In this document: positions 1 to 64,000 of the stretch, in pieces
Numbering within the stretch: the first letter of the stretch is position 1
Layout: every line of letters begins with the position of its first letter
Source of the DNA: Hypomesus transpacificus
Lineage: Eukaryota; Chordata; Actinopteri; Osmeriformes; Osmeridae
DNA length: 64,000 nucleotides
Direction of reading: 5' to 3'
NCBI RefSeq assembly: GCF_021917145.1
Contig: NW_025813860.1
Location: 1 to 64,000, forward strand
Translations under genes and position numbers: made by a program
Notes under the pieces: generated by a model
What the model was told of the DNA's origin: nothing
Database searches by the model: none
The model's input: the letters and a program-made list of their open reading frames with translations, nothing else

Positions 1-2882
1 AAACTGTGGCAAAAGCAAAACGTTGGTCGTTATCATTTGGCCAAACTGTCCCTTTCTGTGTTTGTTAAAGAACACATTCAAGGAGAAGGTTCCTCTATGT
101 TGAAAATAACTGGCTGAGAATCAATGACAAGCACTCTCTCCAGAACGCAAGTGTCAATTTATTTTCATTTAGCAGACGCTTTTAACCAAACGGTTCCTGC
201 TAGGTCAGTCACGCAAAACATGAGCTCTCACCTTCTAACATCGAACCCCAGTGGCACATTTGCATACGAAGGCCATGGCAACAGATGGTCTGATTCGGTG
301 CTCAGATCACCAAGGGATCTGGTTCAGCAGCGATGGCGAATGGTTGTGTGGGGACTTGGGGGAAGGGGGGGGGTAGATAGAGGGCAGGTTGGGTGCGGGG
401 AGAATGAGGAGGGTAGATGGGGTTGGGAGGGGCGGGGTGAGGTGTGGTGGGTGGAGGAGGGTGCTGGGGAAGATGAACGGGGTAGAAGTGGGGGGGCTGT
501 GGGGGCAGGGGCTGTGGGGGCGGGGGGGGAGGCGGTGAGCGCTCGTACATCACCACAGTGGCTGACGCCTCGCCATTTCATCAGAGTGCTTCATCTGGGA
601 CAGAGACGGTGGAGAGAGCCTTTAAGCTGATTGGCTAACATAAACCATGAACTGACATAAGTCCCTTGGTGGTGAAGGTGGCTCAACGAAAGAGGAAGTT
701 GACTCAAATATGACAGGGTTTCACAAAGACACTGGCACACACTAGTCACCTGACCCAGTTGAGCAAACCTCAAAAAAGTCTTAGCTACAGTAGCCTACAC
801 ATCGTGGACATTTCGAAGCAAACTCCTGCTAGCAAACAATGCAATCGTGAACAAAGCCCCTGCAGTGCTAGAGTGAGTTAAGTGATGAATTCAAAACAAG
901 CTATTTACTCTGTACTGGGCCTCTTGCTAGTTTTTTTAAGAGATCGCAATCTTAATTGGAAAGCTCTGTTATATACTGACAAGGCCCCTCCGTTTAACAA
1001 AAAAAGGCCCACAGTAACGACAGAAAGCGCGATATTCTTTGAAACTCTGCGTTCAATGAAACTCACGAAAGATGACTCTGCTTGACGCTGGTTGACGCTG
1101 TCTCTTAGGAAACAGCCTGGTTTCAAAGGAAGTGGTATTTATTTATATTTCCTCATTTGTTGAACTGCACTGCCGAGTCAATGCAACGCAGCTATGCTGC
1201 CCTGAGCAGAGGTTAGACATAGAAGACGTGCTACGAGACGGAGAGATCGGCCCACAGCGTCTGCAGACGAGAAAACCACCCGTCTGTCAAATACCAAACA
1301 CAGAGACAAGATATAGTGATTCGAGGTGGCTAACTCTGGGTTTTTTATTCATCACACGAACGAGCAGCATTTAACCCTCCCGTAACCCTGCTGGGAGTGT
1401 TTGAAAACCGCGCAGGAAATTGCTCTCGCTGCTTCAGTCACATTAGCTGGTTCCAGAACAGTTCACACGGAGGGCTCACAGAAGGTGGACAAGGAGGTGG
1501 AGGAGGAAGAGGAGGAGGAGGAGAGGAGGCAGAAGGGGCAGCGGGTGAAAAACACCCGCATGTTTACACACAACCGCACGTCACGTGTTATCAGATGAGG
1601 CCCTCTCGCTGGCCGGCCGGAGTCTGAACGGAGATTCCGATTCAGAACCCGGGGGGGCATCTCAGAGAGGAACAGCGTGAGAGGCCGGAACTGGAGCAGC
1701 GCTGGGGCCAATCAGACGGAGGCGGCAGCGGCGCGGGCGGGGAGGATTTAACAAGCGTGCGGCAACGCTGAGAAAGGCAACAGATCGCCGAGCTGTTTTC
1801 TGCATTAGGAACACTCAGACCCCCCAGGCCTCATCTGCTGAAGCTGGTGGCGGAGACATGCTGGTCGTGTGTGTGAGTGTGTGTGTGTGTGAGTGTGTGT
1901 GTGTGTGTGAGGGGGTGTGCATGTTTGAATCTGTCTGTGTGCGTGTGTGAGTGTTGCACACTTGGGCACATTGTCTCTGTACTGTGTGTGTGTGTGTTCC
2001 ACAGCTCCTCTCCTGGAGGACCCACAGCCCGCCCGCCCCGGAACACGGCCCACAGCAATCCCCCACACACACACACACACAACAGCGTCCCAGAAAGACG
2101 TGCGGTGACTCAGCGAAAAAAGGGAGGGGTCTTCGGAGACCGGAGAGTTCTTCCCCGCCAAACCACGATGGTGTAACGTTACCTCTCTGAGGTGGTGGGG
2201 GAGGTTGGAGAGGGGGGGGGGGGGGGGGGGGCAACCTTCTGCTTTTCCCGTCATGTGCTATGGCTCCTGGGCGCGGAGCGTGCTTTGCATCCACAATCAC
2301 AGTCCTGCTTTTGCTTCTGTGTTCACCCATGTTGGCCCAAGCTCCATGGCAACCAGCAGAGCCGTTTTTACGATCCTGTGTGTGTATGTGTGTGTGTATG
2401 TACTGTATGTGTGGTAGCGGCTGATCAAATTCTACACTACATTGCCTTACATCCAGCCACTAAAGAACAACCTGGGATCAGCCCTCTCATTGGTCGATGC
2501 TTAACGAGCGTCAATTAACTGCAATTAAATGGCCCCGGATGGCTTACAGAGGAAGTCACAAATGCTACCCAGAATCTAATCACAGATATTAAAGTCTATC
2601 TACATCAATTCAGGCTGATACGCATGCAGACAGCTGGGGAGGGAGGGGGGAGATGTGCAGATGTGCTGCCTGGCACAGAGGGTGGATGGTATTTGGCCTT
2701 TAGCTCGGAGCGCTAGGGCGTGCCAGAGGTGGTTTGGCGACGGTCTCATTCCTGGTCCAGGTCCAGTACTTGGTTTGTTAGACCGATGTCGAATGAAGTT
2801 GGAGATCTTTAACCGTGGAGATGAACACTGCAAAACACCACAGGCCGGAAAGCCACTCTCGCTAATGAATTGCTCTCACAGA

Positions 2883-2887
<5 letters not shown>

Positions 2888-2972
<85 letters not shown>

Positions 2973-2978
2973 GACTAT
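2888..2978. repeat. (GA)n microsatellite
   Basis: Almost uninterrupted GA dinucleotide tract of about 80 bp with one AA interruption near its end, inside the presumed vav3 intron. Confidence 0.95.
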
Positions 2979-3567
2979 TAAAGCACATCCTGATATTCCA
3001 GACTCCAGACACATTCATTAGGAGATGAAGGGCCTTTTTATTTCTGCGCAGTGTCGCTACATTATTAATAACACATAAACGTTAGGCTCTTGCAGTCTCA
3101 GGCCTATGCAGCTGTTCCTGCCCCAGGTAGATTTGTCTGATGCCTCCTGCAACCTAACATATACCAGGAGAAGAGAAGGGGGGTTACACTGGATAATTAA
3201 GCGATCTTTGAGCCCGAGAGGCCATTTGTAAAGCAAAGGGGTCTCTCCAAACATGATCTATTTCAAATAGGAACTATGACCCTACACTAAACCCAATCCA
3301 CACAATGTTTGCATGTGCGTGTGTCAGTGTGTGTCTGTTTGGGGACATTTAAACCCTGCTCTCTTCAGTGACACTAGTCTGCTGCTCCCTGCTCTTGAAG
3401 AAAACACTCTCCCATCAGCGCGTTCTCACTGAAACATGAACACTTGTTCTTCCTCCTCCTCCTCCTCCCCCAGCTCTCCCTCCTCCTCCTCTCTCCCTCC
3501 CCCTGCTCTCCCCCTTCCCTCCCTTGCTTCCCAGTGTTATGCTCAAAGAGGCTACAGCAAAGAAAAA

Positions 3568-3599
<32 letters not shown>
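3568..3599. repeat. Poly-G run of 32 bases
   Basis: Homopolymer of 32 G, preceded by a short A-rich stretch. Runs of this length are prone to length error in sequencing and can form G-quadruplexes. Confidence 0.9.
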
Positions 3600-3600
<1 letters not shown>

Positions 3601-4140
3601 GAAATGACATAAATCAGACTCCAGCTGGAGAGGGTGAGAGAACCAGGTCACTTGGTGTCTGACCCTACGCGCGTGTATTCGTGTTTGACTTTGTGTGTCT
3701 GTGTGTGTGTCTGTGTGTATGTGTGTGTGTTAGTCTTTGCGTGTGTATTTGTGTCTACAGCTGTTCTACGCCTCATACATATCCATCTAGCCTCCGCAAG
3801 CACATAATACATAATCCATGCATCATCTCCCCAAATACAGAAGGGTGCTGCATGAGACAGAGAGAGACATGAACAACTGGAACACAATACGCTGTGCACA
3901 CAGGCGTACAGGAGCGCTCTGCCACACACACACACACACACACAGACCACACAGGTCAACACACAACACATACCTCCGGCACTAAAGGACACACACACAC
4001 ACACAGACCACGCACACTGCACACACTCACACAGTTCCTGTAACTCCATATGTCTATTTTTAGCCGGATAGAAGAAATGGCGTCTCATTTGGCTCCAGTG
4101 GACCTGGGATGGAAAGGTTGTGGTGGCGCTGCAGGCCATA

Positions 4141-4506
4141 TCTCTCTCCGTTCCTCCGTCTCCATCCCTCCGTCTCTGTTCATCCCTCTCCGTCGCCCTT
4201 TATGCCCACCCCCCATCCCTCCAGCCCGGCCTCCATCTCTCCGTCTCTTTTCCGCCATCCACCCTCCATCTCCGCCCTCCATCCCTCCATCTCTTCATCC
4301 CTCCACCTTTCTTTTACGCCATCCTCCATCCCTCCGTCTCTGTTCATCCCTCTCCGTCGCCCTTTATGCCCACCCCCCATCCCTCCATCTCTCCATCTCT
4401 TTCCCCCCATCCACCCTCCCTCTCCGCCCTTCGTCTCTTCATCCCTCCACCTTTCTTTTACGCCATCCTCCATCCCTCCACCTCTCCATCCCTCTCTACC
4501 TCCTTC
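4141..4506. repeat. Pyrimidine-rich tandem repeat (CCATCCCTCCATCTCT-like)
   Basis: Degenerate CCTCCATC-type short repeats with a longer period of about 160 bp on top. The block with 'GTTCATCCCTCTCCGTCGCC' occurs near 4178 and again near 4342, and the block 'CACCTTTCTTTTACGCCATC' occurs near 4305 and 4449. Open frames on both strands across it are by-products of the repeat. Confidence 0.85.
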
Positions 4507-5237
4507 CACATTCATTCAGTTGGTACGACATGCATGTCTGCGTTAGAACAATTCTAAACGTCTCGTTTAGTGGTCTTCCGCGTCTCTTGGTTGTCAACAG
4601 TCAGTAGATGGAATTGAGAATGACTCGGCTAGACTAGTCCTTAAAACGCTATTCCCAATGACAACTGTTTCCCTGATAACGACGTCAGTATTGACACAAA
4701 GCTTTCAAAGAGCACTCTGCAAGGGGACACATTAAATGAAGCCGCACGGTTAGATTTCCAAAATGTGATCAACATTGATTTCGTACAAATCAAACCCTGC
4801 TCAATCTGCTTCGTAAGAGTCCTTATTGGATCAGGGAGCACTTTGAGCCGTATCACTGCTCTACAACGAGACACTGCAAAGGTAGCTTGCCTCTCGCTGG
4901 AAGATATAAATGCAACAAATTGAAATGTATTCCCTCAATGTGTAACTATCCTTGTTTTCCTTCCAAACTCTAAGAAGGGACATCCGGACATGAGATATCA
5001 AGTTCCACCCATTAAAGATGGAAGGATTAAAGGTTAATAGTGTTAGATTTCCATAATGTACAATAATGAACCATGTAGAATAACTTATACAACAAACAGC
5101 CATAACCTTGCTTACTGGATACACTGGAACTGGTTACCTTGGTGACTGAAAGAAAGGTCAGTGTGTCTGTGTGTGTGTATGTGGTGCAAAATTTTCTTCA
5201 CCGTCCTCTGATATGGGCCAATGCCGTCATGAAAGTG

Positions 5238-5271
<34 letters not shown>

Positions 5272-8200
5272 CAGTGTGATGACATGGCGGAACAAAGCGC
5301 CATGATTTCATTAAACAACATCAGAAATTCATATGAGGGGTCTGCAACCCCCCGTGCTCCACTTTAGGTGTTAGGTTGCGTTCAGACAGGGTCTGGGCAT
5401 GCAACGTGACATCATGACATATTGGCTGCTTACAGACAGAATCCACGGCTCTGCTCTGCTCGGGTCCTTGGCTACAGACGAACTATTCAAGGTCAACCAT
5501 TGAAAGATGACAAGCAGGGAAAGGAAATTGCGAAGTTGTGATATTCTGCTGAGATGGTGTGGAATTACTTCTCTGTGGCTCATTCCTCCACGCGGGAGAA
5601 GGGAGGAAGTATGTGGAACCGAAAAGTCAGCTGACAGATGGGGCGATGACCTCACCCGACGTTATCCTGGGCCTGATGCATCCTTCCCACCACACCCGGT
5701 CCCCCCCCTTCCCGCTCTACCCCCCTCTCTTCCTCCCTCTCTAGCTTTCTCTCCCTCTCTAGTTCCATCTTCCTCTCTGGCTGTCTGTCTTTCTCTCTCC
5801 CTCTCTCTTTTTCTCCCTCCCTCCTTCTGTCTTTCTCTTTCCCTCCCTGTCTTTTTCTCTCTCCCCCTCTCTCCTTTCGTCTCCCTCTTTTTCTCTGTCT
5901 CTCTCTCCCTCTCTCATCTTTCTCTATTTTCCTCTCTCTCTTGGCCTCTCGTCTGTAAAAACCCAGTGCTCCAGGAAGAGAACGACTGGACGGATTGGAC
6001 TTCCTTCCTGTTTCCCTGTTCCCTTGTTTCCCACCAGGCCGTAAGGACCCACAGACAGTGTGCAGCAGGCCCAACTCAGACCCCTTCCCTCTGGCTTCTC
6101 AAAGCTACGACTTACTACCTCATTCAGCCAGGATGTGGCACACTGCCTTGGAACAGGAACGACACACAAACTCTGTGAATGGTACGGCTGTGTGTGTGAA
6201 TGTGTGTGTGTGAGTGTGTGTGTGTGGACATGTCACTTCTTCATTGCTTAGCCATAATACAGTCCTCGAGACCGCTCTGGGGAACGGTGCGTTCGAAGTG
6301 AAACGTTGACCATAACGGACTCTGACGGGGAATGAAAGCCGACCGCTCGAAAGCCCTGAACGCGCACCGAGGTTCAGCCGCCACGCCCTCCGCGCCTCAC
6401 TACAGCGAGGCGCCCCTGTCTGGCTGCACGTCCGCCTTTGCCGGACGAAAACCCCAGCGAGCGAGCGGAACAGACGCGCCCCCGCGTTCAGATGTGCGCC
6501 CGCGTCCGTCTACGGAGGCCCTACAGGGACACGGGGGGCCCTGTTCCCTCCCTGTCACGCCCGCGGATGACGTCCCACTTCCCTCTGTGGGGGGCCAGCG
6601 CGTCAACTGCTGTGTGAATGATGACGTCAACATCCATTTGCACCTTTTTCATTCCTCTCCTGGTCTAATATCTACTTTTGATCAATGACCGCGTCCAGCC
6701 TCTGGTCTGCACCGCCCTGTGACACCAACCGTCCCTGGAGGAGGGGATCCCTCACTGAACTGCTCCTCCCAAGGTCTCTTCCATATTTCCAGAGAGTTCT
6801 CCTCCATCATTGAGGGTTATAGACTGGTTAGGTGGCGCAGTTCTACGGGGCGACTTGTGAAGCCCTCTGTGGCCTGGCTTGTGAGAAGGGCTGTACATAC
6901 ACGTCCAGTCGGATTTGACCGTTACACGGCTAACGCTAACAAAGCCCCCCGCTACCAGCCCTGGGAGATGCTACCCTGTGGCCCAGACAGGACCTTTGTT
7001 CTGGGGGCTCCCAGTGCCTTTGTCTCCCCTCGTCACAGGTCCCCTGGGTAGGGGGCCGTCCGTGGGGGGGGGGGGGGGCACTGCTTTCATGAATTATGCA
7101 GCACGGTGTACATGTCTCCGCCCTCGGACATGTAAATGTCACCTCTGTGCCGCCAACAGGAAGTTGTTCATTCGTCTTTTCGTTTTTGTATTCGACCCTT
7201 TTGTAATGTCTTTGTTATAAAGGGGTAAAGAGGTGTGTGGTGAGCTGGGGGCTGGGGCTGGAGGCTAGGGCTGGGGGCTGGGGGCTGGGGGTGGGGCTGG
7301 GGGCGGAGGCTGTGGTAGAATGTGTGAGAAGTGTAATATCCACATTCACGATTTATAATCAACAGACGATTCAGGCCAAAGTTGTCATTTGTGAACTGTT
7401 TGGATTCCAAGAGAATTAACGCGTGTGTGTGTGTGTGTGTGTGTGCGTGTGTCTGTGTGTGTTTTAATTAATATATCATCACTGCTGAATCACAGGATGA
7501 CAAACGCAAACAGGCATGCTGTTACGTAACATTGAATAGTTTGTTATGATCAGCACACGCACACACACACACACACACACAGGTTGTTCTGCTACGCAGT
7601 GTGTCATTGTGTCATGTCAACCAGTGGAGTGGATGCTGCTACCAAGCCTAACAATCCTCTCTCTCCATGCCCCCCGCCCATCCATCCATCCATCCACACA
7701 CACACACACACACACATCAGCCCATCACATCAGCTAACCGTTACATGTGATCTACTTCTCCAAGCATAAAGGCAGTCTCTCTCTCCCCTACTCCCAGGCA
7801 AACGTTCACCGAGTGAATTCGTCAATTTGTTTGGGATAGTGGAAGCACTAAAAATGCCAATAGCAATTACAGGTCCTGTCAACTCATTTTAATGGCCCAC
7901 TTTTATCTACAACATCAGTACTGGAAGTTCAGTGATCAAACTCGATGACAGAACGACTGTTGCAGCCCGCAATATCGACGTGGAAACTGACATTCGGCTA
8001 TCGTTTTTATGACATAGGCTACAGCATACAGTTCCTGTATTACTGCCATCACATACAGAGTAAATGTGGGAAGAGAATTCCTACATTCACTTAAGGATGG
8101 CTTACTCCTATCAAGGACAACTTTAAGAGCCAATACAATCTCTGTGTTTTATGGTTGCGTGTGTGTTTGGGTTTTGGTCCGTTTTCCACTGCAGGTCTGT

Positions 8201-8841
8201 AGATTCCTAGTGGGCCACTGCCCCCTGTGAGTTGTCATGGAGCCAACTCCAGATTTATTATGAGGCCTTCTTCTAATCTGACCCTGGCTGTGACACGCTC
8301 CTCCAGAGAGCAGATGGTAGTTGACGAGCAGAGGAGAGACACGTGGCCTGAGCCCTCTGACAGCACTCCTAAAGAATCTGGCAGAAAGGAGATCTTCAGT
8401 ATCAGACAATTAAGTTGTCTGGAAAACTGGGGGTTACGGGTTAGTTAACTGTTTCATGTTAGGGCTACTGGTCACCGTTGCCGTTCGTGTGCTGTGATTT
8501 GTTGTTGGTCATGAGGATCGTTTTGAACGCATCCTCACCTGAACACGCGACCTGCGATTCACCCCCTGTAGAGGGCGCGTACGAGGTTGGACTCCTAACG
8601 GTTTTTGGAGTGATGTGAACCCAACTTCCCTGATTGTAAAGAGATGTGACACGGGGCACGTACTCTTGAGGGCATGTTATGTTTGTCCCGGTTCAAAACC
8701 AGTAAATCGGTGTGGAATTTCATAAACGTGCCAACAGGTTTTCATTTGTGCTGCCGTGGTTGTAGGCTACTGTACACTACAGAGCTCCAGAGCGCAACGG
8801 CAAAATTACACGTTGTCATTTAAAGTCTCGTATTTTCTTAC

Positions 8842-9048
8842 CTGCGACATCTGAGGTCTAAGGTTGATCTCCTTCAGGTTGATGGACTGTGGTCTGAGGT
8901 TGTTGAGAAGCTGACACAGCAGGACTCCGTCCCTCAGGGTCTGGGCTAGGTCGAATACCTGGGCGGACTCCCATGTTACCCGGTGGTTCGGTGGAAGCAC
9001 CTTGCAGTTGATCAACCACAATGCACATTGTCTCCAATACTCCATCAT
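8842..9048 (-). CDS. vav3: Vav3 guanine-nucleotide exchange factor, coding exon 1 (start of CH domain)
   Basis: This exon encodes the first 69 residues of a Vav-family Rho/Rac exchange factor, which couples tyrosine-kinase receptors to actin remodelling at the plasma membrane. The protein is the N-terminal half of the calponin-homology domain: a WRQC start, then [33 protein letters not shown] and INLRPQMSQ. Among the three vertebrate Vav proteins, as I recall them, the VTWESAQ and [14 protein letters not shown] segments fit Vav3 best; Vav1 and Vav2 differ at several of these positions. The exon ends in phase 0 after codon CAG, at a consensus donor (CAG/GTAAGA, minus strand). Two Met codons are adjacent (9046-9048 and 9043-9045) and family members normally show one, so the second may be the real start. 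The rest of the gene must lie beyond the left edge. Confidence 0.87.
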
Positions 9049-10069
9049 AATTCGTTAGGAGAGACAAACAAATTCCGCGGGTAATATTTGAGAATGATTG
9101 CGCACGCTACTGCAACGTATCCATACTTTAACCTGCCCTGTAAACGGTGAAAGCGAAACTCGATAGCAAGGTCCGACTCCACTTTTCTCCGTATCATAGC
9201 AGACAATTTAACGTCACGATGACAAACCTCCCTGGCTGCTACCGCGCGTCCTCTAATTCCACGGATGACCGAACCATCCGCCGTTGACAACTAGCCTACA
9301 GTCCGTGCGCGCACTCTTCCAATATCCCTCTCTCTCTCCTCCCTCTCTCAATTGCGCTTTCTGTCTCACTCACGCTCTCTCCTCCCTCGGTCCATACCCA
9401 CCCCTCACCCCGCTCGCCTCTCTTCTTCCGTTCCACGTTGAACGCATCGATAGTAGGTTTTCCGTTTATAGCCGCCTTAAGAAATATTTTTACACTACTA
9501 TAATAAATCGCGTTGGGGACAAGCCAGGGTCGAGTTGAAAATATCAGACAAGTTAAACTTCAATAACAAATTATAAATACGCTACATTTGTTTTATTGAA
9601 ATAGTAGAATAGGGCTATGCATTGGGATCATAATTAGAATCATTTGTCACATTTACATTCTATGTTGAGATAAACATATGCAAATAAACTTGGTCAGTCG
9701 CATAAGCGGTGACCTCAGTGACAGTCTATTAATAATTCATGTTAATGGACGAACACATTATGATCGTCTGTCCTTTGAATTTGTTTTCTGCTTGACAAGG
9801 CTTCAGGCTTGCTTAATGTACATATTGTCATACGGTCAGGTGGATTTAGTATAATTCCCTTTCGTAACATGAGTGGCTAGTTAAGAAAACTCCTTTATCG
9901 CACAATGTAGACACACACAAGAACAGGCGGACACACACACACACACGCTAAGGGCGTCTACCGGAGACATTCGTGGTTGCCTTTTGTCCAATCCTGCTGT
10001 CCTCCTCGCAGTGCAGCCAGGAATAGGCAGCCGCAGTCCCATTGGAAAGACGGACTGGACAGCAATCAT

Positions 10070-10245
10070 TCCTGCATGTTTTCATATGGGGGTGCTTTCA
10101 CGGAGGAATCCCACAAGGTGACTCCGTGACTACGCAAACTCCGCGCAGAAAGGCCCGCTAGAGTCCATGCACCCGAGCATCGATAGGCCCTGAGCAGGAA
10201 TCGAACCGTGGTCTTATTACTGGCACTGCGCCACCATGCAGTAAT
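10070..10245 (-). repeat. Degenerate interspersed repeat with a tRNA-like B box
   Basis: Read on the minus strand it contains TGGTGGCGCAGTG, then ACGGTTCGATTCCTGC (close to a tRNA B box), then CTTTCTGCGCGGAGTTTGCG and GATTCCTCCGTG. This order (GGCGCAGTGG, GGTTCGAATCC, CTTTCTGTGTGGAGTTTGC, GGTTTCCTCC) is that of a common fish interspersed repeat, here a diverged copy. The ends are uncertain. Confidence 0.6.
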
Positions 10246-11531
10246 CATCCGACTATATTATTTTATTACATATGAATGAGTTAGCTGTATATTCATTTCA
10301 GCTGGTATAGGACTACTGCTGAACAAAGAAAATGGCAGTTACAAACACACTCTGTGTTGAACGCAAGGGGATATGAAAAGATATGTGTTTATCAAAGACA
10401 AGGACAAAGGCTGACCCATACAACAGACCATTTATTATCAGTTATCAGGCTGTGTTTCACATCCGACATCCTCTATCTATGCCCTCTGCCTTGGTTCCAT
10501 GCCCCGGCGGCAGAAGTGTCTCGCCGTTCAGCTCCCTCACTGATCCCTGCGCAAGGTGGGTAAGCACTAACGGGGGAGGGAGGGAAGAGGTGGGTGGTGC
10601 GTTCTTTAAATAAGAGCACAATGCCATGGATATCCTGACACTGTTCCTGCGACATACTGAGAAGCATGGCTCTTTCAATCCCATCATTGGCATCCTTCCC
10701 ACATTCCTTCCTTTCCCTCTTCGTACAGGATTGGTACAGTATAGCAGGTTCCCAGCTAAGGTTAGCTCCTGCATTCTGAATGTAAAGCTCGATCACTGAA
10801 GATGTGACTCAGGAGAGGAGAATGCGCTGAAAGTTAGCTTCACACCTTTCTCCACGTGGTACCAACTTCTCTTGTTTACAGTCGAGGTCTATAGGAATCT
10901 AAACTGTAAACACCAATAAGGAGTTTGCGCAAACTATTTGTGGAAACATATTTACATCAAACTTTTTAAATAATCCGATTTTGTAAATAGATAATACATG
11001 TATTAATGTAATACATTAATATATTGTAAACATAATCATTTACATAAAGAAATAGATGAGATTACTTCCATAAATGGATCACATTTCTAAATTGTGATCC
11101 ACTTATGTAAGTAATCTGAGTGTTCTGAATTCATGAGGTTTACATTAGTTTAAAGATGAATGCAGGAACAAATATTTAAAATCCCATAATTCTCATCTTG
11201 ACATATTTACTTTTATTCTAAACACTGTTCGGTTTGCTTTTTGGTTCTGGTTTGAATTTTCCACAATTTGTAAAAGGCCAGTAATATGACAGTCCTTTCA
11301 AGGCGCTTAGCTTTTAATCACTGGACATTTGGCAGACTTAATAAGCTCACATAGCTGAACTTCTTTGGTCTTGATCCAACACTACTGTTCTTCTTTCTTT
11401 GAAAAACCTCTTAGATGGAATAAATGTGGAGGATTCATGACTAGGCAGAGCCAGCCCGGAAGGAAGCAGAGAGCCAGAGAGTAAGAGAAAGAGAAAAAGA
11501 GAGATGAGGAAAGAGAGTGAGAGCAAGAGAG

Positions 11532-11534
<3 letters not shown>

Positions 11535-11618
<84 letters not shown>
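11535..11618. repeat. (GA)n microsatellite
   Basis: About 80 bp of nearly perfect GA dinucleotides, followed downstream (11652-11712) by short GAGGGAGT-type repeats. Confidence 0.95.
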
Positions 11619-11621
<3 letters not shown>

Positions 11622-13058
11622 TTTAAAAAAAGACAGAGCCTTGACAGATGCAGTGAGGGAGTGAGGGAGGGAGTGAGTGAGGGAGTGAGGGAGGGAGTGA
11701 GGGAGGGAGGGAAACAGAGAGAGAAAAAGAGGAAGAGAGATTCTTCAGAGGGTTTTCTAACTCCAGTAACCTCCCTCCTCCTGACACAGTCTGGGAGGCT
11801 GGTAGGAGTTGGCACCCCCATGCACCCGCAGGCCAGCCAAATGATCAAAGCTCCAGGCAGGCCAGGACTCCTGGGCACTCTGGCCCTGTCACGCTGCCCG
11901 CATTCCCTCGATAACCCTCTGTCATCGAGACGGCCGTTGTGTCTGGCTGAGATGAATTTGCGCGCCGGTGACACGCGTCCTGGTGACAGCAGGTGTTGGC
12001 CTGTCCCCCCACACACCTCAGAGCAGGACGGTGTCTGCACGCGGAGAGTGCCGGAGGCAGGAAGACATGCTCATCGTGTTTTCCAGTGTTTAGTTTCCCT
12101 CTGTGACGCACGGATCAACGTGTTTAAACCGTCGTGCTCATCCCTGCGCTTCCTCAGCTCGAACAAATCGCCCCTTATTCCCCGCGTCTCACCACCACCT
12201 CGCCTTCCGAAACATCGTGTTTTCTGGCCGCTCTCCGTGCCACGTCCAAGAGGATCGTGTGTAGACGACCTTGAGATCACGGACGTGATTCTCTGAAGGG
12301 GCCAGAGAGACACGTAGACTTTTGTACCTTTGATCGATTCCCTGGATGAAATAACCTTAATGGTCGCAGCTAGCGCTGCTTCGTGGGGGCTGGTAGATAA
12401 ATCAATGTAGTGTGAGACCCAGGGGAGACCCAGGGGAGGGCCAGGATGAGGCTAGGCAGTCCAGGACTTCATGACTGGGCAGCCAGGGGGGGATCAGCTG
12501 TCTGCTGCCTGTGGTGGAGGCACTGGAGTGGAACGCATACAGAGTGCGTGTGTGTATTTGAGAGTGTGTGTGTTTGGGTGTCGATGTGTGTGTGGGGTGT
12601 GTACATGTGTGTAGGGTGTGTGTCTGTGTGTGTGTGTTGTGATGACTGTGGGGAACATATACAATACTTCAAACTCCATCCCTAGATCAAAACCCTGCAG
12701 CAATGCTCATCTACAAAGGTTTCGAGTGACTAAGGTCACTCAGTGAATGCCAATGAGCACAATCCGTGTGGTCGGTCATGCAAACACAAATAGCTGTTTC
12801 ACCCGGATTCAAATTAACATACCTTCGAAAAATTGACTACAAATACTTGTTTCCTTTTACTGTTTACGAGTAAACAAGCTCATGTAGGAAACGTGATAAA
12901 GGCATGGTTGCATAGATCCTTCAGTTTTGTTTCCATGGATTCAACTATATTGACTGGTCTATTGGGATTCAGATTGATCACCCCCTACTGGTGAAGATGT
13001 GACCGTGCACCCAAAGCAGCATGGTCACTCTGGAGCCTTATCTAGGGGGGCTGAGAGC

Positions 13059-13169
13059 TATATCAGCACACAGTCAGGGAGCACCAGAGTCACAGGACAG
13101 TCACAGTGCGTCGGCGTCTACAAACAGCACAGGCGCTTGTGAGAGGTCAACAAAAGCAGAACGACAACA
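13059..13169 (+). promoter_or_regulatory. selenoj: Putative promoter edge and 5' UTR exon of selenoprotein J
   Basis: A weak TATAT element at 13059-13063 is followed about 30 bases later by sequence that runs to a good splice donor (ACA/GTGAGT, exon end 13169). The next acceptor (CATCAG, 13251-13256) lies two bases before the start ATG. This gives a short non-coding first exon and an 87-bp intron. The transcription start is inferred from spacing only. Confidence 0.45.
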
Positions 13170-13257
13170 GTGAGTAAACATCCCAAATTCTTCACCCGTT
13201 TTGATTTTGCTTTGTGGTTATTCAACCCAGACCTGTTTGGGGCCCTGTGTCATCAGG

Positions 13258-16200
13258 ATGGTGATTGTGAATGAGCAGAATAGCATCAATAGCATGGCCA
13301 ATCATTTGAATCGACAGCTCGACAGCCCTAACCCCAACCAGCGAAGGCAGATGGCGTCGGAGGGGGCAGACAGAGCCATGGGCGCCATCATAGGAGCGGC
13401 GGTGGCGGACGCGGCAGGTAGGGTGACCTGATACAGTTAGTCCTCCTGCCGATCAGCGTGACTTCCTGGTGTTGATCGGAGAGGGGCTGCCGACTATCAG
13501 TCTGGGACATCTGCACGTCTGCTGCGGATGATAGAGGCTGCAGAAGGGCGTTACCCCCCTCTCTCTCTCCCTCCCTCCCTTTCTTTCTTTCCTCTCACTC
13601 TCTCTGTCTGTCTGTCTCCCCCTCTCTGCCACTCTTTCTCTTTTACCCTCTTCCTCTCTATCTCTCTCTCTTTATTTTTCTCTCTCCCCTTCATGGTCAT
13701 AAAAATAAGTTAGCAAAAGCAAGCCAGTTCATATCGCTCAAAACAGCTCTATAATTCAATTGTTCTGGTGGCTAGCCTCCTGCTTTTGATTTGTTTGCAC
13801 CGTAGACCAGATGTTACAGCAGAAAGTCCCTTAAAAAGGACAAGCAATAACTGTACATCGATATATTGGGTAAAAAATACTATACCGCTCTATGCCTTTG
13901 TTTTTGTGTGGCTAGCTTATTGCTCCTGTTGATGTATTGAGCTTAGCGGTGCCCCTCCAGAACGAAAAACAACAACAGCTCAAATGCATTGACAGACATG
14001 ACCTACTATTTGACGCCCGCGCACAGAAATTCAGATCAACAACTAGAGCAGCCATGATTCTGACTCAACCGTCAGCTGTGGCCTGGCCGCTGAGATCCTC
14101 GTCACCACACACTCTAGAACGTCAGCCCAGCTTTGGAACGGTTCTCTGGAGCGAGTCCAGGCTGATGTCACCCCTCTCACCCTGTCTCCTGGGTGAACTC
14201 CACCCGTCCAGCCCAGCCCATGCATTGGATCTACAACCCAGACCGGCTCCTCGAGGTTCTGGAAGATCTGGAGCCCAGCCCTGAGTTCCGTCCGCAGTCC
14301 GCCAACCCGTTCTACCGGCGGACCACGGGAGAGCAGACGTGCTATGGAGACCAGGCCTACGTTCTGCTGGAGTCCCTGAAGGAGTGTGGAGGTAGAACCT
14401 GGAGCCTGGTACCATACATATTCTTAACAATAATAATTTACAGAATAATAATCATGGATTTTAGTTTTTACTCACTCTTCTTGATTCTAACCAATGTCAA
14501 AAGAACATAAACAAAGGGAACCAAATTAAGTCATTCAACAACTTGCTGCACTCTTTCACATAAGTTCTTAGAGTGTCCAGACCTGGTCCTAATATATCTA
14601 GGGGATATGATCAATTCTTTAGGCCTGAATCGTGGTTGCATGGTTTTGCTTGTCCCTCAGGTTTGAACGTGGAAGACTTGACCAAGCGGACCTACAAGTT
14701 CTTTGGCAAAGGAACTGTGTACGACCTGCCTCTCAACGACCCCTACAAAAAGAAAGGAGGTCGGTTCTCATTGGCTGAAACCCTCTCTTTGACGTCACTG
14801 TGATTTGTTTCGGCCCAACATGCTGAAGATCATTGACCAGACGGGTGGTGTGGATCTGGTGTCAACAGAGCCCCTCTTGATAACATTTGCTCAGGTGGTT
14901 CAGGGAAAATCATGTTGTATAACCACAGACAAACTTCCTCCCAGTTAAGCATTAGAGCCACAATGGGACAGTCACTCTGAGTCGGCTCATTAAGCTGTTT
15001 ACAACTGCTGTTCATTTATACCATGTAGAGGCTGGTTTCTCCTGTCAAGGGAGAGAGAAATACAGATATTTCATATAATAATGTGAAATAAGATCAAAAT
15101 AATCAAAAATTATAATATTATTTAGATGTACAGTGCCCTCCAAAAGTATTGGAACAGTGAGGCGAATTCCTTTATTTTTGCTGTAGACTGAAAACATTTG
15201 GGCTTGACATCAAATAATGAACGTGAGACCAGAGATCAACGTTTCAGCTTTTATTTCCAGGTATTTACATCAGGATCTGATGCACAACTAAGAAAATATC
15301 ACATTTTGTTTGAATCCACCCATTTGTCATGTGATCAAAAGTATTGGAACCGATATACTTAAAACATATTTAAGTGAATAAGACTTAATATTTAGTTGCA
15401 AATCCTTTGCTTTCAATAACTGCAGCAAGTCTGTGACCCATTGACGTCACCAAACCTTTGCATTCTTCCTTTTTGATGCTTTCCCAGGCTTTCACTGCAG
15501 CCTCTTTCAGTTGTTGTTTGTTTTGTGGGGTTCCTCCCTTCAGTCTCCTCTTAAGCAGGTAAAATGCATGCTCTATAGGGTTTAAGTCTGGAGATTGACT
15601 TGGCCAGTCTAATACCTTCCATTTCTTGCCCCTGATGAACTCCTTTGTTGTTTTGGCAGTGTGTTTTGGGTCGTTATCTTGCTGCATGATGAAGGCTCTG
15701 CCAATCAGTTTGGTTGCATCTTTCCTTAAATTGGCAGACAAAATGTTTCTGTAGACTTCCGAGTTCATTTTGCTGCTGCCATCATGTGTTACATCCTCAA
15801 TGAAGATTAATGAGCCCGTCCCAGAAGAAGCCATGCAAGCCCAAGCCATGACATTACCTCCACCGTGTTTCACAGATGAGCTTGTGTGTTTGGGATCATG
15901 AGCAGTTCCTTTCTTTCTCCAAACTTTAGCCTTTCCATCACTTTGGTAAAAGTTAATCTTTGTCTCATCAGTCCATAAAACTTTGTCCCAGAATTTTTGA
16001 GGTTCATCTCTGTACTTTTTGGCAAATTCCAGCCTGGCCTTCCTATTCTTCTTGCTAATGAGTGGTTTGCATCTTCTGGTGTAGCCCTTGTACTTTTGTT
16101 CATGAAGTCTTCTGCGAACAGTAGATAGTGATACCTTCACTCCTGCCATCTGGAGGTTGTTGCTGATCTCACTAACAGTTGTTTTAGGGTCTTTCTTTAC

Positions 16201-19200
16201 AGCTCTCACAATGTTTCTGTCATCAACTGCTGATGTTTTCCTTGGTCTACCTGTTCGACGTCTGTTACTTAGTACACCAGTAGTTTTCTTCTTCTTCAGG
16301 ACATTCCAAATGGTTGTACTGGCTATGGCCAATGTTTCTGCAATGGCTCTGATTGATTTTCCATCTTCTCTAAGACTCACAATTGCTTGTTTTTCACCCA
16401 AAGACAGCGCTCTGGTTTTCATGTTGTTTTCACCTCTGAATACAGTCTGCATAGACAAAACCTATCTTACCCAATCTGAACCTGAGTGTAGACATTCAGT
16501 GGTATTTATTGATTGAATAATGTATGTAATAGGACACACCTGGGCAACAAAACACACCTGTCAGTCACATGTTCCAATACTTTTGCTCACGTGACAAATG
16601 GGTGGGTTCGAACAAAAAGGTGATATTTTCTAATTTGTGCATCAGAATCTGATGTAAATACCTGGAAATAAAAGCTGAAACGTTGATCTCTGGTTTCACA
16701 TTCATCGTTTGATGTCAAGCCCAAATGTTTTCAGTCTACAGCAAAAATAAAGGAATTGGCCTCACTGTTCCAATACTTTTGGAGGGCACTGTATGTGTGA
16801 GGGTTATGAATGGATGAAGGATTGATTGAATGATTGGTTGATTGGTTGATTGGTCGTTGTATTGTTTACGTCTGGCAGGTCCTAAAGCCGTCCTCCCCAT
16901 TGACGGGCCCTGGAGGAACGGAAGCCTCAAAGCCTTCATCCGAAACGTGGACGAGGGCCAGGATGAGACCGGTAACCGTGGCGACCCCACACGAGACATA
17001 AAACAGATGAGCCCTCCATAGTCATGAACAAAACAGCGATAACACTTCATAGAAGAAACAGCACAATCTGACGTCACACAATCGGACGTCACTGTGTCAC
17101 TGTGACAGAAGTTGGGGGGGAGTCAGAACGTCATGTTTGGGTTGCAGGGTGTGACGTGGACTGTCAGATGGATGGCGTCACCAAGCTGGCCCCCGTGGTT
17201 GCCATGTACGCTGGGAAGCCAGAAATGCTGGAGAAGGTGGAAGCGGCCGTTCGCGTCACCCAGAACTACGACCTGTGTGTTGCCGTGACGATGGCAGCTG
17301 CCAGGTAGAACAATCAGTCTAGTCTTGAGATGTCGCGCTCTCGCGGTTTGTCTTCCCGTTTCCAAAGAGACCGTTTGTCAGCGCGACACAAAACAGACTC
17401 CGGTTGCGACTTTTATTTGAGCAGGTTTCTGGAGTTCTTCATCCTGAATGGACCCAGTCCAAACGCCCTGGAGGCTGTTCTGGCCCAGCTGAAGGATCCA
17501 AACAGAAGGAACCCCCAGGATCTGGACAGCGCTGTGATTGGTAGGTCACTCCAACATAAATACCCCAAGATTTAGGCCAACCACTGTAGAAAAACACAAA
17601 GACTTGGGTTCCAGAACTACGATTAACGGCAGCATACAGGTCACACACAGACGAGAACAAGATGTGAAACAAACTCGTTTATAAGCGAACTAAAACGACT
17701 TTGTATATACGTGAACCATGTGGTAAGTGTTGAGATTGAGCGATCCTTTCTCCCTTCGCAGGCCATATCCTCCAGGTTAGGGACAACCTGAGCAGGCCTA
17801 TTCAAGAGCTCACTCCTGCAGTGTTCACAAACACATGAGGTGGGTCTGGTTGGTAGTGTGGCAGTGGGCTAGCAGCGGGGTCCAGTCTGTCCACTTGGCA
17901 CGGCCACATGCTCCCTGTCAGCATATCCGCTAGCTTCTCTCCAAAAGGTTGCCCCCCCTCCACCCCCGCCCTCTCTCTTCCTCTCTCTCCTTCCCTCCTC
18001 TCTGTCGCTCTCTCTCTCTCTTTCTGGCCTGCTCTCTCCTCTCTCTACCTCCCTTTATCTTTCTCCCTTTCTCTTTCGTCCCTCTCTTTGGTTCCCTTCC
18101 TCCCTTTCTCTCTCTCTCCTTTGATGGTACGACTAATGAATTCCTCCTCTTGTTTTCCCCTCTGCTTCAGAAGCAGGGGAGTGAAGGAGGATGTATTAAC
18201 ATTTGGGCTGAAGGGGTGTGGTGTGGAGGGTGCTTGAGTAGAGGGCCAACGGCCGCATGTCAATAGTCTGAGGTGACTGCCTTCCCCCTCCTTCTGTTCC
18301 TGGTGGAGCACTGGTGGGGCAGATGGGCAGATAACCTGGGCTGCCCCCTCAGACTGTGTGTCAAGCGTGGTGTTTTCGATAAACACGTCTGTTCTGTTCT
18401 GTTTCCTCAAAGAGGACAGAGCAGGATGGCTCTTTGCTCTATGTGGACATTCTCAAATGGAGGCATTCTGAGTTGTAACAAGTGTGCCACAGCTTGATTC
18501 ACGCCCTGGGCTATTTCTTGCTTGTCCGTTCTGTCTGTCTGTGTCCCCGGCCTTTCCTATGTAGCTCATCCTGTTACCATCATTAAAAAACAGAAATGCT
18601 TAAACACATACTGTATGTTTATATATAAATGTTCCTCACAGCTTCTCTCATTTCCCCCCCTCCCCTCCCCTTTTCTTTTTCTGTGTCTGTTCCTGGGTCC
18701 TTGGGCTGTGGTGTTCCTTGATTCTTGGTTCTTGGACGTTGGGGTTCTCGGTGTTCCTTGGTTCTCCGTGTTCCTTGGTTCTGGGGCGTGGTGTTCCAGC
18801 CGTGCCCGGGGCGTTCCAGGGGGCGCTCCACGCGGCCGTGACCCAGAGCCAGCTGGACGAGGCGGTCAGGACCACCATGCGCTGCGGAGGCTGCACCGCC
18901 AGCAGGGCCTCCTTCATCGGGGCCTGCCTGGGGGCCAAGGTCAAATCATTACTGATAAAAGTTATAGTATAGGCTACATAATCAAATAAATATGCATTGT
19001 TGTTTTTTTTATTATACATTAATGTAATATACTGCTTTTAGAGATTCATGAATGATTTACTCATTTAAACAATGTGAGGTATATTACTGTAATACACAGT
19101 CTGCTTCTACTCCAGGTTTTCCTTTCGTCTCAATGAACTTGTTTTTGTCGACGTGTGTTTGCAGGTGGGTCTTCAGGGAATCCCAGAGTCCTGGAAGAAC

Positions 19201-19266
19201 AGAACTCTGAGATACCCATTCCTGCTTGAACTAGCCAAGGACGTCGTTAGCTCACAGCTAGCCTAG
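13258..19266 (+). CDS. selenoj: Selenoprotein J (J1-crystallin / ADP-ribosylglycohydrolase-like fold), nine coding exons
   Basis: Exons: 13258-13417, 14212-14391, 14661-14759, 16879-16971, 17148-17304, 17425-17540, 17762-17839, 18800-18939, 19165-19266. All have GT/AG borders and the phases match throughout, giving 374 residues if the TGA at 17836 is read as selenocysteine (residue 294). The fold is that of ADP-ribosylglycohydrolases: GAIIGAAVADAA followed by QPMHW near residues 43-58, YGDQAYVLLES, APVVAMYAGKPEML, AVTMAAARFLEFF, and a C-terminal CGGCTASRASFIGAC. Enzymes of the superfamily carry a TDD-type motif and GGDTD metal ligands. Here these are YGDQ and GGCTA, as in jellyfish J1 crystallins, so a classical hydrolase activity is unlikely. 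SelJ is known mainly from fish, where a structural or lens role has been proposed. A Tc1 element sits in the intron before exon 4. The donor after exon 8 (AAG/GTCAAA) is weak. Confidence 0.9.
15131..15350. repeat. Left terminal inverted repeat of the Tc1 element
   Basis: 220-bp repeat matching the reverse complement of 16571-16791. The outer direct repeat is at about 15138-15153 and the inner one at about 15335-15350. Confidence 0.93.
15385..16458 (-). CDS. Tc1-type transposase, intact DD34E
   Basis: This cut-and-paste transposase acts on the flanking inverted repeats. The frame is open for 357 codons; Tc1 transposases are usually about 340, so the real start may be the Met at residue 13 (MKTRALSLGEK). 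Residues about 15-130 form the paired-like DNA-binding region: two helix-turn-helix units (SIRAIAETLAIASTTI and TVSEISNNLQMAG) with a GRPRK AT-hook-like linker between them. The catalytic triad is present: D in VLWTDETK, D in QQDNDPKHTAK, and E in SPDLNPIEH, with 34 residues between the second D and the E. No stop or frameshift is seen, so it may encode an active enzyme. It is antisense to selenoprotein J. A promoter is not obvious. Confidence 0.95.
   Translation of the reverse strand: MSMQTVFRGENNMKTRALSLGEKQAIVSLREDGKSIRAIAETLAIASTTIWNVLKKKKTTGVLSNRRRTGRPRKTSAVDDRNIVRAVKKDPKTTVSEISNNLQMAGVKVSLSTVRRRLHEQKYKGYTRRCKPLISKKNRKARLEFAKKYRDEPQKFWDKVLWTDETKINFYQSDGKAKVWRKKGTAHDPKHTSSSVKHGGGNVMAWACMASSGTGSLIFIEDVTHDGSSKMNSEVYRNILSANLRKDATKLIGRAFIMQQDNDPKHTAKTTKEFIRGKKWKVLDWPSQSPDLNPIEHAFYLLKRRLKGGTPQNKQQLKEAAVKAWESIKKEECKGLVTSMGHRLAAVIESKGFATKY
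16571..16791. repeat. Right terminal inverted repeat of the Tc1 element
   Basis: 221-bp inverted copy of 15131-15350, ending GGAGGGCACTG next to the TA duplication. The inner and outer CCAATACTTTTG motifs are at about 16574 and 16771. Confidence 0.93.
17836..17838 (+). other. selenoj: In-frame TGA read as selenocysteine (Sec294)
   Basis: The codon lies four bases before the exon end (TGA G/GTGGGT). Upstream the frame reads LTPAVFTNT. After splicing to 18800 it continues AVPGAFQGALH in the same phase and stays open for 80 more residues to a normal TAG stop. The exon would not end in a matching phase-1 donor if the TGA were a real terminator. Together with the SECIS-like element in the 3' UTR this supports recoding. 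Confidence 0.85.
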
Positions 19267-19361
19267 TTCTGCTGCAGCGCCTCATACTCCCTTTTCAAGC
19301 TGTTTAGGTGAAGGTCATTTCAGACAGTGTGTTAAAGAGCCTTTCCAGCCACAGTTGCATT

Positions 19362-19440
19362 TCTGGCAAAGCAGTTAATGAAAGTTTCATTCTAAAGCAA
19401 CATGTAAGGAATGGAACATGAGCCTTCTGGTTTTGTCAGA
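19362..19440 (+). promoter_or_regulatory. selenoj: SECIS element in the selenoprotein J 3' UTR
   Basis: It starts 96 bases after the stop codon. Lower helix: 19362-19372 (TCTGGCAAAGC) pairs with 19430-19440 over 11 bp, including G-U pairs. An internal loop follows, then the SECIS core: ATGA at 19378-19381 faces ATGA at 19418-19421, which can form the tandem G.A pairs. The upper helix is GTTTCATTC (19384-19392) with GAATGGAAC (19409-19417), 9 of 9 paired. The apical loop carries AAA at 19394-19396, 12 bases after the ATGA, the spacing usual for SECIS elements. I folded it by eye. Confidence 0.85.
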
Positions 19441-20459
19441 CTATGCTCAATGTGTCTGCGTGTGAAAAATATATTTTAGATTGTCGTGTATTTTAGCCAA
19501 TATATTTTTGTGTGGTCTTTTCGGCTTCATTTCCTGGATAGAGACAGGGACAAAGTGACAGGAAAGGCAAGGTGAGAGGGGAAGACATGCAGGAAGTGGC
19601 TGAATCAAACCCAGTCCCCTGTAATAAGGCTTTAACCCAAGCAATACACACTTCGACCGGTGAAACATCCCATTTCTACAGCGATGTTGACTGAAAGAGG
19701 AAGGGTGTTTGGTAATGGAGAAGAACACACTTTCTCAACACAGTTAACTTGATGTACACCAGTTAATAAAATGATTAACATGAGAAACTGTTTTCTGTGA
19801 GCAACCAGTGGCTTTCGTTTGCATTTGAATTTGAATAAGCCCAAACTAGATTAGGAGAGAATCTGTCAGCTTGCAATCATTTCAAGAACAGAAACTTCTT
19901 TTGCTAAGGAGGAAGTGGATTTCAGCAGGTTTCGAGGCTGGCCCTCTCCCCTGGTGAGTGCTCTGCCCAAGTGAAAAAACAGAGACACAAAGATTGACTG
20001 GAACAAGCAACGGACAGCAGTTTACCCAGCCCTCAGAGGCCTCGCTCTCTCTGCCTAAACCTGCTGACTTCCTTACCGCCATGTCCTCACTGACTCCACT
20101 GATGATCGGACATACACTCGCCATGTGGAACCATGCCAGCATCTTAATGTCTTTGACATAAAGAGTGTCTGGGAATGAGAGATTTATGACATGAAAGTAT
20201 GCATGAAAGTATTTTGTTGTATAAGTCTCTAAGGGCATTGTGACATTAAGTAAATGAGGCAGTGGTGGTTGGCGGTACTCCTTGGTATATTAATTACTTG
20301 TTAACCTGGTTGAATTGGGTTGGGTTATGTTTCAGTAAGGCTGATATAGTTCATTATTGCATTTTGTAACATTACCCGTTTGAAGGGAGGAAAATCCATC
20401 AAACCTTCGTATTCAGTAGGAATGCTTGTGTTTCCTTAAATGTGTTGTTGTGTTCAAAT

Positions 20460-20465
20460 AATAAA
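20460..20465 (+). terminator. selenoj: Candidate polyadenylation signal of selenoprotein J
   Basis: AATAAA about 1.2 kb after the stop codon and about 1.0 kb after the SECIS element, in AT-rich sequence. It is the first canonical AATAAA I noticed downstream. Confidence 0.4.
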
Positions 20466-23400
20466 TTACGTATATATACCTATTACTTCGGTCTTGTTTA
20501 TGGTTTATGGTCCATTTAACTGCCCCAAACTTTATTGGAGAAAGGCTTCATTTCAAACCAGCTTCTTTCGCTCCCATACAACAACTCCAGATGGAAAATA
20601 GAAACAACCTCCCTTCCACCGAACACAATAACGGCGTTCAGAATTGAACATGTAACGACACACACAGAAAATACTGCTGTCCTCAGCAAACAGGGGCGAC
20701 CCGGGCTTTCCACTGGCTGGAACATCAGTGCGCCAGTGTGTGCTTGAACAGGGGAGAAAGCCTCTCACCCACTTCCTCCCACACAGCAGGTATCGGGCTG
20801 CATCTGAGGTAATTGCATCCAGACCTCGGAGAGAAGGTGTTTTGTTTTTCAGATGTCCACGTCTTCAAAACGTTTTTTTCTTTTCTTTTTTCAAAGAGCC
20901 AGGACTCACCGGGAGAGGGAAAATTGTTATCCCAGTGCTCTTTATCCCCAGTCAGCAGAACAAGCAATGCTCATGTTGTCATAAAGCCCTCCGAATATCT
21001 TACTGTCCAACTGTCAACTCATCTTTGTTATACTAACAGGAGACTTGTTTATATTTGTGGTGCACTGATACCTGCAGTCGACACCCTTACAGTTCTCCTC
21101 CCTACTACGGCATTAAAGCTTTGGGGGCAAAACATCACACGGGTTTTTCTGTGTAGTGAAGGGTAACTTTACCGTAGCTTAGCTTTTGTCCCCCATGTTG
21201 TCATTTAGTTGACCAAGAGTTAACAGTCTTCCTCAACAGTGCCTGCGTAAAGCACAGCTCTGATCTTGAAAAATGTGTAACCCTTCATTTCAGATTCCCT
21301 TTGCTAAGCTTGAGTGTTTAAATCATTTTAAGGGCCTTCTGAAAGCAGCCATGTTAACATGGGTTGACCTGCCTCTGGAGTGCTGACACTGTGTCTACCA
21401 CACACATCATAAGCAAAAATCTTGGACCCTACAAATTGTTCTTCCACGTCACAAACGACAGCCGTAACATTAGCGGCTGCTCGGAATAGTGTACCGTGCA
21501 AAACTCTCACGCACCCGAGATTTTTTTCCATACATTTTTTAAACATTTTTGTTTCGTCTTTCCTTTTTGTTACAAGTATTTTAGCTTCTCTCAGTCCTCT
21601 TCCGGTAGGTTCTTGGTAGGGAGTGGCTTTCCTGGGTCCACAGATGTTGAGCTACTGTGGGTCACGGCTCTCAGCAAACACAGAGATAACCCAGCCTGTC
21701 TGTCATCCTGGGTCAAGTAAAGGTCTGTGATCTACAAGCTACAGGACCATATCCTTCCTCCTTGTCGCGGAGAAGTCCGATCGCACGAGCAGACTCAGAG
21801 AAAGACAAGGGAGTGTGACGTCGGTTTTAATCTCCGACTTTCTTAAAGAGTCGGAAGTCTGTTTGGGAGTGGGGGAAGGCTGGTTTATGGGTTGTTTGTT
21901 TTGCGTTAGGTGTGAGAGTGAGGGGGTCAGCTGAGGGCATGGCTGGGTGATGCAGCAGGGCCCCGGGCAGGGCAGCGCTGAGCTGTGTGTCTCATCAGGC
22001 TTCCTGACTGGAGAGATGTGGTGGTTTAGGGCAGTGTTCTCGGCGTCACCGCAGGGTTGATAATGACGCTTAGTCAGACTCCTCTTGCGTCACTCTGCTT
22101 ATGTAAAACAGAGTACGCTCAGTAGGCCTTATTTTAAGTACAAAAGTTGTACTTGTAACATTGTGCAAAGATAAAATTATGCAAGTTTTATCTGACAAAA
22201 AAAAGAAAAAAAGCCAAACATTTTTGCCAGTCCCAGTCCTAGACCCAGTCCCACTCCTAGTCCAGGACTTCCCTGCCCTCCCCAGTGTAGTGCCCTGGAT
22301 GTTTAGCCCCCCTCCCTCCTCTGGTTCCCTCCATCCAGCCCCCCTGGACCAGAGCTGGTCGGCCCATCTGTGATAACCATCACACAGGCCTTCATCGCTC
22401 CCCCTGTACGACCAACAAGTCCAACTGATTTGGGAATAAACTTTCTTCTTGGAAAGAACATTTCCAGCAGCCACAGAAGGGGCCAACTCAGTCATGTATC
22501 GTCCCAGTTCTCACTCATCTGAATGTCGGATTCGAACAAAGTTTCGTTTCGTGAAAGAAAACACTTAAAAAATGAACCGTTTTGAGGTCGAGCTCATCAT
22601 AAAAGTGACGTGCTGAGTTATGCAGATGACTGGAAGCACTGAATAACAAGGTGTACAGGATAATGTATTCGCTTTACAGTGAATTTGGCTGAACAATGCA
22701 TCAGATTATAGTGGGCTGCAGGAACAGGATAATATATCTACTTACTAGTAAATTCAAATTACAATATATCATTTTATCACGGAGTTATTATACACGACAA
22801 TATAGGCTACTGCAACATCTTAATAGTGAACTACACGGGATAATGTATCAACTAGTGAGCAATGCAAGATTATGCATCCGGTTAGTGGTTTATAAAGCCA
22901 GTGTATCAACCGAATAGTGAGCTGTACAGGATACTGGTTCCTGTGGGGACAGACACCGATGTGCGAGGCCTCTGGAGGTTACCAGCGATGAAAGCATAAC
23001 AAGGGTCTTCCCTTTCCTGTCTCCGTGGCGATGGCGACGGACATATCAGTACCGCGTGACAGGAAGACATAGGCCCCGCCCACGCCGTCAGTCTCCAGCA
23101 ACCATAGGCAGTAGGAGATGAAAGAGGAAGTGTGAGGTTTACAGCTGTGTGCCACAATGAGAAACAGCAGCGTCTCTGCCGACAATGGCTCACTTTTTCC
23201 ATGTTTCCTTCGTGGCTGTCTGGAACTGCTCAGTTATCTACTTAAGACAGTTGTGATGTCAGCTGAAAAGCAAAAGCTTTACTTTTGGATATTAGACTTC
23301 GATTCATCTCCACTCTGCCCTAGACTTTCAAACGGAAAACTGGATCCAGATATTTTGTCTTTCATGTGCTAGTTTATCTCTTCTATAAGTTATGTTTCTT

Positions 23401-23850
23401 AAATTTCTTCAGTGAACCGTAGTTTGTTTGCAACCCCAAGACCCACTTTAGCTAATGGAAAAACTTAACGAGGAAGGTCTGACACCTAGTGGTATAAAGA
23501 CGTATTGCAGTCTTTGGCGATCATGGATTACGACAGATACGTTTTAATCTATTTTGTGAGATAAGGCCGTACAGTAATCATGATACATATGGGGGGGGGG
23601 GGGACATTCCTCCCAATATTCAAATCTGGTTAAAATGTCCCCCCCAATATATTGATATAAAAATATAAATATGCTACGCTGAGACAGGGAACCACGCACG
23701 CTGTCAACATTTTCATAAAAAATGTAATTCGTCCGCCCCCAATGTTGACTCCATGGCTACGGCCCTGTTGTGAAACGGGAAGTTTGACTCGTGTTAATAA
23801 TCAAAGCACCTTTACTCCTGAGTTCCTTTTTAACTAACAAAGCCACAGGA
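20466..23850. other. Intergenic region between selenoprotein J and nup58 (convergent genes)
   Basis: I see no convincing exon here on either strand. Frames such as the minus one at 22070-22495 show no family motif and no splice context. There is a short G run at 23590-23603 and CA-rich patches. The region separates two gene 3' ends. Confidence 0.45.
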
Positions 23851-23866
23851 AAACCATTAAGATGAG

Positions 23867-23872
23867 TTTATT
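23867..23872 (-). terminator. nup58: Polyadenylation signal of the long nup58 transcript
   Basis: AATAAA on the minus strand about 0.8 kb after the long-form stop codon, in T/A-rich sequence. The interval 23873-24676 would be the 3' UTR of the long form. Confidence 0.55.
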
Positions 23873-24266
23873 TTTTATTAAACTGATTTTTGAAAATACA
23901 GGTTTACACATTGATTTAGATGACTAGAAAAGATGGCCTTATTGTTTGGTAACAATAATCTGAGTGCACTGCTTATTATCACTGACATGTTCTTTCTCAC
24001 AACCTGCCTACTGTCATAACGGACATAATGATAGCTCAACACCCACACACAAGTGCACACACACAACACTGTACTTATCAATTGCTGTCAATGCATTTCC
24101 ACAAAATGGCAAAAGCTAGATTGTTCCACCACAGATGCCCTTATAGACAACAAAGAGAGAGACAGACAGGCCCAGAAGACAAAGAAATACAAGTGTGCTA
24201 AGGAAGCCTATTGTCAGTTTTTCATGTAGGACCACCAACTTGGCTTCCCTAGTCCTACACACATGC

Positions 24267-24330
24267 AGACATACAGGAAGTACACACCCTGACATACAGG
24301 AAGTACATAAGCCGACATACAGGAAGTATT
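24267..24330. repeat. Three tandem copies of a 23-bp unit with GACATACAGGAAGTA
   Basis: The unit GACATACAGGAAGTA plus a short spacer repeats three times within the nup58 3' UTR. AGGAAGT matches an ETS-type motif on the plus strand, but function is not implied. Confidence 0.75.
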
Positions 24331-24676
24331 AAAAACGAAGACAAGAAAAAAAAACAGCTATCATGAAGAGGTGATGGTGATGAACTTGGACGCAAAAAAA
24401 AACAAAAAAAAATACAGAGAAAAATGCCAGAAACACAGGCTGTGCACCATGCTAATCCTCCTCTATCGTTATACCCCTCCAGTCACCCTCCCCTCAATAC
24501 AAAAATAAAGTGTAACTCCACTCCCACCCCTGGACAGCCCCGCTCTCCTCGGGAAACCCCTTCCCCCTCCCTTAGCTTCCTCCCAGCCGCCCCAACTCCC
24601 TCCCTACCCCCCTCCCTGGGTGTGGCCAGCCCCCCCCCCCCCTCCCCCCGGTGAGGTCAGCCCCCCCCCCCCACCC

Positions 24677-27600
24677 CTATCTCTTGCCCCTCTTGTTCCC
24701 CACGGGGGGCTTCTTGAGCTGCAGCAGGGGTCCTCCGGTGCCGAAGCCGGCGGTGGGGGGGTTGGACACCCCGAAGGTGAGCCCTGCAGACGCGGTGATG
24801 CCCGGGTTACTGAAGTTGAAACCTGTGCTGCTGCTGCTGCCAAACCCTGGAGGAGAGGAGAGGAAAAAAGAGAAAGTGAAGGGAGAGAAGGTAGGAGGAG
24901 AGAGGAGGTAGGAGAAAGTCAAAAGAAAGGAGAGGCGGAGAAAAGAGGAGAGAAGGAGAAAGAGGGGAGAGAAGAGATGAGGGAAAAAGGAGCGATGGAA
25001 AAGAGGAGAGGGGGCGAGGAGGAAAGAGAGAGGGAGACAGGGGGGGAGGGGGGCAACATTATTAATATTCATAAACAATGTACAGGTTACCTGCATGAAT
25101 GCTCCTGGTGTGAGCTTTCCCCATACTGTGCGTCGGTGTGCGTGTGTGTGTCTTAGTGTGCGCGTGTGCTAGTGTGTGTGTACCTGCACTCAGGCTGCCT
25201 CCGGAGGGCTTACTGGTGGAGGAGAAGCCGAATGAGGCGCCCCCGGTCGCCACCCCCCCAAACCCTGGAGCACCACCACCAAAGGCTGCAGGAGGGAGAG
25301 AGAGCGAGCTTAGCCACGGTACACACACACACACACCTTCCTCTCACACACCCAATAAGACCGAAAACAGACACACGTCACCATCTAGCATTGGCCAGAA
25401 AAGGCCAAAGCCAGCGCCACACATGGTTAGAGCTCAACGTGCAAGGGTGAGAGGCAGCAGAAGAGACCAATCGGAGAGCAGAGCGAGAGAGCAGGGCCCA
25501 ATGGCAAAAGGGAGCTGTAGAGGGGACCCGCCCCCGACCACACCTGACAGGCTGCTTCCCTCTCACACCCTGATACACTGCAAACCTTTAAAGTGGCACG
25601 GTGCTCGTACACACACACACGCACACAACTTCTATTCACTACCACAGAACAGCTAAGATACGAGGGAGGCGAGAAGAGATAGAGAAAGGGAGAGAAAGGA
25701 AAACGAAGGGGAGAGAGCCAGAGAACGAGCGAAAGAAAGAGCGAGCGAGAAAGACGCGGAGGGGTTAGTGTGTGGGAGGGGCGAGGAGGACAGCAGGAGG
25801 GAGAGCTGGTACCTCCGAGGCCTGACGAACCCAAGCTAGGGCCCACTCCCCAGGCTAAGGGGTTTCCATAGCCAGCCCCCAGGGGCACCTGAGACCCTGA
25901 GACAGAGAGAGCACATACTGGTCACTCCCCTGGCCCTGGCCCTGACCCCACCCTGGTCAGATCCTTGTGTGTGTGTGTGTGTGTGTGAGACAGTGAAAGA
26001 GTGACAGTGTGAAACAGAGAGTGAGTGAGGTGGTGAATGAGTCAGTGTGAATGAGTGTAACTGAATGAGAGACTAAGTGCGTCCGTGAGTGAGAATGTGC
26101 GTATAGACTCGTGTAGAAATCAAGCCCCAGGTCCCAGGGACTGCTGCTACTGAACCCAGCCGCTCCCTCAGCTGGCAGCACAAGGGCCTGTTCACAAGGA
26201 CAAACATCCGGCAAGCACCCGTCTGGCAACAGAACGCCAGTTTGGGGCTGAATCCTAGAGAAAAGACAGGTGTCTCCATCCCTCCTCCCTACCAGCCAAC
26301 CACCAACCTCCTGATGTCATCGGCCCCTTAACGGGGCGTGGGTCAAGCCGACACCAAGAAGCGTTAGCGCTTCCGCTCTCAACCCTCCGTCTTGTGTTCC
26401 TGCGTGCGGTCAGACCGAGGGCACAGGGTTCGCTCGTTTGGGGAATTGTCAACATGCAGGTTGGGCAGGGGGCTAGTTTGAACCGCCGTCAATCGTTCTC
26501 CGATTGAGCCGTTCATGAATAAAACAAAGACAAAGGTCTCTCATTTTAAAAACGGATTTATTGTCAATTCAATGCAATTCCACTTACATTTTTAAAAAAA
26601 ACAGAGATAAACAGTTTAGCACAGAACTGATTGTTAATTGCTAGTCGCTATTGAATTTGACAAGTTAAAAAAATTCAATTAAATAAAACAAAAAATTGAA
26701 AACGCCAAGGTTTTTGAGAGTGAAAGAACCAGCGCGTGCCCCGAGAGCTGGGGCCGACTGTCGTCATTCATGTGGACCTACATCTACTTTCAAAAGGCAC
26801 ACTCTATCATCATATTAAATATATATTATATATATGCATCGAACAGGCGTTGGCTATGTGCGATTAAAAACACTTTCCAAACGAAAACACACACTGGGGG
26901 GTTTGGATCATCTCGAGCGGCCCCCGACTTCATCCCCCTGCATCTACTGATCCAGACGGAGCCAGCTAGCGCAGACTGAGGACAACACTGGGGGGGGGGA
27001 TAGGGCCCACAAAGGAGCCTGCGTCAGTCTGTGTGCTCTAGCCTGGTCATGGAGCCGTTTGTCTGACCCCGCCCTCGCTCAGACGGCGGGACCGTGATTG
27101 GCTGGGGGGTTCTGCGGTGTCATGAGAGCACGCCGTGACGACCCAGCTTAAACTGGCTCGAGGCGTTCAAAAAGCTCCCCCCCCCCCTGCAGCCAGACAG
27201 ACCGGTGAACCTCATGTGAACACATGCTGCTGGCATCCCCTCTGCTTGCTGGTCAAACTGATATTTCACTGCAAGCGTCTTCAAGCACTGATTTACCTGT
27301 ATGGTCGGATTCATGGGCCAACAGGAGTCAACCAAGGCCTACGTTCTGATTCACTGAGTCAAACCAGAGCCAAACCAGGCCCACGTTCTGATTCCCACAG
27401 TCAAACCAGAGCCAAACCAGGCCTACGTTCTGATTCACTGAGTCAAACCAGAGCCAAACCAGGCCCACGTTCTGATTCCCACAGTCAAACCAGAGCCAAA
27501 CTAGGCCTACATTCCGACTCATTGAGTCAAACAGGTGCAAAATAACCCAATTGCCAGCTAGGAGCCACCAGCCAACCGTTCAATAGAACCTTAGGCTCCG

Positions 27601-30600
27601 GAACTGCATGGGATTTCCAAACTCATCGTGGTGTTGGGGAATCCTCGAGCGTGAATCAACAGGAGTTTGACCAAACGAACGTACACTGCTCACGAACGGA
27701 GAAGCAAATCTCAAAATCTCCAATACAACTGAGGCACGTGGGGGAACCAGCTAGCTGAAGTCACGCGGGCCAGACAGTAGCCGGAACCTGGCAGTGACGG
27801 GGAGAGAAGGACGAGCAGCATTCGGTTCATCTCAAAGAATACATAATGGCCGCCTCTTTGGACAGAGACTTGGTTTTAGTGTTTTGGCACAAAAGGAGTT
27901 GTCTGCCGTCTGAAGGCCAGGCCACATGCAGCAGGCAGAGAAGGAACACCACAGCACTTCTGCTCACTGACTCAAAAATGAGTTTCACAGACTTGGGGGG
28001 GGGGGGGGAGGGGGGGTCTACTGACAAGGACACTCGCCACTTCTCCTGAAAGCCTTCCTGCCAACCTGAGTGTGAGACTCCACTCGTCTCCTCCAGGGAA
28101 TCTCCAGCTCTGCGACCACTCCAGGGTTCACGTGTGACGAACCCTGCCGGAGGCGAGAGCGACCGCTGGAAGGCAGACCCGGGAACGTCTCAAACCCTTT
28201 CGTCCATAGAGGAAGTCTCCGTTGCTTCAGTCCTGAACTAGTGTTAAACTAGAGATATCCTATCTGGGTTCAATGTAAACAACACTACGAGTTCCCGTGC
28301 AATGCATGGTGACCAATTCAGCTTGGGTGAACAGTCAGGTCATGACACGTGTGTGTATTTTGACTTCATGTAGAAATCCATCACGCACGGAACACACGCT
28401 AAACACGTGGAGCTCCGGACGCGTGGTTGGCATGGCAAACAGCCCGCGGTGAGCTCGAGAGCGGCGTGGAATATGACGGCGTTATTGTTTTGACGACCCC
28501 GCGCACAACGGACAATACTGAAACGGCGACGCGGATCCGCTCCGGTTCCTTCCTGTTTGGAGACCCTGTGTCATCAGCAGCCCCACGCAGCGACTCTGAG
28601 AGGAGACGGGCTCGCGGAGGCAGGTCTGCCCGCGATTAAGGAGTCCTGTCACGCCCGAATCCCATCTCATTTGCACTTTCCGTCATAAATACTGAGATTG
28701 TGTGCGCGTGTGTCTATGTGGTGTGTGTGTTTTGTAAGTGTAGCCTACATCCTGTACAGACTGCCTTCATATGGCAACATTTGGTCTAAGTCATTAACAC
28801 ACACACACTCCTATAATTGGCAACAAAACCCATAAGAATCTAATAAATACTCTTTCGGAAACTAAATATAAATCACATAAGTCAACATTCAAGAGCGACG
28901 ATTATCTCCACTTCAAACCAGGGCGCCCTTCGCTGAATACGCAGGACCCCTTCTAAGGCTTCACCTGATCAAACGGAGAGCCCAGAGCATCAGACGCACA
29001 GAGGCTCGCTGATGCGTGCCTCTGGTCGAAGCTCACCTCTCCAGTGAAAACAGCCTCCTTGTTTCTGTTAGCTCGTACCCCTCTCTCACCCCACTAGGGG
29101 CGACCACGCGCTTTTACAGGGCGAGAGGCAGAGGATTTTGTAAACGAGACCCAAATCTCTCTCTCTTCTTTTTTTTTTTTTTTTACAGGCATTGTCTACA
29201 GCCAATCTGACCTGGGTCCTAGGCCCCTGAGGCGTGGGGGTTGGAGACCCTGTGTGGTTCCAGAGTGTTAGAGGTTACTATGATGCTTTCCTCTCACCTT
29301 GATCTCTCTCTCTCTTCAACTTCTCACGCCAAAAAACTAACAAAGCAGGATTTGGCACTCGCAACGTTTTTGTTTTGTTTTCCTTTTATTCTTTTTTTTC
29401 CTGATTCTCCTCTCTCTCTCTCTCTCTCATCCTCTCTCTCTCTCTCTCTTCATCCTCACTTGCCTCCTCGCTTTGACAAGGTCAGAATGTCAGGTTGGTG
29501 GAGGAGTGGAGTAGGGGGGAGGAGGAGGAGGAGGGAGGGAGGGGGAGGAGGTCAAAGGTCAAGTGGAGGGGTGTTCTAGAACTTGAAGGCGGTCAGACCT
29601 GGAGCGGGCTGCTGCTGCTGGCTCAGCGTGGCCGCCATGGCGACCGCCGCCGCGTTGGGGACGCTGCTGAAGGGGGCGGGGCCGGTGGTGAGGCGGTGGG
29701 AGCTCTGCCACTTCCTGCTGGCCTGGCGCTTGGACTCGAACACATCGGTGGAGTCCTCCAGGAAGGCCCGGCGGTACGCCAGGTACTGATGCTTCAGGAT
29801 CTGACCACAGAAGAAGAGCAGGGGAGGAAATCAGCGAGACAGAGACACCAGGGGGAGGGTTAGAGACACCAGGGGGAGGGCTAGAGACACCAGTGGTAAG
29901 GCTAGAGACACCAGGGGGAGGGCTAGAGACACCAGGGGGAGGGCTAAAGACACCAGGGGGAGGGATTGAGACACCAGGGGGAGGGTTGGAGACACCAGGG
30001 GGAGGGCTAGAGACACCAGGGGGAGGGTTAGAGACACCAGGGGGAGGGCTAGAGACACCAGGGGGAGGGCTAGAGACACCAGGGGGAGGGTTAGAGACAC
30101 CAGGGGGAGGGTTAGAGACACCAGGGGGAGGGCTAAAGACACCAGGGGGAGGGATTGAGACACCAGGGGGAGGGCTAGAGACACCAGGGGGAGGGCTAGA
30201 GACACCAGAGGGAGGGCTAGAGACACCAGGGGAAGGGCTAGAGACACCAGGGGGAGGGTTAGAGACTCACCTTTACATTCTCGTGTACAGACTGCAGCTG
30301 GGCAGCCAAGGCCACGAACGTCTGGTAGAGCTTCTGCATGGCCAGGGACAAGTCTGGAAACACAAACCACAAATGATGTTCCACACACCTTGCTGTGGTG
30401 TGTGTGTGTGTGTGTGTGTGTGTGCAGGGTTGTGAATGAGGGCGTGTGACTGTGAGGATGTGTGTGTGTGTGAGTGTGTGTGTGTGTGGCGTCTCACCCT
30501 GGGGGGTGATGTGTGCTCCGCTGCCCTGTGTCGTGAGGTGGTTCTCCAACTCCTCAATCTGTTGTCTGTACTGCTGCAGCTGGACCTCAAACTGCTCCAC

Positions 30601-32710
30601 CAGGCCCCGGAAATAACTACACACACACACACACACACACACACGGGAGAGAGGAGAGATGAGTTGTCTGTCCTGGCTGTCCTGGCCTGGTATAGTGCTG
30701 GAGACAGGAGGAAGACGGAGAGACTGCGCAGAGGGGCGGCAGTGTCCCCTGCCCCTGCAGCCACGCGGCCCACTCACTCCGAAGGAGCCGTGTTCTCATG
30801 CTGGAGCCCAGGGGGGGTCTTCTGGGTCCGGAGAGGGATGTCAGCGTTCTTCAGCTCCTGTGAGACGGGCCGAGTCAGAGAGAGAGTAGGAAAGAGAGAG
30901 ATAGTCAGAGAGAGTCAGAGAAAGATATATATGGGGGTTCAAATATCCCGTGTGTGTGATCCAGTGAGGTCGTGTGTTGCAGTGTGTGCGGGTGTGTTGC
31001 AGCGTGCCTGTGTGAGAGATCCAGTGTGTGTGTGTGTGTGTGTGTGTGTACCTGTGCCGTCTCCATCTTCAGCTTGTCGATGGCAAGGGCGTTCCTCTGC
31101 AGGCCGCTGGTGCTGAGCGACAGCTGCTTCTTCAGGCTCCTGATGTCGTCCTGGACCTTGGCCATGGCCTTGGACGACATCCTGCTGATGTCCTCCTGCA
31201 CCTGCTTCTGCTCCTTCACAAACTTCCTGCACACACACACACACACACACACACGGCTTACACACAGATACCCCTACATACATCTTCAAACATCCCTAGA
31301 TACACACACCTACCTACAAACACCCCTAGATATACACACACACACTTAAAAACACCTCTGAGTTCCCCCCCTCACACACATTGCACGAGTCGCGCAAAAA
31401 CAAAAAGAGCCGAGCACGTGGGAACCTACTGGAAGTTATCGACGTCCTGGCAGATGACCGGCGGCAGGTTTTCGTCTTTCAGCGCTTTGCTGTCCCTGAG
31501 TGAGGAAAGAGGCGGAGGGAGTCACTCACACACACACAGACTCACAGACCAGGTAACCCTGCAGCAGAGGAGGGAGAGTGGGGGAGGGGCTATCAGGACT
31601 CACTCGGGACGGGCCCCGGACAGCTTGTCGCTCTTCTTCTCCGACAACGTGCTGAAGTCAACTCCGCCCAGCCCGAGGCTGGGGGCCGAGGTGGCGACCA
31701 GGGAGCCCAGCGTCAAGCCCCCTGCCCCGGGGAAAGCCTGCCCCAGGCCGCTGGCCATCGTGCTGGGGAACAGACTGGAGCCCAGCGTCAGGCCCATGGA
31801 CACGGGCGCCGCGCTCGAAACCGCTCCCCCGAGGCTGAGGCCGAAGCCGGCGTTGGCCACCTGCGGGGCGGCGGAGGTCTGGACCGAGCCCAGCGTCAGG
31901 CCTCCCCCCATGGGCGCCGTGGACGAGGCGGTGAGGGAGAAGGGGGTGGCCGAGGCGGAGGGCTTGTTAAAGGCCAGGCTGAAGCCCGTGGAGGCGGCCG
32001 TGGAGGAGGGGATGCCTGCAGACAAACGGGACACGCTCGCGGTAAAAAACCCTGACCAAGGACGCAGACGTGTGAAAATTGGCCGTGTTACTGGACTACT
32101 TTACAACACGTCACTCACTTAATGAAAGGCCGGTTGCAGGCGCGGTTGCACCTGTGTGTCGACAAGGTTTGTGTTTGAGAGGAAATCCATTGAAATACAT
32201 ATGCCGCGTTTAAATACGACAATATGCAATGTACATGGAATGATTGAGATGTTAGTGGCACGGTTTGTGAAGATTGGCAATTAGTACGTTACTATACCTG
32301 CCACTGGTGTGTTGAAGGAGAAGCCCCCGGTAGCCGGTTTTTGAGCGAATAGACCGCCCCCCAGCCCCCCCATAGCAGCGGTGGTGGTTGTAGCAGCGGA
32401 AACCGGGGCAGCGGCACCGAGTGCAGTCCCCAAGGTGAATCCCCCCGTGCCAGCGGCAGCAGGGGTACTACAGAGAGAGGAGGGGGTTAAATATACCGAC
32501 TATACCGACAATTCCATAGTCAAATTAGCAACAGATTCACAGACATTAGGAAGTCAATGATATATCTAACTGCGCATGGCTACGAGACGATCCAGCTAGC
32601 GACGAACGTAAGCCAATTCGTGTGTACCTTGCAGCTGCTCCGAACGAGAATCCCCCGCCAGTAATGGTGGACCCGAGGGTCCCAGTATTTCCAAAGTTGA
32701 ATCCCGACAT
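24677..32710 (-). CDS. nup58: Nucleoporin Nup58 (p58/p45), twelve coding exons, long form
   Basis: Part of the Nup62-Nup54-Nup58 complex that lines the nuclear pore central channel and binds importins through FG repeats. Exons (minus strand): 32710-32628, 32467-32298, 32015-31604, 31495-31430, 31226-31052, 30857-30778, 30616-30498, 30353-30271, 29800-29599, 25896-25813, 25285-25184, 24846-24677. All phases agree, giving 581 residues (human Nup58 is about 600). Residues 1-221 are an FG/SLxFG-type region starting MSGFNFGNTG. Residues about 222-440 are the coiled-coil core (KFVKEQKQVQEDISRM, YFRGLVEQFEVQLQQYRQQ, ILKHQYLAYRRAFLE). Residues 464-581 are a second FG region ending LQLKKPPVGNKRGKR, the characteristic Nup58 tail. 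An alternative short end is listed separately. The long introns around exon 9 hold minisatellites. Confidence 0.95.
26557..26562 (-). terminator. nup58: Candidate polyadenylation signal of the short nup58 transcript
   Basis: AATAAA on the minus strand about 3 kb beyond the short-form stop codon (29576) and upstream of the long-form exon 10. This would give the short form a 3' UTR of about 3 kb that includes the 42-bp minisatellite. Confidence 0.35.
27336..27540. repeat. 42-bp minisatellite, five copies in an alternating (84-bp) pattern
   Basis: Units of the form 'GTTCTGATTC(ACTG or CCAC)AGTCAAACCAGAGCCAAACCAGGCC'. Types with ...CACTGAGTCA and ...CCCACAGTCA alternate, so the higher-order period is 84 bp. 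It lies in the nup58 intron or alternative 3' UTR. The open frames across it are periodic by-products. Confidence 0.88.
29576..29800 (-). CDS. nup58: Nup58 exon 9 read through to its own stop: short (p45-like) C-terminus
   Basis: Exon 9 can splice at 29599 (CCAG/GTCTGA) into the FG-rich long tail. If that donor is not used, the frame ends seven codons later as GLTAFKF followed by TAG (29576-29578), giving a 470-residue protein without the C-terminal FG region. Mammalian Nup58 is known to make p58 and p45 forms from one gene by alternative splicing, and this arrangement fits that scheme. The donor is not a strong consensus, which would favour regulated use. Confidence 0.65.
   Translation of the reverse strand: MLKHQYLAYRRAFLEDSTDVFESKRQASRKWQSSHRLTTGPAPFSSVPNAAAVAMAATLSQQQQPAPGLTAFKF
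29842..30266. repeat. 21-bp minisatellite (AGAGACACCAGGGGGAGGGCT), about 20 copies
   Basis: Near-perfect 21-bp units fill most of the nup58 intron between exons 8 and 9 and stop a few bases before the exon 8 donor. Because 21 is a multiple of three, long frames stay open on both strands. A variant pair (AAAGACACC then a unit starting ATTGAGACACC) recurs nine units apart (near 29945 and 30134), pointing to a 189-bp block duplication. Confidence 0.95.
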
Positions 32711-35654
<2,944 letters not shown>

Positions 35655-35722
35655 GACGATAGAGAGACTGATGACAGGGACATGGAACAGACAGGAAGAG
35701 TGGAGTCTTTACTTTTTCTACA

Positions 35723-35728
35723 AATAAA
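35723..35728 (+). terminator. ropn1l: Polyadenylation signal for ropn1l ending in exon 5a
   Basis: AATAAA 69 bases after the exon 5a stop codon. The same signal is kept in the downstream duplicate. Confidence 0.7.
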
Positions 35729-36422
35729 TGTTACTAGAACCCCCAAAGTATTGACTCATTGTATGGTGACCCCCCCTCTCTCTCAGCATTGGAACAGGAG
35801 CATTCTAGCAGGGCTTGGGGGCCAGTGAAACAGGGGTGGGGGGTAGACAAACCCCCCCACCCTAGAGTTCAGACCTTAATATGTTCTGACCATTCTCTTG
35901 TCTCCTGAGAATGGTACTGCTAACACAGTTATTACAGAGTTATTTTGCCCAATCTGTACCAATGTGTTTCTCTGTGTTATCTGTATTTCACAACTGTTTG
36001 AGTCAGGGCAAAATTTCCTGGACAAAACTATTTCTGTAGTTAACTGTGCCTGGCTCCAAACCAGAGTTTCTTAAGGGAGTTGATGATGGTCGAGGACTGG
36101 TGTGAGAAGAGAGAGAGGGAGAAAGAGGAGGAGTGGACAGCCAGAAAGGAAGAGAGACAAAGAGGGAGAGAGAGACAGATGAATGAACCAGACACACAGG
36201 TGGACTTGAGAAGAAGGAGAGAGTAAGAAAGAACACATCTGGATGATTGACAGCCTATCAAAGATGTTAGAAGTAATTATACTCACAATCTTTCAGCATG
36301 GGCCTTCCATTGAGAGTGATCTGTGAGCTTTGTTATTGTGTTGCTCGGGTGGAACCCTGTGTGAAAGACCACCACAGTTGCAGGTGGGCGATGGTTCACC
36401 AGCTCTGGTCTCTCTCCTCTAG

Positions 36423-36543
36423 GGGTCCCCAGGGAGGGATGGTGAGACCGGCTGACCTCATCGGTCTGGAGGCTGTGGACGTGACGGATCCTCCCAGATC
36501 CTCCAGCTACATGGGTCTCCCTGGCGCGGTCAGGACAGAGTAG
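36423..36543 (+). CDS. ropn1l: Alternative last exon of ropn1l (exon 5b)
   Basis: A pyrimidine-rich acceptor (CTCTCTCCTCTAG) precedes this exon. Joined to the phase-2 donor at 35428, the frame continues GPQGGMVRPADLIGLEAVDV and ends at TAG after 40 codons, giving a 237-residue protein, close to human ROPN1L. GGMVRPADLIGL aligns in style with the exon 5a segment NGMIQVAHFY and with the GMIGLSDFF-type tail of mammalian ropporins. The two exons may therefore be alternative or duplicated versions of the same C-terminal segment. I cannot tell which is used. The frame is also open in the duplicate at 63629-63749. Confidence 0.6.
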
Positions 36544-36690
36544 AGGCCGACACGAGGCTGCTGTGACACAACACCAGTGGAGGTCAGGACAGAGTAGAGG
36601 CCGACACGAGTGTCACAGAACACCAGTGGAGGTCAGGACAGAGTAGAGGCTGACACGAGGCTGTCACACAACACCAGTGGAGGCTCCTCA
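36515..36690. repeat. Short tandem repeat (GGTCAGGACAGAGTAGAGGC), three copies
   Basis: Units of 50-65 bp containing GTCAGGACAGAGTAGAGGC and CGACACGAGGCTG repeat from the end of exon 5b. The duplicate locus has two copies (63735-63825). A GGAGGCTCCTCAGGGAGG block follows in both loci. Confidence 0.8.
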
Positions 36691-36925
36691 GGGAGGAAGG
36701 GGAGGAGCATCCTCCTCTGTGACATGTCATCAAAATAACCATTTTGAAAGTTATACATTTGAGATAAAACTATAAATATATTGATTTGTCACATTTGTTT
36801 TTGATTTATTTAAAGACACAGTATTGAACAGAAAGTCTACAGTAACTCAACAGCAATGTCTGTAGTAGAACCTGAGGACAGCAAGCCTCCGTCTTTTTCT
36901 GGCTACACTGACTTGAACCCCCGAT

Positions 36926-36958
36926 ACCCTAACCCTAACCACCCTAACCCTAACCCCG
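36926..36958. repeat. Short interstitial telomere-like repeat (CCCTAA)n
   Basis: About five CCCTAA units with one interruption (CCCTAACCCTAACCACCCTAACCCTAACC). Confidence 0.8.
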
Positions 36959-37438
36959 ATCAATACTTTTTTGCAAAGTCTGTCAACATTCAATCGACCA
37001 TATGCGGCGCCAAACTGTTGTGGAACATCTTTGTTCGCTCCTGCATAAGACCAGGAAGGCTAGCAGATTTCCGCAGATTTTCAGTCTGAATAACCGCAGA
37101 GAAAATCTGTGTATTACGTTTGGGCCCGGTCATTAGGCTACATGCACAATGGTTGAGCCAGTTGTCATAATTGTAGTTACAATTCACCATACTGCGCTGC
37201 AGACACAGTATAAGTATATCTGCCAAAAATAAGTTTGTTGTGCTTACATTAATATTTGTATTTTCATCCTTTTATGAACTTTGCAGAGTGTCTGGTTATC
37301 ACAGATTCCTGTCATTATTAGAGAGATGAGGGAGTGTGAAAAAGCAGCCATGTGTTCCTTAAATAATGTCAGTTTCTATCTGCATCATAGTTTAACCTTG
37401 GTTAACTTTGTGAATTTAATTTGTTTGACATAAATTAG

Positions 37439-38496
37439 ATGTTCAACATCATGGTGACCTTAAGGCTGAAAATTAAACATGGAAATATCTACCATTCAGC
37501 CAGTCTTGCATCAACCAGTCTTCCAAACATGCAGTTTTGGCCAATTCTGGGACTCTTGGTTAGTCATCCTATGAAGGAACCTGTCATCATTGGACTGTAT
37601 TGTGGTGCCAAAAAACCTTCCAGTGCAGTGGAATTCATGCAAAAATTTGTCCAGGAGTTGCAAAATCTAGAAAATGGTTTTGTTTTTAAAGGCAAAAATA
37701 TAACTCTAAAGTTACACACTGTTATCTGTCACAGTCACATAATGGTTATCAGGGCTGTGATATGTGACCACATATTGAAGTTTCAAGATTCCTATATGGT
37801 TAATGTATGCACCTTCCTGCCAAAGTCAATTCCTTGTCTGTGCAAACATTCATGGGGAATAAAATCCCTTCTGATTCTGATTATTCTGATTCTGAAATGT
37901 GCACAGCGTGGACAACACATAAACAGGAAAATGAGCTACCCTTTGACTGAGTACAGACTAAGAACGAACGAATCATTTGCACAGAGAATAGATGAATTTG
38001 CACTGCAGCAAGTTCTCAGAAGGCTGTCTGAGCAAGAGAACACCATCCGTCGCCTGACACCAAACAATTTACATTTAGTCATTTAGCAGACGCTCTTATC
38101 CAGAGCGACTTACAGTAAGTACAGGGACATTCCCCCGAGGCAAGCAGGGTGAAGTGCCTTGCCCAAGGACACAACGTCATTTGACACGGCCGTGAATCGA
38201 ACTGGCGACCTTCAGATTACTAGCCCGATTCCCTAACCGCTCAGCCACCTGACTCCCTAATTTCCCCCCAAAATACAGTTTTGTTGGACCACTTCTTGGT
38301 ACAAATGTACTTTAAGTTAAGGGACAGTACCAGGAAATGCATACTGAACAGTGGACACTTAGAGTGTCAACAGGAAATAGTGTCTTCATCATTGGAAAGG
38401 ATGTTTGCAGCATGCAACATTGTTGAATGCTGTGTACAGAGCCTTCACAAAGAGATCGTTTTTTTTATGAATACCCATTCAGTACATATTTCCTGA
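37439..38496 (+). pseudogene. Decayed transposon-associated ORF, interrupted by a SINE
   Basis: A frame of 215 codons includes NMQFWPILGLLVSHP, VIIGLYCGAKKPSS, and EFMQKFVQELQNLENGF. Further along is KMSYPLTEYRLRTNESF. This combination recurs, as I recall, in multi-copy fish and invertebrate proteins tied to DNA transposons. The region normally followed by a VICDTPAR-like motif is altered (VICHSHI), and no long 3' part is present. A SINE on the other strand cuts in at 38068, after which a short related-looking frame (38281-38496, LERMFAACNIVECC) follows. I regard it as a dead mobile-element gene; its superfamily is not certain. Confidence 0.45.
38068..38257 (-). mobile_element. tRNA-derived SINE
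   Basis: Read on the minus strand it begins with a tRNA-like head: GTGGCTGAGCGGTTAG (A box) and GGTCGCCAGTTCGATTC (B box). A body follows with CCTTGGGCAAGGCACTTCAC and a tail GCTCTGGATAAGAGCGTCTG, then CTAAATGACTAAATGTAAA. This tail is very common in fish interspersed repeats. A body fragment of the same family lies at 51556-51620 and a tail fragment near 157-190. Confidence 0.85.
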
Positions 38497-38899
38497 ATGT
38501 GTACAGAGTATCTCACCTTTCAGATGAGCTTAAATATGCAAAAGTTTCAGACATTTCTCAGAAGTGCGTAGCATTGCCCCATAGAGGTGGATTTGTAGCT
38601 GTCCCCCTTCTGCATACATCTCCACAAGTAGCCTAAATTAGGCTAACCGTAGGAACATGATTGGCAGGCAAACTATTCAGGAGAGGATAATGCGCTGATC
38701 AACATCACATGGCCAACGTCTGGTGCAGAAGGCAGCTCTGAAACTTTACTAACTTTACAAAATGTTCTTAATTGTCCACAAGGAAAAGTTCAGTATTTTT
38801 TGTAGTTTTATCGGACAAGCCTTTGTTGATCAATGTAGCCAGGTGGGAAAATGTACTTACCTATTAACGCCACCAGATGACACTGTCAGAATTTCGTCA

Positions 38900-40640
38900 T
38901 CCCTGTGAGGCAAGGAACGCTGGGAAATAACTGGCGCAAAGCGCGAAGCATAGAGGCGCGCCGCGAAGCTGTATTGACAGTCGTCGAACACGCACTTGTC
39001 CGTTTTTGTTGTCGGGGTGTTAAAAGGTAAATGTACACATTTTGTCGATTGGTAGCATAAAATATAATGTGTAAATATTCATTTTATTGGATGCCTATAA
39101 ATCCCGAAAATGTTGTAGACTGATGTTTGTGCAACACAACACAGCAACACATCCCGCAACTTTCTGCATCGAGTGTGAAGAAGTGGTCGAAGAGATAGTG
39201 GAGGAAACAAACCGCTATGCCTCAGTGCAGCAGGAGATGATGCCATCCGGAGTGAAAGGAAAGCTGGCCAAATGGGTGCGGACAACAGTTAATGAAATGT
39301 ATTCATTCTTGGTCGCTGTCTGCCTGATGGGAATTGTGAAAAAGTTTTCCCTCCGAGAATACTGGATCACAGATCCCATCCTCCTTACCCCCATCTTCAC
39401 AACACTCTTCTCCCAGGACCGCTTCCTGCTTCTCCTCCGTTGCTTGCACTTCGTCGACAGTGCAAGGGGTAATGTAAATGATCCCCACAAGATAAGAAAT
39501 GTGTTAACTGGTCTCACCACCTCATTCAGACTGTCTTTGTACCATACAGGTACCTTTGTGTCGATGAATCCCTGATGAAGTGGAAGGGTAGGCTGGCATT
39601 TCAGTATACCAACACAAAGGCATAGAGCTGGTGTCAAATTCTTTGTCCTTTGTGATGTATTGACCGGTTATGTGGAGGACTTGATCATTTACACTGGATC
39701 ACGTTCAAGGACTCTGCATATCTGGGTCAGTCGTGATGACCTTACTTGCACCCTACTTCAAAAAGGGCCACATCCTGTACTTAGACAACTGGTACAGCAG
39801 CCCGACACTGTTCCAGCACCTCTTCTACCGTGGAACCAGAGGCCTGTGGGACCGTTCAGGCAAATCAGAAGGGGATGCCAGCCGTCACTCCTAAAATGAA
39901 AAAGGGCGAAGTGGAGTTTCAACAAAATGGCAGTCAATTGGCCGTTAAGTGGCATGACAAACGATGTCATGCGCACCACTGTTCATTCTTCAACAATATC
40001 AGCCACGGCAAGGATTGATCATGCCACCGGGGGGAAACTGAAGCCAGCTTGTGTTCTCAAATACAACAAGAAGATGGAGGCTGTGGACAAGGCAGATATG
40101 GTGAACAGCTTTGTCGAATGCGCCAGGAAGACTACCAAGTGGTAAAAGAAAGTATTCTTTCACTTGGTAGTCACTGCTGTTCTCAATGGCCACATCGTCC
40201 ACTGTCTGGTGAGATAAATGCACAATACATTTCAAATGATATAATTTCCTTACAAAGCTTTTAAAATATCTTTGTTGCTGTGACTACTCAAATTCCTACT
40301 CATTTACTCCATTCTGAATAGGGAGAGTCATCACTTACCAGGAGTACAGACTGAACTTGATGAGACAGCTGCTCGAGGTGCATCATACACCTCGACGCCC
40401 ATCCACCGGTGGCCGTCCCACAGTAGACCATCCTCTGCTGTGGACTGCCAGGCACGTTCCCTCTGAGGTCCCTCAGACTGCTAACCAAGGAAGCAGGACC
40501 AGGCGGCAGTGCAAGGTGTGCATGTTTACCTCGTGTTGGAGAAAGGACAGAAGAGTCCCAAAGTTCATGTGTGCGGCATGCAACGTTGCCTTGTGTGCTG
40601 CCCCATGCTTTGAGGAGTATCATACCCTCAAACATCATTA
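38900..40640 (+). pseudogene. Broken piggyBac-type transposase
   Basis: Pieces of a PGBD4-like transposase appear in order but in different frames. They are MYSFLVAVCLMGIVKKFSLR and REYWITDPILLTPIF at 39297-39400, CVDESLMKWKGRLAF near 39556-39602 (first catalytic D), and LDNWYSSPTLFQHL near 39780-39822 (second catalytic D). Next are the regions matching RTTVHSS and ACVLKYNKKMEAVDKADM at 39972-40104. A C-terminal cysteine-rich domain CKVCMF ... CAACNVALC ... CFEEYHTLKHH lies at 40510-40640. At least three frameshifts and several stops separate them, so it is inactive. The ends and the TTAA duplication were not located. Confidence 0.85.
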
Positions 40641-40662
40641 AGCACACATGGTTCTACCTTGG

Positions 40663-41745
40663 CCGTTGAGCGGGATTTAAAAGCCAACGGTTCAAGCAGC
40701 AGGTTCACATTTTCTAATTACATCTGGGTGATATGAGACAGGGGGCCCTAATACAGGGTGACTCCTTGTTAAGCCAAGATGTCACACTACTAAAACCCAC
40801 CAGCATCTTCAGCTGTCAAAAGGATCTCATAAACAAAACCAAAAAAAGTCACGCCACAACAACTGACCAAGCCAAGGAACTTCACATTCTACCTTGACCG
40901 TTGAGCGGGATTTAAAAGCCAACGGTTCAAGCACCAGGTTTGTATGTGACTTTCTGCCTTGGCGTTGAGCGGGATTTAAAAGCCAACGGTACAAGTAGCA
41001 GATTTTCAAGACACTGCATTTTACACATATATATATTAACATACGACTGTATATTTTTTATATTGTACTGTCTGTTCTCTGTTTCAGATATGTAGTTCTG
41101 GTTATAAAAAACTAAACAAAAATAACTTCTTTGTTTTAGATCTCCTGTTCCTGTTATAACCCCCCCACACACACACACACACACATATATATTTTCTGTT
41201 TCAGATATTCTTCGAGATATCCAGTTCCTGTAAAAAATAAATAATAAACACTTTATTTCAGACATCCAGTTCAGTTCCTGTTAAAAAAACACAAAACTAT
41301 TTTTCAGATATCCAGTTCCTGTTATAAAAAAAAAAAAAAATAACCACCTCTCTTAGAACCATCACCCTATTGCGGTGGAGAGGTTTGTGTGTCCTAATGA
41401 ACCTGGGGGCTGTGTTTTCTGGAGCCTGGTGCTCTTGGTAAGGTCTCCCAAGACAAAGTGGTCTCAGGTGAGGGGCCAGACTAAGAATGGTTAAAAAAAA
41501 CCCTGCTCAGAGCCCCCGTCTAGAGCCAAAACAACAAACTTTCTTCTGTTTCAGATAACCTTCAAGCTATCCAGTTGTTTCAATGTGTTCTAATTGTTCT
41601 TTCCAGAAAATGAAACTATTAGTAATATATACATATTTCAGTGGGACTTCAAGCCATCCTTTCTCTTTTTTTTACTATTATGCACTAATTATTCTTTCTG
41701 TTTCAGATAACACATATTTACCTTGTCTGTTGAGTGGGAAACCTA
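40663..41745. repeat. Dispersed hairpin repeats (CCGTTGAGC ... GCCAACGG) and TTTCAGATA repeats
   Basis: A unit reading CCGTTGAGCGGGATTTAAAA then GCCAACGGT, which can fold as an 8-bp stem with one bulged A, occurs at 40663-40690, 40898-40925 and 40957-40988. The first base of the third copy is missing. A decayed copy is at about 41718-41745. Between them a unit with CTGTTTCAGATATCCAGTTCCTGTTATAAA recurs near 41077, 41198, 41253 and 41302. No coding signal was found. Confidence 0.7.
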
Positions 41746-42119
41746 GAATCTAAAGATTTTCCAGGAGCTTGCTTGATCGCCTTTTTGTGAGGGGTCAGGG
41801 AATAATTTTCCAGTCTCCCCTTTATTGGCTCAAATTGGCTGACTGGTTTTTCGATTCCCTCTGGAAAAGCAGTTCTTAATTATATCAAATAAATACAATT
41901 GTTTGAAAATACTGAACTACTGTGTCTTTTGTACATTTATCCTGTGATTTAGACACCTGTTCAATTTACTCAGGTAGCATACAGTACGATATCAGTAAAC
42001 AATGTGTTCATAAAATAAGTTACTAGATGGAAGCCTGCCAGAGAACAATAATCCTTGCATTACATCTACATGGAGCAGGTCTAATCACCCAAAATCAGTT
42101 CCAATCCTCCTAGATGGAT

Positions 42120-42440
42120 GGACTAGACTCAGAGGGCAGGGCGGAGCTAGCAGCTCCTTGTAGCAGGTGTTTAGCTTCAGCTTGGTGGTTTAGCTGCAGA
42201 CAGGTCCCAGGTTGGTGAGTGGCTAAGCCTCATGGACCACTTAGCAGCCATCTGAAACAGGGAGAGAGGAGGGGGAGATGGGAGAGAGGAGATAGAGGGG
42301 TGAAAGGGTGAGAAGAGGTTAGAGATGTTGGAGATAAGATCGTTAGACAAAGGAGGGAGACAGAATGGAATGGGGTGGGGGGGGAGAGATACACAAGTCA
42401 TGCTGAAGCTCATTTCTGCTAATTCAACATAATGCAACAC
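42120..42440. repeat. Duplicated block upstream of the intact TRIM gene (unit A)
   Basis: Shares GGACTAGACTCAGAGGGCAG and CAGCTCCTTGTAGCA with 61655-61705, and CCTCATGGACCACTTAGCAG followed by CCATCTGAAACAGGG with 46574-46608. On the minus strand the latter looks like an acceptor (CTGTTTCAG) followed by ATGGCTGCTAAGTGGTCC, so it could be a worn exon of an unidentified gene carried along with each TRIM unit. Confidence 0.6.
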
Positions 42441-42829
42441 ACATCAACACTACAAGTTGTGTTGATTAACTTCTCTTGAATGAGATCGCCTGTCACTCAG
42501 TCTGCAGTTACTACAATACACGCTGATGCAGTTTACTTCCTGCACTCCTGAAGCCACGCCTACTACGTGACTCACCTGTGTGAATACAGGAAGCAGAGTT
42601 CAGTGTTTCTCTACTCATCAACAGGGTCTGAGATTCACCTTTCTGCTGTGATCAATCTGGACTAAAATCACAACTGACACAGGAGAGAAATACTGCCTTA
42701 ACACAACTACAGAAGGAAACACTGTCATTTACAAAGACTAACTCACTGCTGACCTAATCAGTACGTTTTAAAAGTACGTTTTGAAAGTAAACTTCAGACT
42801 ACAACAGGAGGGTGTGACTGGGTGAGAAA

Positions 42830-45661
42830 ATGGCGTCCAGCTCGTCTCTCCCAGAGGAGGATCTCTCCTGTCCTGTGTGCTGTGACATCTTTAAAGATCC
42901 TGTCTTCCTGTCATGTAGCCACAGCTTCTGTAAAGCCTGTCTGCAGGAATACTGGAAGGAAAAGAAAGAAAGAGATTGTCCAGTTTGCAGAAGAAAATCA
43001 TCAAAGGATTCCCTTCCCCTCAACCTGGCTCTGAAGAACCTGTGTGAGTCCTTCTTACAGGAGAGACGTCAGAGAGCTTCAGCAGGGTCTGAGGTGCTCT
43101 GCAGTCTGCACAGTGAGAAACTCAAGCTCTACTGTCTGGATGATAAACAGCCAGTGTGTGTGGTGTGTCAGACCTCCAAAAAACACAAAAACCGTGACTG
43201 CTGCCCCATCGATGAAGCTGCACAGGATCACAAGGTATGATTGAGTAGGTATGACAGAGTAGACACAGATTTGTTATTTAGGCCTAATTAATATGGGTAA
43301 ACGTATTGAGTAGACACACCTGTATGGACATCCCACTCTAAATCCATGGACATTAAGCTTCAGTTAGCTCCACCTTTGCAGCTCTGACAGCTGCCACTCT
43401 TCTGGGAAGGCCGTCCACAAGATGTTGGAGTGTGTGGAGAAATAATGGGCACTGATGTTGGATGATTAGACTTGGCTTGCAGATGGTTAGAATTTATCTC
43501 AAATATGTGTCATAGGTACTATACTATAGGTCAAGAATCAGTGCAGGCCAGTCTAGGTTTTCCACATCAAACTCAACAAAACATTTCTGTATGGACCTCA
43601 CTTTCTACATTGAGCAGGTCTAATCAACCAACATCAGTTCCCATTCCCTGTAATGCTCTTGTGGCTGACTGGAAGTAAATACTGCATCAATGTTCCATAG
43701 TTGTCCATAAAAGGCATTCTTAGAAATGTGAAGGCAGTTATAGAAACACAGCGTGAACCAAATTTATGTACATTTCTTGATGTTAGAATGAGAGCTGTCC
43801 ATATACTGAGCAGTTTCCACATACTATTGGCAATATAATGTTTGTTAATATTAGAATGTTCAATATTTATATATTTTTGAAGTGTTGATGATTTATTGTT
43901 TCTCTGCTTCGATACTCATTTATTCTATTGAGTTTTATTAGAGAGACGTCTCAGATCCAGCTGGTCAAATGAGAGGATGAACAACTTTTACTCCTGACAT
44001 GTTTTGTTTTAACCCAGGAGGAACTCCAGCCTGCTCTGAAGTCCTTACAGGATCAGCTACAGGTCTTTAATGAAGTTAAACAAACCTGTCATCAAACAGC
44101 AAATCACATTAAGGTAAAAACAAATTATCAATAAAATAATATGAAACCATTTTTACATTGAAAACTCTGGTCAGCTAAACCTCTGTATGAACCTCCATGT
44201 CTACAGGTCCAGACCCAGCACACAGAGAGGCAGATTAAGGAGGAGTTTAAGAAGCTTCACCAGTTTCTACAAGAGGAAGAGGAGGCCAGGATAGCTGCAC
44301 TGAGGAAGGAGGAGAAGCAGAAAAGTCAAATGATGAAGAAGAAGATTAAGGGGTTGAGCAGAGAGATATCAACACTTTCACACACAATCACAGCCATAGA
44401 GGAGGAGCTGAGAGCTGAAGACATCTCATTCCTGCAGGTCAGGACTGAGCTCTCTAAGTTCATATGGAATGGCTTGCTGGGTGTGTTTATGAGTGTCTAA
44501 CTTCATATTCTGCATCTCCACAGAACTACAAGGACACAGTGAATAGGTAAGTGACCTGCCTCCTGTCTCTCTCTTCTCTGTGGCTGTGAACCCGACCCCA
44601 CAGCAGCTCTGACTCCAGAATGTTCTTCCAGAGCCCAGTCCACTCTGCCGGATCCACAGCTGGTCTCAGGAGCGCTAATAGACGTGGCCAAACACCTGGG
44701 CAACCTGACCTTCAGAGTCTGGGAGAAGATGCAGGTCATTGTCACACACAGTGAGTTTTTGATAATGTTATCATTTTAATATTTCATATTGTACTTACAT
44801 TATCCTGCTGATTACTGATCACAATCTTTCTTCTATGATCATGATCATACCCATTCATAACATGACACCACAGTACAGGCTACAAACAGAACTTGACCAT
44901 TGTTACTTAATGTACTGTATTACTCTACCACATATCACACCAATACCAGCCTGTTATGTTGAATACAGCATGATCAATGCATGTAGAATAACAATGACAT
45001 CCACATACATGATATGTACAGTCATCATTACTGGGTTTGTCCAAGTGTCAACTCCTGGTGGGTGAGGGTGTAAACATCAAACACTGCATCAACACAAACC
45101 TGATGTCTCTCCTCAGCTCCTGTGACTCTGGACCCCAACACTGCCGACCCACACCTCATCCTGTCTGAAGATCTGACCAGTGTGAGACTCAGTCAGGAGA
45201 GACAGCAGCTTCCTGACAACCCAGAGAGGTTTGATTGTGATCTGTTGATCCTGGGCTCTGAGGGCTTTAACTCAGGGACACACAGCTGGGATGTTGAGGT
45301 TGGAGACAGTACAGAGTGGTACTTGGGTTTGGAACCAGAGTCTATCCAGAGGAAGGGGGTCAAAATGGGTGGACGCAGGGGAATCAAGTGCTTTCATGGT
45401 TCATATAGCGCAGGATCCTCAGGATCTCTATCCTTTGCTCTCATAGTGAGACAGAAACCCCAGAGGATCAGACTGCAGCTGGACTGGGACAGAGGAATGC
45501 TGTCATTCTCTGACCCTGATAGAAACACACACCTGTACACATTCACACACATATTCCGGAGAGAGAGACTTTTACCATTCATTTGGAATGGGAGCAGTCT
45601 CCACCCTCTGAGGATCTTACCAGTGAAGGCCTCTGTAACAGTAGAACAGCACAGTCATTAG
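42830..45661 (+). CDS. TRIM E3 ubiquitin ligase (RING, B-box 2, coiled coil, PRY-SPRY), intact, six exons
   Basis: Exons: 42830-43234, 44018-44113, 44207-44437, 44524-44546, 44632-44750, 45117-45661. Phases agree, giving 472 residues. The architecture resembles TRIM35 / nuclear factor 7-like fish TRIMs, which are cytosolic ubiquitin ligases often tied to antiviral signalling. RING: C14, C17, C29, H31, C34, C37, C50, C53, all present. B-box 2: C91, H94, C102, D105, C110, C113, H119, but the usual final His is Arg122 (codon CGT). Coiled coil: about 136-250 ([31 protein letters not shown]). PRY-SPRY: 292-472, starting [16 protein letters not shown], with [15 protein letters not shown] and [15 protein letters not shown] second, broken copy follows 1.5 kb downstream, so this is a tandem array. 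The exact orthologue is uncertain in this expanded family. Confidence 0.9.
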
Positions 45662-49439
<3,778 letters not shown>

Positions 49440-49440
<1 letters not shown>

Positions 49441-49760
49441 GGAGGGGAGAGAAGGGGGAGATAATAGGGGGAGAGAATGGAGAGCGGGAAGAGAGGGGGA
49501 GAAAGAAGAGAGAAAAAAGAAAGAGAGAGGAAGGATTGGATGAGGGAGAGAGTGGAGCGAGAGGGGACGAGTAGAGGAAGGAGAGTGGGAAGAGAGGAGG
49601 GAGGGAGAGAGGAGAGGGATAGTAGGGAAAGAGGCAGAGGGGGTAGAAAAGACAAAGACAGATGAGGGAGAGGGGTGAGAGGTAGTGGAGAGAGGAGAGA
49701 GAGATAACATAATGAGATACAGAGGAGGGAGACATAGAAGGAGTTGAGGAGAGGGAGAGA
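49440..49760. repeat. Purine-rich (GA/GGA) tract
   Basis: About 320 bases of nearly pure GA, with an imperfect GGAGAGAG pattern, starting exactly where the TRIM pseudogene loses homology to copy 1. The long frames on both strands across it are by-products. Confidence 0.85.
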
Positions 49761-50397
49761 GTGTCTCATACAAACTTACACAAGGGCCACCTATCACACC
49801 AATAACCATAACCATAACTTCAGGACTGAGCTGCACAGCTCTCAGAGTACAGATAAGTCTGTCTACTAGTGCCACCGTGACTGGAGCAAGAGAGAGATGC
49901 TGGCTCGTATCCACTGGTGTAAGGCCAGCCTCCTCTCATTGCAGTTCAGTATTAATCACTGGGAGGAGGCTGGAGATCTGATCCTGGATCAGAAGCCGGG
50001 AACTGCTTTTACTCATGTCAGGTGACAGGTCATCTGTCGTCAATCCATCTGATGTTAGAATAACCACATTCCTTCTGCAATTCATCTAGCTGACACATAC
50101 ACACACACCTCTGTATTTTGTGAACAGAGGTGAGATTGTTCAGAGACCAGGCTGTCACTCAAGTCCTCTTTTCTCTTCTGTTCAGTTTAATAAAGATTCA
50201 TTGGATTCGGTAGTTGAGTATTCCAGTGTTTTTTTCTTTGTGTGTGTGTGTGCATTAGTGTATGTGTGTGTGTAAGTGTATTTGTGTCTGTCTTTCCACA
50301 CATCACAACAGGACCTGGAGATTTTATGAACATTGACAAACCATGTGTCATCCATAACACTCTCAAATACACACACAAACACATGCAAGATAGGTCC

Positions 50398-50912
50398 ATT
50401 GTCACAATTCCCAGTGACTGAACCCAAACGCAGACCTGGACTGGTAGGTGGTGAAAAGGGCGATGTTTATTGGTGATAAAAAACTGAAGGGTATTGCCAG
50501 ATGTGAAGACAGGTGAGTACAGGTGATGAGAGGTGGATGGTGGTGCCGAACGTGCAGGTCAGTGAGTACTGGTGGCTAGGCGGGAGTGGAGGAATTCCAG
50601 GGTGAGAAGACTGAAAAAACAAGCAAAAGTTTGAGGCAGGCAAAATAGACTGACTGGTTACATAGGTTGACACACTAGCACAACGTACAAGTACGTGTAA
50701 CGATCCGGCAGGGACTGGATATCAGGCCACAGCTTAAGTAGTGTAGTGATGATGATCAGGATCAGGTGTGTTTATGGCTGAAGAGGAACAGCTGAGAGCA
50801 GGTTTGTTGCCCGGCAACCGGAACGGGGTACGTTCAGGGACGCAACACAAAACACAGAACAAACCAGACGAAAAAAAACAAGTTCAAAGGGGTGGGGGTG
50901 TGACATCTATAC
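50398..50912. mobile_element. Candidate non-autonomous element with short inverted ends
   Basis: The left end reads TTGTCACAATTCCCAGTGAC and the right end GGGGTGTGACAT, so TGTCACA..CCC is inverted at the two ends. Inside are AAACGCAGACCTGGACTGG, GTAACGATCCGGCAGGGACT and GTTGCCCGGCAACCGG. I recall similar blocks scattered in fish genomes as a repeat. There is no coding frame. Ends and class are uncertain. Confidence 0.45.
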
Positions 50913-51436
50913 ACATTTCCATCAGAAGAGATCATCATTTCTACCTCTGTGAGAAATGTGCTGCCCCTCTGGTCACATGGTGCCACTGCTACCAGGGAAA
51001 CATTTAAAAAAATATATTTTTAAAAAGAGAGAAATCAACTGCTAGATTTAACCGTTTTGCACCTATAGTGTGTGGTGTGCCATGATGTGACAAAGACAGC
51101 ACACCACACACAAACAGATTTTCAACCAGTGTCCCGACCAGAGAATATCTAATATGGGGACAACTGCCACTCGGGAAACCTCCGGGTTCTGAACTGGTTA
51201 TATGAGGGCACTAACGAGCGAGTGCAGAATGAATGGAGGTCTATGGAGCTTCACCCCTCAAAATCCACTTTTCTCAGGATATAATTTTTTGTCAAGTAAT
51301 TTGAATTCTGAATTCAAAAGGGGAGGCAAGAAAATACACACTGTTGGGTGTTAGTTTTTTTAAGTGCCTTTCTGTTCTAAAAAGCCTTTTAAAATGTCAA
51401 TGACGTCATACACACAAACAAGTATTATCTCCACAG

Positions 51437-51459
51437 AACTACAAGGACACAGTGAAAAG
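51437..51459 (+). pseudogene. Relic of TRIM exon 4 with its downstream intron (tandem copy 3)
   Basis: The 23-base exon (NYKDTVKR frame) has its acceptor CTCCACAG, its donor AG/GTAAGTGACCTGCC, and the following CTCCTGTCTCTCTCTTCTC intron sequence, as in the two TRIM copies upstream. No other TRIM exon is next to it. A SINE body fragment follows, then an acceptor-like CTTTTGCAG at 51671-51679 with a phase-compatible short frame. I consider it a leftover of a third copy. Confidence 0.75.
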
Positions 51460-51555
51460 GTAAGTGACCTGCCTCCTGTCTCTCTCTTCTCTGTGGTCTC
51501 TGTGTCTTCTCTGTATGCCTCCTGTCTCTCTCTTCTCAAATGACGATTGTGATGA

Positions 51556-51620
51556 TTGTGTCCTTGGGCAAGGCACTTCACCCTACTTGCCTCGGGGGGA
51601 ATGTCCCTGTACTCACTGCT
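51556..51620 (+). repeat. Fragment of the tRNA-derived SINE body
   Basis: TGTGTCCTTGGGCAAGGCAC, CTTGCCTCGGGGGGAATGTC, and CCTGTACTCACTG match the reverse complement of 38098-38180. It lies inside the TRIM relic. Confidence 0.8.
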
Positions 51621-52047
51621 CCATACACACACCCTTTCTCCCAGCTTATGAAAAACACTTGTTCTCTTCTCTTTTGCAGGAGCGACTGCTCTCCGCAGAG
51701 CCTGCGTCTGCAGCTCAGCAAAACTAACACAGCTAACATAGAACAACGAGAGGCAGAGAGACACAGAGAGTGTGAGTCTGTGTTAATGTGTGTCTAAGTG
51801 TATGAATGTGTGTGTAAGTGTGTGTTTGTGAGTGTGTGTGTGTGTGTGTGATCGAGTATGTGTATGAGTGAGTGTGTGAGTGTGTGTGAGTGTGTGTATG
51901 AGTGTGTTGAGAGCCGCTGCTCAGCTGGAGAGAGCGAGCTGGGCGTGTCACAGAGAGAGAAATTTGACAGTGAGAGAAAGAGACAGAGCAAAATTATTAT
52001 TTTGAGGGGGCACAGCATTCCATTTGGGCAGGCATTTTGGTCAATCG

Positions 52048-52106
<59 letters not shown>
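52048..52106. repeat. Poly-C run of 59 bases
   Basis: Uninterrupted C homopolymer. The exact length is likely unreliable, and the flanks (52000-52047 and 52107 onward) do not obviously join as one gene or repeat. Confidence 0.9.
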
Positions 52107-53380
52107 AGAGCCTGCTCCCGTCTTTATATGTCACTTTATGATTTTCGGTCTGAGGCAGAAAAAGTGTGGCTTTTTGCAGATTTATCAGACTTCTCACCCT
52201 GACAACCCCACTTTATCTCCTGGTTGGAGTGCCCAGGTTATTACTGGTTCATTTCTCTGTCAAGCCTTACAGACGCACAGAGATCTACAGATTCACAGAG
52301 ATGTACAGGCTTTTCTCTTTTAAAATGATTATTTTCTTTATCACCCGCTGTCCAAGCGGGAAGCAGACAGCGTCTGCTCTGCCGGCCGCGTCCACCACAG
52401 TTAGGAGGAGGCGCACTGTTCCACAATTACGATGCTCACGCTGCTTACACAATGAGGCTCGTTGTAAAACCTCCCCACTTAGGGCTAGTGCTGACAGAGT
52501 CTGGGCGTAAGGCCAAAAAACAGTGCAACTTGACTGTGAAACAGAACTCAGGTCTCTGCCTGCGAAGGAAGATACCTACCTCCAGGTGGCCTTTTCCGTC
52601 ACTCCTCAGCCTCCTGTCACCCAGATATCACACACAGGCTCAATATCTTCTATCGTTTAGTGGTAATAAAATTAAGCACCCACATTTTACATACGATTTC
52701 CAGTAATATAGAACAATACTAAAAGGGGTGATTTGAGAGTTTTATTTTCAATCATTTAAATCCATAATCATAACCCATCTTCATCATTTCAACAGTATGG
52801 TGTCGATTTCCATGTCAGACTGTTATAGGTTCTTGGGGCGTTTTTGTTCCCCTTGAGAAATAAGGCATACTAAATTTCAGATTTCTGGGACTTATGGGCC
52901 GCAAATGGCATCACTTTGATGTAAATAATACCACCAATAATCTACCGGAGAAACCCTAATAATGATAATATTAAAAATAACTACAGGTTTCCTCCTACCC
53001 GAGGAACCCTAAATATAGCTGCAGGCAGCAATGGTGGGTTCCTCCTCAACATTGCCAACTATTTCAAAATTGACATGACATATTTGTGTACTAAACATTG
53101 TCAAGAGTCTTCATATGAAATTGTGATTTAATCAAAGTATTGGTTTACAACTAAAGGATGTGTAAAGCAATTTTTTAGCTTATGGTATTCCCCTCTCTGT
53201 CACCAACTGTCTATGAAGGGGGCATCCCTCACCAAACTGCTTTGAGCAGGCCCATGCTTTCTTAAAAGTGTAAGACTAGTCCTTAGTTTCATTGTGCCAA
53301 AAAATAAGATAAAATGGTCAAGCTGTGTTTGGTTGATTGAACTTTATAGTTCTGAAGAAGAAGACCTTTTTCTTTTAACA

Positions 53381-53464
53381 GTAGTATTTAATAAGCTGTG
53401 GCCAAACTAGTCACTGAATGGCTACTCACCATTCAGTGGATAGTTTGGCCACAGCTAATACTAC
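53381..53464. repeat. Long near-perfect hairpin (inverted repeat, 7-base loop)
   Basis: The 5' arm ends AGCTGTGGCCAAACTAGTCA then CTGAATGG at 53421, the loop is CTACTCA (53422-53428), and the 3' arm is its reverse complement with one or two mismatches, ending GGCCACAGCT. A further GTAGTATT/AATACTAC pairing extends the stem across a small bulge. Total span is about 84 bases. Confidence 0.85.
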
Positions 53465-54059
53465 TACTAATATAGCTTACTAGGCCACCAGCCTTTTTTC
53501 AAGCCAATGAGTGAGGGTAGGGGCTTTGTATCCAATAAATTACACCCCTGAACTTTTAAATCAGATTTATTGGCCGATTTCAATTGTAAATATCCTATGG
53601 CTTCTTCTCCAATTGGGTCTTGATACAATGCCATCTAATATTTTCTGCCCATTCTGCACAATTTTGGGGACTTTCCACACCAGCACCTTTTGCCCAGTTC
53701 CTGCCCTACTACATGTGTTTTCCAACACCAGTTACAACCAACAATCAGTAGTTTTCCTTCTTACGGAGGAATCCTAATAATAAAACTAACAAAACCGCAG
53801 CTTTTCTGATTGGCCCCAAAGTATACTCCTTGCCTTATGTAAACATTAATACCATATCTTAAATGTTAACACTATAGCACAATAAAAACTGTACAATCAT
53901 TGTTCATTGTAAATTCATACCATTTTGCAACTAACTGACAAATATTGATATTATTAATATGTAAAAATCCCAATGCACATACTAGCCATAAGGAGCTATC
54001 CGATTTTTCCCCTAGTAACCACTGGATCAGAAGTTGCTGCAAAACATTCTGCATTTCAA

Positions 54060-54730
54060 AGAGGTTTCAAAGAGGTGACAAGGAGGAGAACAAGATAGCC
54101 AAGTATGAACTACATTCTGCAATCAGGAAAACAAAGTCTGTTTATGCTAAGAAACTGGAGAATCAACTCACTACCAACAACCCTAGGTCAGTGTGGAGAA
54201 GTCTGAAGGAGATGACCGCTTCAAGAAAGGGCCTGCCTCTCCACCAGACGATACATGCTTTTCATTGACTTTAGCTCAGCCTTCAACACTTTTGATCCAC
54301 TCATTCTCTTCTCCAGGCTGCAAGCCATGAACATCGACATAGCTCCGTGTCACTGGATACAGTCGCACAAAGATGAAACTGGAGAGAGTGGTCACCAAAG
54401 CCTCCAACATTATTGGTTTTGACCTTCCATCAGTCCTCTCCTTGTATGCTGAGAATAGCTTAAATCGTGCATAGAACATAATCAGAGACTCCTCCCATCC
54501 AAGCCATGACCTTTATGAACTTCTGCCTTCTGGAAGACGCTACAGATCTATGCGAACTGGAACGACGCGCCTCAATAACAGCTTCTCCCCCTCTTGGACT
54601 TTTTCTATTTTTTTTTCCCTACCCCCTCCCCCTCCTCACTGGACTGAGCTACCTATGACAAAAGAATACCACCAACATTGTTGTGTGGCAATAACGTTTG
54701 TATGTATGTATCTATCTATCTATCTATCAT
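54060..54730 (+). pseudogene. Relic of a non-LTR retrotransposon (L2/CR1-like LINE)
   Basis: Pieces of a reverse-transcriptase protein in order: AKYELHSAIRKTKSVYAKKL and RSVWRSLKEMT at 54098-54225, the RT motif FIDFSSAFNT at 54260-54289, and KASNIIGFDLPSVLSLYA near 54390-54443. The C-terminal block follows: IIRDSSHPSHDLYELLPSGR, RYRSMRTGTTRLNNSFSP. Most of the RT core is deleted between 54300 and 54370 and stops are present. It ends in a short (TATC)n tail near 54710-54728, as LINE copies often do. Confidence 0.8.
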
Positions 54731-57700
54731 AGGAACGTCACTTAAAAACCTTCAGCCACGGATTGGCCACACATTACTGGGCAAGCAATACATATAACTG
54801 CCATGTAAATTGTGTTCCACCATAATGTGATAGAAGTGAGGAGTTATTTAAATGGAACTGTGAGGTGTATAAGAAAACTAAGAAGTATCTCTTCATTTGA
54901 CTATTTATTGTTCTATCGCACAGTTTGTGGCTTACATATCTTCAGGAACCAACTTCTTCAGGTTGTAAAAGTTATCTGTGGTATGTATTTAGAAACTGCC
55001 AAACCAGTTATTATGCATAGTAGGGTTGGGTGATAAGAGGTATTTTTCCTATCATCAACCGTCACTGTCGTTTTGCCCACCCACTAATTAGTCCATTCCA
55101 CTTTATATTTTAATCCTGGCACCTCTTCACTTGACTTGTCTCATCCCTCTTGGACTCCTTTGTTACTGGTCCAGTTATTTGTGCAAGACAGGTAATGTCA
55201 CTTTCATTTAATAATAATCATAAGACATTTTTATTATGTTCTCTTTTTTACTATTCTTAATCCTCTAGAAATTCATAACATTTCAATATGTGTTTTCATT
55301 TTATTATAGCAATAATCTTTTTTTCTATTAGAATTGTTACATCTAGATCTTTATACAGTGCATTATATTAAATTGACATGGATATCTGTTGATGCCTTGG
55401 TTTTCTCTAAAGATTTTACGAAAACTATTTCAAAAAGCCAAATAAATTGTATAATAACAACATTTTTAACATATGGTTTGCTTTGAAAATAGTCTAAACT
55501 GCTGATCCATACAAAGTTTTCAAAATCAAAATGATTCTCCTTAAATAAATTTAACTTTCTGGATCTTTGGATCCCTGAATGCTCTGGGTCTCCATCACTT
55601 TTGTGAGCATTACCAGCAATAAAAATAGCTGCAAGCAGCAATGGCGGATTCCTCCTTCAAAATGGCAAAATGTTGTAAAATTGACATAAAAGATAGTCAC
55701 ACTGGGATTAACCAGAAGACTTGAAACTGTAATTCCTGTCAGAATAAAAATGTATCTCTAACCAGATTTGCACCCATTACTCTTCACACATCAGCACTGC
55801 GTCTCATTCTACCAAGCCATTAACAGACTTAGACATTAGATTATTCAGTTTTTGAATAAGAAATTAAGACATTTCTCCAATGGCACCCATTGTCAGATCT
55901 GTTAAAAGTTCAAACAGCTGTAATTTAGTCCTATTTATATATGGGACATAAAAACGGGACAACGGGATGACTGGGTTGCTGCTGTAAAGAATAGCTTACT
56001 CGTAGTGCTTTAAAAAGGTTGCTTGGGGTGCCATAACTTGTCATATAAGGGAATTTCAAATCATGCCTAGCATCAGTGGCAATTTGTCCTGTCTTAGGTT
56101 CCTGAAATGAATTTGCGCAACAGGGAACAGGCTGAACAATCAATATACTTCATTTGAGCTAATTTGGTAGTGAATCTGACACTACCATGCGTAGACTCCA
56201 AGTAGCTAGCTACTGTTGTGAACATGGCTTGTTTTGCAGTGGTTTACACAGTCTCGCTAAACAGATGATCGGAGTGTTGTTATGGGCTCAAATAAACACT
56301 CATCGCTATGTTTTACAACCGGAGGATTGACCGGAAGACTAGAAACCGCTCTTTTTTTCCTTTGACTGGTTTTGAACCTACAACCCTTCGCTTACCAGCA
56401 CAACATCTCACCCATTTGAGCCATTGCCAGATCTGGAATCTGCCATGTTCAGTCATCAACTGGATAATAAAATAAGATGTTTCTCCAATGGCAAGCATTG
56501 TCAGACTTGGTCCAAGCTCAAACAGCTGTAATTCAGTCATATTTTCACATATCAAAGTGAAACCTTGCGGGTTACTTTAGGGTGGTGTCATCTTAAAGCC
56601 TATTAGGTTTGAAAAACCATCATTGATTTAGTGACACAAACTTATTGAGGCAATGTGGACATTTACATCAATACTCTTTGATGATTGTTTGATGATTGTT
56701 GATGTTGTATTTGATTCAACTGTCTTAAGTAATATTTTTAAATATGTCAATGATACATATCTGTAAAAAATTTCAAGTCAATGTCACCTTTTTTGTAGGA
56801 GATGTATTTTGAAGGTTTCCCCAAATTATCACTGTACAGGAAAATCCATCATTGTGGACCTTAGGGTCCTTGAGGATTTTTTGTTCCTCATGAAAAATGA
56901 GGCATGCACACCAAGTTTCAGAAGAATTGGAGCAATGGGGTGGAAATGCAATCACTTTGAAAAGTGGACATTTGGGCATGGCCTGTGGCGCCCCCTATGG
57001 TCTGATGTGGGCCAGTGTGTGTTTGGGCCGTAGTTGTGGCATGTTGTATCAATATACCAAATGTCCAAACTTTTTACCAATGTGTTCATGAGATAAATTA
57101 CAATAATAATAATAAAAATAATACCAACAATTACAATAGGTTTCCTCCTGACCGAGGAATCCTAATAATAGATGTTAAGTGATTTGAACATATTGTTCAA
57201 ATTGAAAGCAAAGCGTTTCATTGCAAAAAGACATGAAAATGTTTTCTCGATGTTTCTCGAAAAGATATTAAGCACATTTGTATACAGTGTCATATTGAGG
57301 CAAACCTATTTTTTTTATTGTATTTATTTGATTATTTAACAGCACATTAACAGCACGTTGTTGTAAATGCGTCACTGGACAGATGTTACAAAATCACCCT
57401 GAAAACAGAATGGCCTAGCCTGTAGCTTATACTGTAGGCTAGCCTGTAGCCTGTAGCCTATACTGTAGGCTTTTCTAGGGGTTCACTGTTTGGTTCGATA
57501 TGACAGTCTTAATATTAAAAAATGTTGCTGTCACTGACCGCTTGCTCGACCATACAAGAAAGACAATCTGATTGCTATTGTGTGGCTTATAACACTGAGC
57601 TTTTTAGATTGACTACTCAATGCAACAGTAGGGAAGAGTTTACTGGAGAGAGAAAATCATTCTACTTATTAACAGGTCTATCGGGCATTTCAAGTAGGAG

Positions 57701-58714
57701 CAAGGGGTGGGGGCTTGGACGAGGCAGGCAAAGCGGCCGCCTTTTAAAAGTATGGAAAGCCAATACTGAATGATGTTTTAAAAACCTGTGTCAACACAAC
57801 AAATAATGTGGGAAGACAACAAAGTGTCAGCATTCCCTGTACAGCCTGGAACACTGCATTTATGACCATGGTCTGTTTTCAATATATCCTTGAAAAACTT
57901 CCAAACTTTTTTCTTTGTAATTCCCGTGGAAGTACATAGAGCAGCGCACAGCTAAACTAGTGTCTTAGCTTAACTAAATGTTGGGGCGTGACAAAGGTAC
58001 AGACCAAAAAAGGTGGCTCCATATTTGTGACGTCATAAATGTGGCTTTTTGTCGCGCTAAAAACGCATTTGAAGGAAGCAGGACTTTTCAGAAGAAAAAA
58101 CGAATTGTCCACGACAGAATAACGAAATGCCACAATGAGTTACGTGGACCAGGATAGTTGTTTGGCTTTCGATTTTTAAGTTTAACATGCAATTTATGCT
58201 TTTGCATAAGTAGCCTTCTATTTGCTACATGCTTCCATACCCAAATAAATGTCCCTTTGCGCGTAACTCTGTCAGGCTATTGCATTTTGTACTTCTGTCA
58301 TAATTTTTTTCTTAAGATAATATCTTGTTAGTTACTGAATCCATTCAGCGACAAAGTGTAGTACCAGTACCAACCATTTAAGTTGAGTTAAATGTAATGT
58401 GTTTTTGAGTTAATGTAATGTCGTTCCCATTTGGGGGAGCGTACCTTTGTATTTGAGGGAGGTAAGCACGTCATCCTATTTGGGGGGAGTTGACTCGTAT
58501 TGGGGGGGAGTGTTTTCATTTGGGGGATGCTTTCATCTTAGTGGATGTCATTTGCACTTCAGGGCCACCGTACCATAGTATTTTTTTAAGTACAATACGA
58601 TGTCATGTTATTAGTGAAAGTGATGAAGTGAAAATAAATCAACACTTACTCATTTGTCACAAGACTAAAAAAGAATGTTCCTTGTGTCTCTTCAACAGTA
58701 AGGCCTGGATCACC
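54731..58714. other. Repeat-rich region upstream of the PI-PLC gene, no gene recognised
   Basis: It contains copies of the AT-rich interspersed family (to about 57180), a short tandem repeat of TAGCCTGTAGC / TATACTGTAGGC at 57415-57470, and TTGGGGGGAG-type repeats at 58430-58530. A full CRE palindrome TGACGTCA lies at 58028-58035, about 690 bases before the PI-PLC start, and could belong to that promoter. I found no convincing exon. Confidence 0.45.
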
Positions 58715-59862
58715 ATGAAAATGAATGGCAGGACATTTCACAGTAAACAGATAAATTGTATTATCCTCTTGCTCCTGTGAGTATTAAATACTGTAAATGT
58801 GATTCATTTGGATTTCTTAACCTCTAAGTCACGTTTTTTCACTCACTTTCTGGCACAAAAATGACACCAACTCCATCCCTTATCTTTTTGTCTAGGACAT
58901 TCTATCATGGATGCTATGGTACAGAAAAATACTTCAATGACCAAGAAACACTTGAAAAATCAGAAGAAAACCTAGAATGGATGACAAAAATCAGGGAAGA
59001 CATTGAACTTTCTAAACTGTTTATACCTGGCACACATGATTCTTTAGCTCTCTATGGTGGGTTTGCTGTGGAGTGCCAATCATGGAACCTGGAAACTCAG
59101 CTTAGGGCAGGTGTTCGGTATTTTGATCTCAGGGTGTGGAATATCCACCAGAGTCCTGAAACTATGATTCTTACTCACGGTATAGTCCGACAAAAGAAAT
59201 TGTTGTCTTCAGTATTCCAGGACATGGTAAAATTTTTAGAAGAACATAAATATGAAACTATTTTGATTAGAATAAAGCCTACAGTGTATCATAAGAAGGA
59301 TGTAAAGGAAAACACACTGACCTTGCTCAAAACATTAAAGTATGAAAAGTATATATACCCCAGTTTGAAGGATCAAAGCCAGGCTGGATCTCCAAAAATG
59401 ATGGAGGTGAGAGGCAAAATTGTATTTGTAATGTTAAAAGATGCATTTGATTTTGGAATACCTTTTTCCACCACACACGAGAAAGGGGGACACAAAGTCG
59501 GTAACATTCAAGATAAATTGAATTTGGTCTTACGTTACATAAACACCAAAATGAACTTTAATTGCGAAACAGCAGACACTGACGAAAAGGAACTGGATCT
59601 GATACTTACCTACTCCAGTGGAACTGGCATGCCGAAAGGGAAGTTTTGGCTCACCCCAAAGGCTATTGCTGAGAACATCAATGAAAAACTGGCTGAGAAC
59701 CTAAAAGAGTTGTCAACTACACCTGCCCTTCATGGCATCCTTGCCATGGATTTTCCTGGGCCAGATCTCATCAAAATTGTAATAGATTTCAATAAGTCCC
59801 ATCAAGAAAACAATCCGGGTACTAGCAATGGTAAAAGGTCACTGAAAAGAGGGCAAGCCTAG
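58715..59862 (+). CDS. Secreted phosphatidylinositol-specific phospholipase C, bacterial-type, two exons
   Basis: Cleaves phosphatidylinositol (and possibly GPI anchors) to diacylglycerol and cyclic inositol phosphate. Exon 1 (58715-58776) encodes a signal peptide: basic start MKMNGRTFHSK, then a hydrophobic core CIILLLLTF. Its phase-2 donor CT/GTGAGT joins the acceptor TTTTTGTCTAG at 58895; exon 2 is 58896-59862. The product is 342 residues, similar in size to Bacillus PI-PLC (about 300 mature). Active-site features of that family are all visible: FIPGTHDS (H68, D69), AGVRYFDLRVW (D98, R100), ILTHG (H115), EVRGKIVFVML, and LAMDFPGPD with an Asp near the C-terminus. There are no PH, EF-hand or C2 domains, so it is unlike animal PLC-beta/gamma/delta. 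Fish genes called 1-phosphatidylinositol phosphodiesterase-like are its likely relatives. It differs from its neighbours in having a single large coding exon. Confidence 0.85.
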
Positions 59863-59940
59863 AAACCGATCAGTCACAGTGCTAGAAGCTTGCTTGTGCC
59901 ATTTACAAGGTGTTTTCAAATGACTGATTTGTCATTCCAT

Positions 59941-60035
59941 CAGGGCTGGTCCTAGGCATAGGTGACATAGGCAACCGCCTAAGGCGGCATCCAGAGGGGG
60001 GCGGCAAATTCCGAAGTTCATCCATTAATTAACCG

Positions 60036-60072
<37 letters not shown>

Positions 60073-60121
60073 CTGTTGATACATCTCGCCTAGGGCGCCG
60101 TATGTGCTAGGACCGGCAGTG
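59941..60121. mobile_element. hAT-type MITE with 8-bp target duplication
   Basis: The element begins CAGGGCTGGTCCTAGGCATA and ends with the imperfect inverse, TATGTGCTAGGACCGGCAGT then G. It is flanked by direct repeats CATTCCAT (59933-59940 and 60122-60129), the 8-bp duplication typical of hAT elements. A run of 33 G (60040-60072) lies inside. It sits in the presumed 3' UTR of the PI-PLC gene. Confidence 0.85.
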
Positions 60122-60246
60122 CATTCCATATAGATAATGCTGTTTTGCTGATATAATGCTTATAATGCTGAGTGTATGCAGAGAGGAGCATGTGCCTTTC
60201 AATAAGTCATTTCATCATTGGTTTGATGTAATTTGTAACACTGTCA

Positions 60247-60252
60247 AATAAA
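60247..60252 (+). terminator. Candidate polyadenylation signal of the PI-PLC gene
   Basis: AATAAA about 385 bases after the stop codon, beyond the MITE. Confidence 0.5.
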
Positions 60253-61640
60253 CAATGCTTAAAAACAAGATGGAACAAGATACTGAAGTACTGTCATGCC
60301 TCAGCTGGAAGAAATAGGTCCTCCTCCATTTCAGATCCAGTTCATGAAGTAAGGATCCTCATTTGGCATACGAAGTGTGACAACCAAAAATACATTATTT
60401 GCTTGTTTTATCTGGAGCTTGCATCCCGGACTTGGAAAATGTGCTGCAATTATACTGTAACTAATTATAGCTAATGGTACTGGATGATAATGCATGTTAA
60501 CGACACCATCAACAAAGTGTCCCAAGAAATAAACTGTAGGTTGTATTATTTGCAGCAAGGCTCACATGCAGGCCAAGGCAGTAGGCCTACATCATCATGG
60601 TCTTTTCTAAATCAGACCTCATTAATAAAGTCAACCTTTCCCTTGAAAAGTTAAAATCACAAGGCCAAGAGCCAGAATAAGTGTCTGAGTCAGAGTCTGA
60701 GTCTTTGCATGGATGGACGGCGATGCAGCTCGATCTTTGCATGGTTATCTTATATGGTAAAGTTAGCATTGAGCACAAAGTAGGTCTACATTTATTTAAA
60801 CATCATAAATTGACTGGCTGTTAAGCACACATATATGGGCCATTAAAAGAAGTTCTTAATAGACCGATTATGATAGCAAAAACAAAAACTTTATAGGCCC
60901 TTGTTCGCATGGACGGCCGACAGCAGGGATGAGAGGGCAGTCCCTGTTTTCCATGGACGGTCACGGACAGATGATAATGTTGAGAAATATGTACAGTTGG
61001 ACGGATGGGGAGGGATGTTGATTTAGATGTGAGCCGGTTGTAGTTGTGGCCTGGCTGTAGCCTATGTCAGAATCCATATGTAGCATGAACATTGCCTTAA
61101 ACATTTTTTTGCAAATAGACACCGAAAGCAGATAAAAGCAGATAAGTAAATAGAACTGCACTTTAATAGATAAATAAACCACCGAAACAAAAAAAAGCAT
61201 AATAACCTTTACAATAAAAAAAACTAAAACAAAACTGTTTATTCAAATACAAAACCCCACCAACAATATTAAATCAAACAATGTAAACATAAATAAAAGC
61301 ATAGCACCTGTCTCCAAAATAGCTTTCCTTCTTTTGAATAATAGTTTAGCCATGTAGCAGCACATTCCTTGATGAGTTTTTTTTGTTCTAATAAAACAAA
61401 CTATTTCATGGTGTGACATTATTGTTTATTCCTCCCATGCTCCTGAATTTGATTCATACAGTTCTCTCCTTCACCAGTAGATGGCAACATAGTACAGCAG
61501 ATTATTCCACCAGTAAACAGTTTAAAGATTGTTGTCCCAGTTTAGATACGATACGATTCTCCATTGTTTATCAAGCATTACATTCAAAACAATGAAGCCT
61601 TTGATAATGAAACACATTGAATATCAACAATTGAAATCTT
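60253..61640. other. Intergenic stretch; the last part matches the TRIM 3' flank
   Basis: No exon recognised in 60253-61430. The segment 61465-61600 (AGTAGATGGCAACATAG, CAGCAGATTATTCCACCAG, CCATTGTTTATCAAGCATTA) resembles 46147-46260, the region behind the intact TRIM gene. It therefore looks like the edge of another duplicated TRIM unit whose coding part is gone. Confidence 0.5.
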
Positions 61641-61649
61641 CCAGCTCTG

Positions 61650-63749
<2,100 letters not shown>

Positions 63750-64000
63750 AGGCCGAAACGAGGCTGTCACACAACACCAGTGGAGGTCAGGACAGAGTAG
63801 AGGCCGACACGAGGCTGTCACACGACACCAGTGGAGGCTCCTCAGGGAGGAAGGGGAGGAGCATCCTCCTCTGTGACATGTCATCAAAATAAACATTGTG
63901 AAACTTTTTAAAGGTTATACATTTGAGATAAAACTATACAAAATATATTCATGTCACCATTGTTTTTTTAATTAAAATACACAGTATAGAACTGAAGGTG

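Follow-up and report, generated by a model that had tools for sequence, protein, structure and literature searches.

The question raised by this locus is whether the TGA at positions 17836-17838, in frame within a selenoprotein J (SelJ) gene, is decoded as selenocysteine (Sec) or terminates the protein. The window, the whole 64,000-nucleotide stretch analysed (contig C192:1-64000 of a genome totalling 437 Mb), contains the gene at 13258-19266 on the + strand, with nine coding exons and eight introns, all of the form GT...AG. Its parts are the following.

13258, + strand: upstream in-frame ATG, an alternative start adding 31 residues
13351..13417, + strand: exon 1, beginning at the conserved ATG, the start Met of homologues; donor CAG^GTAGGG
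14212..14391, + strand: exon 2, phase 1-1, containing QTCYGDQ
14661..14759, + strand: exon 3, phase 1-1
16879..16971, + strand: exon 4, phase 1-1
17148..17304, + strand: exon 5, phase 1-2
17425..17540, + strand: exon 6, phase 2-1
17762..17839, + strand: exon 7, 78 nt, phase 1-1, containing the predicted Sec codon; the frame survives its skipping
17836..17838, + strand: predicted Sec codon TGA, the final complete codon of exon 7
18800..18939, + strand: exon 8, 140 nt, containing RCGGCTASR
19165..19266, + strand: exon 9, with the natural stop TAG at 19264-19266

Exon 7 closes with TGA, a single G and the donor GTGGGT (GAG^GTGGGT), and the acceptor side of exon 8 reads TTCCAG. Past the TGA the frame continues with G|CC (Ala) and VPGAFQ...RCGGCTASR, open to 18939, and then through exon 9. 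The spliced nine-exon model reproduces exactly what the initial annotation had described, namely an in-frame TGA near the end of 17762-17839 followed by a phase-1 donor, and it reaches a natural stop from an exon at 18800 in matching phase, as had also been proposed. The residue number proposed for the Sec, 294, requires revision. It depends on the ATG at 13258, which puts the TGA at codon 294 of 374 and whose 31 additional residues are absent from homologues; because homologues begin at the Met of 13351, the conserved-start numbering is adopted, in which the TGA is codon 263 of 343 (Sec263). The gene, named the SelJ-a copy here, is thus numbered as a predicted 343-residue selenoprotein J.

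The SelJ protein matches a single Pfam family at E<=0.001, ADP_ribosyl_GH (PF03747, E 2.1e-41), and aligns with fish SelJ over nearly its full length, which together uphold the assignment of the gene to selenoprotein J. A protein search gave 237 rows at E<=0.001, and the counts below use the best 120 of these 237. Names among these 120 include 'selenoprotein J' and 'crystallin J1A/B/C', the homologues point to a ray-finned fish as the source of the window, and the top row has an E of 1.6e-171 and 76% identity, with 90% of the query covered. SelJ was reportedly described by Castellano et al. in 2005 and is said to be related to jellyfish J1 crystallins, and the window locus is a further SelJ gene in this already described family. 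The earlier description of SelJ as restricted to fish is too narrow, with reports from amphioxus (PMC3473315, Table 1) and from algae (PMC7539508). No relative turned up when contigs of bacterial and archaeal genomes were scanned.

At the Sec column, 42 of the best 120 of 237 rows end one residue before, 14 have Cys, 55 include the downstream exon through a different join and 9 are of other kinds. The length of 28 of the 42 truncated rows, 261 or 262 residues, fits the Sec263 numbering. Twenty-two of the 120 come from the 'lgn' source and look like spliced transcripts, because they span exons 1-7 without introns; 18 of them end at the Sec codon and 4 have Cys. Two regional searches (24 and 58 rows, fish wherever named) added 16 rows, P0121-P0136, which lie outside the 120-row counts, and four further 'lgn' rows from one of these searches are frames running through introns. 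Across all 136 rows, Cys occupies the Sec position in 15, comprising 13 named salmonids and 2 rows without a species name. Rows P0128, P0130 and P0131 have W then G at this position and look like genomic frames in which TGA was read as Trp; judged from the protein letters, W-G would match TGA-GGT at the same exon end.

Two rows, P0093 and P0115, are frame-shifted models ending ...QTHEVC.... Both appear to cross the Sec codon in a shifted frame, which is what ACACATGAGGTG would yield, a pattern consistent with conservation of TGA-G^GT in two further fishes.

A SECIS element, identified by our own pattern and by folding, is located in the 3' UTR. The initial annotation did not mention a SECIS.

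19362..19440, + strand: SECIS element, with core AUGA at 19378, apical AAA and distal AUGAG

The strict pattern, defined as [AG]TGA, a helix of 8-13 bp in which no more than one mismatch is allowed, an apical AA and a distal TGA, matches only once in the 64-kb window, both strands included, at 19378-19421. The element lies 110 nt past the stop and 354 nt past the TGA; for mammalian genes, PMC3316567 gives UGA-to-SECIS distances of 207-5207 nt. When the 1,234 nt after the stop were shuffled, any match arose in 136 of 2000 shuffles and a score of at least 8 in 5 of 2000, the real score being 9. The 79 nt fold into a basal helix, an internal loop and an upper helix of 10 bp, with an energy of -24.2 kcal/mol and a z of -3.14. 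The Rfam runs over the whole window did not list a SECIS; the SECIS_1 match at 19370-19431 has 17.7 bits and an E of 7.3, below the curated gathering score of 35.

Sec insertion in eukaryotes proceeds through the SECIS, SBP2 and eEFSec pathway. SBP2 bound to the SECIS would recruit eEFSec together with Sec-tRNA, and the UGA would be decoded as Sec, while ribosomes failing at the UGA would terminate there. In a zebrafish study (PMC8881744), sbp2-/- larvae are reported to have lower levels of all detectable selenoproteins but Txnrd1, Selenoj included, and Selenoj and Selenop are the highest of the selenoproteins measured. A Sec-redefinition stem-loop downstream of the TGA was also sought. Across five segments of the spliced mRNA, 50-110 nt long and beginning 3-9 nt from the first TGA base, z ranged from -0.57 to +1.51, and therefore shows no stem-loop signal beyond composition.

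A second SelJ gene is present in the same genome, on contig C10.

C10:7599391-7602157 (L009:1892-4658): second SelJ gene, nine coding exons, their phases identical to those of the window gene

This paralogue has a 78-nt exon 7 that ends with TGA, G and a GTAAGA donor, followed by a 140-nt exon 8; the distance from TGA to last junction is 141 nt in both copies. Its 342-residue product and the window protein agree at 185 of 261 aligned residues ahead of the Sec and at 49 of 80 beyond it. Its 3' UTR contains AUGA...CUAAA...AUGAG, 94 nt past the stop and 337 nt past the TGA, with a fold z of -2.58. The support from this SECIS-like element is the weaker of the two: its minimum-energy fold is without the canonical SECIS core, and Rfam lists none for it at E<=10.

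A tree of 60 rows, comprising 58 hand-picked from the best 120 of 237 plus the window and C10 copies, places the window protein among SelJ rows, with a highest identity to any row of 84%. Percomorph, cod, trout and mudminnow/blackfish copies accompany the window copy in one starred set, of 23 rows; a second starred set, of 22 rows, joins the C10 copy to a different trout copy and to salmon, pike and percomorphs. Gar, bowfin and sturgeon, the three non-teleost rows, cluster together. On this tree, the duplication probably predates at least the split between the salmonid line and percomorphs. It looks older than in the 2012 report of SelJ2, a survey in which the duplication is recorded from medaka and stickleback (PMC3316567).

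The Sec reading agrees with the 3' UTR SECIS, the salmonid Cys at the same column, the homologue frames that stop there and the TGA of the paralogue. On this sequence evidence, the TGA at 17836-17838 almost certainly encodes Sec.

A Sec-free protein of 317 residues would be produced if exon 7 were usually skipped, which its 78-nt length and 1-1 phase permit with the frame kept. A second count found the exact skip product in 19 of the best 120 of 237 rows, so that other joins account for 36 of the 55; P0002, P0006 and P0010 are labelled 'isoform X2', and P0132 (Coregonus), outside the 120, is an exact exon-7 skip too. The label might rest on RNA evidence in view of RefSeq's treatment of fish-specific selenoprotein families, annotated no worse than mammalian ones according to PMC12822975. 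However, none of the 22 'lgn' rows among the best 120 of 237 skips exon 7, and annotation is known to leave out Sec exons by mistake, in about 22% of Ensembl selenoprotein transcripts; in Ensembl, less than 1% of SELENOJ is well annotated (PMC12822975). The 26 residues of exon 7 are kept in both copies of the genome and take in the end of the helix predicted at 229-245 in the model of a salmonid Cys homologue. Habitual skipping is considered highly improbable, and inclusion of exon 7 with its Sec codon is retained.

The position of the Sec codon also bears on nonsense-mediated decay (NMD). The initial annotation had raised the question of NMD at low selenium from the nearness of a splice junction to the Sec codon. 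Under the rule as given in PMC4911915, a stop has to precede an exon junction by at least 50-55 nt; the same paper adds that selenium responses are not fully predicted by it. With the UGA only 1 nt from the exon 7/8 junction, that junction is excluded as a trigger; the exon 8/9 junction, 141 nt downstream of the UGA, satisfies the spacing and could serve. Given this spacing to the last junction, SelJ mRNA would be a candidate for NMD via exon 8/9 at low selenium, and two paralogues with an equal UGA-to-junction distance form a natural pair for studying selenium control of SelJ mRNA decay. Exon 7 might be kept in both copies as a selenium- or tissue-dependent cassette, inclusion giving the Sec protein from an NMD-prone mRNA and skipping giving an in-frame, Sec-free and NMD-immune protein; this combined scheme is judged improbable.

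If the TGA were a true stop, the gene would encode a 262-residue protein and the downstream exons would be relics, and the 42 of 120 rows (best of 237) and 18 of 22 'lgn' rows finishing precisely here would be its natural outcome. The initial annotation had taken homologues that end at this point as grounds for refuting the Sec reading. This argument is invalid, because the 42 rows end at the TGA where translation programs stop, and Cys homologues continue past the position. The downstream exons, moreover, are constrained. The six rows compared match residues 264-343 at 59-74% identity, with 70-71 residues aligned (67-85% for the upstream part), and between the window and C10 copies the stretch after the TGA has a dN of 0.35 against a dS of 1.83 (NG86, 80 codons), and therefore evolves as coding sequence; before the TGA, dN is 0.22 and dS is not estimable. 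With a SECIS found and the same TGA in the C10 paralogue, termination here is extremely unlikely. A pseudogene or assembly error with a chance TGA finds no support beyond general possibility and is practically negligible, as the nine exons are open except for the TGA and joined at GT-AG junctions, the protein deviates in only 3 of 100 highly conserved columns, and the C10 paralogue has TGA at the same codon. Sec263 thus remains the preferred reading, and the locus adds a confirmed gene to a family whose members ordinary annotation cuts short or splices past; it also illustrates how 'homologues end here' can mislead for selenoproteins.

Other features of the window include a transposon within the SelJ gene itself.

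15130-16792: Tc1-like transposon in SelJ intron 3, inverted-repeat ends 93% identical (220 nt compared per side)
15385-16458, - strand: Tc1-like transposase frame, 357 aa, Pfam HTH_Tnp_Tc3_2 and DDE_3
24677-32034, - strand: nucleoporin gene in three frames, Pfam Nucleoporin_FG2 (PF15967), presumably NUP58/NUPL1-like
38073-38126, - strand: UnaL2 LINE 3' element
39087-39575, + strand: transposase piece, Pfam DDE_Tnp_1_7
42830-45661, + strand: TRIM-like gene, RING and B-box frame at 42830, PRY-SPRY at 45122
58861-59862, + strand: 333-aa single frame, PI-PLC X domain

Examination of the fold gives an indication of SelJ chemistry. The window protein fits the ADP-ribosylglycohydrolase family profile, and fold matches were obtained for a Cys homologue. 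A profile built from an alignment rich in truncated rows matched no solved structure at E<=0.01, and a profile from 37 longer rows matched 7. In the profile alignment to MJ1187, Cys-Tyr lies opposite Asp-Asp, in a stretch that belongs to a weak 0-bit domain and is ungapped there, and Cys and Ala lie opposite the two Asp of the second motif. These Asp positions are taken here to be Mg ligands of ADP-ribosylhydrolases; mutants of ARH3 at D77 and D314 are named in PDB titles. QTCYGDQ of exon 2 accordingly has Cys where those enzymes have the first metal-site Asp, and the Asp pairs of an active ADP-ribosylglycohydrolase are not present in the two metal motifs of window SelJ. SelJ appears to have the ADP-ribosylhydrolase fold without the magnesium site. 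Its chemistry may be thiol/selenol-based, or its role structural, rather than ADP-ribose hydrolysis, since two metal-ligand Asp are Cys and the Sec lies in a loop before the next helix, in a model of the salmonid Cys homologue with pLDDT <50 at residues 255-265, the Sec position included. If the Asp-to-Cys changes and the Sec form one site, an enzyme fold would have been turned to thiol/selenol chemistry, and this would be relevant to whether SelJ acts as a redox protein or serves as a structural crystallin.

Among known systems, trypanosome mt-SAF23 differs from SelJ in coming from a mitoribosome assembly particle (PDB title), with no Sec seen within the part aligned to SelJ. Compared with ARH3, DraG and MJ1187, the Mg-site motifs TDDT and GGDTDS of MJ1187 are TCYG and GGCTAS in window SelJ. 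Salmonid selenoprotein Jb, or 'crystallin J1A' (P0024, P0030), belongs to the same family and has the same length (343 aa), but Cys replaces the Sec and it groups with the C10-type copy. The closest counterparts are the SelJ/SELENOJ proteins of ray-finned fishes, 58-77% identical to the window protein among the listed rows covering at least 90% of the query. Nothing fundamental differs: their Sec position and flanking motif are like those of the window gene, and so is the SECIS in the 3' UTR, an element that defines selenoprotein genes generally.
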